NCBI GenBank assembly: GCA_017482565.1
Contig: JAFUMO010000002.1
Location: forward strand, 1 to 49,762
Reading direction: 5' to 3'
DNA length: 49,762 nucleotides
Source of the DNA: Bacteroidales bacterium
GTDB lineage: Bacteria; Bacteroidota; Bacteroidia; Bacteroidales; UBA932
In this document: piece after piece, positions 1 through 49,762 of the stretch
Position numbering within the stretch: the first letter of the stretch is position 1
Layout: each line of letters opens with the position of its first letter
Made by a program: the position numbers and the translations under genes
The notes under the pieces: model-generated
The model's input: the letters and a program-made list of their open reading frames with translations, nothing else
What the model was told of the DNA's origin: nothing
Databases searched by the model: none

Positions 1-2714
1 ACGTTGTAAACTCTTTGGCAGGTAAGATTGCCGGTGTAACCGTTACACAGGGTTCAGGTGCTGCAGGTGCAGGTTCAGCAATCATCATACGTGGTGGTAA
101 CTCAGCTTCTGAGATCAGCTCAAACCAGACTGTGTTTGTTGTTGACGGCATCGTTTATGATAACTCGTCACCTAACGGCGGTAACTCAGGTACTGATGGT
201 GTAACCAGCGCAGCTACCACTTTCTCTAACCGTGTAATGGATATCAACCCTGAGGATATTGAGAGCATGTCAGTTCTTAAGGGTGCTGCAGCTGCTGCAC
301 TTTACGGTTCACGTGCTGCTGACGGTGTTGTATTGATCACTACAAAGAAAGGTTCTGAGGGTTCTGTAAAGGTTAACTTCTCATCTAAATATACTTACTC
401 ATACGCTGCTGCTGTTCCTGAGATTCAGGATGTATACGGTTCAGGTAGCTACAATGAGGCAGGTACATTGGTAACTGAGAATGTAACTTCATCTTGGGGT
501 GAAAGAATTAACGGCAAGACTTATGACAACGTTAAGGATTTCTTCCAGGGCAGCTCTGTATGGGATAACAGCTTCAGCGTAGCAGGCGGTAACAAGAACG
601 GTAACTTCTACCTTTCAGCTTCACGCTACGACCAGGAGGGTATCATCCCAGGTACAGGCTATGACAAGACCACTTTCCGTTTCAACGGCGAGCAGAAATA
701 CAACAAGCTTACTGTAGGTGCAAACGTGTCTTACTCGGTTGCTAATACTGACAAGACCCTTACTTCATCAGGCCTTTACGGTGGTGGTGGTAACGGTACC
801 ATGACTGCTCTTTACGGTTGGGCAAGAGACAGGGAGATGGCAAACTGGATTGATACTGATGGTACCAAGATTCAGTTGTTCCCTAACACTGCTCCAGAGA
901 ACCAGGTTGAGAACCCTTACTGGATCATCAACAAGAACAAGATGACCGACAAGAACGAGCGTATCACAGGTGCTGTAAATGTAAGCTACGAGTTCACTGA
1001 CTGGTTGAACATTGCAGCAAGAATTGGTCTTGACTCATACAACAATGATGCATACACTTACATTGCCCCAGGCGGTAACGTTAATGAGATGTATCAGAAT
1101 GGTCGTTTGAGCAAATCTAAGATCAAATACAACTACTTGAACACTAACGTAATGATCAACTTCCACAAAACTTGGGGAGACTTTGATGTAGCAGCATTGG
1201 TTGGACATTCTTCAGAGAAGACAGACCGTTTCTCTAACGCTATGTGGGGTTGGGACTTCACTGTTCCAGGTACAATTTCATTCGGTAACATCCTTGAGAC
1301 AAACAGGAAGTTTACTGACGGTACAAGCAAGAAACGCCTTGTAGGTGTTTACGGTGAGGTTCGTGCTTCTTGGAAGAATATGATTTATATGACAGTTACA
1401 GGACGTAACGACTGGTCATCTACTCTTCCAGTTGACAACAGGTCATACTTCTATCCATCAGTTTCAGGTTCATTCGTATTCACAGAGGTTCTTCCTCAGA
1501 ATGATGTCCTCACTTTCGGTAAGATCCGCGGTTCATGGGCTGAGGTAGGTAAAGATGCTTCTCCTTACCAGACAAACACATATATGTGGGATTCTGCAAC
1601 AGTTCTTGGCAACTATGTAGGTATCGGTAACATCTGGTCTGCAGGTCACAGATTCTTGAAACCAGAGAGACAGAGAGCTTGGGAGGTAGGTGCCGAGTTG
1701 AAATTCTTCAACGGCAGATTGGGCGTTGACTACACATACTACAAATCTGAGACACGCGACCAGATTGTAGCTCCTCGCCTTGCACAGTCTACAGGTTATA
1801 TCTTCTTTGCAATGAACTCAGGTTCTGTTAAGAATGAGGGTATGGAGCTTATGATTACAGGTACTCCTATTGACAAGAAGGACTTCACTTGGGATATTAC
1901 ATTGAACATGGCAGGTAACCGCGGTACTCTTGGAGACTTTGTGCCAGGTATCTCTTACTTCTATGTAACCGATGCACAGATTGGTGGCGTTAAGGCTGCT
2001 TCAATCCCTAACGGCGGTTACTTCCTTGGTCTTACAGGCAGCCAGTGGCAGACAGACGAGAACGGAAACTTTATGGTTAACCCTAAGACCGGTCTCTACA
2101 AACCTAAAGCCAGCTCAGATAACATAGTTGGTAACCGTGAGCCTAAGTTCACAGGCGGTTTGACAAACAGCTTCCGTTACAAAGACCTTTCATTCTCATT
2201 CCTTTTGGACTTCCGCGTAGGTGGTGATGTTTACAATGGTACACAGTACTACCTGACTCAGAGAGGCCAGTCTATGATGACTTTGGACCGTGATGCAGTT
2301 ACTGTAAAAGGTACAAATGCCGATACAGGCGAGCCATTTGAGCAGACATATCAGAGAGGACAGAGCTACCTGATTGATGGTGTAAACAAATCAGGAGAGT
2401 CTATGATTGAGGCATACTGGAGCAACTATGGCAAACATGCAGACAACTTCTTGACAGAGGTTAACTGGTTGAAACTCCGTTCTGTTAACCTGTCTTATGA
2501 TTTCACAAAACTTATCAGCGGCCAGAAGTTCATCAAGAACCTGACAGCTTCATTCACCGCTAACAACTTGTTCACTTGGACAAACTACGAGGGTGGTATG
2601 GATCCTGAGGTTGCAGCTGTAGGTACAACAGGCGGTTCAGGTTCAGTAGGTATTGACTACTGCGGTGTTCCTGTTCAGAGATCATTTGCATTTGGTATTA
2701 ACCTAACATTCTAA
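1..2714 (+). CDS. SusC-like TonB-dependent outer-membrane receptor (5' end outside window)
   Basis: The reading frame is already open at the first base (codons begin at base 3), so signal peptide, carboxypeptidase-like domain and TonB box lie upstream of the window. What remains starts in the plug domain (SLAGKIAGVTV) and contains the SusC signature NPEDIESMSVLKGAAAAALYGSRAADG, written here as two overlapping pieces NPEDIESMSVLKG and AAAALYGSRAADG. The rest is a long beta-barrel ending in the aromatic-terminated strand FGINLTF. SusC proteins import bound oligomers through the outer membrane using TonB energy, together with a SusD lipoprotein, here encoded 20 bases downstream. The protein is closely related to the SusC encoded at 5185, so the two pairs look like a tandem duplication. 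No glycosidase, protease or sensor gene is adjacent, so the substrate cannot be named. Confidence 0.95.
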   Translation, partial: VVNSLAGKIAGVTVTQGSGAAGAGSAIIIRGGNSASEISSNQTVFVVDGIVYDNSSPNGGNSGTDGVTSAATTFSNRVMDINPEDIESMSVLKGAAAAALYGSRAADGVVLITTKKGSEGSVKVNFSSKYTYSYAAAVPEIQDVYGSGSYNEAGTLVTENVTSSWGERINGKTYDNVKDFFQGSSVWDNSFSVAGGNKNGNFYLSASRYDQEGIIPGTGYDKTTFRFNGEQKYNKLTVGANVSYSVANTDKTLTSSGLYGGGGNGTMTALYGWARDREMANWIDTDGTKIQLFPNTAPENQVENPYWIINKNKMTDKNERITGAVNVSYEFTDWLNIAARIGLDSYNNDAYTYIAPGGNVNEMYQNGRLSKSKIKYNYLNTNVMINFHKTWGDFDVAALVGHSSEKTDRFSNAMWGWDFTVPGTISFGNILETNRKFTDGTSKKRLVGVYGEVRASWKNMIYMTVTGRNDWSSTLPVDNRSYFYPSVSGSFVFTEVLPQNDVLTFGKIRGSWAEVGKDASPYQTNTYMWDSATVLGNYVGIGNIWSAGHRFLKPERQRAWEVGAELKFFNGRLGVDYTYYKSETRDQIVAPRLAQSTGYIFFAMNSGSVKNEGMELMITGTPIDKKDFTWDITLNMAGNRGTLGDFVPGISYFYVTDAQIGGVKAASIPNGGYFLGLTGSQWQTDENGNFMVNPKTGLYKPKASSDNIVGNREPKFTGGLTNSFRYKDLSFSFLLDFRVGGDVYNGTQYYLTQRGQSMMTLDRDAVTVKGTNADTGEPFEQTYQRGQSYLIDGVNKSGESMIEAYWSNYGKHADNFLTEVNWLKLRSVNLSYDFTKLISGQKFIKNLTASFTANNLFTWTNYEGGMDPEVAAVGTTGGSGSVGIDYCGVPVQRSFAFGINLTF

Positions 2715-2734
2715 AAATTTAAAAGATTACAGAA

Positions 2735-4783
2735 ATGAAAAAAGTATTATACTCAATTTTATCCCTAATCTTGATTTTTGGAGCAACTTCTTGTGACAAA
2801 TGGTTGGATGTAAACACTAACCCTGATACCCCTAGTAACCAGAGTGCTTCAGTTGAAATCAGGTTGCCGTGGATACAGCACTACTATATGTATGCCTACG
2901 GTTCAGCAAGTGTGAGGACAAATGCTGCAGCCCAGATAATTACACACACTTCACATAGTAACCATATTTCAAGGATGGCCACATGGGATCCTTGGCAGGA
3001 TATGAACATCACCCCTTACCAGCAGTGGTTTGTAGGTGCTGCAAACAATATTCCGGACATTATTGCTAAAGCTCAGGAGACCGGTGCTACCCACTATGAG
3101 GCTGCAACTCTTGTTGTAAAATCTATGGGTTATATGATGATGGCCGACTTGTTCGGTGAGACCCCTTATACTAACGCTATCGGTTCAGACTTCTCTCCTG
3201 CACATGATACAGGTGAGGTAGTTTATGCAGGCTGTATGGCTGACCTCGACAAAGCTATAGAATTGTTCTCACAGCCTCAGAAAGAGGGTGCTACCCCACT
3301 TTCAGCAGGTGATACCTGGAACAATGGTGATGTACAGAAATGGATCAAGCTTTGCTACGGTCTTAAGGCTCGTTGGTTGGGTACACTTTCAAAAACTGAG
3401 CAGTATAACCCACAGGCTATCCTTGATGCTATCAGCAAGGCTCCTCAGTCAAACGCTGAGAACACTAAAGTAACCCACTATAACGTTGAGACTTCTTCTT
3501 CTGCTCCTATCAACGGTGACGCATTTGGCCCTAACACCATCTACAACACAGCTGCATGGGGTGGTAGCCAGAGACTTAACAAATGGTATGTAGACCTTCT
3601 CACCAACTATAAAGGTACAGGTGTTGAGGACCCACGTGCTGACAAGCTTATCCCTTCAAAGATGTGGAATGTTGAGTTGAGCGAGGACGGTTCAACTATC
3701 AAATCTTACGAGTGGATGAGAGATTGCGGTGTAAATGTTCAGGGTCTTGATGAGGGATGGTTGGTTAACAGGTATGCTGGCGCAAGCATGCAATCCACTT
3801 GTATGCCGGCAACTGAAGATGTTACCAAAACCTATTCTAAAGAGGGTATCCTCAAATATTACTCTTCAGTTGATGCATTCATTGCAAATGTGAAGAAACT
3901 GTTCAATGAAAAAGCTGCAACTGTTGTAAACGGTACAGATTCAGTAAAAATCACTTACCACGCAGGTACAATGTATGCGGACTCTGATGACCCTACTTGT
4001 GTAGAGGATGTTAAATATGTAAACTTCAGGGCTGATGCAGTATACCAGACATACGGTCTTTCAAAGACTGATATGAATACTTACTACTCACGTGCATCTT
4101 CAACAACAAGAGCATTGGGATTGGTACAGGGTACAGGTGCCTTCTATACAAGGCCTGATTCTGATGCAGATATCCTTACCTACTCTGAGATGTGCTTCTT
4201 GAAAGCTGAGGTATTGTTCCGCCAGGGTGACAAGGGTGGTGCACACGCTGCTTACATTGAGGGTATCAAATCACACTTTGCACGCATGAACGAGAAACTT
4301 GCTTACTGGGAGGGCAGCGGATGCTGCACTACAGCAAGAGGCTTTGACGTATCATTCGCATACGCTCCAATGGCTCAGGCTGACATTGACGCTTACATGG
4401 CAAGTGAGGCTGTTGCACAGTCTTCATCAGAGCTTGAGATGTCTGACATCATGATGCAGAAACTCATTGCTATGGGCTTCAACATTCAGACCTGGAATGA
4501 CGTACGCCGTTTCAACTACAATGCCGGCAACGTAAAGGACTTTGGTGTAGTTTACGAGTTTGACGAGCCTATGTACAGGATGAAGGCACAGTCTGAGTTT
4601 GATTCTGATCCTAATTCCGACAGATATTACCCAAGACGAATGATGCAGTGCTACCTTGAGACCGACTACAACACTGAGGAGACCAACAAGCTTATCCTTG
4701 AGCTTTACAGCCAGTACGGTATTGAGGGTTGTATGGATCCTAAGATCTACTCTATCCCTGTATGGTGGGACTGGACAAAATAA
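2735..4783 (+). CDS. SusD-like nutrient-binding outer-membrane lipoprotein
   Basis: A 682-residue protein with a lipoprotein signal peptide (MKKVLYSILSLILIFGATSC; lipid-bearing Cys at residue 20) followed by DKWLDVNTNPDTPSNQ, the start typical of the SusD/RagB-like family with a DKxLDINxxP N-terminus. Middle and C-terminal parts show the helical repeat landmarks of this family: QWFVGAANNI, GDVQKWIKLCYGLKARWLG, EMCFLKAEVLFRQGD and IQTWNDVRRFNYN. It should cap the SusC barrel encoded immediately upstream and bind its ligand at the cell surface. It is paralogous to the SusD encoded at 8396, which starts with almost the same mature sequence (CDKWLDVN). The start is fixed by the signal peptide. 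The ligand is unknown. Confidence 0.93.
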   Translation: MKKVLYSILSLILIFGATSCDKWLDVNTNPDTPSNQSASVEIRLPWIQHYYMYAYGSASVRTNAAAQIITHTSHSNHISRMATWDPWQDMNITPYQQWFVGAANNIPDIIAKAQETGATHYEAATLVVKSMGYMMMADLFGETPYTNAIGSDFSPAHDTGEVVYAGCMADLDKAIELFSQPQKEGATPLSAGDTWNNGDVQKWIKLCYGLKARWLGTLSKTEQYNPQAILDAISKAPQSNAENTKVTHYNVETSSSAPINGDAFGPNTIYNTAAWGGSQRLNKWYVDLLTNYKGTGVEDPRADKLIPSKMWNVELSEDGSTIKSYEWMRDCGVNVQGLDEGWLVNRYAGASMQSTCMPATEDVTKTYSKEGILKYYSSVDAFIANVKKLFNEKAATVVNGTDSVKITYHAGTMYADSDDPTCVEDVKYVNFRADAVYQTYGLSKTDMNTYYSRASSTTRALGLVQGTGAFYTRPDSDADILTYSEMCFLKAEVLFRQGDKGGAHAAYIEGIKSHFARMNEKLAYWEGSGCCTTARGFDVSFAYAPMAQADIDAYMASEAVAQSSSELEMSDIMMQKLIAMGFNIQTWNDVRRFNYNAGNVKDFGVVYEFDEPMYRMKAQSEFDSDPNSDRYYPRRMMQCYLETDYNTEETNKLILELYSQYGIEGCMDPKIYSIPVWWDWTK

Positions 4784-4812
4784 TCTGACCCTATATAAAC
4801 TCCAAATATTTG

Positions 4813-4852
4813 AAGGTGGCCTGCGCTCTGCAAGGGCCACCTTCTTTTTTCT
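4813..4852 (+). terminator. Rho-independent terminator after first SusC/SusD pair
   Basis: A perfect 9-bp stem (AAGGTGGCC with GGCCACCTT) around a 13-base loop is followed by a T-rich run (TTCTTTTTTCTT). It lies 30 bases after the SusD stop codon and separates the two tandem SusC/SusD operons. Confidence 0.85.
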
Positions 4853-5184
4853 TCCTACCATCCCCAAAATGACACTTGAATATTACTAAAAGCCCAAAAT
4901 AAAAGCAAGAAGAGAGTGTGTGATAATATATTATTATAAAATAAATCAGGCAAAAGACAGCCTGTTCCATATAAATTAAATTGTACCAAACAGTATTGTC
5001 ATGTAAAAGGACTAACTGATTTGAATCTGTGATATTCAGATACATATCTTACACATAGGTTAAAATAATGGTTCGTTTAAACTGTACAGCCGCCTCCGGG
5101 AATCAGGGTGCGGAAGTGCGGGCGAAATGAAGAAACTAAAAGCTAAACATTATAACCATTATTTATTAACCTAAAAATTATTTT
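4853..5184 (+). promoter_or_regulatory. Intergenic region with a long-stem 5' leader before SusC
   Basis: This 332-base stretch has no convincing gene. The left half is AT-rich and no clear TTTG/TAnnTTTG promoter was found. Just before the SusC start, GGTTAAAATAATGGTT (5058-5073) is complementary to AACCATTATTTATTAACC (5154-5171): 16 pairs with a two-base bulge. The enclosed loop of about 80 bases holds a GC-rich segment (5090-5122). The right arm ends 13 bases before the ATG, so the structure could act on translation or mRNA stability of this highly expressed receptor. A 16-codon reading frame (5127-5177) lies inside, without other support. Function is inferred only from the pairing. Confidence 0.5.
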
Positions 5185-8100
5185 ATGTTCATTCACAAAA
5201 TTTCACGTTCATTACGCTTTGCTGTAATGACACTTGTGGCCATGACACTTTCTTTAGGTGCGTGGGCTCAGAATGTAAAAGTAAGCGGTACGGTTGTTGA
5301 CATCGCCGGTGAGCCGCTTATCGGTGTTTATGTATTGGTTGAAGGAACCACTACAGGAACATCTACCGACATTGACGGTACTTATGCAATTGAGTGCCCT
5401 GGTGACGCAACATTGAAATTCTCCCTCATGGGAATGAAGGATGTTGTTGTTCCGGTAAACGGCAAGGCAGTAATCAATGTAACTCTTGAGGAGGATGCAG
5501 TTCTTCTTGAGGATGTTGTTGTAACTGCGTTGGGTATCAAGAAAGAGAGGAAATCCCTCGGTTATGCAGTATCTGACATCAAGGCTGATGAGTTGATGAA
5601 GAACAAGACTGCCAACCCTATTTCTTCACTTTCAGGTAAGATTGCCGGTGTAAACATCACACAGGCCGGTGGTGCAGCAGGTTCTGGTGCACAGATCATT
5701 CTCCGTGGTGGTACATCTGCTGCTGAGGGTAAGGACAACCAGCCTCTTATCGTTGTTGACGGTATCGTTTATGATAACTCTTCTTCAGTTGTAGGTAACT
5801 CTGCATTTGACGGTTCAATGAAAGCTGCTACAACTTCTTCTAACCGTCTTATGGACTTGAACCCTGAGGATATTGAGAACATGTCAGTTCTTAAGGGCCC
5901 TGCTGCAGCTGCACTTTACGGTTCACGTGCTGCAAACGGTGTTATCCTCGTCACTACCAAGAGCGGTAAGTCAGGTTCTGTAGAGGTTAACTTGAGCTCA
6001 AGATTCTCAACTTCATGGGTAACAAACCTTCCAGAGGTACAGACCCAGTATCAGAGAGGTTACATGGAGGAGCAGTATGATGCAGACGGCAACTACCTGA
6101 ACACCCAATACAACGATTTCGCATACACTTCATGGGGTGAGAAATCAAGCGCCAAGACTTATGACAACATCGGTGACTTCTTCCAGGGAGGTTATGTATT
6201 TGATGAGAGCGTAAGCATCGCAGGTGGTACAGAGAACAGCAAATACTACCTTTCAGGTTCATACTATGACCAGGGTGGTGTTGTTCCACAGACAGGCTAT
6301 ACCAAATATACTGTACGTTTCAACGGTGAGCAGAAAGTTGGCATCTTCACTTTCAACGCCAATGTTGCCTACTCAGAGGCTCATACTGACAGGACCCTTA
6401 CATCTGCAGGTCTTTACGGATCATCAGGTACCGGTGCCCTCAACGCTGTATATACATGGTCTCCATTTGATGACATGACCCACTACCTGAATGAGGACGG
6501 TTCACGTTACCAGATGTTCGGTGACAGACTTGACCCATGGGACGAGAAGGACAACCCTTACTGGATCATCAACAAGAACAAGATGTTTGATGATACAGAG
6601 CGCTGGACAGGTTCAATCAAGGTTAGGGCTGACATTGCAAAATGGTGGTTCGTATCATACAACCTCGGTTTGGATACATATACCCAGACCAACTCCAACA
6701 GGATTGCTCCTGGTGGTGCTATCAAACAGTTGTGGCAGAAAGGTATGATGTCTGACAACACAATGAGGTTCAGATATATTTCACACAACTTCATGTCAAA
6801 CATGAACAAGCAGTTCGGCAAATTTGACGTTAACTTGATGTTGGGTGCTTCAATTGAGGACACTTCTACTGACAGAAGCTCAATGATGGCCTACAACTTC
6901 TCTGTACCAGGATTCTTCTCTTATTCAAACACAGATGCAGGTAACAAGCAGTTTGCACACTCTGCATCACAGAAACGCCTTGCAGGTGTATTCGGGGAGG
7001 TAAGGGCATCTTGGAACAATACTGTATTCTTGACAGTAACCGGCCGTAACGACTGGACTTCAACTCTTCCTAAAGAGAACCGTTCATACTTCTACCCTTC
7101 AGTATCAGGTTCATTCGTATTCACTGAGCCTCTTATGAAGGCAGGTATCCTGGACAACAACAGCATTATCACCTTCGGTAAACTCCGTGCTTCATGGGCT
7201 GAGGTAGGTAAGGATACAGGTGTTTATGAGACAAGTACAGCTCTATGGCCAGTAGGTACATATCTTGAGGGTCTTGTAGGTGTAGGTAACAACTGGGAGC
7301 GTGGTAACCCTTACCTGAAACCAGAGAAGACAAGGTCAACTGAGTTAGGTTTGGAGTTGGCAATGTTCAACAACAGATTGCGTTTTGACTATGCATACTA
7401 TACCAATGACTCATTCAACCAGATCTTGAGCCCACGTGGTCCTCAGTCAACAGGTTACATCTTCTGCTCTATCAATGCAGGTAACGTTTACAACAGAGGT
7501 ATGGAGCTCCAGATTTCAGGTACTCCAATCGAGACCAAGGAATTCACTTGGGATATGGGCTTGAACCTTGCAGGTAACCGCGGTACAATTGACGGCCTTC
7601 CAGAGGGTCTTGATGTAATGTACTTGACAGATGTACAATACGCAGGTGCACAGGCCGCTTCATTCAACGGCGGTAACTTCATGGCAATTGCCGGCAAGAG
7701 ATGGAACAGGGATGAGGCAGGCAACGTAATCCTTGATGGCAATGGTATGCCTACTTATGATACTACACTTAGAGAGATTGGTAACCGTGAGTCTAAACTC
7801 ACTGGAGGTTTCAATAACACATTGTCATGGAAAGGCTTTACATTCAATATGTTGTGGGAGTTCCGTTTAGGTGGTGACGTTATCAACGGTACACAGTACG
7901 CTATGGATGCTGCCGGTACAAGCAAATTCTCAGGCGATGTACGTAACAAGACCCTTACAATCAGCGGTGTTGATGCTGATGGAAACCATGTAAGCAACAG
8001 CTGGTCTGCAGATCAGACATACTTGTTCTCAGGTAAGGTAACCAGCGGTTACAACATCATCAAATCTTACTACAACAGCTACTATTCTCAGGAGACAATG

Positions 8101-8370
8101 AACTACATCACTGATGTAAATCTTCTCAGATTGCGTTCAGTATCATTGTCATACAATGTTCCTAAGACATTCCTCAAGAAGATTGGTGTAATCAAGGCTG
8201 CAAACATTTCAGTTTCTGCAAACAACTTGTTGTTGTTCACCAACTACGAGGGTGACCCTGAGGCAGCTGCTGCAGGTGCTGGTGTTGGTGGTTCATCATC
8301 AGTTGGTTTCGACTACTGCGGTGTTCCTGCAACTTCAGGCATGACATTTGGTTTGAACTTGACATTCTAA
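5185..8370 (+). CDS. SusC-like TonB-dependent outer-membrane receptor, full length
   Basis: A complete 1061-residue SusC protein. Signal peptide through about residue 28 (TLSLGAWAQ). Carboxypeptidase-regulatory-like domain at about 31-108 (VSGTVVDIAGEPLIGVYVLVEG). TonB-box-like segment VLLEDVVVTALG. Plug domain with SLSGKIAGVNI and NPEDIENMSVLKGPAAAALYG. Beta-barrel ending FGLNLTF. It should import a SusD-bound ligand across the outer membrane. The SusD gene follows after 25 bases. Sequence blocks are shared with the truncated receptor at the left edge (IINKNKM, KKRL(V/A)GV(Y/F)GEVRASW, YFYPSVSGSFVFTE), supporting a duplicated pair. Codon choice (CGT, GGT, AAC, AAG) resembles that of the translation genes nearby and differs from the third SusC at 12023. 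The substrate cannot be inferred. Confidence 0.95.
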   Translation: MFIHKISRSLRFAVMTLVAMTLSLGAWAQNVKVSGTVVDIAGEPLIGVYVLVEGTTTGTSTDIDGTYAIECPGDATLKFSLMGMKDVVVPVNGKAVINVTLEEDAVLLEDVVVTALGIKKERKSLGYAVSDIKADELMKNKTANPISSLSGKIAGVNITQAGGAAGSGAQIILRGGTSAAEGKDNQPLIVVDGIVYDNSSSVVGNSAFDGSMKAATTSSNRLMDLNPEDIENMSVLKGPAAAALYGSRAANGVILVTTKSGKSGSVEVNLSSRFSTSWVTNLPEVQTQYQRGYMEEQYDADGNYLNTQYNDFAYTSWGEKSSAKTYDNIGDFFQGGYVFDESVSIAGGTENSKYYLSGSYYDQGGVVPQTGYTKYTVRFNGEQKVGIFTFNANVAYSEAHTDRTLTSAGLYGSSGTGALNAVYTWSPFDDMTHYLNEDGSRYQMFGDRLDPWDEKDNPYWIINKNKMFDDTERWTGSIKVRADIAKWWFVSYNLGLDTYTQTNSNRIAPGGAIKQLWQKGMMSDNTMRFRYISHNFMSNMNKQFGKFDVNLMLGASIEDTSTDRSSMMAYNFSVPGFFSYSNTDAGNKQFAHSASQKRLAGVFGEVRASWNNTVFLTVTGRNDWTSTLPKENRSYFYPSVSGSFVFTEPLMKAGILDNNSIITFGKLRASWAEVGKDTGVYETSTALWPVGTYLEGLVGVGNNWERGNPYLKPEKTRSTELGLELAMFNNRLRFDYAYYTNDSFNQILSPRGPQSTGYIFCSINAGNVYNRGMELQISGTPIETKEFTWDMGLNLAGNRGTIDGLPEGLDVMYLTDVQYAGAQAASFNGGNFMAIAGKRWNRDEAGNVILDGNGMPTYDTTLREIGNRESKLTGGFNNTLSWKGFTFNMLWEFRLGGDVINGTQYAMDAAGTSKFSGDVRNKTLTISGVDADGNHVSNSWSADQTYLFSGKVTSGYNIIKSYYNSYYSQETMNYITDVNLLRLRSVSLSYNVPKTFLKKIGVIKAANISVSANNLLLFTNYEGDPEAAAAGAGVGGSSSVGFDYCGVPATSGMTFGLNLTF

Positions 8371-8395
8371 AAATTAACAGTATAATAAACGAATC

Positions 8396-10249
8396 ATGAA
8401 ACTATTTAAATCACTTATATTGTGTGGAATCTGCCTGATGACTCTGTCACTGGCATCTTGCGACAAATGGTTGGATGTCAATGTAGATCCGGAGAACCCA
8501 TCAGACATGAGTGCTACATACGAGGCACGTCTGCCACACATCCAATTCTACACTAACAGTGCGCAGCAGTTCGCAAACTGGCGTACATCCATGTCCATGG
8601 GTGATTGGACCCGTTTCTCTTCAAATGGTAGTACATATTACCATATGTCATATTGGAATCCACAGACCGGTGTAACTACAACTTCATACCAGTGGTGGTT
8701 TGTAGGTGCTGCCTGTAACATTGAGGATATGTATAACAAGGCAATGGCTGCTGAGGCTTGGCATTATGCAGGTGTTGCAAGGATTATCTATGCATACGGC
8801 TTCATGTTGATGACCGACCTTTACGGTGAGATGCCTTTCACTGAGGCTTTGGGTGAGGATGCAACTCCTTCATATGACAATGGCAAGACCATTTACCTCG
8901 GTTGCTTCCAGGCTTTGAACGAGGGTCTTGAGCTTCTTGCAAAATCACAGGATCCAGGTCTTCCAACTTTGGCAGAGGGTGACTGGTGGAACAAGGGTGA
9001 TGTTCAGAAATGGATCAAACTTGGTAACCTCCTCAAGGCTCGTTGGATGGTGAAATTGAACAAGAAAGCAGCAGGTTCATACCTTGATGGTAAATATGAT
9101 GCACAGGCAATTCTTGACGCCCTTGCAAAAGGTCCTCAGAGCAATGCTGACGGCACAATCATTGACCACCAGGATGAGGGTACCAACACCACTACTGACG
9201 TATTGGGTTGGTCAGAGCCTGTAACTTACAGCCCATTGTTCTCTGTTTGCGGCATGAACGCAGGTTACGCAGTAACTGATATGCTGTACCAGAACTTGAC
9301 CAACTTTGGCGGTTACGGTGTAGAGGACCCACGTGCTGACGCAATCATTCCTTGGGCTTATTCTCCAAACGCTGCAGAAGGCGAGTACAAGCTTGAGGCT
9401 GGCTGGAGAAGGTCTATCGGTATTGATATGACTTCACAGAATTCTCCTACCTTGACAAACGGTACAGTAAGAGCTTCATACAGCGCTGACAAAGGTGGCT
9501 GGTGGATTGACACCGATGTTGAGGAGTGTAAAGGTGATACAGTTTATGTAGAGTGCACAAGCTACTCAAAAGGTTACCACAAAGGTGTTGACATGTTCGT
9601 AAGAAGAGCTTCAGGCAACGACAACTCAAGAGAGTCAGGCTCATTCTATACAAGGGCATCTTCTCCTACTTACGTAGGTACTTATGCTGAGGCTTGCTTC
9701 ATCAAGGCTGAGGTATTGTTCAACCAGGGCAACACAACTGAGGCTTATGCTGCTTACAAAGAGGGTATCAAGGCTTCTATGGAGCTTATGAACGAGAAGC
9801 TTGCTGTATGGTGCTCAGAGGATGAGAACCTTGCAAAATGTCCTTCATTCCAGGTTATGACCCAGGAGGAGATGGACAATTACCTCACTAACGGTATCGG
9901 TACAGCTTCTGACCTTACACTTGGCCACATCCTTACCCAGAAACGTATTGCCCTCCACTTCTCCGTTGAGATCTGGAACGATATGAGAAGATATGACTTC
10001 AATGAGGAGTTATTCTTCAACTGGGGTATCCCTGCATTGCACGACATCAATGCATCTGCAATGAAAGGTATCCCTGCAGGCAAACATTTCCGTCGCTGGA
10101 AACAGTGTTCACACGAGACTAACTACAACTCTGCAAACCTTCATGCAATTGGTAATGAGGTTCCAGGAGCTGACATGTCAAGAGACCAGTGGAATACTGC
10201 TGACGATGCATGGACCATCAATGTTTGGTGGGATTCAACTCAGGAGTAA
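8396..10249 (+). CDS. SusD-like nutrient-binding outer-membrane lipoprotein
   Basis: A 617-residue lipoprotein with signal peptide MKLFKSLILCGICLMTLSLASC (Cys 22) and mature start CDKWLDVNVDPENPSDMSA. Family landmarks are TSYQWWFVGAACNIEDMY, GDVQKWIKLGNLLKARWM, EACFIKAEVLFNQG and VEIWNDMRRYDFN. It forms a pair with the SusC gene 25 bases upstream. Length and sequence match the SusD at 2735, the two having diverged most in the central ligand-facing part, which fits duplication followed by a change of ligand. Many Trp and Tyr residues (for example SYWNPQTG, NVWWDSTQE) are typical of carbohydrate-binding SusD surfaces, but do not prove a glycan ligand. Confidence 0.93.
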   Translation: MKLFKSLILCGICLMTLSLASCDKWLDVNVDPENPSDMSATYEARLPHIQFYTNSAQQFANWRTSMSMGDWTRFSSNGSTYYHMSYWNPQTGVTTTSYQWWFVGAACNIEDMYNKAMAAEAWHYAGVARIIYAYGFMLMTDLYGEMPFTEALGEDATPSYDNGKTIYLGCFQALNEGLELLAKSQDPGLPTLAEGDWWNKGDVQKWIKLGNLLKARWMVKLNKKAAGSYLDGKYDAQAILDALAKGPQSNADGTIIDHQDEGTNTTTDVLGWSEPVTYSPLFSVCGMNAGYAVTDMLYQNLTNFGGYGVEDPRADAIIPWAYSPNAAEGEYKLEAGWRRSIGIDMTSQNSPTLTNGTVRASYSADKGGWWIDTDVEECKGDTVYVECTSYSKGYHKGVDMFVRRASGNDNSRESGSFYTRASSPTYVGTYAEACFIKAEVLFNQGNTTEAYAAYKEGIKASMELMNEKLAVWCSEDENLAKCPSFQVMTQEEMDNYLTNGIGTASDLTLGHILTQKRIALHFSVEIWNDMRRYDFNEELFFNWGIPALHDINASAMKGIPAGKHFRRWKQCSHETNYNSANLHAIGNEVPGADMSRDQWNTADDAWTINVWWDSTQE

Positions 10250-10275
10250 TCACTTATTATTCCCGATATAAATTT

Positions 10276-10307
10276 GAGGAGTCCCGTAAGGGGCTCCTCT
10301 TTTTTTC
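10276..10307 (+). terminator. Rho-independent terminator after second SusC/SusD pair
   Basis: A 10-bp stem (GAGGAGTCCC with GGGGCTCCTC, one G-T pair) with loop GTAA is followed by TTTTTTT. It lies between the + strand SusD and the convergent - strand SusD, three bases before the latter's stop codon. The other strand has only a short T run, so it mainly serves the + strand. Confidence 0.85.
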
Positions 10308-10310
10308 ATT

Positions 10311-11987
10311 CTACCATCCCGGATTCTGCGGGAAGTCAACACCCTTTATGTTGTAGAGGGTAAGCTGCCCGGTAGGGATTGCATCCAGGTAGTTCTTCGG
10401 CACCTCAACGGTGCGCCCTGCCGCTGCCCCGTATGGGAGGATGTACCCTCCGGAATCAACTGTAAGGCCGTCGGGAAGGGTATATGTGCTTCCTGAAGCT
10501 GCAACAATCCTGGCTCCCTTGAAGATATCCGGCTTTACTGCAGGGTTGAGGTATTCCAGTTTGCCCCATCTGCGGATGTCCCACTCCCTGAAGCCGTCCA
10601 TAATGAGCTCCGAGCGCCTTTCCCTGCGGATTTCCCACAGGAGCGGGGTTACATCGGGATCACGCAGGGGGTCATCGGGAATGGAGGCCAGCAGAAGCGG
10701 TGCTACCCCACCCCTCTCCCTGAGGAGGTTCACGGTTGCATCCAGGGTGCTCTGGGTAAGGGTCCCAAGCTCTGCAGATGCTTCGGCCCAGTTGAGCATC
10801 ACCTCAGCCAACCAGAAGATTGGGGCATCTGTAGGGTTGTTGGGGGCCAGAATCTCAGAGGCTCCCAGAGACGGATTGTTGAATTTTGTTATGATGTATC
10901 CTGTGCTGGAGGTGAACCCTTTCTCGTTAGGGTTTCCTATGTATGCCAGTTCATCCCCCACAGACTGCACCAGCCTCAGATCCCTGCCCGAAAGCATCTG
11001 GAATATGGTCTCATCGCCCGCATACATTGGAGACAATGAGATTGGGAGTCCGTCTGAGCACAGGAATGAATCCACCGCATCTTTTGTGAGGCCGTCCATC
11101 ATGGTGCTGCTGTTGGTATACCCTATCACCGAGTGGGTGAGGATACCTGAGACGTATGATTTGTAGAGGAGCACCTCAGGGTTCTTGGAGAGGTCCAATG
11201 AGCCGTAGAGTTCATGGTACACCGGGGTAAGGGTGAACATCCCCTTCCCTACAATCTGTTGTGATGCCTCCTCCGCCTTCTTCAGCAGTGCTGTGGCAGC
11301 AACCTCATCATTCCCCACATATCTGGCGTATGTCCCTTCATAGAGGGCCACCCTTCCCATATAGGCCAGAGCTACCTCGCTGGAGAGCATGTTCACATCC
11401 CCCAGAGCCCTGTTCCTCTCTATAGTACGGAGGTTCTCCGCCGCAAACTGCAGGTCTGCCATGATGCTGTCCACCACTGCCTCCCGGGGCATCCTTGGGG
11501 CATATATGGCCTCAACGTTGCTCTGGTCCAGGTATTCATCTATATACGGCACGTCCCCGAAATGGCGCACCAGGTTGGCATATTCAAATGCCCTGAAGAA
11601 CCTGGCCACACCAAGGTAGTGGGCAGCAGCCTCGCCGGAGAGCATCTGCATCTGCGGCACCCTCTCCAGCAGAAGGTTTGCCTTCCTTATATATGTGTAG
11701 TCCCAATGGGAATTTGCAGCCGGGGCAGTTACGGGGAAGAGGTCCATTGAGCGTGCCGCCTGGTCATCCGTAAAGGTGGTGAAGTAGAAATCCCCGTTTG
11801 TACCTGTACCGTAACCTGTAAAGAGGTTGTAGAACTCCCAGCAATAGGATTTCACGTTGTTCTCGCTTGTCCAGAAGTTGTTGTCATCAAAGACAACCTT
11901 TGAACCGCGGTTGAGGAAATCCTTTGAGCAGGAAACGGCACCGGCCCCTATGGCAATTGCCAGAAATGCTGTCATATATGTTTTCAT
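10311..11987 (-). CDS. RagB/SusD family outer-membrane lipoprotein
   Basis: A 558-residue lipoprotein: signal peptide MKTYMTAFLAIAIGAGAVSC (Cys 20), then SKDFLNRGSKVVFDDNNFWTS, the canonical RagB/SusD N-terminal pattern (fLd..p...t...fw.t). TPR-like helices include GVARFFRAFEYANLVRHFGDVPY, a strong SusD hallmark, and the C-terminal domain has WEIRRERRSELIMDGFREWDIRRWG. This is a different subfamily from the two SusD genes to the left. It lies 35 bases downstream of the SusC gene on the same strand, so both are probably cotranscribed. Codon use is GC-richer than in the two left pairs. Ligand unknown. Confidence 0.94.
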   Translation of the reverse strand: MKTYMTAFLAIAIGAGAVSCSKDFLNRGSKVVFDDNNFWTSENNVKSYCWEFYNLFTGYGTGTNGDFYFTTFTDDQAARSMDLFPVTAPAANSHWDYTYIRKANLLLERVPQMQMLSGEAAAHYLGVARFFRAFEYANLVRHFGDVPYIDEYLDQSNVEAIYAPRMPREAVVDSIMADLQFAAENLRTIERNRALGDVNMLSSEVALAYMGRVALYEGTYARYVGNDEVAATALLKKAEEASQQIVGKGMFTLTPVYHELYGSLDLSKNPEVLLYKSYVSGILTHSVIGYTNSSTMMDGLTKDAVDSFLCSDGLPISLSPMYAGDETIFQMLSGRDLRLVQSVGDELAYIGNPNEKGFTSSTGYIITKFNNPSLGASEILAPNNPTDAPIFWLAEVMLNWAEASAELGTLTQSTLDATVNLLRERGGVAPLLLASIPDDPLRDPDVTPLLWEIRRERRSELIMDGFREWDIRRWGKLEYLNPAVKPDIFKGARIVAASGSTYTLPDGLTVDSGGYILPYGAAAGRTVEVPKNYLDAIPTGQLTLYNIKGVDFPQNPGW

Positions 11988-11993
11988 ATCCTT

Positions 11994-12013
11994 ATTTTTT
12001 ACGTTGTCCTTTT
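11994..12013 (+). repeat. 20-base fragment of the dispersed ACGTTGTCCTTTT repeat
   Basis: The 20 bases ATTTTTTACGTTGTCCTTTT are identical to 45337-45356, the outer end of a long-stem repeat at a convergent gene junction. Here the matching right arm is absent, and the fragment fills most of the 35-base gap between the SusC and SusD genes. Confidence 0.5.
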
Positions 12014-12022
12014 TTCTATCTT

Positions 12023-15000
12023 CTACATTGTCAGCTGGATTCCAAATGAGAGTATCCTCTCAAACGGAGCTGTCCTGCCATAGAAGTTTGAGGTGGAAGA
12101 GCCTGCGGTTATCTCCGGGTCAATAGGAATCTTCTTCTGCGAGAATTCCAGGAGGTTCTCCCCGCTGAAATATATCCTGGCCTTTGTGAGGTTGGCCCGG
12201 CTGATCAGCTTGTCGGGAAGAGAATAACCTATTGTAAGGTTCTTTAGCCTCAGGTATGAGAGGTTCAGCAGGTATTTTGTCTGCGGATAGAAGTTGTTTC
12301 CGCTGTTGGCCGCCGCATTTGCCATGTACCTTATCCCGTTGATTGCGGAGGTTGCATTTCCTGTGTATGGGAGAGGGTATTTGGCATCTGGGTTATCAGG
12401 GCTCCAGAAGTCCATCTGGTGCTGGTACATCACGTCTGCACCGCGGTAGTATGGGATTGCCTCGTTTCCGGTTGCCCACAGCTGGCGCCTGCCTATCCCC
12501 TGGAAATAGATGTCCATGTCAAACCCTTTCCATGAGCCTCCTATCCTGAAGCTGTACTGGTAGCGCGGGGTGGTGTTGCCTATTATCTTTAGGTCTCCGT
12601 GGTCCTGCAAGGTGGATTTGCCCGCATCTATCACGTTATCGCCATTGAGGTCCCTGAACTTGATGTCACCCGGGCCATATACAAAGTTGCCGCTCTGTAG
12701 CCCCACCTGGCTTGGAGAGGCCGCAACATCCTCATCTGAAGTAAAGTAGCGGTCTGTAACGAAACCCCATATCTCACCCACTGTTTTCCCTTTATAGTTG
12801 GAGGTGAGGAGGTTGCCTGAGTTTGCATTCCACTCTGTAATCACACTCTTGTAATCACTCACATTCACGTTGGCATAAATGCTCAGGCCATTGGCAAATG
12901 AGTGGCTGCCGTCAATTGTAATCTCCCAGCCGCGGGTGCGGAGGCGTCCGTCATTAACCATTGCCGCAGCTGTCCCGAATGTCTCCGGAAGGGTCTCCCC
13001 CACGCTCAGCATGTTGCGGTTCTCCCGTTGGAACCAATCGAAGGTTATGCCATATTTATTGTTGAGGAACCTGATGTCCGTACCTATATCCAAGGTGGCA
13101 ATGTCCTCCCAGAAGAGGTCATTGGAGACATTGGCAGGAAGCCCTGTGTAAAGCACCCTGGCACCGTCCACAAGCCAGTTGGCATATGCAGTGCCCATTG
13201 TGGCAATGAAACGGTCGGCCCCCACATTCTGGTTCCCGATAATTCCGTATGAGCCCCTCAGCTTGAGGTCTGAAACCACCCTCTTCAATGGGGCGAAGAA
13301 AGGCTCCTCAGACACCCTGTATCCAAGGGAGAAGGAAGGGAAGAATGCCCATCTGGAGTGTGACGGGAAGTTTGAAGATCCGTCATACCTGCCGTTGAGC
13401 TCTGCAAGATACCTGTTCTTGTAGTTGTAGTTGATGCGCCCGAACCATCCTGCAACGGCCCAGTCACTGGCATCCCCGTCTACTGTTGCCGCACCATACG
13501 CCAGAGGAAGCTGCCCCAGCTGCTTGTCCATAAGCCCCATCTTCTTTGAGTACTGCTGCTGGAATGTTCCCTTCTCCACATTGAGGCCGGCTGTAACCTT
13601 AATGGTGTGGTCCCCAAATGTCTGCTCGTATGTGGCATATGTATTTGAGGTTATCTGGGTGGTTCTTGAAGAGGTGAAATCCACCTCATCGTATGAACTC
13701 CCCGGCAGTTTGGTGTTGTAGTTGAGCCCGCCGCCCCAGAAATCCCACATGGACACATAACCGCCTGTATTGTGGATGTTCTTGTGCCTTGTAGAGTATG
13801 CAAACTCGCTCCTGAGCTGCACCAGGTCACCTATATAGAAGGTTGCGGCAATCTGGGCGTTCTGGTATGTCTCCCTGCTTGTACTGTAGGAGGCGTTGTG
13901 CAGATAGCCCGGAATATGCCTGAACCATGCCTCGGTGCCGTTCTCATCTGTATATGTCCCGTATGGGAAATAGGTACCCCAGCGCCACATGTAGTAGAAC
14001 GGGTCCTGATACTTGTACGGGAAGTCAAAGTCCTGCTGCCTCATGTTGAGTCTTGCATCCAGGTCTACCCACCTTGCAGGCTTGGCATTTACGCTGAGGG
14101 AGAGGTTGTATTTGTTCAAAATGTCCGGCTTGATCTTGAGGATACCCTCCTGATACTGGTAGCCGCCGCTGAGGACAAAGCTTATCTTCTCACTGCCTCC
14201 GGTAACCTGCAGGTTGTGGCTCTGCTGGGGGGTCCACTTCTGGTACATTTCCTTCACAGGGTCCCACAGCCTGTAGAAATAGGTTACCCCGTCCAGGATT
14301 TCAAAGTCCTCCCCCATAATCATGTTGTGCCCCCTGCGGTTGTGTGAGTAGTTCTCCACCCAGTTGGTGATACCTGCCATCAGAGGCTGGGCCTTCATGC
14401 CAAACATGTCAAATGCCTGCTTGCCGCGGGCCATGGCTGCCTCCATTGCGGCAATCTCCGCAACTGCATCCACAGGGAATTTGGGGAGCACAGTAGGGGT
14501 TCCCCATGAGAAATTGTTGGTGTAGCCGGCTGTGAACCTTGTACCCATCTTGCCGCTCCTGGTCTTGATGAGGATTACGCCAAAAGCTGCCCTGGCACCG
14601 TAGATTGAAGTTGAGGCTGCATCCTTCAGCACGGAGATGCTCTCTATGTCATCTGAATTTACCAGAGAGATGTCGCTTACCACCACATTGTCCACCAGGA
14701 TGAGGGGAGTTCCCCCGTCTGTAGCATTGAGGGATCCCATACCCCTGATATTGATTGCAGGGGACTGGTCAATGGCTCCGTTGGAGAATGTGATTGTGAG
14801 GCCGGGAACCGCACCCTGCAATCCCTTGGCAGGATCTGTAAACGGCTTGCTCTCAAGGGTGCGCCCTATATTCACGGTAGATACCGCTCCCGTAAGGTTC
14901 TCCTTCCTCTGGGAGCCGAAACCCACCACAACAAGTTCATCCAGGAGGAGATTGTCATCCTTGAGGACAACATCTACCACCCCCTTCCCATTCACAGGGA

Positions 15001-15310
15001 CATCTGTCTTCTTCATCCCGATAAGTGAAAACTCCAGGATGCCGTCTGCAGGGGTACTGATGACATACATTCCGTCTATGTCAGTTACCGCCACACTCCC
15101 CTGCTCACCCTTTACCATAACGGATACCCCGGGAAGGGGCTCTCCGCCGGCATCAACCACCTTTCCTGTAACCTTTATCTTTTCCTGTGCCCACGCACTG
15201 GAAATGCTCAGGAAAACCAATAATCCCAGAACTGCAAGCCACCTTCCGGCCGCATTTCCGGCACCGGGCCCTTTTATGCGCCTGGTGTTGTAACCGTTTG
15301 AATAACACAT
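12023..15310 (-). CDS. SusC/RagA-like TonB-dependent outer-membrane receptor
   Basis: A full-length 1095-residue SusC/RagA receptor. The N-terminus has about 20 hydrophilic residues before the hydrophobic signal core (WLAVLGLLVFLSISSAWAQ), so the true start may be internal. Then come a carboxypeptidase-regulatory-like domain (VTGKVVDAGGEPLPGVSVMV), TonB box region (LLLDELVVVGFGSQRKENLTGAV), plug domain with INIRGMGSL and the family signature DDIESISVLKDAASTSIYGARAA, and a barrel ending FERILSFGIQLTM. It is the canonical RagA type, unlike the two SusC genes at the left. It is paired with the RagB/SusD lipoprotein downstream. No regulator or hydrolase gene adjoins the operon, so the imported substrate is not known. 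Confidence 0.95.
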   Translation of the reverse strand: MCYSNGYNTRRIKGPGAGNAAGRWLAVLGLLVFLSISSAWAQEKIKVTGKVVDAGGEPLPGVSVMVKGEQGSVAVTDIDGMYVISTPADGILEFSLIGMKKTDVPVNGKGVVDVVLKDDNLLLDELVVVGFGSQRKENLTGAVSTVNIGRTLESKPFTDPAKGLQGAVPGLTITFSNGAIDQSPAINIRGMGSLNATDGGTPLILVDNVVVSDISLVNSDDIESISVLKDAASTSIYGARAAFGVILIKTRSGKMGTRFTAGYTNNFSWGTPTVLPKFPVDAVAEIAAMEAAMARGKQAFDMFGMKAQPLMAGITNWVENYSHNRRGHNMIMGEDFEILDGVTYFYRLWDPVKEMYQKWTPQQSHNLQVTGGSEKISFVLSGGYQYQEGILKIKPDILNKYNLSLSVNAKPARWVDLDARLNMRQQDFDFPYKYQDPFYYMWRWGTYFPYGTYTDENGTEAWFRHIPGYLHNASYSTSRETYQNAQIAATFYIGDLVQLRSEFAYSTRHKNIHNTGGYVSMWDFWGGGLNYNTKLPGSSYDEVDFTSSRTTQITSNTYATYEQTFGDHTIKVTAGLNVEKGTFQQQYSKKMGLMDKQLGQLPLAYGAATVDGDASDWAVAGWFGRINYNYKNRYLAELNGRYDGSSNFPSHSRWAFFPSFSLGYRVSEEPFFAPLKRVVSDLKLRGSYGIIGNQNVGADRFIATMGTAYANWLVDGARVLYTGLPANVSNDLFWEDIATLDIGTDIRFLNNKYGITFDWFQRENRNMLSVGETLPETFGTAAAMVNDGRLRTRGWEITIDGSHSFANGLSIYANVNVSDYKSVITEWNANSGNLLTSNYKGKTVGEIWGFVTDRYFTSDEDVAASPSQVGLQSGNFVYGPGDIKFRDLNGDNVIDAGKSTLQDHGDLKIIGNTTPRYQYSFRIGGSWKGFDMDIYFQGIGRRQLWATGNEAIPYYRGADVMYQHQMDFWSPDNPDAKYPLPYTGNATSAINGIRYMANAAANSGNNFYPQTKYLLNLSYLRLKNLTIGYSLPDKLISRANLTKARIYFSGENLLEFSQKKIPIDPEITAGSSTSNFYGRTAPFERILSFGIQLTM

Positions 15311-15372
15311 AGGTTGAATTATTTAATATCTGTGGTTACTAACAAAATTCCTCTACTTTGGTTTAGATTTGC

Positions 15373-15380
15373 TAAATTTG
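15373..15380 (+). promoter_or_regulatory. Candidate -7 element for lpxK
   Basis: TAAATTTG matches the Bacteroidota -7 consensus TAnnTTTG exactly. No TTTG occurs at the standard 19-21 base distance upstream. If used, transcription would start about at the lpxK ATG (15386), giving a nearly leaderless message. Confidence 0.4.
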
Positions 15381-15385
15381 CCTGC

Positions 15386-16576
15386 ATGTTGGCACTAAAG
15401 AGCAAAATACTCCTTTTCCCCTACTGGATAATATTGAAATTCAGACATTTCCTTTACGACAAGGGAATCCTTAAGAGCACGTCCTATCCCATTCCCGTGA
15501 TATGCGTGGGGAACATCACGGTAGGCGGAACCGGCAAGACTCCGCACACTGAGATGATTATCCGCATGCTGCAGGAAAAATACAGGATTGCCGTACTTTC
15601 CCGCGGATACAAGAGAAAAAGCAAGGGATTCCGGATTGCCGGCCCAGGAGATACCTTTGCCGAGATTGGGGACGAGCCAATGCAGATAAAGCACAAGTTT
15701 CCCCACATAACCGTTGCCGTGTGCGCAGACAGGCGTGAGGGGATTGAGAAACTGCTAGCACTGCCTGAGGGCAGCGCTGCAGGTGCTGCTGGCAGTGCGG
15801 CCGGCCGTGCGGGTGCTGCGGGTGCTGTGGGTGCCGGGAGTGCCGGAAAGTTTGCTGCGGGTGGAGCTGCCGCTCCTTGCCGCCCGGAGCTCATCATCCT
15901 GGATGACGCCTTCCAGCACCGGAGGGTAAAGCCGTCCCACTCAATAGTGCTGATGAACTGGAATAACCCAATATACAGTGACAACCTCCTCCCCATAGGG
16001 CGTCTGAGGGACCTCCCGGAACAGATCCGCCGTGCAGACAGCATAATTGTGACCAAATCCCCACGCTTCGGGGAGCATGACGGCATCATTGATGATGAAC
16101 TGGCTGCAGAGCAGCTTGTACCCGTTGAAAAAGAGTGGCGCAGGAAGCTGCACCTGAGGGTTGACCAGAAACTATGCTTCTCAACCATCATGTACGGCAC
16201 CCCCGCCGGAGTGGAGGGCGCTGAGGCGGACAACCGCTACCTCTACTCAAAAAGTGCAATCTTCTTCACAGGAATAGCAAATGACAGGGAGTTCAGGGAC
16301 CACATTGCCGGCTCATACGAGATACAGAGTTCCATCAAGTTCCCCGACCACTACAGCTTCACAAAATACAATATAAAGGATATCAACAACTGGGCAGCCC
16401 TCCACCCTACCGCCGTTGTATTCACCACAGAAAAGGACTGCATGAGGCTCACCGGCAACCCATACCTCAGCCCGGGCCTCAAGAAAAGGCTCTTCTATAT
16501 CCCGATAGAGGTAAAAATCCTGGGATGCCAGAACTTCCCTTATTTTGCCTCAGAGCCCCAGCGGGAAGCAACATAA
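15386..16576 (+). CDS. lpxK: Tetraacyldisaccharide 4'-kinase (lipid A synthesis)
   Basis: LpxK phosphorylates the 4' position of the lipid A disaccharide at the inner face of the cytoplasmic membrane. The 396-residue protein begins with a hydrophobic membrane-associated helix (SKILLFPYWIILKFRHFLYDKGILKS), followed by the P-loop GNITVGGTGKT at about 42-52, the LpxK motif ILDDAFQHRRV at about 171-181 (the paired Asp and the His are the family's catalytic residues) and VFTTEKDCMRL near the C-terminus. The ATG at 15386 is chosen because LpxK proteins start just before this helix; a TTG 72 bases upstream is in frame but adds unrelated sequence. Odd feature: residues about 129-163 are almost only Ala and Gly, a low-complexity insertion directly before the catalytic motif. 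The gene ends 37 bases inside the convergent dus gene. Confidence 0.93.
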   Translation: MLALKSKILLFPYWIILKFRHFLYDKGILKSTSYPIPVICVGNITVGGTGKTPHTEMIIRMLQEKYRIAVLSRGYKRKSKGFRIAGPGDTFAEIGDEPMQIKHKFPHITVAVCADRREGIEKLLALPEGSAAGAAGSAAGRAGAAGAVGAGSAGKFAAGGAAAPCRPELIILDDAFQHRRVKPSHSIVLMNWNNPIYSDNLLPIGRLRDLPEQIRRADSIIVTKSPRFGEHDGIIDDELAAEQLVPVEKEWRRKLHLRVDQKLCFSTIMYGTPAGVEGAEADNRYLYSKSAIFFTGIANDREFRDHIAGSYEIQSSIKFPDHYSFTKYNIKDINNWAALHPTAVVFTTEKDCMRLTGNPYLSPGLKKRLFYIPIEVKILGCQNFPYFASEPQREAT

Positions 16577-17547
16577 TCAAGCAGCTCCAAAACCTTGGCC
16601 GGATTGTTTTCGGTAACGAGTTTCAGGCGGGTCTCCTTGAAATCGGGAAGGCATTTGAAATAGTTGCTCAGGTGACGGCGCATCTCCAGCACTCCAACCC
16701 TGTCCCCCTTTACGGAGATTGATTTTGCAAAGTGCTTCTTGGCCAGCTCCACCTTCTCCACCACGGTAAGGGGCTGCATCTCTTCCCCGTGTTCCAGATA
16801 GTGCCTCACCTCCTTGAATATCCACGGCCGGCCGTAGGTTGCACGCCCTATCATTATGCCGTCAACGCCATATCTTTCAAAGGCGGCAGCTGCTCCCGGG
16901 CCGTCTGTGATGTCTCCGTTTCCAATGATGGGGATGTGCATCCTGGGGTTTTCCTTTATCTTCCCTATGAGGGTCCAGTCAGCCTCTCCCTTGTACATCT
17001 GGCACCTGGTGCGGCCGTGGACTGTGAGGGCCGCTATTCCCACATCCTGGAGCCTTTCCGCCAGCTCCACTATTATCTTGGAATCCTCGTCCCAGCCGAG
17101 TCGGGTCTTTACGGTTACAGGGAGCTTCACCGCCTCCACCACGGATTTGGTTATCTCCACCATTTTGTCGGGAAACTTCATCATTCCGCTTCCTGCACCC
17201 CTCCCTGCAATCTTGCTTACAGGGCATCCGAAGTTGATGTCTATGATGTCCGGGCCGGCCCCTCCGGCTATCTGTGCGGCATTTTCCGCCATCCTGGCCG
17301 CCTCAACCATTGCCTCGGGGATATGTCCGTAAATCTGGATTCCAATGGGCTTTTCATAGTCAAAGGTGACAAGCTTGGCAAGTGACTTCCTTGCATCCCT
17401 GATGAGCCCGTCTGAAGAGACAAACTCCGTATACATCATGTCGGCCCCGAACTCCTTGCATATATACCTGAACGATGCATCTGTAACATCCTCCATCGGA
17501 GCCAAAAAAAGGGGCTTGCTGCCCAAATCCAAATTCCCTATTTTCAT
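16540..17547 (-). CDS. dusB: tRNA-dihydrouridine synthase
   Basis: A flavoenzyme that reduces uridine to dihydrouridine in the tRNA D-loop. The 335-residue protein (start ATG at 17547, giving MKIGNLDLGSKPLFLAPMEDVTD) has the TIM-barrel landmarks of the Dus family: APMEDVTDASFRYICKEFGA, DINFGCPVSKIAGRGAGSG with the catalytic Cys, VKTRLGWDE, VHGRTRCQMYKG and IPIIGNGDI. The longer frame upstream of this Met contains no family sequence. The N-terminal pattern fits DusB best among the Dus subgroups, but subgroup assignment is an inference. It is convergent with lpxK (37-base overlap of 3' ends) and divergent from pfkA. Confidence 0.92.
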   Translation of the reverse strand: MKIGNLDLGSKPLFLAPMEDVTDASFRYICKEFGADMMYTEFVSSDGLIRDARKSLAKLVTFDYEKPIGIQIYGHIPEAMVEAARMAENAAQIAGGAGPDIIDINFGCPVSKIAGRGAGSGMMKFPDKMVEITKSVVEAVKLPVTVKTRLGWDEDSKIIVELAERLQDVGIAALTVHGRTRCQMYKGEADWTLIGKIKENPRMHIPIIGNGDITDGPGAAAAFERYGVDGIMIGRATYGRPWIFKEVRHYLEHGEEMQPLTVVEKVELAKKHFAKSISVKGDRVGVLEMRRHLSNYFKCLPDFKETRLKLVTENNPAKVLELLDYVASRWGSEAK

Positions 17548-17651
17548 AACTTTGCAAATTGAACACGGCAAAAATAATAAAAAAACGGGACTCAGACCCA
17601 CAGCGGCCGGAATCCCGTGCGGAAGCCGGGGACCGGCTTCCAAAAATTATC

Positions 17652-17659
17652 TAAATTTG
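17652..17659 (+). promoter_or_regulatory. Candidate -7 element for pfkA
   Basis: TAAATTTG matches TAnnTTTG exactly and lies 29 bases before the pfkA ATG. The expected upstream TTTG is missing. A 7-bp inverted repeat (GAAGCCG with CGGCTTC, 17621-17639) sits where the upstream contacts would be. Confidence 0.4.
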
Positions 17660-17688
17660 TTACATTATTTATAATAAAATATTTTGCT

Positions 17689-18678
17689 ATGATGGAACCA
17701 CGCAAATTGAAAAGGATAGGGCTGCTTACTTCGGGCGGGGATGCTCCGGGTATGAATGCGGCCATAAGGGCCATTGTAAGGAGTGCCATTTTCCATGACA
17801 TTGAGCCCGTAGGGATTATGAGGGGATACCAGGGAATTCTGGACAAGAGGTTCATAGGGATGCAGTCTCACTCCGTTTCAAAGATAATCAACAGGGGAGG
17901 GACCATGCTCAAGTCCAGCAGGTGCCCGCAGTTCAAGGAGGCAGAGGCAAGGCAGCAGGCCGTGGCAAACCTGAAGGAGGCAGGGATTGAAGCCCTTGTG
18001 GTGATTGGGGGTGACGGCTCGTTCAGGGGTGCCAATGCCCTTTATGAGGAGTTTGGATTCCCGGTGGTGGGAATTCCCGGGACCATTGACAATGACATAT
18101 ATGGCACCGATTTCACAATAGGATTTGATACTGCAATAAATACCGCCGTAGAGGCAATTGACAAGATAAGGGATACCGCGGATTCCCACAACCTCCTATT
18201 CTTTGTGGAGGTGATGGGACGTGATGCCGGCTTCATAGGGCTCTATACCGGAATTGCAACCGGAGCGGAGCAGTGCCTCATACCTGAGTACCATACCGAT
18301 GTGGAGAAGCTGTGCAGCTATCTTACCAATGAGAGGAGGAAGAACAAGACCAGCGGAATCATTGTGGTGGCGGAGGGGGATGATGCAGGGAGCGCCCATG
18401 AGGTTGCCGCAAAGGTGAAGGAGCTGCTTCCCGATTATGATACGCGTGTGACAACCCTGGGCCATATACAACGCGGGGGCTCCCCTACATGCAATGACAG
18501 GGTACTGGCAAGTGTCCTTGGCAACGGAGCTGTGGAAGCCCTTATGAAGGGATGGAGCGGTGTAATGGTTGGGCAGGTGAACGGCGAAATCTCCTACACT
18601 CCGTTCAATCAGGCTTGTACGAGACACAATCAGATAAAGAAAAATCTATATGAGATAGCTCATATTTTGGCACTTTAA
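17689..18678 (+). CDS. pfkA: ATP-dependent 6-phosphofructokinase
   Basis: Phosphorylates fructose 6-phosphate to fructose 1,6-bisphosphate in glycolysis (cytosol). The 329-residue protein starts MMEPRKLKRIGLLTSGGDAPGMNA, with the usual nucleotide-binding glycine-rich start. VVIGGDGSFRGA carries the GGDGS motif, and PGTIDNDIYGTDFTIGFDTA has Gly, not Lys, before TIDND; this combination marks ATP-using rather than pyrophosphate-using enzymes. The MGRDAGFIG and IQRGGSPTCNDR motifs of the substrate site are present. Length is close to the usual 320 residues. Start chosen at the first ATG next to the conserved N-terminus. No terminator separates it from rplM: the rplM promoter overlaps its last codons. 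Confidence 0.95.
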   Translation: MMEPRKLKRIGLLTSGGDAPGMNAAIRAIVRSAIFHDIEPVGIMRGYQGILDKRFIGMQSHSVSKIINRGGTMLKSSRCPQFKEAEARQQAVANLKEAGIEALVVIGGDGSFRGANALYEEFGFPVVGIPGTIDNDIYGTDFTIGFDTAINTAVEAIDKIRDTADSHNLLFFVEVMGRDAGFIGLYTGIATGAEQCLIPEYHTDVEKLCSYLTNERRKNKTSGIIVVAEGDDAGSAHEVAAKVKELLPDYDTRVTTLGHIQRGGSPTCNDRVLASVLGNGAVEALMKGWSGVMVGQVNGEISYTPFNQACTRHNQIKKNLYEIAHILAL

Positions 18679-18696
18679 AAATTTTTACTACCTTTG
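18666..18696 (+). promoter_or_regulatory. Promoter of rplM-rpsI operon
   Basis: TTTG (18666-18669), 19 bases, TACCTTTG (18689-18696): an exact match to the Bacteroidota housekeeping promoter. The expected start of transcription is about 18700, giving a leader of some 58 bases before the GTG of rplM. The upstream element lies inside the last codons of pfkA. Confidence 0.85.
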
Positions 18697-18757
18697 CACC
18701 CCCTTATATAGGGGAAAATCGCAACAAAAATATAGTATTAACTTAAAAATCAACACA

Positions 18758-19210
18758 GTGGACTATCAAAGCTACAAGACAGTTTCGGCAAATGCACAGA
18801 CCGTAACCAAAGAGTGGTTGGTAATTGACGCAACTGATCTAGTATTAGGAAGACTTGCCAGCAGAATAGCATTGGTGCTGAGAGGCAAGAACAAGGCCAA
18901 CTACACCCCACACGTGGATTGCGGAGACAACGTGATCGTTATCAACGCAGAGAAAATCCGCCTTACAGGTAAGAAGTTGACCGACAAAGTGTATGTAAGA
19001 CATACAGGGTATCCCGGCGGACAGCGTTTTGCAAACCCTAAGGAGTTGCTAGTACGCAAACCAACCGCTGTACTTCAGGAGGCAGTAAGAGGTATGCTTC
19101 CAAAAAACAGGCTTGGAGCAGAGTTGCTTCGTAACTTGCATGTTTATGCAGGTCCTGAGCATCCACACCAGGCACAACAACCAAAAACAGTTACTTTTAA
19201 CGAAATTTAA
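18758..19210 (+). CDS. rplM: 50S ribosomal protein L13
   Basis: A 150-residue L13 with conserved WLVIDATDLVLGRLASRIALVLRGK, YTPHVDCGDNVIVINAEKIRLTGKK and YVRHTGYPGGQR, and the C-terminal AGPEHPHQAQQP. It is an early-assembling large-subunit protein bound to 23S rRNA. The start is GTG, chosen because L13 proteins of Bacteroidales have the same N-terminal extension (MDxxSYKTxSAN). It lies 9 bases before rpsI, the conserved L13-S9 operon. Confidence 0.96.
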   Translation: MDYQSYKTVSANAQTVTKEWLVIDATDLVLGRLASRIALVLRGKNKANYTPHVDCGDNVIVINAEKIRLTGKKLTDKVYVRHTGYPGGQRFANPKELLVRKPTAVLQEAVRGMLPKNRLGAELLRNLHVYAGPEHPHQAQQPKTVTFNEI

Positions 19211-19219
19211 ACAAAGAGC

Positions 19220-19606
19220 ATGGAACAAATCAACGCCCTTGGAAGACGTAAAACAGCAGTTGCTCGCGTTTATGTGAACACAGGAAAAGGTAATATTACC
19301 ATTAACGGTAAAGAGCTCAACTCATACTTCGTAGAGGAGACTCTACAGTTTATCGTTAAACAACCACTTGAGGTAACCAACACCTTGGCTGACTTTGACA
19401 TCAAAGTTAACCTTGACGGTGGTGGAATCAAAGGTCAGGCAGAGGCTCTCCGCCTTGGTATTGCACGCGCACTTTGCGAGATCAACGCAGAGTACCGCCC
19501 AGCACTCAAGGCAGCCGGCTTCCTTACACGTGACTCAAGAGAGGTTGAGAGAAAGAAACCTGGTCAGCCTGGTGCACGCAGACGCTTCCAGTTCAGCAAA
19601 CGTTAA
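19220..19606 (+). CDS. rpsI: 30S ribosomal protein S9
   Basis: A 128-residue S9 with [15 protein letters not shown] at the start, [19 protein letters not shown] in the middle and the basic C-terminal tail [25 protein letters not shown], ending KR as in the tail that reaches the P-site tRNA. Second gene of the rplM-rpsI operon; rpsB-tsf follows in the same direction after 192 bases. Confidence 0.96.
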
Positions 19607-19798
19607 TATTGCAGAGCTGTTAACGCTGTTTACATCATTGCACAGCTTGAATTCAAATTTTTGGGACTTCCCACATGGGAGTCTTCCCGCATGGGAGCTA
19701 CCCGAAATATTGTTCAGCTGCGGAAAATTTGAGGACCGGCTTGTCCGCTACCCCAAATTGACATAAAGAGATTTACAAAAAAAGAAAAAACAAAAGAA
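19607..19798 (+). other. rpsI-rpsB spacer with a short tandem hairpin repeat
   Basis: No gene seen. Around 19660-19705 the sequence has two near-copies of TTCCCRCATGGGAG spaced by three bases. They allow alternative short stems (GGGA with TCCC in several registers). No T run follows, so it is not a standard terminator. A position upstream of rpsB makes an S2-responsive leader possible, but this is only an inference from location. No exact TAnnTTTG promoter was found. Confidence 0.35.
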
Positions 19799-20605
19799 AT
19801 GCCTAGAACAAATTTCCAAGACTTACTTGATGCAGGTTCGCATTTTGGTCACTTGAAAAGAAAATGGAATCCAAAAATGGCTCCATACATTTTTATGGAG
19901 AAGAATGGTATTCATATCATTGACCTGCACAAGACCGTTGTCAAAATAGACGAAGCAGCAAATATGATGAAACAGCTTGCACGTGCAGGCAGAAAGATTC
20001 TTTTTGTTGCTACCAAGAAACAGGCAAAAGATATAGTTGCCGAGAAGGCTGCAGCTGTAAACATGCCATATGTTACAGAGAGATGGCCAGGTGGAATGCT
20101 TACAAACTTCCCTACTATCCGTAAGGCAGTTAAGAAGATGAACACCATTGACAAGATGATTACAGACGGTACTTTTGACACTCTTGCAAAGAGAGAGAAG
20201 CTTCAGATTACCCGTCAGAGAGCCAAATTGGAGAAGAACCTCGGTTCAATCGCTGACCTTAACCGTCTCCCTTCAGCTCTATTTGTAGTTGACGTTCAGA
20301 AAGAGATGAACGCAGTTAAAGAGGCTAACCGCCTTAACATACCGGTTATCGCTATGGTTGATACTTGTTGCGATCCTACCCCTATTGATTATGTAATTCC
20401 TGCAAACGATGATGCCGCCAAATCAATCGGCCTTGTAATGGATGCACTTTGCGGTGCAGTTGCTGAGGGCCTTCAGGAGAGAAAGATTGAGAAGGAGAAA
20501 GAGAAAGAGGCATCTGCAGAGAAAGAGGGCGATGCTCCGGTAGCAAAGAAACTCCGTTCACGCAAATCAGCTGCTGCAGAGGAGAAAGCTGAGAGCGCAG
20601 AGTAA
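19799..20605 (+). CDS. rpsB: 30S ribosomal protein S2
   Basis: A 268-residue S2 with the conserved DLLDAGSHFGHLKRKWNPKMAPYIF start, VTERWPGGMLTNFPTI, and the DTCCDPTPIDYVIPANDDAAKSI motif near the C-terminal side. The last about 35 residues are a charged Lys/Glu/Ala tail (KEKEKEASAEKEGD), common in Bacteroidota S2. Located 36 bases upstream of tsf, the usual rpsB-tsf pair. Confidence 0.96.
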   Translation: MPRTNFQDLLDAGSHFGHLKRKWNPKMAPYIFMEKNGIHIIDLHKTVVKIDEAANMMKQLARAGRKILFVATKKQAKDIVAEKAAAVNMPYVTERWPGGMLTNFPTIRKAVKKMNTIDKMITDGTFDTLAKREKLQITRQRAKLEKNLGSIADLNRLPSALFVVDVQKEMNAVKEANRLNIPVIAMVDTCCDPTPIDYVIPANDDAAKSIGLVMDALCGAVAEGLQERKIEKEKEKEASAEKEGDAPVAKKLRSRKSAAAEEKAESAE

Positions 20606-20641
20606 TTGGCTTGAGTAATTATTTTAAAGAAGTAAATTATT

Positions 20642-21646
20642 ATGGAAATTAAAGCTTCAGATGTTGCAAAACTACGCCAGATGACCGGCGCAGGTATGAT
20701 GGACTGCAAAAAGGCTCTTGTAGAGGCTGAAGGCGACTTCAACAGGGCTCAGGAGATCATCCGCGAGAAAGGTAAGCTGGTTGCAGCAAAACGTTCAGAC
20801 AGAGAGACTACAGAGGGTAAAGTTGTAGCTCTTGTAAACGCAGACAATACTAAGGCCATCCTTACCGCACTTGGTTGCGAGACCGACTTCGTTGCCAAGA
20901 ATGCAGAGTTCCAGGAGCTTGCAAACAACATTGCAAAAGCTGCCCTTGAGAACTTCCCTGCTGACCTTGCAGGTTTGATGGCCTGCACATTCAACGGCCA
21001 GACTGTAGAGGATGCTATCACTCAGCAGACAGGTAAGAGCGGTGAGAAACACGCTGTTCCTTTCTACGCCAGCATTGAGGCTCCTTACATCTCTTCATAC
21101 ATGCACGTAATCAACGGCAAGCTTGCAGCTATCGTTGGTTTCAACAAAGAGGTGTCTACAGAGGTTGGTAAAGGTATCGCAATGCAGGTTGCTTCAATGA
21201 ACCCTGTTGCGCTTGATGCTGAGTCTGTTCCACAGGAGGTTATCAACAACGAGCTTACTGTAGCCGTTGAGAAGACCAAAGAGGAGCTTGTTCTTAAAGC
21301 AGTTGAGGCTGCACTTAAGAAAGCAGGCATCAATCCTTCACACGTTGACAGTGAGGACCACATTGAGTCTAACATGGCTAAAGGCTGGATCTCTGCAGAG
21401 GAGGCTGCCAAAGCACGTGAGATCAAGGCTACCGTTGCTGCAGAGAAGACTGCAGGTCTTGGTGCTGAGGAGGCTAAAATCCAGAACATCGCTAAAGGAA
21501 GGCTTGGCAAATTCTTCAAGGAGAACACTCTTCTTGAGCAGGCTTACCAGATGGGTGACGGCAAGCAGTCTGTAAAAGATTTCTTGGCTTCAGTTGACAA
21601 GGATGTTAAAGTTGTTGCTTTCAAGAGATTCTCTCTTAACGACTAA
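20642..21646 (+). CDS. tsf: Translation elongation factor Ts
   Basis: Exchanges GDP for GTP on EF-Tu. The 334-residue protein starts MEIKASDVAKLRQMTGAGMMDCKKALVEAEGDF, the N-terminal UBA-like domain that is the family signature. The core carries ALGCETDFVAKN, the TDFVA motif that contacts EF-Tu, and the C-terminal part ends FKRFSLND. The longer form, with an extended coiled region, is usual in Bacteroidales. Followed by a strong terminator. Confidence 0.96.
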   Translation: MEIKASDVAKLRQMTGAGMMDCKKALVEAEGDFNRAQEIIREKGKLVAAKRSDRETTEGKVVALVNADNTKAILTALGCETDFVAKNAEFQELANNIAKAALENFPADLAGLMACTFNGQTVEDAITQQTGKSGEKHAVPFYASIEAPYISSYMHVINGKLAAIVGFNKEVSTEVGKGIAMQVASMNPVALDAESVPQEVINNELTVAVEKTKEELVLKAVEAALKKAGINPSHVDSEDHIESNMAKGWISAEEAAKAREIKATVAAEKTAGLGAEEAKIQNIAKGRLGKFFKENTLLEQAYQMGDGKQSVKDFLASVDKDVKVVAFKRFSLND

Positions 21647-21670
21647 TTTTAACTTCACACATACAAAAGA

Positions 21671-21700
21671 AAAGATGCCTCACACGGGGCATCTTTTTTT
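21671..21700 (+). terminator. Terminator after tsf, usable from both strands
   Basis: A 9-bp stem AAAGATGCC/GGCATCTTT with an 8-base loop, then seven Ts. On the opposite strand the stem is followed by TTCTTTT, so it can also end the aroB-aroDA-aroC transcript, whose last gene stops 59 bases away. Confidence 0.85.
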
Positions 21701-21758
21701 GTTCCATCATGCCAGGTTTCCCGGAAATATCCGCTTCCCCGCAAATCTTTACATCACA

Positions 21759-22727
21759 TCAGATATGCTGGACAAGGGCAATGGCAGCAACCGCCTCTGC
21801 AATTACAGGGCAGCGGAGGGCTATGCAGGCATCATGCCTCCCCTTTACCGAGAAATCCACCATTTCTCCGGTAACGAAGTTGGCGGTATGCTGCACCTTT
21901 GAGATACTTGAGGTAGGTTTTACGGCAATCCTGAATACTATAGGGTTGCCGTTGCTTATTCCCCCGTTTATACCGCCGGCACCGTTGGTGGCAGTTTTCC
22001 CATCCTTGCCTGTGAAGCAGTCATTATGCTCACTTCCCTTCATTGCGGCAGCTGCAAACCCGTCCCCGAACTCTATTCCCCTTACACCTGGTATTGAGAA
22101 TGCAAGGTGGGCAATTTCACTTTCAAGGGAGTTGAAGAACGGTTCCCCCAACCCGGCAGGGACACCTGTGCATACGCACTCCACAACTCCTCCAACAGAA
22201 TCTCCCTCAGCCATTGCCTCCTCAAGAGCCTTCTCCCACTGCTGCGGCTTATCCAATCCGGCAATTGAAGTTATACGGGCATTTATGGAGATATTTCCCA
22301 ACATCTTCTTGGCCACCACTCCGGCAGCTACAAGAATAAGGGTAAGCCTTCCCGAAAAATGGCCCCCTCCCCTTATGTCATTGAAGAAGTTGTGCTTTAC
22401 CTGGGCTGTAAAATCTGCATGCCCCGGGCGGGGAACCTCCCTGAACATGGAGTAGTCCTTAGACCTGGTATTGCTGTTCTCAAACACTACAGTAACAGGC
22501 GCACCTGTGGTATGGCCGTCATAAACCCCGCTCACTATGTGCGGCAGGTCACTCTCCTTGCGTGGGGTTGTCCCCTTTGCACCGCTCCTGCGGCGGTCCA
22601 GGTCTGCAAGGAAATCATCTGTGCAGAGCGGCAGCCCTGCAGGGACACCGTCCATTACAACACCTATAAGGTCACCATGCGATTCTCCGAACATTGAAAT
22701 CCTGAAATTTGTACCATAGCTGTTCAT
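21759..22727 (-). CDS. aroC: Chorismate synthase
   Basis: Makes chorismate from EPSP using reduced FMN, the last shikimate-pathway step. The 322-residue protein has GTNFRISMFGESHGDLIGVVMDG at the start, RRSGAKGTTPRKESD, GGGHFSGRLT with the family's HFSGR motif, and GRHDAC near the C-terminus. It stops after VAAIALVQHI, some 30 residues earlier than the usual 350-360, because a TGA falls right after the last core helix; the core itself is intact. The start lies four bases after the AroD-AroA stop, so it is the last gene of a three-gene operon. Confidence 0.95.
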   Translation of the reverse strand: MNSYGTNFRISMFGESHGDLIGVVMDGVPAGLPLCTDDFLADLDRRRSGAKGTTPRKESDLPHIVSGVYDGHTTGAPVTVVFENSNTRSKDYSMFREVPRPGHADFTAQVKHNFFNDIRGGGHFSGRLTLILVAAGVVAKKMLGNISINARITSIAGLDKPQQWEKALEEAMAEGDSVGGVVECVCTGVPAGLGEPFFNSLESEIAHLAFSIPGVRGIEFGDGFAAAAMKGSEHNDCFTGKDGKTATNGAGGINGGISNGNPIVFRIAVKPTSSISKVQHTANFVTGEMVDFSVKGRHDACIALRCPVIAEAVAAIALVQHI

Positions 22728-22731
22728 ACTG

Positions 22732-24765
22732 TTATCCTTTTAGCCTTTCCAGAAATGACGGGAAAGATTTGTCTATACATTTAATGTTGTCCAGGAGTAT
22801 CTCCTTTCCGCAGAAGAGGGCGGCAATGTAAAGTGCCATTGAAATCCTGTGGTCGTTATGGCCACATCCAAGAACCGGCGCCACTCCTCCCGACAGAGGA
22901 TCTGCCCCATTTCCGCAAATATACATCTTATCTCCCTCAATGTGTATGCCGTAGCCCAATTTTGCAAGCTCGCAATATACGGTTTCCGCCCTGTTGCTCT
23001 CTTTCTGGGCCAGTCTGTCCACCCCTTCAAATACGGTCCTTCCTCCGCTGTGGGCCGCCAGCAGGGCCGCTATAGGGAAGAGGTCCGGGCAATCCTTCAG
23101 TGAAGCTTCCACCACCGCATCCTCCCGGGAAACTGCCACCCCAGGGCGCGGAGATATCTCCACATCAGAGCCATTTACTGAAACTCTATATCCGTAAAGT
23201 TCCAGCAGCTTCAATATGAATTCATCAGCTTGGACGGAACTGAGCGGCATATTCTTCAGCACAACCCCATTTGAAAGGGCCCCTGCAACTGCAAAGTTTG
23301 CGGCTGAGCTCCAGTCTGAATCAAGCCATATCCTGGCCGGGGTGTACTTCTGCCCTCCGCGGATGTGATATGTAATTTTATCGGGAAGGGATTCCTTAGA
23401 TTTTATCTCTATGCCGAACTGCCTTAGCACCCTCAGGGTAAGCTCTATGTACGGCAGACTGGCAGGGTTGGTGATTGTAAGGGTTGAGTCCTCCTCCAGC
23501 AGCGGCAGGGTCATCAGGAACCCGGAAACTATCTGGGAGCTCTCCTTCCCCGAGAACTCAATGTTGCGGCGGGTTATTCCCCCTCCTATCCTGAACGGGA
23601 GGTATCCTCCATTTGTACAGCATTGTGCACCCGCAGCCTCAAGGGCCTTCACAGACTCCCCGAGATTCCTTTTCAGGATGCTCCCCGTACCGGTAATTTC
23701 AATCTCCTTCTCCCCTCCCGACAGGTAAGCCGCCATAGGGATCAGAAGGCGGGTGAGCAGGCCGCTCTCCCCTGTGAATATCTTTCCTGCCCCCCTGAGC
23801 GATTCAATCCCGGCGCTTTCTACAGTAAGTGTCCCCTCATTGAGGGAAACCCTTGCCCCAAGCGCCTTTATCACCTCTACGGCCCCGGAAATGTCGTTGC
23901 AGGGCTCAAAGTTCTCCAGTACGCTTGTACCGTTGGCGAGCGCTGCCGCCAGGACAGCCCTCTGGGCTATGCTTTTTGAGCATGGGATGTGTACCTCAGG
24001 CTTTCCGGCAAAGATTGTCTCTTCCAGCCTCAAGGTTGTGTACGGGTAATTTGCAGGCTCCAGCAGCCTCTCCATCTCCTCCCTGGCATATTGCCCGGGA
24101 GCCGTTGCCGATTCCGCATCAAGCGCCGCGTATGTATACGGTGCCCCGAGCTGCAGGCACAGGTGGCGGGTGAACTTCCCTGCCTCCCCCATGCAGAAGG
24201 CCACAAGTGAGGCCTGCTCCTCCCCGAAGCTGTTGCTCAGGGAGCCCGAGAGCTCCCCATGTTCCATAAAATTGCAGGGAACCAGCTCACGGTCAGATTT
24301 CTTGTAGCTGTAGAGCTGCATTGTGCGGCAGGCATCTGAAATGTTGTTGGCAGTGGTTACAATCTTCACTATATCTGCACCCTTGCGTCGGCAGAGATCA
24401 TATATGGCCTTAAGCTCCTCCAGATCCTGTGTCCCCTCAAAATTATGGTAGGAGATCACAAGTCTGCAGCCGTTTGCCCTTGCGTATGACTTTATGTACT
24501 CCAGATGGTCTACGGGTGCCTCAATCTCCACATCCACATATTTGGCACCCTTCTTTATTGCAGCCACCATCTGCTCACGGGCAACAGCCTGGGTGCTGCC
24601 GGCTATCCTGTGGGTATAGAGGAGGTTCGGATGCCCCTGCACCAGTTTCTCTATCTGTTGTGTGGTGAAGTTGCAGAGGTCTCCCCTCAGCTCAACCATG
24701 CCGCATTGTGCAAGTATCCCACTGCACCTGCCGAAATCCTTTTCCTGAACACTAACGCAAACCAT
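22732..24765 (-). CDS. aroDA: 3-dehydroquinate dehydratase (type I) / EPSP synthase fusion
   Basis: One 677-residue chain with two shikimate-pathway enzymes. Residues about 1-230 are a type I dehydroquinate dehydratase: VELRGD with the substrate Glu, ISYHNFEGT with the catalytic His, DIVKIVTTANN with the Schiff-base Lys, and a C-terminal part with GKFTRHL and SATAPGQ. From about residue 245 follows EPSP synthase (AroA): HIPCSKSIAQRAVLAAAL, GESGLLTRLLIP, SSQIVSGFLMTLPLL, DSDWSSAANFAVAGAL, QKESNRAE, NDHRISMAL and KCIDKSFPSF. Both active sites look complete. A short linker (NYPYTTLRLEE) joins them with no stop or frame change. ATG at 24765 overlaps the aroB end by 14 bases and has AAAGGAG upstream; a TTG six bases earlier is less likely. 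The fusion is noteworthy because the two are normally separate proteins. Confidence 0.94.
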   Translation of the reverse strand: MVCVSVQEKDFGRCSGILAQCGMVELRGDLCNFTTQQIEKLVQGHPNLLYTHRIAGSTQAVAREQMVAAIKKGAKYVDVEIEAPVDHLEYIKSYARANGCRLVISYHNFEGTQDLEELKAIYDLCRRKGADIVKIVTTANNISDACRTMQLYSYKKSDRELVPCNFMEHGELSGSLSNSFGEEQASLVAFCMGEAGKFTRHLCLQLGAPYTYAALDAESATAPGQYAREEMERLLEPANYPYTTLRLEETIFAGKPEVHIPCSKSIAQRAVLAAALANGTSVLENFEPCNDISGAVEVIKALGARVSLNEGTLTVESAGIESLRGAGKIFTGESGLLTRLLIPMAAYLSGGEKEIEITGTGSILKRNLGESVKALEAAGAQCCTNGGYLPFRIGGGITRRNIEFSGKESSQIVSGFLMTLPLLEEDSTLTITNPASLPYIELTLRVLRQFGIEIKSKESLPDKITYHIRGGQKYTPARIWLDSDWSSAANFAVAGALSNGVVLKNMPLSSVQADEFILKLLELYGYRVSVNGSDVEISPRPGVAVSREDAVVEASLKDCPDLFPIAALLAAHSGGRTVFEGVDRLAQKESNRAETVYCELAKLGYGIHIEGDKMYICGNGADPLSGGVAPVLGCGHNDHRISMALYIAALFCGKEILLDNIKCIDKSFPSFLERLKG

Positions 24766-25831
24766 CTGCAATCTCCTTTATCTTTTCCAATGGAAGCATG
24801 ATGTCCTCCACATCCTGAATCCCCTTGGGGAGGATGAAATGGATGCCGCTTCCTGTAACTTTCTTGTCTTTTTTTACCGCATCTGCAAGGTCTGCAATCC
24901 TCAGGTGCGATGTGGCCGGGCACTCATCAAGCACTGCAGGGAGCCCCACACTGCGCAAGTCATCCTCCACACCCCTTACAAACGCCTCGTCCGCCTTGCC
25001 CAAGGCTACAGCCACCTTTGCTGCAATCACCATACCCATACTCACGGCATATCCGTGGGAAATCTCCCCTCCTGTGAGCTTCTCAATGGAATGGGCAAAA
25101 GTGTGCCCCAGATTGAGCAGCCTCCTCTCCCCCCTCTCAAACTCATCCCTCTCCACAACGCCGCATTTATATTCCGCACACTTCCCGATAATTTCTGTGA
25201 GCAGCCCTCCATCAACCTCAGAGGCTACAGCTCCGTATGGCTTTCCATTGCCCCCCCGTGCCGCATATCTGCGGGAAACTTCTGCAAAGAACTCCACGGC
25301 CTTGCGGTAATTCTCCTTGTCAAACAGCATGAATGTCTTGAGCACCTCCGCAATCCCCGCCTTGAACTCCCTTTCGGGAAGAGTGGCGAGCATATCTGAG
25401 CAGATATATATCCATTGCGGCTGGTTGATTGTACCCAGAATGTTCTTGTAGGAGTGGAAGTTCACTCCGTTCTTGCCACCTATGGAGGCATCCACCTGCG
25501 CCAGGAGCGTGGTAGGTACAAAAGCAAACCTTACCCCCCTCTTGTAGATTGATGCGGCAAATCCGGTAACATCAGTGGTTATCCCACCACCTATGCCAAC
25601 TACAAGGGCATCCCTGTCTGCCCCGTTTTCAAGGAGCCACGAAGCAATCTGTGCAACGGTATCCAGAGTCTTCACCTGCTCGGAAAACTTTAAGCAAAAT
25701 ACGGGAAATCCTGCAAAATTTTCCGCAATATGTTGCAAATTGTTATCAATTATTACAAAAGTACACCCCTTTTCTAACAGGGTTTCACGCAACATATTGA
25801 TACTCTTGTGGGTATAAATTACGCTCTTCAT
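24752..25831 (-). CDS. aroB: 3-dehydroquinate synthase
   Basis: Converts DAHP to 3-dehydroquinate (NAD and divalent metal dependent). The 359-residue protein has VVGIGGGITTDVTGFAASIYKRGVRFAFVPTTLLAQVDASIGGKNGVNF, here covering the NAD site and the active-site DASIGGK motif, then GIAEVLK and LNLGHTFAHSIE with the metal-binding His. A short Gly-rich insertion (ARGGNGKPYGAV) occurs after the EVSRRY helix. It is the first gene of the aroB-aroDA-aroC operon, transcribed away from the Phe/Tyr operon across a 107-base spacer. Confidence 0.95.
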   Translation of the reverse strand: MKSVIYTHKSINMLRETLLEKGCTFVIIDNNLQHIAENFAGFPVFCLKFSEQVKTLDTVAQIASWLLENGADRDALVVGIGGGITTDVTGFAASIYKRGVRFAFVPTTLLAQVDASIGGKNGVNFHSYKNILGTINQPQWIYICSDMLATLPEREFKAGIAEVLKTFMLFDKENYRKAVEFFAEVSRRYAARGGNGKPYGAVASEVDGGLLTEIIGKCAEYKCGVVERDEFERGERRLLNLGHTFAHSIEKLTGGEISHGYAVSMGMVIAAKVAVALGKADEAFVRGVEDDLRSVGLPAVLDECPATSHLRIADLADAVKKDKKVTGSGIHFILPKGIQDVEDIMLPLEKIKEIADGLR

Positions 25832-25854
25832 TTACACTTTGTTTGTACAGGAGA

Positions 25855-25862
25855 CAAATTTA
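25855..25862 (-). promoter_or_regulatory. Candidate -7 element for the aroB operon
   Basis: Read on the - strand this is TAAATTTG, an exact TAnnTTTG match about 24 bases before the aroB ATG. No TTTG lies at 19-21 bases, so the match is half complete. No leader peptide or terminator follows, in contrast to the divergent operon. Confidence 0.5.
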
Positions 25863-25898
25863 TAAATTATTATCAGTATTAAAAAAAATGTCAAATCT

Positions 25899-25929
25899 TT
25901 TGGAACTTACACTAAAATACATAAATTTG
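25899..25929 (+). promoter_or_regulatory. Promoter of the Phe/Tyr operon
   Basis: TTTG (25899-25902), 19 bases, TAAATTTG (25922-25929) is an exact match to the Bacteroidota promoter. The expected start is about 25933, only some six bases before the ATG of the leader peptide, so translation can follow RNA polymerase almost at once. Confidence 0.85.
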
Positions 25930-25938
25930 TCCTCAGAT

Positions 25939-26019
25939 ATGAGACAACACCGATTTACATACTTCTTCTTTTATTACTTTTATCAGGGAAACATGGTAAA
26001 GGCGGGAGCTTGTATGTAA
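25939..26019 (+). CDS. Phe/Tyr leader peptide of an attenuator
   Basis: A 26-codon reading frame starting six bases after the predicted transcription start. Residues 5-16 read RFTYFFFYYFYQ: nine of ten consecutive residues (6-15, Thr 7 excepted) are Phe or Tyr (five Phe, four Tyr). The stop TAA lies 21 bases before a terminator. The gene sits directly in front of the operon that makes Phe and Tyr. By analogy with the pheA/trp leader peptides of enterobacteria, ribosome stalling at these codons when charged tRNA-Phe or tRNA-Tyr is scarce would report amino acid shortage. The peptide itself probably has no other role. Chance occurrence of such an aromatic run exactly here is very unlikely. Confidence 0.88.
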   Translation: MRQHRFTYFFFYYFYQGNMVKAGACM

Positions 26020-26073
26020 TGAATTGATAATTGATTTATGGACTCCTGCCTTTTGGGCGGGAGTCTTTTTTTT
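25998..26073 (+). promoter_or_regulatory. Attenuator: antiterminator and terminator of the Phe/Tyr operon
   Basis: Terminator: GACTCCTGCC (26041-26050) pairs with GGCGGGAGTC (26056-26065), 10 bp with one G-T, loop TTTTG, then eight Ts. Antiterminator: AAAGGCGGGAG (25998-26008), inside the last codons of the leader peptide, pairs with CTCCTGCCTTT (26043-26053), 11 bp with one G-T, taking the left arm of the terminator. The two cannot coexist. A ribosome stalled at the last aromatic codon (ends 25983) leaves the 25998 arm free, so reading continues. A ribosome at the stop codon (26017-26019) covers that arm, so the terminator forms. No separate pause hairpin was found. Confidence 0.87.
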
Positions 26074-26115
26074 CAAGTCATTCAAACTGGGAATGACAAC
26101 AGGAAGAATACACTT

Positions 26116-26979
26116 ATGAAAAAGAAAGTGGCAATACAGGGAATAGGGGGCTGCAACCATTATATTGCGGCCAAGCTGTTCTTCAAGGATGACAACATAG
26201 AAACCATAGACTGTGATACGTTCAAGGAGCTGGCAGAGCATGTGGTGAAGGATCCTTCAAAGCTGGGGATCATGGCAATTGAGAATACAATTGCGGGAAG
26301 CCTGCTGCAGAACTACAAGATATTGAAGGACAACAAGCTGGTAATTGTGGGCGAGTACAAGCTGAGGATTACACACGCCCTTGTAGCAATGCCGGGGGTG
26401 GAGCTTAGGGATATCAGGGAGATTAATACCCACCCGATGGCATTCATGCAGTGTGAGGAGTTCCTCAACACCCTCCCCAATGTGAAGCTTGTGGAGAAGG
26501 AGGATACCGCCGGCAGCGCAAAATGGATAAAAGAAAACAACCTCAGGGACCACGCCGCAATATGCCCGGCAGGAGCTGCGGAGCTGTATGGGATGGATGT
26601 GCTGGCAGACGGCATAGAGACAAACAAGAGGAACTTCACAAGGTTCCTTATCCTGGCAAACAGGGATGTGGCAGCAGATGTGCTCAGGGACCTGAGCGTG
26701 GAGCAGGAGAACATAAACAAGAGCTCCATGGTATTTACCCTTCCGCACACCAGCGGAAGCCTTTCAAAGGTTCTGGCAGTGCTTTCATTCTATGACATGA
26801 ACCTTTCCATGATACAGTCCATGCCTATAGTTGGAGAGGAGTGGAGATACCAGTTCTATGTGAACCTCCTCTTTACAGATTACAAGAGATACAGACAAGC
26901 CATTGATGCAATCCTTCCCCTTACAAAGGATTTTGAGATTCTGGGTGAGTACATGGAGGGTGAGCAATCGGTACAATAA
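26116..26979 (+). CDS. pheA: Prephenate dehydratase
   Basis: Converts prephenate to phenylpyruvate. The 287-residue protein starts MKKKVAIQGIGGCNHYIAAKLFF and has IAIENTIAGSLL-like MAIENTIAGSLLQN, the catalytic NFTRFLIL, and a C-terminal ACT domain from about residue 195 (SSMVFTLPHTSGSLSKVLAVL). In the ACT domain the usual ESRP element is replaced by QSMP, so Phe feedback may be different. The ATG at 26116 is chosen because frames further upstream run through the attenuator terminator; AGGAAG precedes it. The stop overlaps the next ATG by one base (TAATG), suggesting translational coupling. No chorismate mutase domain is fused to it; that activity sits on the DAHP synthase two genes on. Confidence 0.95.
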   Translation: MKKKVAIQGIGGCNHYIAAKLFFKDDNIETIDCDTFKELAEHVVKDPSKLGIMAIENTIAGSLLQNYKILKDNKLVIVGEYKLRITHALVAMPGVELRDIREINTHPMAFMQCEEFLNTLPNVKLVEKEDTAGSAKWIKENNLRDHAAICPAGAAELYGMDVLADGIETNKRNFTRFLILANRDVAADVLRDLSVEQENINKSSMVFTLPHTSGSLSKVLAVLSFYDMNLSMIQSMPIVGEEWRYQFYVNLLFTDYKRYRQAIDAILPLTKDFEILGEYMEGEQSVQ

Positions 26980-28160
26980 TGGAAGATATGAAAAAGATAG
27001 TTCCGGCAAACAGGATAGGTAACGTACAGGAGTACTACTTTTCCGTAAAACTGAAGGAGATTGCGCAGATGAACGCGCAGGGGGCAGATGTCATAAACCT
27101 TGGCATAGGAAGCCCCGACCTGCCCCCTGCAAAGGAGGTTACAGATACCCTTGCACAGGAGGCTGCAAACCCCAAGGCCCACGGCTACCAGCCGTATGTT
27201 GGTATCCCGGAGCTCAGGAATGCCTGGGCACAGTGGTACCGCAGATGGTACAATGTGGAGCTGGACCCTGCCAATGAAGTATTGCCCCTGATAGGGAGCA
27301 AGGAGGGCATAATGCACATTTCAATGGCCTTCATAAATGAGGGGGATGCGGTGCTGGTACCAAATCCGGGCTATCCTACATATTCTTCAGTATCAAAACT
27401 GGTTGGGGCAAAAATCATAAGCTATGACCTGAGCGCAGAAAACGGGTGGCAGCCCGATTTTGAGGCGCTTGAGGCACGCCACGCCGCAGGGGAGATTGAC
27501 CTTGGCGCAGTGAAGCTGATGTGGTGCAACTACCCCAACATGCCTACCGGCGCGAACGGCTCGGTGGAGCTTTTTGAAAAGCTGGTGGCCTTTGGAAAGA
27601 AATATGGCATCATTATCTGCCATGATAACCCCTACAGCTTCATCCTCAACGACAATCCGCTCAGCATCATGAGTGTTGAAGGGGCCAAGGATATCTGCAT
27701 TGAGCTCAATTCAATGAGCAAGAGCCACAACATGCCGGGCTGGCGTATAGGAATGGTGGCCTCCAACAGGCAGTTCATCGAGTGGATCCTTAGGGTAAAG
27801 AGCAATATGGATTCAGGAATGTTCCGTCCTATGCAGCTGGCTGCAGTGAAGGCACTTGAGGCTCCCCAGAGCTGGTACAGGGAGATGAACAAGGTATATC
27901 AGGCCCGCAAGGACCTGGCCCGTGCAATCCTTGAGAAGGTGGGGGCAGAAGTTGCTCCGGAGCAGGTGGGGCTTTTCCTCTGGGGAAAGGTTGCCGGCAG
28001 GGGGGTTGACATCTGCGATGATGTCCTCTACAAGGCAAAGGTATTTATCACCCCTGGATTCATTTTCGGGTCCAACGGGGAAAACTACATAAGGATTTCC
28101 CTCTGTGCCAATGAGCAGACACTTGCCGGGGCACTGGAGAGGATAAACAGGGAACTTTAA
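26979..28160 (+). CDS. Class I/II PLP aminotransferase, probably aromatic/aspartate
   Basis: A 393-residue fold-type I aminotransferase: VINLGIGSPDLPP at the N-terminus, GYQPYVGIPELR, GSKEGIMHIS and VPNPGYPTY, then the conserved Asn of WCNYPNMPTGA, the Asp of CHDNPYSF and the PLP-binding Lys in SMSKSHNMPGWRIG. The best-fitting job from its place in the operon is transamination of phenylpyruvate and 4-hydroxyphenylpyruvate to Phe and Tyr; sequence alone would also allow aspartate or diaminopimelate transaminase. Two ATGs are possible (first, or fourth codon MKKIV); the first overlaps the pheA stop. Confidence 0.88.
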   Translation: MEDMKKIVPANRIGNVQEYYFSVKLKEIAQMNAQGADVINLGIGSPDLPPAKEVTDTLAQEAANPKAHGYQPYVGIPELRNAWAQWYRRWYNVELDPANEVLPLIGSKEGIMHISMAFINEGDAVLVPNPGYPTYSSVSKLVGAKIISYDLSAENGWQPDFEALEARHAAGEIDLGAVKLMWCNYPNMPTGANGSVELFEKLVAFGKKYGIIICHDNPYSFILNDNPLSIMSVEGAKDICIELNSMSKSHNMPGWRIGMVASNRQFIEWILRVKSNMDSGMFRPMQLAAVKALEAPQSWYREMNKVYQARKDLARAILEKVGAEVAPEQVGLFLWGKVAGRGVDICDDVLYKAKVFITPGFIFGSNGENYIRISLCANEQTLAGALERINREL

Positions 28161-28190
28161 TATTTTATCGGGAAGAAAAAACTTACAGAT

Positions 28191-29246
28191 ATGGAAATCA
28201 ATAAATTGAATTTACCGGGAATAGATGCTTCAGAGCGTCCTATCATTATTGCAGGCCCTTGCAGTGCAGAGAGCCGCGAGCAGGTTTTGAATACAGCAGA
28301 AGAACTGGCCAAGAACGGAGTTAAGATCTTCAGGGCAGGAATCTGGAAACCGCGTACCAAGCCGGGCGGATTTGAGGGTGTAGGTACAGTGGGACTCCCT
28401 TGGCTGAAGGAGGTGAAGCAGAAGACCGGCATGCTTGTGGCTACTGAGGTGGCAACCGCCGCTCATGTATTTGAGGCGGTAAAGGCAGGCATTGATATCC
28501 TCTGGATTGGCGCCAGGACAGCTGCAAACCCGTTTGCAATGCAGGAACTTGCAGATTCACTGAAAGGTACTGATATACCTGTGCTGGTGAAGAACCCTGT
28601 AAACCCGGATCTTGAACTTTGGATAGGAGCCCTGCAGAGGCTTGTGAACGCAGGTGTTACAAATGTGGGTGTAATCCTCCGCGGATTCAGCACTTACGAC
28701 CAGAAGCTTTACAGGAACCTCCCATTGTGGCACATCCCTATTGAGCTCCGCCGCAGATACCCTAACATCACAATGTTCTGTGACCCGAGCCATATAGGTG
28801 GCAGGAGGGAGCTTGTGGCACCCATCTCGCAGCAGGCAATGGACCTGAAGTTCGATGGCCTTATGGTGGAATCACATTGTAATCCCGACGAGGCATTGAG
28901 TGATGCCAAGCAGCAGATAACACCGCAGGTACTTGATTTTACACTAAAAATGCTCGTTTTGAGAGAGAATGTACAGACAACGGAGAACATATCCGTTCTG
29001 CGTAAGCAGATAGATGAAATAGATGAGCAGCTCCTTACAATCCTTGCAAAGAGGAACAGGATTTCAAGGGAGATTGGCATGTACAAGAAAGAGAACAACA
29101 TGCCTGTGCTCCAGACAGGACGTTACAATGAGATCCTTGAGAAGCGTGCCCAGATGGGTGAGGCCATGAACCTTGACAAGGAGTTTGTGAACGCCATAAT
29201 GAAGAGCATCCACGAGGAGTCTGTAAGGATACAGCTTGCCCTTTAA
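28191..29246 (+). CDS. aroF: DAHP synthase / chorismate mutase fusion
   Basis: Residues about 1-260 are a type I-beta, KDO8PS-like DAHP synthase: IIIAGPCSAES, GIWKPRTKPGGFEG, IGARTAANP, LVKNPVNPDLELWIGA, VILRGFSTYD, FCDPSHIGGRRE and MVESHCNPDEALSDAKQQI. Residues about 270-351 are an AroQ-type chorismate mutase: SVLRKQIDEIDEQLLTILAKRNRISREIGMYK, with the Arg and Lys that bind the substrate. The enzyme thus commits PEP and erythrose 4-phosphate to the pathway and turns chorismate into prephenate. This domain order is known from Bacteroidales such as Prevotella, where the mutase domain also serves in allosteric inhibition. Its location inside the attenuated operon places the first pathway step under Phe/Tyr control. 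The gene symbol is the nearest conventional one. Confidence 0.94.
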   Translation: MEINKLNLPGIDASERPIIIAGPCSAESREQVLNTAEELAKNGVKIFRAGIWKPRTKPGGFEGVGTVGLPWLKEVKQKTGMLVATEVATAAHVFEAVKAGIDILWIGARTAANPFAMQELADSLKGTDIPVLVKNPVNPDLELWIGALQRLVNAGVTNVGVILRGFSTYDQKLYRNLPLWHIPIELRRRYPNITMFCDPSHIGGRRELVAPISQQAMDLKFDGLMVESHCNPDEALSDAKQQITPQVLDFTLKMLVLRENVQTTENISVLRKQIDEIDEQLLTILAKRNRISREIGMYKKENNMPVLQTGRYNEILEKRAQMGEAMNLDKEFVNAIMKSIHEESVRIQLAL

Positions 29247-29297
29247 GTTATGGGGATGCAGGATCTTGAATAAATTGCAGAAAAAAAACAGAGGACT

Positions 29298-30113
29298 ATG
29301 AGGATACTTATTCTGGGGAATGGAAAGATGGGCTCTTTCTTCTCCGATCTGCTCAGCTTCAACCATGAGATTGCGGTTTTTGAGAAGGATCTCAAGAGGA
29401 TGCGCTTCATATACAATGCGCTCAGGTTCTCCTCTTATGAGGAGGTAAAGGAGTTCAAGCCTGAACTGGTGATAAACTGTGTCACCCTCAGCTATACCAT
29501 TGAGGCGTTCAGGGATGTGATTCCGCATCTGCCGGAAAACTGTATCCTTTCTGACATTGCCTCCGTAAAGACCGGCCTAAAGGAGTTCTATGAGGGGTGC
29601 GGGTTCAGGTATGTATCCGTACACCCCATGTTCGGCCCTACATTCGCCAACCTGGGGAACCTCCAGACAGAGAATGCCATCATAATCAACGAGCCGCAGC
29701 AGAAAGGGGCTTCCGGGGAGGTACTGGTGAAGGGTACAGATTATATGGGAATGATCTTCTACAGGGACCTTTTTGCATCTCTGAAGCTGAATGTCCGCGA
29801 ATACACCTTTGACGGGCATGATGAAGTGGTGGCATATTCACTCTCCATCCCGTTTGCCTCCACCCTGGTGTTCGGCTCAATAATGAAGCACCAGGAGGTA
29901 CCAGGCACCACATTCAAGAAACATCTGGCAATCGCCCACGGGCTGCTGAGCGAGGATGACTACCTCCTCACCGAGATCCTCTTCAACCCAAATACCAACG
30001 GACAGCTGCAAGGAATCATTGACAAGCTGAACGAACTGAAAGGGATTGTTGCAGACAAGGACAGTACCGCCATGAAGGCATTCCTGGACGGCGTAAGGGA
30101 GAGGGTGAAGTAA
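29298..30113 (+). CDS. tyrA: Prephenate dehydrogenase
   Basis: Oxidises prephenate to 4-hydroxyphenylpyruvate for Tyr. The 271-residue protein has the NAD-binding start MRILILGNGKMGSFFSDLLS (GxGxMG), CVTLSYTIEAF, LSDIASVKTG and SVHPMFGPT with the catalytic His region, then the helical dimer domain (DEVVAYSLSIPFAS). It has no fused mutase or ACT domain. Last gene of the Phe/Tyr operon, 51 bases after the DAHP synthase fusion, and ended by a long inverted repeat. Confidence 0.93.
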   Translation: MRILILGNGKMGSFFSDLLSFNHEIAVFEKDLKRMRFIYNALRFSSYEEVKEFKPELVINCVTLSYTIEAFRDVIPHLPENCILSDIASVKTGLKEFYEGCGFRYVSVHPMFGPTFANLGNLQTENAIIINEPQQKGASGEVLVKGTDYMGMIFYRDLFASLKLNVREYTFDGHDEVVAYSLSIPFASTLVFGSIMKHQEVPGTTFKKHLAIAHGLLSEDDYLLTEILFNPNTNGQLQGIIDKLNELKGIVADKDSTAMKAFLDGVRERVK

Positions 30114-30124
30114 TTGATCAGCTT

Positions 30125-30252
30125 AAAAGAGGGTGACTCGAAAGGTGGAAATTTAAGGCTTGGCAGGTGAGGAAACCGGAGTTTGCTTACGTAAATGAGG
30201 ATTTCCGAGACAAGCGTAACGCAAAATTTACCCTTTTGAGTCACCCTCTTTT
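30125..30252 (+). repeat. Long inverted repeat at the tyrA/TonB-receptor convergent junction
   Basis: Arms of 21 bases (30125-30145 and 30232-30252; outer part AAAAGAGGGTGACTC with GAGTCACCCTCTTTT perfect, inner six pairs with one G-T) enclose about 86 bases, which carry GCTTG/CAAGC and AAATTT motifs that can pair further. A and T runs at the ends suit a terminator for both strands. A related end (AAAAAGAGGGTGACCC) lies at 49603, next to the IS3 end, so the sequence belongs to a dispersed family. Confidence 0.7.
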
Positions 30253-30266
30253 GTATGCATTTCCTT

Positions 30267-32783
30267 TTAAAGGGTAAGCTTCACGCCGAATGCGCAGTTG
30301 CGCCCCTGCCCCCAGTAGCCGGTAAAAGTGTTGATGGTGTGGTCCGCACCGTCTTTTCCGCGCTCAATGTACCACTCGTCAAAGAGGTTGTTCAGGTTGA
30401 AGAACAGGTTCATCCCAAGGGCCTTTTTGCCCATCATGAAATGGCGCTGGTAGCTTACGCTCAAGTTTACCAGATTGTAGTCGGGGATGCGGTAAGGGTC
30501 TGTGCGGTCAGAGGCGTTTGTCCTGGTGTTCGGCTCAAAGTCCGCCCAGTATCTGGCGTTGTAGCTCCATCCCACCTGCAGATAGAGTTCCCCCGATTTT
30601 GCATAGCTCAATGTGCCCGTAGGGTCAACCATTGAGTAGCCGCTGAGGGCCGCAAGCGGTGTGAATGTAAGGCTCGCGCCTATCTGGGTCTGCGGAGCGT
30701 CACCTACAGGAAGGCCGTCGCTGTAAACGTTGATTTCCTGAGCCACCTGTCCTGTGTAGTTGTCATAGATTATTGCGCTCACATCATTCTTCCACTCCCA
30801 TTTTCCTATTGAGGCGTATGCGGCCAGCTTGCCCCATCTTGCAAAGTTATAGTAGGCATCAACCTCCACGCCGTAGTGGAATGCATCCAGGCCTGTAATC
30901 ATATATTTGTAGGCCTCCTCCTCAAGCGGCTTGTAAGGGGAGCTCATTATGGACTTGTTCTTCCAGTAGCTGGCGTAGATTGTAGCCTCTACCCCACCCC
31001 TGTTGAAGAGGCTGCGCACGCCTGCCTCACCAAGGTAGTTCTGCTCATTCTCCACCCCTTCCGATATCTGGTTGTTGCCGCTTGCAAAGAATACATTTGA
31101 ATAAGGGACCCTGCTGTAATATGCCCCGTTCATGTACAGGCTTGTAGAACGTGATGCCCTGTAGAGTGCTCCTGCCTTTACAGCCCCGCCTATACCGGTT
31201 GCCCAATCGCTCTTTATGTCTGTAATGTAGTTGTACTTGTCCCACCTCCGGGTGGTTGACCCGTTCAGTGAAGCACCCAGCTCCACGTTCCAGTCTGTGC
31301 TCTTGTATGCCAGCGAGGCATATAGGGTTCCAAAATGGATGTTCTTTCCGTTACGGGTACGGATATAGTCCCCCACCTTCTTTATTGAGTTCCTGCCGGC
31401 CTGCCCTGCAAGGGATTTTGTGGCATAATCCTCATACCAGTACTCACCTCCCAGCAGATCTGTAATCTGCTCCTTCTCCCAGGTGAAATAGCCCTGGTAA
31501 TGGAGGCCGCCGCCCAAGGTGAACCTGTTGGAAAGCTCAAGGTCAAATGCGCTCTTTGCCCCAACCTGGGTATGTCCTGCTATGTAATCGCTCAATGCGT
31601 TCTGTGCGGATTTCTCCTTCTCTGTTGTTCCGGTCCTGTAGGCTTCCCTGTTCTCCGCTACAACTGCATCCCAATCCACATGGCCGTTTTTCTGATGTGC
31701 CGCAATGGAATGTCCCTTTGTCTCTGTCCAGTATCCGCCACCATGCGCAATGGCCAGATATACCGCATTGTTTACCGAAAGGTTGCGCTGGGCTGCACCC
31801 ACCTTCCTGTTGTAGTAGTGGTTCAGGGTAAAATATGGCTTGTGGTAGTTGTTGCGGCTGATGCTGCGGGCCTCTTTTGAGCCGTCGGGAAGAGTGATGT
31901 ATCCCCAGTTCTTGCTGTAGTCCCTGCCGTACTCCTTCACCTCATCATATTTGAGGCGTGCGGACCTCTGGCTGTGCTTCTCCGGAGAGCCCATAACTGT
32001 AAGAAGGAGGGAGTGGTTCCTGTTGATGTTCTTGCTGATTGAGGCCAGATAAGACCATGCATCCACATCTGTACACTCCACCCAGCTGCTGCCCCATACG
32101 CGGGATACAAGGAGGGAAATGCCCCATCCTTTTCCAAGGTCTCCGCTGTTGTAGTTAACGAATGCCTTTGAAGTTCCGCCTCCGGCATAGTTGTAGCCCA
32201 CTCCGTATGAAGGGGTCTTGCCCGGGCTCTTGGTGACGATGTTTATGCTGCCTCCAACCGAGTTGTCGCTGAGCATGCTGCCTCCCACACCTTTCTGCAC
32301 CTGTATGGTTGCAGTTGCATCTGTAAGGCCCAGCCAGTTGTTCCAGTACATGCTGCCGCTGGTAAGTCCTGAAATTGGAATGCCGTTCAGGAGCACGGAA
32401 ATGTTCTCCTGTTTGAATCCGCGGATATTTATCTTGGCATCTCCGTAGCTTCCGGTCTCTGCAGTTGCATAGATGCCCGGAATATCCTTCAGCAGTTCAG
32501 GATAGGTGCGCCCCGCAGCCTGTACTGCAATTGTCTTTTCATCAATGTCCACAAGCCTCAGGGGGGAAGAGTTCCTCTTCTTTACTCCCGACGAAACAAT
32601 GATCTCCTTTATGAGGATTGAAGTATCGGGGAGCTGTACGGCAGGTTTCCCCTCCAATGTCTCCACTGGGGTTGTTTTCTTATCCTTGATGTTTGGGTTG
32701 TTGTCTGCTGCCTGAACACCAGTTGAGGCAACGCAAAATAGAAGCGCCGCAGCGCAAAGCTGAGTGTAAAATTTTTTGAACAT
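30267..32783 (-). CDS. TonB-dependent receptor under FMN riboswitch, candidate flavin transporter
   Basis: An 838-residue outer-membrane receptor of the ordinary TonB type (not SusC). Signal peptide MFKKFYTQLCAAALLFCVASTGVQA; plug domain at about 75-190 with LLKDIPGIYA, INIRGFKQENISVLLNGIP and VGGSINIVTK; then a barrel ending FGVKLTL. The ATG at 32783 begins the signal peptide; the frame upstream of it is riboswitch RNA, not protein. The gene is alone in its transcript. Because an FMN riboswitch controls it, the likely cargo is riboflavin or a related flavin; no published substrate is assigned here, and no inner-membrane partner is adjacent. A metal-chelate ligand remains possible. Confidence 0.9.
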   Translation of the reverse strand: MFKKFYTQLCAAALLFCVASTGVQAADNNPNIKDKKTTPVETLEGKPAVQLPDTSILIKEIIVSSGVKKRNSSPLRLVDIDEKTIAVQAAGRTYPELLKDIPGIYATAETGSYGDAKINIRGFKQENISVLLNGIPISGLTSGSMYWNNWLGLTDATATIQVQKGVGGSMLSDNSVGGSINIVTKSPGKTPSYGVGYNYAGGGTSKAFVNYNSGDLGKGWGISLLVSRVWGSSWVECTDVDAWSYLASISKNINRNHSLLLTVMGSPEKHSQRSARLKYDEVKEYGRDYSKNWGYITLPDGSKEARSISRNNYHKPYFTLNHYYNRKVGAAQRNLSVNNAVYLAIAHGGGYWTETKGHSIAAHQKNGHVDWDAVVAENREAYRTGTTEKEKSAQNALSDYIAGHTQVGAKSAFDLELSNRFTLGGGLHYQGYFTWEKEQITDLLGGEYWYEDYATKSLAGQAGRNSIKKVGDYIRTRNGKNIHFGTLYASLAYKSTDWNVELGASLNGSTTRRWDKYNYITDIKSDWATGIGGAVKAGALYRASRSTSLYMNGAYYSRVPYSNVFFASGNNQISEGVENEQNYLGEAGVRSLFNRGGVEATIYASYWKNKSIMSSPYKPLEEEAYKYMITGLDAFHYGVEVDAYYNFARWGKLAAYASIGKWEWKNDVSAIIYDNYTGQVAQEINVYSDGLPVGDAPQTQIGASLTFTPLAALSGYSMVDPTGTLSYAKSGELYLQVGWSYNARYWADFEPNTRTNASDRTDPYRIPDYNLVNLSVSYQRHFMMGKKALGMNLFFNLNNLFDEWYIERGKDGADHTINTFTGYWGQGRNCAFGVKLTL

Positions 32784-32786
32784 GAC

Positions 32787-32918
32787 TTTAAAATTTTCTT
32801 CCATCCAGACTTTAACTGTTGGTACCGTAGTTTCAACGGTTCCACCTTCGGCTTGCGCCTCAGGGTCGCGGACTTTACCGCCAGTGGGGACTTCCACCCC
32901 GCCCCGGAAATTTTAATA
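32787..32918 (-). ncRNA. FMN riboswitch (RFN element)
   Basis: Read on the - strand, the conserved core blocks of the FMN aptamer appear in order: GGGGCGGGGTGGAAGTCCCC, ACTGGCGGTAAAGTCCGCGA (32866-32885), a variable stem, GGTGGAACCGTTGAAACTAC, GGTACCAACAGTTAAAGTC and TGGATGGAAGAAAA. The closing stem is TAAAATTT with AAATTTTA. Its 3' strand lies only a few bases before the receptor ATG and there is no room for a terminator, so control is probably at translation initiation (FMN bound: start region held in structure). FMN riboswitches normally govern riboflavin synthesis or uptake genes. Confidence 0.93.
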
Positions 32919-32923
32919 CAGTG

Positions 32924-32931
32924 CGAATATA
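32924..32931 (-). promoter_or_regulatory. Candidate -7 element for the riboswitch transcript
   Basis: On the - strand TATATTCG, one mismatch to TAnnTTTG, directly upstream of the aptamer. A TTTG lies 23 bases further upstream (32955-32958), slightly more than the standard distance. Confidence 0.35.
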
Positions 32932-32975
32932 CGGAATTTTCCGGCAAGATGTGACAAAAATTGCGTGATATATAG

Positions 32976-33088
32976 AAAGGGAATAAAAAACCCTTGAAAA
33001 CCGTGACCGCCCGTGGTCTCGTGAACGGGAGAGGCCCGAACCGAAGGTTTGGGAGGGATTCAGTTTTCAAGGGCTTTTTATTCCCTTT
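32976..33088 (-). repeat. Long inverted repeat after the serine hydrolase gene
   Basis: Arms of 26 bases (32976-33001 and 33063-33088) are complementary except one position; each has GGGAATAAAAA followed by the CCCTTGAAAAC part. The loop of about 61 bases is GC-rich and can fold on itself (CCCGT/ACGGG, and GAACC/GGTTT). It follows the serine hydrolase stop by 17 bases and likely terminates it. It also precedes the riboswitch, with the start region of that transcript between. Confidence 0.7.
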
Positions 33089-33105
33089 TAAGGTGTCACA
33101 GAAAT

Positions 33106-34338
33106 TTACTCAACAACTGAGCCGGCAACTACATTTGCCACCAATGCCCTGAGCCTTACAACGCTTCCCTTGTCTGCAGGGTGAACCCTGTGTGCAAGGA
33201 GGATAACTGCGGTCTTTGATACAGGATCAACAATGATTGATGTTCCGGTGTAGCCGGTGTGGCCGAATGTCCTTGTAGGGTGGAACAGGTTACCGTTGTT
33301 TGAAGCGTATGGAGAGTAGTTGTCCCAACCGAGTGAACGGCCGAGGTGTGCAACCTCTGAAGGCACCCTTGTCATGGTCTCAACAGTGTGTTTTCCAAGA
33401 ACCTGCCTGCCATTGAAATTACCGTCGTTCATGAGGGCTGCTGCAAGGATAGCAAGGTCCTCAGCATTTGAGAATACACCTGCGTTGCCTGAATTGCCGT
33501 GGTTCATTACCCTTGCAAGAGGATCGTGTACCTCACCTACAAGGCAGTTGCCGTCCGGCTGTTTCTCAGTAGGGGCAACCTTTGCAAGAATCTCAGGCTT
33601 GTTGGTTGGCATATAGGTGGTGTTCTTCATACCCAACACATCAAATATGTTCTCCTGTGCATACTCAGCAAGGGTCTTGCCTGTAATGTTCTGGAGCACA
33701 TTCTGAAGGGAGATGAAGTTCAGGCAGCTGTACTCGAACTCTGTTGTAGGCCTGTAAATCCTCTTCATTGTGGCAATATAGCTCATGAGGCTGTCGGGAT
33801 CCGCAGCACCTTTTGCCTTGATTACAACATCAGGTGAAACGTATGATGGGAGGCCGCTTGAGTGGGTAAGGAGGTCTACCATCCTGATGTTCACCTTCTC
33901 GCCTGTCTTTGGATCAACGTATGGCTGGAAGCCTGGGATATACATGTCAACCCTGTCGGTGAGCCTGTAGCCGCCGTTCTCAAGGAGATGCGCCATACTC
34001 ATTGCTGTACCTACCACCTTGCTGCATGATGCGAGGTCAAAGACAACATCCTCGGTCATTGGAACCACCTCCGGATATACGCTCTTGTTTCCGTAAGCCT
34101 TGATGTATGCAAGCTTGCCGTCCCTTACAACTGCAAGCACTGCTCCAGGAATCTCCTTCTTCTCAATTGAAGCGTTGATGATGTCATCAACCTTTACAAG
34201 GCGGGCCTCATCCATTCCCACCTCTGAAGGTTTTACCCTCTCAATGCCGCTCTGTGCAATGGCTGTTGAGCCCTGTGGGGCACAAGAGATTGTGAAAACT
34301 GCAGCAATCACAGCTGCAACTTTGAATAGTTTTTTCAT
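33106..34338 (-). CDS. Beta-lactamase-fold serine hydrolase, predicted lipoprotein
   Basis: A 410-residue protein of the class C beta-lactamase / penicillin-binding-protein-like family. Signal peptide with lipobox (AVFTISC, Cys 19). SxxK motif in DLASCSKVVGTAMSM, Tyr motif in FEYSCLNFISL (Y-S-x-x-N form) and FGHTGYTGTS, the HTG counterpart of KTG. YIPGFQPYVDP and LTHSSGLPSY are typical of the family. Such proteins act on D-amino-acid peptides, esters or beta-lactams at the cell envelope; substrate cannot be told from sequence and there is no evidence that this one gives drug resistance. It is transcribed alone, ending at the 26-bp inverted repeat. Confidence 0.9.
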   Translation of the reverse strand: MKKLFKVAAVIAAVFTISCAPQGSTAIAQSGIERVKPSEVGMDEARLVKVDDIINASIEKKEIPGAVLAVVRDGKLAYIKAYGNKSVYPEVVPMTEDVVFDLASCSKVVGTAMSMAHLLENGGYRLTDRVDMYIPGFQPYVDPKTGEKVNIRMVDLLTHSSGLPSYVSPDVVIKAKGAADPDSLMSYIATMKRIYRPTTEFEYSCLNFISLQNVLQNITGKTLAEYAQENIFDVLGMKNTTYMPTNKPEILAKVAPTEKQPDGNCLVGEVHDPLARVMNHGNSGNAGVFSNAEDLAILAAALMNDGNFNGRQVLGKHTVETMTRVPSEVAHLGRSLGWDNYSPYASNNGNLFHPTRTFGHTGYTGTSIIVDPVSKTAVILLAHRVHPADKGSVVRLRALVANVVAGSVVE

Positions 34339-34474
34339 ATGATATAGTTTTACAGTTATTTCTACCGGCTGATAAAGTTAAGCAAAAATGCAATAAGTGC
34401 CGTAAAAAATGTTTGCCATCCCACCTGTTGCAGCACAGAATGACAGCACGCTGCCACATGGATGACAGCCGGCT

Positions 34475-35443
34475 CTACACTGAGGCAAAAAATGTTACAA
34501 GGAACGGCACTGAGAAATCCACCAGCACACCATGGAAGATAGAGATGAAGACCAGCTCCTTGCCGCACACTGAGGTAATTACAGGCAGGGTTGAATCCAT
34601 AGAGGTTGCCCCTCCCACAGAGATTGGGGCCAGCTTCCCGAAAACCTTATAGATTACAGGGGCAAACAGCAGGGTGATCACCTCCCTCATTATATTGGAC
34701 ATGAGGGCAACTGTACCCAGCTGTGCAGCCAGGGCAACACCTATCTGCATCTCCTTTATCTGCGTAATCAGTACAGATGAAAGGGAATAGTATCCGAACC
34801 CCGCCCCTACCGCAAGGCAGTCCGCAAGCCCCATATCCACAAGAAAGAGGCTTGTTGCCGCCGCAAAAGCCAGTGTCCCTATGATTGTACCCAATGGAAG
34901 GAGCAGCAGCTTGGGCCTGAGGCTCCTCAAGATATCCTTGAGCTTCTTGTCACTGCCAATGCTGATTCCAACCTGAATCATCAGGAAATAGAGGACATAC
35001 ATTGAAGCATTCCCATCCGTGAGCGAGGCCGGAATGAAACCGGTCCATCCGCATACGCAGCCCAGGGCAAAGAAGGCAACCACTATGAAGCCGCCCATAA
35101 ACTGCACAATCCCCATCCCGGACCGTTCACCTTTCCCCGCAGCTTCTGTCCCTCCGGCTTCACTGGAGGGAAGACCTCCATGCCTGAAGAAGAACCTGTA
35201 GATTGCCCAGGCCGCACAGCAGCTTCCCAGGGATCCCGCCGTAGCAATTACCAGCGCCTTCAGCCCCAGCGCATCCAGATTCATCACCACCTGCTCATTT
35301 GCCCCAACCTGCAGCCCGAAAAAGAAGAGGAGGAGCCAGATGGTATAGGTGATGCTTTTGGGGAGGAACCCCAACCATGAGGCCCTGCGCAAGAGATACC
35401 CTATTGCAATGCCGCTGAATGTAATGAATAATACCTTGAACAT
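34475..35443 (-). CDS. LysO-family lysine exporter-like membrane protein
   Basis: A 322-residue membrane protein with about eight hydrophobic segments, among them VLFITFSGIAIGYLLRRASW, ITYTIWLLLFFFGLQVGAN, GGFIVVAFFALGCVCGW and LLLLPLGTIIGTLAFAA. GFGYYSLSSVLITQ and LMSNIMREVITLLFAPVI match the conserved core of the LysO (YbjE, formerly DUF340) family, whose E. coli member exports lysine and thialysine. Both halves of the family are in one chain. Substrate is inferred from the family only. Transcribed alone between the ribosomal operon and the serine hydrolase gene. Confidence 0.82.
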   Translation of the reverse strand: MFKVLFITFSGIAIGYLLRRASWLGFLPKSITYTIWLLLFFFGLQVGANEQVVMNLDALGLKALVIATAGSLGSCCAAWAIYRFFFRHGGLPSSEAGGTEAAGKGERSGMGIVQFMGGFIVVAFFALGCVCGWTGFIPASLTDGNASMYVLYFLMIQVGISIGSDKKLKDILRSLRPKLLLLPLGTIIGTLAFAAATSLFLVDMGLADCLAVGAGFGYYSLSSVLITQIKEMQIGVALAAQLGTVALMSNIMREVITLLFAPVIYKVFGKLAPISVGGATSMDSTLPVITSVCGKELVFISIFHGVLVDFSVPFLVTFFASV

Positions 35444-35465
35444 CTGCTGTCCCTTTTTTGCCGCA

Positions 35466-35473
35466 CAAAAATA
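35466..35473 (-). promoter_or_regulatory. Candidate promoter of the LysO-like gene
   Basis: TATTTTTG on the - strand fits TAnnTTTG; TTTG lies 16 bases upstream (35490-35493), a little short of the usual spacing. It adjoins the terminator of the ribosomal operon. Confidence 0.4.
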
Positions 35474-35490
35474 AGAATTTCTCCGGGCAC

Positions 35491-35523
35491 AAAAAAAGGG
35501 AACCGCAACCGGTTCCCCTTTTT
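35491..35523 (-). terminator. Terminator of the rplC-rpsC operon
   Basis: On the - strand the stem GGGGAACC / GGTTCCC with a GGTTGC loop region is followed by TTTTTTT. It lies 18-50 bases after the rpsC stop codon and ends the ribosomal operon at that gene. Confidence 0.85.
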
Positions 35524-35540
35524 ATATGGTGTAATTCAAA

Positions 35541-36302
35541 TTACTCCTGAGTTCTTTTAGCGCGAGGCTTGCCACCTTTACGGTTGTCTCTTCTGCCCCT
35601 GTTGCCGCCTCTGTTGCCCTGGTTGCCCTGAGCACCTGAATTGGCGCTTACGCCTGCGTTAGGAGTAAGGTCTCTCTTGCCATAAACCTCACCGTTGCAA
35701 ACCCATACCTTGATACCAAGTACACCAACTTTAGTGTTAGCCTCAGCCAAAGCATAGTCAATATCAGCACGGAAAGTGTGGAGTGGAGTCCTACCCTCTT
35801 TGTAAAGCTCTGAACGAGCCATCTCAGCACCACCGAGACGACCGCTGATAAGTACCTTGATACCCTCAGCACCCATTCTCATGGTTGTAGCGATAGCCAT
35901 TTTGATAGCCCTACGGTAAGAAACACGGCCCTCAACCTGTCTTGCGATATTGTTTGCAATGATATTTGCATCAATCTCAGGACGTTTTACCTCAAAGATG
36001 TTGATCTGAACCTCTTTGTTTGAGATCTTCTTCAACTCCTCTTTAAGCTTGTCAACCTCCTGACCGCCTTTACCGATGATAACACCAGGTCTTGCAGTGT
36101 GGATAGTTACAGTGATAAGTTTAAGTGTTCTCTCAATAACGATTTTTGAAAGACTTGCTTTTGCAAGACGTGCGTTAAGATACTCACGGATCTTAGTATC
36201 CTCAAGAATCTTTGCAGCGTAATCTTTTCCGCCGTACCAGTTAGAGTCCCAGCCACGGATAACACCAAGTCTGTTGCTTATTGGATTAGTTTTCTGTCCC
36301 AT
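35541..36302 (-). CDS. rpsC: 30S ribosomal protein S3
   Basis: A 253-residue S3: [29 protein letters not shown] at the start, KH domain with [21 protein letters not shown], and [24 protein letters not shown]. The last about 35 residues are a Gly/Arg/Asn-rich tail ([19 protein letters not shown]), longer than in E. coli and usual for Bacteroidota. In most bacteria rplP, rpmC and rpsQ follow it; here it is the last gene before a terminator. Confidence 0.96.
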
Positions 36303-36304
36303 GA

Positions 36305-36724
36305 TTATTTCTCCTCTGATTTAACGGCTTTTGTATCCAAAATGATAGTAACGTGGTTAGAGCGTTTCCTGATTCTTGCAGCCCTGCCCTGAGGAGCAGT
36401 CCTGATTCTCTTGAGTGAACGGCCCTGGCCAACCATGATGGTCTTTACTATAACGTTACCATTCTCCAATTCTTTTTTGTCTGCCTCGTTTTTAGCCTCC
36501 CAGTTTGCAATTGCAGAACGGAGAAGGGTCTCCAAACGTACAGAAGCCTCCTTCTTTGAATATTTAAGGATATCCAAAGCACGATTAACCTCAACACCTC
36601 TGATAATATCCGCTACAAGGCGCATTTTGCGGGGAGAGGTAGGAACATCATTCAGCTTAGCAATAGCTGTATGTTTTTTTATCTCTTTTTGCCTTTCGGC
36701 CATTAATTTTTTACGAGCTCCCAT
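36305..36724 (-). CDS. rplV: 50S ribosomal protein L22
   Basis: A 139-residue L22 with [40 protein letters not shown] and the tip loop of the exit tunnel ([29 protein letters not shown]). Two bases before rpsC, tightly coupled. Confidence 0.96.
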
Positions 36725-36750
36725 TTTACTGTAATCTGTGTTTCATTATA

Positions 36751-37017
36751 CTATTTACGATTACCCGAGTGACCTTTGAAGGTTCTAGTCGGTGCAAATT
36801 CTCCGAGCTTGTGACCTACCATATTTTCAGTAACATATACCGGAATAAACTTGTTTCCGTTATGAACAGCTATAGTATGACCAACAAAGTCTGGCGAAAT
36901 CATACTGGCTCTTGACCAGGTTTTCACTACATCTTTCTTGCCTGACTCATTCATGGCAAGAACTCTTTTCTCTAGGCTAGCCTCAATATAAGGACCTTTT
37001 TTTATTGAACGACTCAT
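36751..37017 (-). CDS. rpsS: 30S ribosomal protein S19
   Basis: An 88-residue S19: [43 protein letters not shown] and the C-terminal [20 protein letters not shown]. Usual position between L2 and L22. Confidence 0.96.
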
Positions 37018-37040
37018 AATACTCTATTCAGTTTAATCCG

Positions 37041-37865
37041 TTATTTCTTTCTACCTTCAATGATAAACTTCTTGGTAGTCTTCTTAGGATTCCTAGTCTT
37101 GTAACCCTTAGCTGGCAAGCCTTTTCTTGAACGAGGGTGACCTCCTGAAGCACGGCCTTCACCACCACCCATAGGATGGTCAACCGGGTTCATTACAACA
37201 CCTCTGACGCGAGGTCTGCGGCCCAACCAACGTTTGCGTCCTGCCTTACCATGTGACTCCAAGTTGTGATCGCCATTTGATACAACACCTACTGTAGCGC
37301 GGCAAGTTACCAATACCATTCTGGTCTCACCTGAAGGCAGGCGGAGAATAGCGTGGTTACCCTCACGTGCAGTGAGCTGAGCGTAGCAACCTGCAGAACG
37401 TGCCATAGCAGCACCCTGACCAGGAACAAGCTCAATGTTGTGTACAAATGTTCCCAACGGAATTTCTGACAAGAAAAGAGTATTACCTACCTCAGGGGCA
37501 ACGCCTTTACCTGAAGCGATAACCTGACCTACCTGAATGCCTTTAGGGGCAATAATGTAGCGTTTCTCACCATCACCATATACCACCAATGCAATTCTTG
37601 CACTGCGGTTTGGATCATACTCAATAGTTTTAACTGTAGCGGTGTAGTTATCCTTGTTTCTAAGGAAATCTATCATACGGTACATCTTCTTGTGACCGCC
37701 ACCGATATAGCGCATAGTCATTTTTCCCTGGTTGTTACGGCCACCGGTCCTTTTTAGGGGAGCCAACAGCGATTTCTCAGGTACTGAACATGTAATCTCG
37801 TCAAATGCGCTGATTACTTTATTTCTTTGACCGGGAGTTACCGGTTTAAATTTACGTACTGCCAT
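37041..37865 (-). CDS. rplB: 50S ribosomal protein L2
   Basis: A 274-residue L2: [22 protein letters not shown], the RNA-binding core, and [22 protein letters not shown], whose conserved His lies near the peptidyl transferase centre. Full length. Three bases from rplW. Confidence 0.97.
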
Positions 37866-37868
37866 CTC

Positions 37869-38159
37869 TTAAATGTTGCTGTAGAAATCAATCTTATCTT
37901 CACCGGCCAATGTCACATACGCTTTCTTGAAGTGGTTTGCGCGGCCTGTCAATAAACCCGCTTTGGTGTAGCGGCTCTTTTTCTTTCCGTGGTAGTTAAC
38001 AGTGTTTACATCCTTAACGTTAACACCATACAATTGCTCAATCGCAGCTTTGATCTCAAGCTTGTTAGCTGAACGATCAACTACAAAACCGTAACGATTC
38101 AATTTTTCGCCCTGAATCGTCATCTTCTCTGTTACTAAAGGCTTAATTAAAATTCCCAT
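37869..38159 (-). CDS. rplW: 50S ribosomal protein L23
   Basis: A 96-residue L23 from the ATG at 38159 (MGILIKPLVTEKMTIQGE); 12 codons of open frame upstream overlap the end of rplD and are not family sequence. Conserved NKLEIKAAIEQLYGVNVKDVNT is present, with the exit-tunnel loop YHGKKKSRYTKAGLLTGRANHFKKAYV. Confidence 0.94.
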   Translation of the reverse strand: MGILIKPLVTEKMTIQGEKLNRYGFVVDRSANKLEIKAAIEQLYGVNVKDVNTVNYHGKKKSRYTKAGLLTGRANHFKKAYVTLAGEDKIDFYSNI

Positions 38160-38173
38160 CGTTTTCCGGTTTT

Positions 38174-38809
38174 TTAGCGTCCATACTCTGTGCAAAGAGC
38201 GTCCTGAGTACCATCTACGAATACAACGCTGTATGCATTTACAATGTCATAAGTGTTCATCTCGTTTACAGTAACTACCTTAACGTTCTCCAAGTTACGT
38301 GACGACAAGTAAATATTATTTGAATTCTCAGGAAGCACAAAAAGAACTCTTCTGCTGTTTGCCTTGATGTTGTTCAAGATGCTGATGAACTCTTTAGTCT
38401 TTGGCGCCTCCATGGCAAATGGCTCTACAACTGTGATTACGTTATCTTTAGCCTTGTATGACAAAGCAGAGAAACGTGCAAGCTGTTTCAGCTTTTTGTT
38501 GAGTTTAAAACCATAGTTTCTTGGCTGTGGTCCGAAAATCCTTCCACCACCTACAAAAGTACCTGACTTGATACTTCCGTGACGTGCACCGCCAGAACCT
38601 TTCTGTCTTACGATCTTTTTGGTACTGTAGGCAACTTCCCATCTCTCTTTACTCTTGTGAGTACCCTGACGCTGGTTTGCAAGGTATTGCTTAACGTCCA
38701 GGTAAATTGCGTGGTCGTTTGGCTCCAAGCCAAAAACCTGCTCGTTCAAAGTCACTTTCTTGCCTGACTCTGTTCCGTCAATTTTCAATACTGCTAATTC
38801 CATAGACAT
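38174..38809 (-). CDS. rplD: 50S ribosomal protein L4
   Basis: A 211-residue L4 with FGLEPNDHAIYLDVKQYLANQRQGTHKSK, RQKGSGGARHGSIKSGTFVGGG and GPQPRNYGFKLNKKLK (tunnel loop), and APKTKEF in the C-terminal domain. Start: ATG overlaps the rplC stop by one base (TAATG) with GGAGG before it; the next in-frame ATG two codons later is also possible. In E. coli L4 represses its own operon; whether it does here is not known. Confidence 0.94.
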   Translation of the reverse strand: MSMELAVLKIDGTESGKKVTLNEQVFGLEPNDHAIYLDVKQYLANQRQGTHKSKERWEVAYSTKKIVRQKGSGGARHGSIKSGTFVGGGRIFGPQPRNYGFKLNKKLKQLARFSALSYKAKDNVITVVEPFAMEAPKTKEFISILNNIKANSRRVLFVLPENSNNIYLSSRNLENVKVVTVNEMNTYDIVNAYSVVFVDGTQDALCTEYGR

Positions 38810-39438
38810 TATTCCTCCACAATTACATAAGAACCTTTAGCGCCTGGGATTGAACCTTTAACAAGAAGAAGGTTGTTCTCAGGAATTACTTTGATAACTT
38901 TAAGGTTCAGGATTTTAACTCTGTCACCACCTGTGCGGCCGGCCATTCTCATGCCCTTGAATACCCTTGAAGGCCATGAAGATGCACCAAGAGAACCTGG
39001 AGCACGGAGCCTGTTGTGCTGACCATGGGTCTGTCCACCTACACCGGCAAAGCCGTGACGTTTAACAACACCCTGGAATCCTTTACCTTTAGAGATACCT
39101 GTTACATCTACCCATGAGTCCTCTCCGTCTGCGAAAAGATCTGCCACGGTAATGGTATCACCTAGCTGCAACTCTTTGTTGAAATCGTTTGCGAACTCAA
39201 CAAGCTTGCGTTTAGGAGTGGTATTTGCCTTTTTGAAGTGTCCCATAAGCGGGGCGCTGGTGTGTTTTTCCTTTTTCTCGTCATAGGCAAGCTGTACAGC
39301 GGCATAACCATCTGTTTCTTCTGTACGAATCTGCGTAACAACACACGGACCAGCCTCAATAACGGTGCATGGGATATTTCTACCCTCTGCATCGAAAACG
39401 GAAGTCATTCCGATTTTTTTTCCAATTAATCCAGACAT
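38809..39438 (-). CDS. rplC: 50S ribosomal protein L3
   Basis: A 209-residue L3: [68 protein letters not shown] split by the 20-residue rule as [19 protein letters not shown] and [18 protein letters not shown], and [20 protein letters not shown]. First gene of the operon: rpsJ (S10), which normally precedes it, is absent. The region upstream is a leader of about 120 bases with its own consensus promoter. Confidence 0.96.
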
Positions 39439-39595
39439 TGGTTTTAATCAGTTGTTTAGTTAAACATTAGTTGCATTGCCAGCGATTTTTTCAGATTTGG
39501 CATTTTTCGCTTCTCAGCGCTGAGATTCAACTGGTTACAACTCCCCGCATACTTTGCGGGGCTGCAAATGTACTAATAATTCACAAAACAGCAAA
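39439..39595 (-). promoter_or_regulatory. Promoter and structured leader of the rplC operon
   Basis: Promoter on the - strand: TTTG (39592-39595), 19 bases, TACATTTG (39565-39572), an exact consensus. The predicted transcript starts near 39561, immediately with the hairpin CCCCGCAAAGTATGCGGGG (39543-39561; six to seven pairs), then a leader of about 120 bases containing the perfect palindrome TCTCAGCGCTGAGA (39512-39525). The leader length and folding suggest ribosomal-protein feedback control or 5' protection of the message, neither proven here. Confidence 0.7.
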
Positions 39596-39609
39596 AAAAT
39601 TTTCATCTT

Positions 39610-39684
39610 CCCGACAGATTTTCAGGGCAATGGAAGGATATGTAAAAAAAACTGTCGGGAAAAAAGATACCTTTTTATATATTT
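39610..39684 (+). promoter_or_regulatory. Candidate promoter region of the PurF-like gene
   Basis: TATATTTG (39677-39684) fits TAnnTTTG and lies 26 bases before the ATG; a matching TTTG upstream is not present. Just upstream an 8-base inverted repeat CCCGACAG/CTGTCGGG (39610-39617, 39652-39659) with a 34-base spacer could be an operator or hairpin. Confidence 0.4.
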
Positions 39685-39710
39685 GCGTACGATTTTAAAC
39701 AAACACTTTT

Positions 39711-41132
39711 ATGTCTGGTTTTTTTGGTTGCGTTTCCCGCAATGAGTGTGTGAACGACGTGTTCTATGGAACGGACTACCATTCTCATCTGGGGACAAAG
39801 CGTGCCGGAATGGCATTCTACAACGGAGAAAAATTTGTCCGCTCCATCCACTCTCTGGAAAACGGATATTTCAGGAACAAGTTTGAAGATGACCTCCCCA
39901 AGTTTGGGGAATCCAATATGGGTGTAGGTGTGATTTCAGATTGCGAGTCACAGCCAATCACCATCACCTCCCACCTTGGCAGATATGCGGTTGTGACTGT
40001 TGCCAGGATTGACAACATGGATGAGCTTACTGATGAACTGCTTGCACAGAGGCATCACTTTGCAGAACTTTCAGACTCAAGGATAAACGCTACAGAGCTT
40101 GTGGCCATCCTCATAGGGCAGGCCAACAGCCTGAAGGAGGGGATTGAGCTTGTACAGAAGAAGGTGAAGGGCTCATGTTCAATGCTGGTGCTTACAGACC
40201 ATGCAATATATGCTGCAAGGGACAGATTCGGCCGTACCCCTATAATTATAGGAAAGAATGACAAGGGTTATGTGTGTGCAAGCGAGAGTTCAAGCTTTGA
40301 CAACCTGGGCTACTCCCATGTGAGGGATCTTGGCCCCGGCGAGATTGTACAGATGACCGCAGACGGCGTGAGGGTGGTGACCCCACCACAGGAGCGCATG
40401 CAGATGTGTTCTTTCCTATGGGTATATTACGGCTATCCGAGTGCAAACTACGAGGGGATAAACGTGGAGGATTCACGTTACCGCAGCGGTGCGGCCATGG
40501 CCCGCAGGGACAAGGACATAGAAGCGGATTTTGCAGCCGGTATCCCTGATTCAGGTGTAGGCCACGCAGTTGGATATGTGAACGAGAAGGGCATCCCGTA
40601 CAAGAGGCCTTTTGTGAAGTATACCCCTACCTGGCCGAGAAGCTTCATGCCGCAGAACCAGAAGATGAGGGACCTCGTTGCAAAGATGAAGCTCCTGCCG
40701 AACGAGCAGTTTACCAGGGGGCAGAGGATTGTGTTCATGGATGACAGCATAGTGAGGGGAACACAGCTGAAGGACAATGTAGTTAAACTGCTGGATTCAG
40801 GAGTGAAGGAGGTACACATGAGGATTGCATGCCCTCCTCTGATTTTCCCTTGCAAGTTCCTTAACTTTTCAACCTCCCGCAACTCCCTTGAGCTTTATGC
40901 CAGGAGGATAATCAGGGACCTTGAGGGGACAGAGAACCTTTCTGAAGAGGTTTTGCAGGAGTATGTGAATCCCGACAGTGAAAAGCATCGTGAGATGGTG
41001 GATACCATGCGCAAGCACCTGCAGCTGACCACACTCAAGTTCCAGAGGATTGATGACCTGGTAGAAGCTATAGGATTGCCTAAATGCAGGCTCTGTACGC
41101 ACTGCTGGGATAACAGCAGCTACGTGGAATAA
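39711..41132 (+). CDS. PurF-like amidophosphoribosyltransferase without N-terminal catalytic Cys
   Basis: A 473-residue relative of glutamine PRPP amidotransferase. N-terminal Ntn-type glutaminase fold at about 1-230 (YHSHLGTKRAGMA, AARDRFGRTPIIIG, ASESSSFDNLGY). C-terminal phosphoribosyltransferase domain with GIPDSGVGHAVGYV and the PRPP loop IVFMDDSIVRGTQLKDN. Cys residues at the places of the Fe-S ligands of the Bacillus-type enzyme are present (MQMCSFLW, RIACPPL, CRLCTHC). But the start is MSGFFGC, not MCG: the Cys that normally becomes residue 1 and attacks glutamine is missing, the nearest Cys being residue 7. It may use ammonia, or have another role. I recall similar MxGFFG proteins in other Bacteroidota and Clostridia. 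Confidence 0.85.
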   Translation: MSGFFGCVSRNECVNDVFYGTDYHSHLGTKRAGMAFYNGEKFVRSIHSLENGYFRNKFEDDLPKFGESNMGVGVISDCESQPITITSHLGRYAVVTVARIDNMDELTDELLAQRHHFAELSDSRINATELVAILIGQANSLKEGIELVQKKVKGSCSMLVLTDHAIYAARDRFGRTPIIIGKNDKGYVCASESSSFDNLGYSHVRDLGPGEIVQMTADGVRVVTPPQERMQMCSFLWVYYGYPSANYEGINVEDSRYRSGAAMARRDKDIEADFAAGIPDSGVGHAVGYVNEKGIPYKRPFVKYTPTWPRSFMPQNQKMRDLVAKMKLLPNEQFTRGQRIVFMDDSIVRGTQLKDNVVKLLDSGVKEVHMRIACPPLIFPCKFLNFSTSRNSLELYARRIIRDLEGTENLSEEVLQEYVNPDSEKHREMVDTMRKHLQLTTLKFQRIDDLVEAIGLPKCRLCTHCWDNSSYVE

Positions 41133-41167
41133 CCGTAAGGAAACATCAAATCATTAAATAACAACTC

Positions 41168-41198
41168 GGGAGCCTCCCTTGGGGGAGGTTCTCTTTTT
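41168..41198 (+). terminator. Terminator after the PurF-like gene
   Basis: Stem GGGAGCCTCCC with GGGAGGTTCTC (one or two non-standard pairs), loop TTGG, then TTTTT. It separates this gene from the peptidase gene, whose real ATG is 23 bases further on. Confidence 0.75.
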
Positions 41199-41220
41199 CA
41201 TTAACCTTATTTTCAAAATT

Positions 41221-43311
41221 ATGAAAAAGTGTAAATTAACCCTTACATTGGTCTTGTCCCTTGTTATTACCAATCTTATGGGACAAGAGTACACAGGCCC
41301 TTTCAGCCACAGCCTCATGAGCGGGGATGTATATGACCTTATCGTAGGCGAATCATCCGGAGACAGGGCTTATTATCATATCCTGGACATTGCCCCATAT
41401 GAGAGGGACCGCAGCAGTGCCGACTACAAGGGCCTCTTCATGGAGTCTGTATATGTTGTTGACAAGCTCAAGAGTTATGGGTTTGCTGATGCAAGGACAG
41501 AGATTGTAGGGAAGACAAGCACCTGGGACGGTGTAAGCGCTGAGCTTTGGGAGGTTGCCCCAAATACTGCCAAACTTGCCGATTACAGGGATCTGGCTGC
41601 CATCCTTGGGCAGGGGAGCAAGAGCGCCCATGTTACAGCTGAGCTCGCCTGGATAGGCCGCGGCACACAGGCTGAGATTGATGCCGCAGACCTTAAGGGA
41701 AAGATTGCAGTTACTGAGGCTTCCGGCTCGAGGGTCCATGATGCAGCCGTAAAGGCCGGTGCGGTTGGAATCATCACATATTATTCACCACGTCCGCTTG
41801 TGGATCCTATCCAGATACCCAACAGCGGCATCAGGGGAGGCGCAAATGCAACTTTCTGTATCAACCTTACCCCAAGGGACGGCTACGCCCTCAGGGACAG
41901 GCTCCTGAAGGGTGAGAAGATTACCGTAAAGGCAGACATTGAAACTGCTGTTGAAGAGACCAACATTGAGGTGCCTACATGCCTTATAAAGGGTTCTGAT
42001 GCCAATGCAGAGGAGGTTATCCTTTGCGCACACCTTTTTGAGGGATATGTAAAGCTTGGAGCAAATGACAACATTTCAGGTTCTGCAGCCCTTATTGAGG
42101 TTGCCCGCACCTTGAACCACCTTATTGGGACAGGCCAGATTGAGAGACCGAAACGTTCCATCAGGTTCATCTGGATTCCTGAGTTCCAGGGCTCAATTCC
42201 ATGGGCACAGCAGAACAAGGAGATCCTGAGCAGGACCCTCTGCAACATCAACCTGGATATGGTTGGCCTGTGGTTGAGCAAGAGCCAGTCCTTCTACTGC
42301 CTCCACAGGACCACAATGGGCAATCCTCATTACCTGAATGACGTGGCCGAGAGCTTCTACCATTATATGGGTGCCACAAACAAGGCTTTTGTTGCTACAG
42401 GTGTAGGAAGGCCTGAGGCCCTCAAGCCTGTATATAGCGTAATTGGCTCAAGGGATCCGTTCTATTATTCAATCAACGCCCACTATGGAGCTTCAGACCA
42501 CGAGGTGTTCAGCGACTGGGGTGTACAGGCTCCCGGTGTCATTATGATCACATGGCCTGACAACTACTACCATACATCTGGAGACAGGGCTGAGATATGT
42601 GACCCTACACAGCTCCACAGGGCAATTGTACTTGCCGCCGCTTCTGCATATACCATTGCAGGTGCCGACGAGCAGGGTGCAGTGAAGATTGCCTCTGAGG
42701 TTGCAGCCAACTCTGCAAAACGCATGTCTATAAAGATGAAGCAGGATCTGGCTGCATTGAACAATGCGTCTGCAGCCGAGTTCGCCTCCCTTTACAAAGA
42801 TGCAAGATGGCACCAGGATGCCATGCTCAACAATGAGGTTGCAACATTGGCTACAGTACTTGAGCTTGCACCTGCTTCCGCCATGTTGAAGGAGTTTGTT
42901 GCTGCAATGCAGGAGAATGTGAAGGCTGCATGGACTTCAATCGGCAACAGCATTGACGCAGCCATGAAGGCCCGCGCTGCCGCACTTGGCGTTGCCCCTA
43001 TAAAAGGCATCACCCTTACCGCTGCCGAGAAGGCTGCTTCAAAAGTATATCCTAAGAGCACAGCAAAGGTACTTGAGACCGGTTACGGCGTTTTGCGCAC
43101 CATCCCAAGGGAACTGCAGGCAAAATACGGTTTTGACCAGCGCGGTGCCGTAAAGAACAGTGCCGAGATTGCCAAGCTTACCACCACCGGAACCAACAGC
43201 CTGTTGGATATCCACAAGATGCTTGCCGTACAGTTCCCTGAGTATGATGACCTTGCAACTGTAACCAAGTATGTTGAGATGTTGAAGGAGGCGGGGCTCG
43301 TTGAGTATTAA
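41221..43311 (+). CDS. Secreted M28-family zinc peptidase
   Basis: A 696-residue protein with signal peptide (MKKCKLTLTLVLSLVITNLMGQ). A PA-like domain comes first (LKGKIAVTEASGS, VHDAAVKAGAVGIITY). The M28 domain carries the two-zinc ligands in order: His in ILCAHLFEG, Asp in LGANDNISGSAALIEVAR, Glu in WIPEFQGS, Asp in INLDMVG and His in YYHTSGD. The C-terminal 200 residues are helical. Such enzymes are aminopeptidases or carboxypeptidases acting in the periplasm or outside. The ATG at 41221 begins the signal peptide; the open frame upstream crosses the preceding terminator. Specificity not predictable. Confidence 0.92.
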   Translation: MKKCKLTLTLVLSLVITNLMGQEYTGPFSHSLMSGDVYDLIVGESSGDRAYYHILDIAPYERDRSSADYKGLFMESVYVVDKLKSYGFADARTEIVGKTSTWDGVSAELWEVAPNTAKLADYRDLAAILGQGSKSAHVTAELAWIGRGTQAEIDAADLKGKIAVTEASGSRVHDAAVKAGAVGIITYYSPRPLVDPIQIPNSGIRGGANATFCINLTPRDGYALRDRLLKGEKITVKADIETAVEETNIEVPTCLIKGSDANAEEVILCAHLFEGYVKLGANDNISGSAALIEVARTLNHLIGTGQIERPKRSIRFIWIPEFQGSIPWAQQNKEILSRTLCNINLDMVGLWLSKSQSFYCLHRTTMGNPHYLNDVAESFYHYMGATNKAFVATGVGRPEALKPVYSVIGSRDPFYYSINAHYGASDHEVFSDWGVQAPGVIMITWPDNYYHTSGDRAEICDPTQLHRAIVLAAASAYTIAGADEQGAVKIASEVAANSAKRMSIKMKQDLAALNNASAAEFASLYKDARWHQDAMLNNEVATLATVLELAPASAMLKEFVAAMQENVKAAWTSIGNSIDAAMKARAAALGVAPIKGITLTAAEKAASKVYPKSTAKVLETGYGVLRTIPRELQAKYGFDQRGAVKNSAEIAKLTTTGTNSLLDIHKMLAVQFPEYDDLATVTKYVEMLKEAGLVEY

Positions 43312-43441
43312 TTTACCGCCGTCCTTTTTTACAACAGCTTGTGCAACAAGCAAATAAAAAACAGAACCATGGGCCGGGCCCAATGGTTCTGTTTTTTATT
43401 TATCTGAATCCCAAAAGATTGTAAAAAAGGACGACGTAAAA
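43312..43441 (+). repeat. Long-stem repeat, copy A, at a convergent junction
   Basis: Outer stem GTCCTTTTTTACAA (43321-43334) with its complement at 43419-43432; internal loops of 17 bases; inner stem AAATAAAAAACAGAACCAT (43352-43370) with its complement at 43383-43401; 12-base GC loop. The left internal loop carries a small hairpin GCTTGTGCAACAAGC. The inner stem ends in a T run on either strand, so it can terminate the peptidase gene on the + strand and the small lipoprotein gene on the - strand. A second copy lies inverted at 45337-45470. Confidence 0.8.
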
Positions 43442-43488
43442 ACCTTTCAATTGCTGTCATTCTCCCAGTACATGATTCTCCACATCGT

Positions 43489-43644
43489 TCATGGTATCCA
43501 CAACCTCCCCGCTACAGCTGCTGAAGAGGTATAAGGGAGCTCCACCTCTCCCTTTTCATCATTGTCGGGAGGAACAATTGCTGAATCTTTTGAACAGGAT
43601 GCCCATAGGAGGGCAAACAGGATTAATGCAAGATACCGTTTCAT
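43489..43644 (-). CDS. Small predicted lipoprotein, possibly frameshifted
   Basis: A 51-residue product with a clear lipoprotein signal peptide (MKRYLALILFALLWASCSKD, Cys 17) and an acidic segment (PPDNDEKGEVELP). The reading frame ends RLWIP. In the neighbouring frame the sequence goes on as GEVVDTMNDVENHVLGE to a TGA at 43457, which looks protein-like, so a one- or two-base indel near 43510 may have shortened a somewhat longer product. No family recognised. Divergent from the C69 peptidase gene, with a TAACTTTG box (43653-43660) four to nine bases upstream of its ATG. Confidence 0.6.
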   Translation of the reverse strand: MKRYLALILFALLWASCSKDSAIVPPDNDEKGEVELPYTSSAAVAGRLWIP

Positions 43645-43652
43645 AATGGTTA

Positions 43653-43676
43653 CAAAGTTAAGATTTTTTATATTTG
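43653..43676. promoter_or_regulatory. Divergent -7 elements
   Basis: On the - strand TAACTTTG (43653-43660) precedes the small lipoprotein gene; on the + strand TATATTTG (43669-43676) precedes the C69 peptidase gene. Both fit TAnnTTTG; neither has a TTTG at the standard distance. Confidence 0.45.
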
Positions 43677-43705
43677 CCACTGGGAAAACACAAAAATGCA
43701 TACAT

Positions 43706-45337
43706 ATGAAAAGACTGATTCTTCTGATGCTGGCAATGGCCTCTGTAGTTGGGGCATTTGCCTGTACAAACCTTCTGGTTTCAAAGGGGGCAAGCCGCGA
43801 TGGTTCCGTTATGGTGAGCTATGCCGCTGATTCCCACACACGTTACGGTACATTGGTATACATGCCGCGTGGGAAGCATGCTCCAGGCGAGATGATTGAG
43901 GTCAGAGAGTGGGGCAAGGAGCGTTTCCTGGGCTACATTCCACAGGTGCCATACACCTACAATGTGATCGGTAACATGAACGAGCATCAGGTGCTCATTG
44001 GGGAATCCACCTGGGGCGGAAGGCCTGAGTTCCGCGACACCACCGCCATCCTGGATTACGGCTCCCTCATCTACATAACCCTGCAGAGGGCCAGGACAGC
44101 CCGTGAGGCCATAGAAATCTTCACAACCCTGGCTGATGAATACGGCTACGCCTCAAGCGGCGAGTCAATCTCCTTTGCAGATGAAAATGAAGTGTGGTTC
44201 ATGGACATAATTGCCCGCAAGCCCAAATATGAGAATGGCAGAAACCTCAACAAGGGTGCCGTATGGGTTGCTATCCGTATTCCCGACGGATATATCTCTG
44301 CACATGCCAACTGTGCCCGCATCACCACTTTTCCAAAGGATGACCCTGCCAACTGCCTCTACTCACCGGATGTGGTGGAGCATGCCAGGGAGTGCGGCCT
44401 GTATGAGGGCAACGGCAGCGACTTCAGCTTTGCAGACACATTCTGCCCTCTGGATTTCTCGGCCATGAGGGGATGTGAAGCCCGCGTATGGAGCTTCTTC
44501 CGCAAGCATGGGGCTGAGGACATGGACAAATACATTGATTTTGCCAGAGGCGAAAACCCTTCCAACAGGATGCCACTTTATGTGAAGGCAAAATCCAAGC
44601 TTTCTGTTAAGGATGTGGCAGACATGATGCGTGACCACTACGAGGGGACCGAGTTTGACATGACCGTTGGCATAGCTGCCGGAGGACATGAGCTCCCTTA
44701 CCGCTGGAGGCCTTCATCATTTGAGATAGACGGCAAGAAAGGTTACAACGAGCGCGCCATTGCCACCCAGCAGACCGGATTCTGGTTTGTAGGGCAGTGC
44801 CGCGGCTGGCTCCCCGATGAGATTGGCGGCCTCTTCTGGTTTGCCGTAGATGATGCCGGCACCTCTCCGCTTTCACCGTTCTACGCATGCTCTGAGGGAA
44901 TTTCTGAACATTATGCCCTGGGCAACGGCAGCATGCTGGAATATTCCCCAACCTCAATGTTCTGGCTACAGAACCGCATCGCACAGTTTGCATACCTCCG
45001 CTACAACCATATAGGGAAAGAGGTGCGCGAGAATGTGGATGCACATGAATACGCAATGATGGAAGCAGTGGCTGCAGCAGACAAGGAGGCCCTCAAGATG
45101 CAGCACTCTGAGGATATCCGTGTATTCCTCACCGGCTTCTCCGTAAAACAGGCCGGGGACCTCTTCAAGAAATGGAAGGCCCTGGATGAATACCTCCTTG
45201 TAAAATTCATGGACGGCAACACCAAGCGCCAGAATCCCGACGGCTCATTCATGAACAACGGCCACTCAGACCGCATACCTCCGCAGCCAATGTTCCCGGG
45301 CTACTCAGATACCTACAAGAGGGCTGTTGCAAAGTAA
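43706..45337 (+). CDS. C69-family dipeptidase (N-terminal nucleophile hydrolase)
   Basis: A 543-residue protein. After a signal-like segment (MKRLILLMLAMASVVGAFA) the Cys 20 in ACTNLLVSKGASRDGSVMV is the predicted nucleophile exposed by processing, as in C69 dipeptidases; the GASxDGS pattern is typical of that family. YIPQVPYTYNVIGNMNEHQVLIGESTWGG and GYASSGESISFADENEVWFMDI fit as well (each quoted in part of a longer match). Such enzymes split dipeptides; here likely in the periplasm or as a lipoprotein, since the same Cys could be lipidated. The gene stands next to an M28 peptidase, which suggests peptide use. The start at 43706 is set by the signal segment. Confidence 0.9.
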   Translation: MKRLILLMLAMASVVGAFACTNLLVSKGASRDGSVMVSYAADSHTRYGTLVYMPRGKHAPGEMIEVREWGKERFLGYIPQVPYTYNVIGNMNEHQVLIGESTWGGRPEFRDTTAILDYGSLIYITLQRARTAREAIEIFTTLADEYGYASSGESISFADENEVWFMDIIARKPKYENGRNLNKGAVWVAIRIPDGYISAHANCARITTFPKDDPANCLYSPDVVEHARECGLYEGNGSDFSFADTFCPLDFSAMRGCEARVWSFFRKHGAEDMDKYIDFARGENPSNRMPLYVKAKSKLSVKDVADMMRDHYEGTEFDMTVGIAAGGHELPYRWRPSSFEIDGKKGYNERAIATQQTGFWFVGQCRGWLPDEIGGLFWFAVDDAGTSPLSPFYACSEGISEHYALGNGSMLEYSPTSMFWLQNRIAQFAYLRYNHIGKEVRENVDAHEYAMMEAVAAADKEALKMQHSEDIRVFLTGFSVKQAGDLFKKWKALDEYLLVKFMDGNTKRQNPDGSFMNNGHSDRIPPQPMFPGYSDTYKRAVAK

Positions 45338-45470
45338 TTTTTTACGTTGTCCTTTTGTACAACTTTCTGAAATTCAAATAAATAAAAAACAGAACCATGG
45401 AGATTTGCCCACGGTTCTGTTTTTATCTGCTTGTTGCACAAGCTGTTGTACAAAAGGACAACGGTAAATC
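45337..45470 (-). repeat. Long-stem repeat, copy B, inverted relative to copy A
   Basis: Outer stem GTTGTCCTTTTGTACAA (45346-45362) is perfectly complementary to 45446-45462 (17 bp). Inner stem AAAAACAGAACCATGG (45385-45400) pairs with 45409-45424 with one mismatch. The small hairpin GCTTGTTGCACAAGC (45429-45443) is the exact reverse complement of the one in copy A, so this copy points the other way. It lies between the convergent C69 peptidase and MscS genes and can terminate both. Confidence 0.8.
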
Positions 45471-46662
45471 AGCTGCGCAGCTTCTGCACATCCTCCCCAG
45501 TAGGGCTCTGGAACACCTTCAGGTCAAAGATGTGGAGCATTGCCAGCACATGGTCAAACACCTCACCCTGCAGATGCTCGTACCTGATCCAGGCGGTATC
45601 CGCCGAAAAGAAATAGAGTTCTATAGGGAGACCCTGCGCTGTAGGCTGCATCTGACGCACCAGCATAATCATCTCCTGGTTCACCTGAGGATGGTTGCGG
45701 AGATAATACTCCACATAATGGCGGAAAATATAGAGGTTTACCTCCTCATTGCCGGTAGCCTCAAAACCATCCATCCACGGCTGTTTCCTGAAATTCTCCA
45801 GCTCCTCCGCGGTACAGAAACGTACGGTATTCATATCAATGTTGATAGAGCGCTTCACCCTCCTGCCGCCGATATCAAACATCCCGCGCCAGTTCTGGAA
45901 AGAATCATTCACCAGGGCATACGGCGGCACTGTGGTTATGGTCTTGTCCCAGTTGCGCACCTTCACTGTGGTAAGGGTAACCTCCATCACATCACCGTCC
46001 GCGCCATACTTGGGCATGGTAATCCAGTCTCCCGGACGGAGCATATCATTAACCATCAGCTGTATTCCTGCCACCAGCCCCTTAATGGTATCCTGGAAAA
46101 CCAACATAAGGATAGCTGTACCGGCACCCAGACCGGTAAGCACCGCAACAGGATTCTTATCAATGATGGTACTTATGACAATTATAGCACCAATGCACAC
46201 CACCACCAGCTTGAGCATCTGATAGAACCCCTTAAGGGAGTGGTCCTTCAGTTTCTCGTGCATGCTGGAAATTACATAGATTGAAGAGATGAAGGCACAT
46301 ACCAGCCTCACCCCCACAATGGTTATATAGATCCAGCACACCTTCAGGATAAATGACACCAGTCCAGGCTCCCCCTGCAGGGCCAAAGGAATCATGGCAT
46401 ACACCACCATTGGAGGGACAAGCCTGCACACATTCCTGAGCACGTCATCACTCAACAGATAATCATCCCAATCAGACTCCGTCTTCTTTGTAACCTTCCT
46501 CACTACAGGAATGATGATCCTCTTGCAAACCTTATCCACCACAACCGCCATCAACAGGACAATCAGAATTGCCACCGTATGCACCACCAACATAATATAA
46601 TCCTCAGCCACACCCATCTGCTGCAGCCACACCTCAAGGCCATTGTTTACTGCTGTTTCCAT
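45469..46662 (-). CDS. MscS-family mechanosensitive channel
   Basis: A 397-residue inner-membrane channel of the larger YbdG-like type. Hydrophobic segments: IMLVVHTVAILIVLLMAVVV, VPPMVVYAMIPLAL, VCWIYITIVGVRLVCAFI and LKLVVVCIGAIIVISTI; the pore-lining helix and the beta domain follow (LTGLGAGTAILMLVFQDTIKG, LRPGDWITMPKYGADGDV and ITTVPPYALVNDSF). Protects against osmotic downshock. Start: METAVNNG at 46662 is preferred, with GGGAGG before it; MINGRF at 46680 is an alternative. Convergent with the C69 peptidase gene. Confidence 0.92.
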   Translation of the reverse strand: METAVNNGLEVWLQQMGVAEDYIMLVVHTVAILIVLLMAVVVDKVCKRIIIPVVRKVTKKTESDWDDYLLSDDVLRNVCRLVPPMVVYAMIPLALQGEPGLVSFILKVCWIYITIVGVRLVCAFISSIYVISSMHEKLKDHSLKGFYQMLKLVVVCIGAIIVISTIIDKNPVAVLTGLGAGTAILMLVFQDTIKGLVAGIQLMVNDMLRPGDWITMPKYGADGDVMEVTLTTVKVRNWDKTITTVPPYALVNDSFQNWRGMFDIGGRRVKRSINIDMNTVRFCTAEELENFRKQPWMDGFEATGNEEVNLYIFRHYVEYYLRNHPQVNQEMIMLVRQMQPTAQGLPIELYFFSADTAWIRYEHLQGEVFDHVLAMLHIFDLKVFQSPTGEDVQKLRS

Positions 46663-46693
46663 AAACCTCCCATTAATCATAAAATTATCCCCA

Positions 46694-46701
46694 CAAATAT
46701 A
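46694..46701 (-). promoter_or_regulatory. Candidate -7 element for the MscS-like gene
   Basis: TATATTTG on the - strand, exact TAnnTTTG, about 32 bases before the preferred ATG. Just upstream is an 8-bp inverted repeat (ACTCCCTG/CAGGGAGT, 46706-46735) followed by TTTT on the - strand, which may end the toxin-antitoxin transcript. Confidence 0.45.
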
Positions 46702-46854
46702 CAAAACTCCCTGCAACCGCTAAGTTACAGGGAGTATTTTTATTCCCGACAGAATTTCCAATCAATCTCCACGCACTCTTTCATTCCCCTTTTGGGACCA
46801 TCTCAAAAAAGTGGCGGTGTATAAGGCGCAAAAGTGGAAATTATAGCACAATAA

Positions 46855-47190
46855 CTAATCCAAAAGATTCCCCACCTCTTCTTTTAATCTAGGAAAATGA
46901 TTGATGACCATACTCCATAAGATATCGGGAGAAAGACTGTCATAACCATGAATGATGTAATTCCTTGCATCTACTATTCTTCTGGAATTTGTAATGGCAA
47001 TATCCTTATCAATCTTAAGAATACGGTTCATTGCCTCTCCAATAATTTCAATATTGCGCTCTATGGCCCTTTTTAAGCAGATGTTTCCACAAAACTCCTC
47101 AAACAATTTCGGTTCATTGCCAAAAAAGCCTTCCACTTCCTCAATTGCAGTTAAAATATCATGCAACGATTTCTTTACCACATCATCCAT
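46855..47190 (-). CDS. hepT: HepT-like HEPN toxin ribonuclease
   Basis: A 111-residue all-helical HEPN protein (DUF86 type). The RX4HXY motif is intact in ARNYIIHGYD: Arg and His form the RNase site and the following Tyr is the residue adenylylated by MntA. IERNIEIIGEAMNRI is the usual middle helix. Toxin half of the HEPN/MNT toxin-antitoxin module; overlaps the antitoxin gene by eight bases. AT-richer than the genes to its left, in line with horizontal transfer. Confidence 0.9.
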   Translation of the reverse strand: MDDVVKKSLHDILTAIEEVEGFFGNEPKLFEEFCGNICLKRAIERNIEIIGEAMNRILKIDKDIAITNSRRIVDARNYIIHGYDSLSPDILWSMVINHFPRLKEEVGNLLD

Positions 47191-47482
47191 AAATCAGCAT
47201 TTTTGAAGATTCAACATTCTTTCTCAAATATGGGTTCTTTATAGCTTGTTCCTCAAGCAAATCTATCTCTCGTCCCAAAACCTCCTGCAAAGAATCTTTC
47301 AGATTGTAATAATTATCAAAGTAATCTGGGATATCCTCTTTATTGAAATCAACAACTAGATCTATGTCACTCTCCTTATTGAACCTCTCAGTAAGGATTG
47401 AGCCAAATACAAATAGTTTATTCACTTTGTACATCTGGCACAAAGCAATAATCGTCTGCATATTTCTCTCAATCAATTTCAT
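47183..47482 (-). CDS. mntA: MntA-like nucleotidyltransferase antitoxin
   Basis: A 99-residue minimal nucleotidyltransferase with the GSX10DXD active site in FVFGSILTERFNKESDIDLVVDF, written in parts FVFGSILTER and FNKESDIDLVVDF. MntA antitoxins silence HepT by adding AMP groups to its Tyr. The ATG at 47482 (MKLIERNMQTI) is preferred; a further nine codons upstream are open and MQTIIALC is a shorter option. Promoter-proximal gene of the pair, so antitoxin is made first. Confidence 0.9.
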   Translation of the reverse strand: MKLIERNMQTIIALCQMYKVNKLFVFGSILTERFNKESDIDLVVDFNKEDIPDYFDNYYNLKDSLQEVLGREIDLLEEQAIKNPYLRKNVESSKMLIYG

Positions 47483-47497
47483 AAAATAGGATTTCCA

Positions 47498-47505
47498 CAA
47501 ATATA
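47498..47505 (-). promoter_or_regulatory. Candidate -7 element for the mntA-hepT pair
   Basis: TATATTTG on the - strand, exact TAnnTTTG, 15 bases before the mntA ATG. No TTTG at the usual distance. Confidence 0.45.
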
Positions 47506-47821
47506 ACAATTTTTCTTTTAAAGAGTTAAAGACACAAAAATATGGCTATTATTGCGCCACTGTGCCCATTCCCAATACCAACAGGACTTTCTCTACTCCC
47601 TCATTTTGAAAATCAAAAATCCATCCGTAACTTTATAAAACAAATCCTGACAGTCACATGCTGACATCAGGATTCTCTTATGTTTATTTTTCGTATTTCT
47701 ATTCACATCCCCTTAAACCTTTCTTCTGTTTCCTTGTTATACAAGTGAAATAGTTTTTTAAGTTAGGTTAAGTCGGGCAAACCCTACAGTCTCGGGATGA
47801 GGTTGTGGGGTTTGTTTTTAT
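47506..47821 (+). other. Gene-free spacer with hairpins, including a terminator on the + strand
   Basis: No convincing coding sequence. It holds an 8-bp inverted repeat AATCCTGA/TCAGGATT (47643-47674) and, at 47778-47820, an 11-bp stem CAAACCCTACA/TGTGGGGTTTG (one G-T) followed by TTTTTATT. The latter is a good intrinsic terminator only on the + strand, yet no + strand gene precedes it; a small RNA or lost gene is possible. Confidence 0.5.
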
Positions 47822-48911
47822 TTACTTTGCCAATGTAATGCCTACAAACTCATAACCTTTCCTTGTCTGTTTTTTATCAGTATATTCCACAAAATTAGCT
47901 TTCTTGACATCTTCAAAGTCTCCATAAAAATGTAATGTTATATATCGAGCCTTTGCCGATACTGTCCCTCCTCTAAAATGAGACGTTCCTTCTATCTTTG
48001 AGATCGGACACGCTCCATTTTCAGTTATTAAAATGGATTTCTTTGCAGGAATATGCCAAGATGCATTTTCTGTATTATACAAACATAAGATTAACTCATC
48101 TTTATTATTTTGAGCATATAACACTCTTACTGAAGGATGTTTTAACGACCGACTTATATGCTTAGGTTTATAAATAACCTTTGGATGAATAAACCTTTTT
48201 TCAATATACAGATTAACCATCGGATCTTCATCATTAATCATATATTCTATTTTTGCCCCAGTACTTTCCCCAATATGCTTAGTAGACGAATAAGCCAAAA
48301 TAGGAAAAACTTTCCTTAAATCATCACTATATCCATCACTTGTTACTGTTAGATTAAAGACTGGCTGTTCTGGATTAGATACGTTAAAAGCATATAAGTC
48401 AAAATTTCTATGGTAATTCTCTACTCTTTGCTCAACACTCCTATAACCTGTAACACCATAAGTCGGAGATACTGTTGTTGTGGTATTAGTGGTTGAACTT
48501 CCATACGCATTTCCGTATGCTGTACTAGATGATTTATTCCCAGTCACTGATATATTTCCAAACGCATTTCCAGAAGATGTTGACCTCGTATTAATTGTAG
48601 CCCCTGTTTGTCCCCATGCAGGCACACTTCGAGTGGCCATATATGATTGATCCGAAATACCATTAGTTCCGCCTTTTCCAAAGTTTCCGCAGCCTTTGCG
48701 CCTTTCATCACCATTGATTGTACTATCTACTCCGCAAATTCTCTAAACTGCAAATCATTATCATTAACACTTTCATCCCCAGACAAAACATAGAAATATT
48801 TTCCCAAGACATCATAATTTCCATATGAGTCAACTTCTACAGAAAAATTCTGTGCCATTAACGAGCTAGCAAAACACATTAAGATGGTTACTACCAAAAA
48901 ATTATTTTCAT
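47822..48911 (-). pseudogene. Broken gene for a secreted protein with Ser/Thr/Asn/Gly-rich segment
   Basis: Three pieces of one protein in different frames. Start: ATG at 48911, MKIIF, then the frame is lost in a run of six Ts (one more T would give LVVTILMCFASSLMAQ, a good signal peptide, then NFSVEVDSYGNYDVLG). Next, the second piece meets TAG at 48727-48729 (FREFAE, stop, IVQSMVMKGAKAAETLEKAELMV). Third, near 48665 the frame shifts again to GISDQSYMATRSVPAWGQTG and runs 272 codons and more to the normal end (GITLAK). The region after the signal has a low-complexity stretch (SSGNAFGNISVTG, SSSTAYGNAYGSSTTNTTTT). I recall intact Bacteroidales proteins of this layout; function unknown. Either a decayed gene or sequencing errors. 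Confidence 0.7.
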
Positions 48912-48932
48912 GATATAAATTATTTCTTTTTG

Positions 48933-48940
48933 CAAAGATA
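48933..48940 (-). promoter_or_regulatory. -7 element before the broken gene
   Basis: TATCTTTG on the - strand fits TAnnTTTG and lies 21 bases before the ATG at 48911; it supports that this ATG was the true start. The remaining spacer to 49142 is AT-rich with nothing else recognised. Confidence 0.5.
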
Positions 48941-49142
48941 TGATTAAAGTAAGATTTTTCTTACATCATCTATGGAATATAAGTATTTGTACTCCAAGAT
49001 ATCAATAATTTTTTTCTATATCTCCTAGGTGCAAAAATTCCAATAATATCTTTTTTAGGAAAAAGAGCATAAAGAACAAGACTTCACTATAATATGATTG
49101 ATTATGATGAACCTTTAACTGAACAATACATAAAAAACAGAA

Positions 49143-49448
49143 TTAAAAATAAGGGCAATGTATCTCTACATCACCCCCTTCATCGGCAAAACTGAAATAA
49201 TTCTCCCTTGTAACTATCAGGTGGTCTAACAGATTTATATCCATAACCGTCAATGCCTGACGTATCTTCTGGGGCATAGCCCTATCGGGAGCACTTGGGT
49301 TAGGATTCCCGCTTGGGTTGTTGTGTGCCAGAATAACTCCGCTTGCAGTGGTGAGTAAGGGTTCCTGTAATCTATGGTTAATCAAGATGTTATTCTCCAG
49401 CAATTCACCATCCAAGGGAAGATGTAAAAAAGGACGTAAAATGGACAT
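49143..49448 (-). pseudogene. RadC/JAB-domain remnant
   Basis: 101 codons matching only the C-terminal half of RadC-type JAB proteins: TTASGVILAHNNPSGNPNPSAPD, LTVMDINLLDHLIVTRENYFSFADEGG (each quoted in part). The metal motif is normally HNHPSG; here the second His is Asn (HNNPSG), removing a zinc ligand. The first about 25 residues (MSILRPFLHLPLDG) are not RadC-like, and the N-terminal part of the family is missing. A repeat fragment lies exactly at this break. Such radC copies are common in mobile elements of Bacteroidota. Confidence 0.75.
49423..49441 (-). repeat. Fragment of the long-stem repeat at the radC break
   Basis: TGTAAAAAAGGACGTAAAA resembles the right outer end of copy A (TTGTAAAAAAGGACGACGTAAA at 43419-43440, first 20 shown in meaning) less one ACG unit. 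No partner arm is near. Its place at the truncated end of radC suggests a rearrangement point. Confidence 0.4.
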
Positions 49449-49452
49449 TCAT

Positions 49453-49486
49453 ATGGACGGTGCGGCAATTTTGATGCACCGTCCAT
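49453..49486. repeat. 11-bp perfect inverted repeat
   Basis: ATGGACGGTGC (49453-49463) and GCACCGTCCAT (49476-49486) around a 12-base AT-rich loop. No T run follows. May be a terminal structure of a lost element. Confidence 0.5.
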
Positions 49487-49624
49487 AGAGGTCTTTGCTA
49501 AAGAGCTTAAATTGGCAATTGGGATGGAAGGTAATTTGCAGGAAACATTCAGAAGTCCGTCGGGAAGGAGAAGTCACCGCAACAGCCAGAGCCGCCCGAC
49601 AAAAAGAGGGTGACCCAAAAGTGA

Positions 49625-49762
49625 TGTGACCCCAGAAAGTTGGACGGTTTAACATTATTAAGAGGCGCTCTTAGATTGGAATAAAGCTCGGTATTGTACC
49701 GGGCTTTTTCCTTTTAGCCTCAGTTTGATTCTATCATTATTGTAGTAGCGTATGTACTTAAC
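49625..49762 (-). mobile_element. End of an IS3-family insertion sequence
   Basis: The terminal sequence TGTGACCCCAGAAAGTTGGA is of the kind that ends IS3-family elements in Bacteroidota and is followed after about 12 bases by the stop codon of a transposase on the - strand. The rest of the element is beyond the window. It abuts an AAAAAGAGGGTGACCC fragment of the dispersed repeat. Confidence 0.8.
49658..49762 (-). CDS. IS3-family transposase (OrfB) C-terminal end, partial
   Basis: The last 34 codons of a transposase reading VKYIRYYNNDRIKLRLKGKS then PVQYRALFQSKSAS and TAA. The motif YIxYYNxxRIxxxLxxxSPxxYR is the standard C-terminus of IS3-family (IS150-like) DDE transposases, after the catalytic Glu. 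The gene begins outside the window. Confidence 0.88.
   Translation of the reverse strand, partial: VKYIRYYNNDRIKLRLKGKSPVQYRALFQSKSAS

Follow-up and report, generated by a model that had tools for sequence, protein, structure and literature searches.

The intergenic region between the divergent aroB and pheA genes of this Bacteroidales genome very probably carries a ribosome-mediated transcription attenuator of the trp/his/phe kind, one that reads charged tRNA-Phe and charged tRNA-Tyr together and controls a pheA–aminotransferase–DAHP synthase–tyrA operon. Its parts, their conservation and covariation, their geometry, and the match between leader codons and operon genes have all been computed, and by its anatomy it is in all likelihood a real and conserved Phe/Tyr attenuator that uses a known mechanism. 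The window referred to below is the whole stretch of 49,762 nucleotides that was analysed, from a 2.1-Mb assembly of 70 contigs that is 89% complete; the switch region, as read from the sequence, occupies window positions 25899–26116. The features of the switch and its neighbours are as follows.

24752..25831, minus strand: aroB, the divergent neighbour, outside the control of the switch (Pfam; TIGR01357, 301.4 bits, just below the cut-off of 305)
25899..25902, plus strand: −33 promoter element, TTTG (sequence)
25922..25929, plus strand: −7 promoter element, TAAATTTG (sequence; start site predicted)
25939..26019, plus strand: leader peptide ORF of 26 codons, MRQHRFTYFFFYYFYQGNMVKAGACM (translation; ATG at 25939, stop codon ending at 26019)
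25954..25983, plus strand: sensor, codons 6–15, FTYFFFYYFY, with nine Phe/Tyr in ten codons (translation)
25955..25962, plus strand: left arm of the outer protector (1:2) helix, within the FTY codons (fold, alignment)
25977..25985, plus strand: left arm of the inner protector (1:2) helix, within the last aromatic codons (fold, alignment)
25994..26002, plus strand: right arm of the inner protector helix, within which the antiterminator arm begins (fold, alignment)
25999..26008, plus strand: antiterminator left arm (segment 2), AAGGCGGGAG, pairing with 26043–26052
26012..26019, plus strand: right arm of the outer protector helix, GTATGTAA, holding the stop codon (fold, alignment)
26040..26066, plus strand: intrinsic terminator hairpin (segments 3:4), 12 pairs (terminator scan)
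26043..26052, plus strand: segment 3, CTCCTGCCTT, antiterminator right arm and core of the terminator left arm
26066..26073, plus strand: run of eight Ts, predicted site of premature termination (sequence, terminator scan)
26116..26979, plus strand: pheA, prephenate dehydratase, first controlled gene (PF00800, E 2.3e-51)
26979..28160, plus strand: class I/II aminotransferase, probably aromatic (PF00155)
28191..29246, plus strand: DAHP synthase fused to chorismate mutase (PF00793 and PF01817)
29298..30113, plus strand: tyrA, prephenate dehydrogenase (PF02153, E 4.2e-8, above its cut-off)

A preliminary description of this DNA had named the downstream genes as those for Phe and Tyr, and this is borne out by the Pfam and NCBIfam identification of the four operon members. 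The top NCBIfam matches of the aminotransferase are LL-DAP aminotransferases and fall under the cut-off, so we infer its substrate from the operon. Not only aroB but also aroD-aroA and aroC diverge from the pheA operon. Elsewhere in the window an FMN riboswitch (32789–32915, minus strand; Rfam RF00050, 106.3 bits), the only Rfam match of the window at gathering threshold, sits at the 5′ end of a TonB-dependent-receptor-like ORF (30267–32897; receptor named by eye), whose true start is probably further in and which perhaps takes part in flavin uptake.

Transcription would start just before the leader ORF, from a promoter whose TTTG and TAAATTTG boxes are spaced by 19 nt and resemble TTTG/TAnnTTTG, which we take to be the Bacteroidota promoter consensus; a sigma-70 promoter scan was uninformative, its model not covering Bacteroidota promoters. 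The consensus promoter first noted at this site recurs among relatives, with an exact TAnnTTTG within 80 nt upstream of 154 of the 185 leaders that have distinct upstream sequences (mean 8.3 and maximum 17 in 100 single-base shuffles), and with the same box plus at least three of the four bases of TTTG 17–23 nt further upstream in 144 of the 185. The distance from the −7 element to the leader ATG is 9 nt in the window and 8–9 nt in the four closest relatives displayed (L003–L006), and it is 16–36 nt in 137 of the 154 leaders having the box. Because the −7 element of the window lies only 9 nt before the ATG, its leader mRNA may itself be nearly leaderless.

Re-translation agrees with the 26-codon peptide, and with FTYFFFYYFY at residues 6–15, as first described, and the region thus contains a short ORF with a codon run for the products of the operon. 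This concentration of aromatic codons is above chance: when the 284-nt intergenic sequence was shuffled with its dinucleotides preserved, none of 5000 shuffles reached eight Phe/Tyr in ten codons from an ATG (observed nine, best shuffle seven), and with ATG, GTG or TTG starts eight was reached once in 5000 and nine never. Likewise, none of 6728 other 284-nt tiles from 80 named Bacteroidales loci reaches eight in ten codons. The peptide matched no Pfam or NCBIfam family at E 0.001. Within the window, only the leader and one site near 47.7 kb (seven) exceed five Phe/Tyr per ten codons. At the latter (47650–47830, plus strand) a short aromatic-rich ORF, MLTSGFSYVYFSYFYSHPLKPFFCFLVIQVK (by eye), precedes a terminator-like hairpin, and this site was considered as a second attenuator and set aside; the gene beyond it seems by eye to lie on the opposite strand, so the hairpin is likely a terminator between converging genes.

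An intrinsic terminator with eight Ts, as first reported, lies between the leader ORF and the first gene of the operon. Taken alone it is not beyond chance, since a plain terminator scan of a 2-kb stretch found two where 2.2 are expected; it exceeds chance in being conserved and in matching the upstream arm. That such hairpins are not rare in similar sequence would suit a constitutive partial terminator, or one serving the divergent aroB side, but aroB, with its start at 25831, points away from this hairpin, and segment 2 matches segment 3 beyond both swaps and shuffles, so that we find this explanation scarcely credible. The swap test used 83 of 84 non-redundant loci (L001, a copy of L002, and L097 were dropped) and gave a mean of −16.3 kcal/mol for segment 2 with its own segment 3, compared to −12.2 with the segment 3 of other loci and −7.75 when the segment was shuffled. 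Own pairing is better than the mean swap in 82 of the 83 loci (the exception is L006), and in 73 of them none of 50 shuffles is as good; L022 does no better than its shuffles.

The earlier proposal of an antiterminator that shares a strand with the terminator is confirmed, except that its first base lies 15 nt, and not 14, past the last aromatic codon; across the 83 loci the first paired base lies 7–18 nt beyond the run, with a median of 11, so an antiterminator that cannot coexist with the terminator follows closely on the sensor codons. The fold of the 142-nt transcript (z = −3.95) adds a part to those described earlier, a protector (1:2) hairpin that pairs the aromatic codons with sequence to either side of the antiterminator arm.

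Conservation of these helices was assessed in an alignment (A1) of 40 leaders picked from the 84 non-redundant loci, with the more divergent families left out. The terminator is paired in 98.8% of 400 cells (36 with a two-sided change), the antiterminator in 91.6% (31), the inner protector in 95.5% of 399 (20) and the outer protector in 84.4% of 257 (15). Three of the eight outer protector pairs are gapped in 21 of the 40 rows, and the end pair of the antiterminator (73–141) is unpaired in 22. For the fraction paired, the two-sided cells and the covariation score, none of 500 shuffles reaches the observed value in any of the four helices, these shuffles treating related genomes as independent. 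Slid versions score lower than observed in every helix, as a structure drawn from one aligned sequence tends to do against its slid versions. On a coarser measure, the number of pairs with a two-sided change, 29 of 500 shuffles reach the terminator and 242 of 500 the antiterminator, and the eight pair types of the antiterminator are not above shuffles (9.4). As judged from the aligned sequences, all helices covary.

A structured 5′ region ending in a terminator could also be governed by an RNA ligand or a protein, such as a T-box, a riboswitch or an antiterminator protein, in place of a ribosome, and a relaxed-threshold Rfam search of the leader region did return weak, sub-threshold matches (e.g. 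a PyrR site at 27.5 bits against a threshold of 54). These were its only matches; no Rfam family, T-box included, reaches threshold at the region, and control of this kind leaves the aromatic ORF and its codon tracking (below) without explanation. We consider it very unlikely.

In the attenuator that we favour, a ribosome on a leader with plentiful Phe and Tyr would pass codons 6–15, reach the stop codon and cover segment 2 (25999–26008); segment 3 would then pair with segment 4, and RNA polymerase would halt near 26073. When either amino acid is short, the translating ribosome would stall at an aromatic codon, leaving segment 2 free to pair with segment 3, so that no terminator would form and the operon would be read. 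In the absence of a ribosome, segment 2 may be hidden by the protector helices, in which the aromatic codons themselves form the left arms.

The geometry was examined by hiding a ribosome footprint in the RNA up to the terminator loop and folding the remainder at equilibrium, for 82 of the 83 loci (L028 was left out); a footprint of generally accepted size was assumed. In the window the antiterminator forms with a probability of 1.00 with the A site on codons 3–17, 0.17 on codon 18, and 0 from codon 19 to the stop, such that the calculated switch point falls three codons beyond the end of the aromatic run, whose last codon is 15. Over the 82 loci the median probability is 1.00 on the aromatic codons and 0.00 at the stop, and a ribosome at the stop lowers the antiterminator by more than 0.1 relative to a stall on the last four aromatics in 78 of them; the four without a drop (L087, L099, L121 and L148) have ORFs extending well past the arm. 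Without a ribosome the equilibrium antiterminator probability is 0.99 in the window, so readthrough would be expected of a leader that is not translated; the median for the 82 loci is 0.91, and in 39 the no-ribosome value is more than 0.1 below that with a stalled ribosome. The protector is conserved, but its calculated effect at equilibrium is weak.

The distribution of the attenuator is broad within the class. Alignment of the regions upstream of pheA in other Bacteroidales, which the preliminary description had put forward as a check, revealed both the aromatic ORF and compensatory changes in the stems. Within the genus, the leader is present in all 15 genomes that have a PheA match (14 of 36 others plus the window's own); the other 22 of the 36 have no PheA match, reflecting either loss of Phe synthesis or incomplete assemblies. 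Among named Bacteroidales, Candidatus Egerieousia being one of the relatives with a PheA match, 74 of the best 80 of 508 loci, which span Parabacteroides, Tannerella, Barnesiella, Coprobacter, Proteiniphilum and others, have the leader before pheA, and two more are cut short. Cultured carriers include Parabacteroides goldsteinii (L051) and P. gordonii (L049). In the other four (L033, L042, L043 and L100) pheA and its upstream region are present with no leader or terminator; by eye this upstream sequence seems to belong to another neighbour, so that a rearrangement may have removed the attenuator. Class-wide, the leader is found in 19 of the best-scoring 30 of 43 loci, with 11 of the 30 lacking it. 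In total, 138 loci (duplicates included) comprise 109 with a leader and a perfect-stem terminator, 11 with a leader and interrupted hairpins (by eye), and 18 without a leader, three of which are cut by contig ends.

A covariance model (R1) matches 97 of 295 genomes of the order, the window's own included. In the phylum it matches 21 of 198, with 20 inside the class (own included) and one, marginal, outside it. Weak matches are lost to the stricter filters applied in these searches, and some genomes may have no pheA; R1 also favours Phe/Tyr matches because Phe/Tyr leaders were used to build it. Each genome is counted singly throughout, related ones included, and the counts are not independent. 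As far as seen, the attenuator would be a feature of the Bacteroidia, and not a universal one.

The leader codons follow the genes that they precede. We examined 100 regions around R1 matches, with genes classed by tblastn using reference proteins, and counted codons in 97 (three loci, L183, L184 and L189, with trp, transporter and cys genes, were excluded); eight of the 97 end with their contig and are unclassified, leaving 89. Of 81 regions prepared, 80 were used (G496 was left out). Where pheA stands alone, all four loci (genomes G486, G667, G053 and G672, representing three families, with G486 and G667 of one genus) have 6–8 Phe and no Tyr in the ten-codon block, three of them carrying Tyr outside it (L181 and L182 in the tail, L276 at residue 3). 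In pheA-plus-tyrA operons, all 71 blocks contain Phe and at least two Tyr (mean Tyr 4.06), and where tyrA occurs without pheA all seven blocks have at least four Tyr, a Tyr share of 0.57; in seven loci that have pheA and DAHP synthase and show no tyrA, the share is 0.35. Tyr share correlates with operon class (Spearman 0.47, reached in 0 of 5000 permutations, n = 89, relatives counted singly).

G053 has leaders of both kinds, MTRFFTHFFFFFTQQ before pheA alone and MNNTFGYYAFYYYFFYNN before tyrA-DAHP synthase-aroB, and G053, G486 and G667 each pair a Phe-only pheA leader with a mixed leader before a separate tyrA operon. No tyrA was found in G672, and no pheA in G595, which is of the same family and has a Tyr-rich tyrA leader; both assemblies are about 90% complete. 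Three genomes (G558, G587 and G728) have the attenuator at a tyrA operon and a separate pheA with no aromatic leader within 330 nt. Overall, sensor codons match the controlled enzymes, a pattern that is otherwise hard to explain, and since the Phe/Tyr content follows the operon genes we infer that these codons are the sensor. This suggests a switch that gauges the availability of the amino acids under its control.

The finding of Phe blocks without Tyr where pheA stands apart also supports the initial proposal that mixed codons make one switch sensing both amino acids. It could be argued that the switch answers to one amino acid only, with the other codons carried as passengers of RNA pairing (UUUUAC with GUAAAG); the last codons, UUUUAC, do lie within the covarying protector helix, which places a structural constraint on this Phe-Tyr pair. 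Against this, Tyr is missing from the block where pheA is alone and its share rises with tyrA. Moreover, Phe and Tyr alternate more than in shuffled leaders (889 changes compared to 677, maximum 737, over 170 distinct mixed leaders), the pairing constraint possibly causing part of this and relatives being counted singly, and the last two aromatics differ in 129 leaders compared to 91 (maximum 112) in shuffles. Since the two alternate beyond shuffles, a shortage of either would be expected to stall the ribosome near the critical place, and we think a switch with a single input unlikely.

Wide conservation of the ORF might instead point to a functional aromatic micro-protein followed by an incidental terminator. 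Its length and non-aromatic residues vary, Phe and Tyr interchange freely with a content that follows the operon, and the conserved parts, KAGVCM at the C terminus and Thr in FTY, fall where the RNA arms lie; the chance that the peptide itself is the function seems very small.

Some loci carry the arrangement twice. In 17 of the 97 loci (L185, L186, L187, L188, L190, L198, L215, L222, L234, L239, L245, L248, L255, L256, L260, L268 and L272) the first aromatic leader is followed by another before pheA is reached, and R1 matched both copies in four genomes. A simple terminator finder placed a terminator after the first leader in 16 of the 17 and after the second in 12; two of its five misses there (L188 and L198) have interrupted stems by eye. 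Separate Phe and Tyr gates were considered and discarded, every listed leader mixing Phe and Tyr by eye.

Leaders for other amino acids are built similarly. The window's own genome has a His-run leader, MRLFTNIRHHHHHILQKIR, before hisG, with a terminator and an antiterminator (−19.1 kcal/mol; L111, C27), and a GTG-started Ile/Val-run leader, MSISIIALSVVVIIIPMMM, before ilvD, followed by a terminator (L117, C42), a hairpin read from the fold; the terminator script, within its loop limit, returned none there. Two Parabacteroides likewise have a His-rich leader at hisG and an Ile/Leu/Val-rich leader at ilvD. A Trp-Trp leader, MRTILVNTYWWRYLQLTKS, with a weak antiterminator (−8.3 kcal/mol), precedes a PALP enzyme (likely trpB) and anthranilate synthase I in G515 (L183); in the 89%-complete assembly of the window's own genome PF04715 has no match, leaving no trp locus there in which to look for such a leader. 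In G632 (L189) a leader with CCCC lies before genes for a hexapeptide transferase and an enzyme of the PALP family, likely cysE-cysK, and may be a Bacteroidales cysteine attenuator; mycobacteria are known to have polycysteine leaders. An R1 match in G734 (L184), with a terminator-like hairpin by eye before an EamA-family transporter, was set aside, its leader having no clear amino acid run. There is perhaps an even chance that one modular chassis serves as the general amino acid gauge of the Bacteroidia, its sensor codons rewritten to suit the downstream genes (Phe and Tyr, Phe alone, or Tyr-rich, with separate leaders for His, Ile/Leu/Val, Trp and Cys) and its frame doubled in some lineages, where two ribosome-read gates in series would sharpen the response.

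The 1:2 / 2:3 / 3:4 layout, with stall codons in segment 1, is that of the enterobacterial trp, his, thr and ilv attenuators, two of which, thr and ilv, have leaders responsive to more than one amino acid; the window switch shares this layout but differs in its amino acids, its phylum and its Bacteroidota promoter. A close counterpart is the pheL-pheA leader of E. coli (RF01859, Phe_leader), where a run of Phe codons and competing antiterminator and terminator also precede pheA. pheL reads Phe alone, before a pheA-only unit, whereas the window leader carries Phe and Tyr and precedes a joint operon; at 19.3 bits against a threshold of 55, the window leader is not a member of RF01859 by sequence and structure. 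The two leader ORFs of Salmonella mgtCBR respond to different signals, unlike the tandem pairs of the Bacteroidia, in which both leaders carry Phe and Tyr. Attenuation across bacteria was reportedly treated by Lopatovskaya et al. in 2010, which may bear on priority. Translation of the two short mgtCBR ORFs is thought to set the stem-loops that control transcription, according to PMC3641672.

Within the Bacteroidota, a 2021 study of Flavobacterium psychrophilum (PMC9723704) describes, in the portion available, strong clues for leader-peptide attenuation before amino acid operons, and also conserved structured 5′ elements before pheA and hisG that are common to other Flavobacteriaceae and have no Rfam match; that portion gives no leader sequence, amino acid assignment, codon tracking or tandem copies. 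The preliminary description knew of no worked-out Phe/Tyr example in the Bacteroidota, and this holds insofar as we found no description of a Phe-plus-Tyr leader in the open literature, in the portions available and with most subscription papers outside coverage, but the attenuation clues and the pheA 5′ element were already in PMC9723704. Leader-like short ORFs are noted in 5′ regions of Bacteroides thetaiotaomicron, with no amino acid case given in the accessible part of that source (PMC7366714). A 2010 report adds a Firmicutes case, leader peptides having previously been shown, to its authors' knowledge and in the extract available, only in Proteobacteria and Actinobacteria (PMC2965389). 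The candidate structured RNA called the "pheA motif", given with a question mark and for Actinobacteria only (PMC2864571, available in part), has the name pheA in common with the window leader, the two being set side by side by description. The mechanism is textbook; what the present analysis adds to PMC9723704 is the Phe-plus-Tyr reading, the codon tracking, the tandem copies and the breadth.

Attenuation of this kind seems both common and under-described in the class. The switch offers a testable model of one RNA metering two costly amino acids in a major gut group whose 5′ regulation has, so far as literature searches show, received little detailed study. The split operons are a natural experiment, in which codon content checks the attenuation model without touching the cell, and the tandem copies make it possible to ask what is gained by placing two gates in series. 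In uncultured Bacteroidia, the leaders can further serve as markers when operon specificity is annotated.
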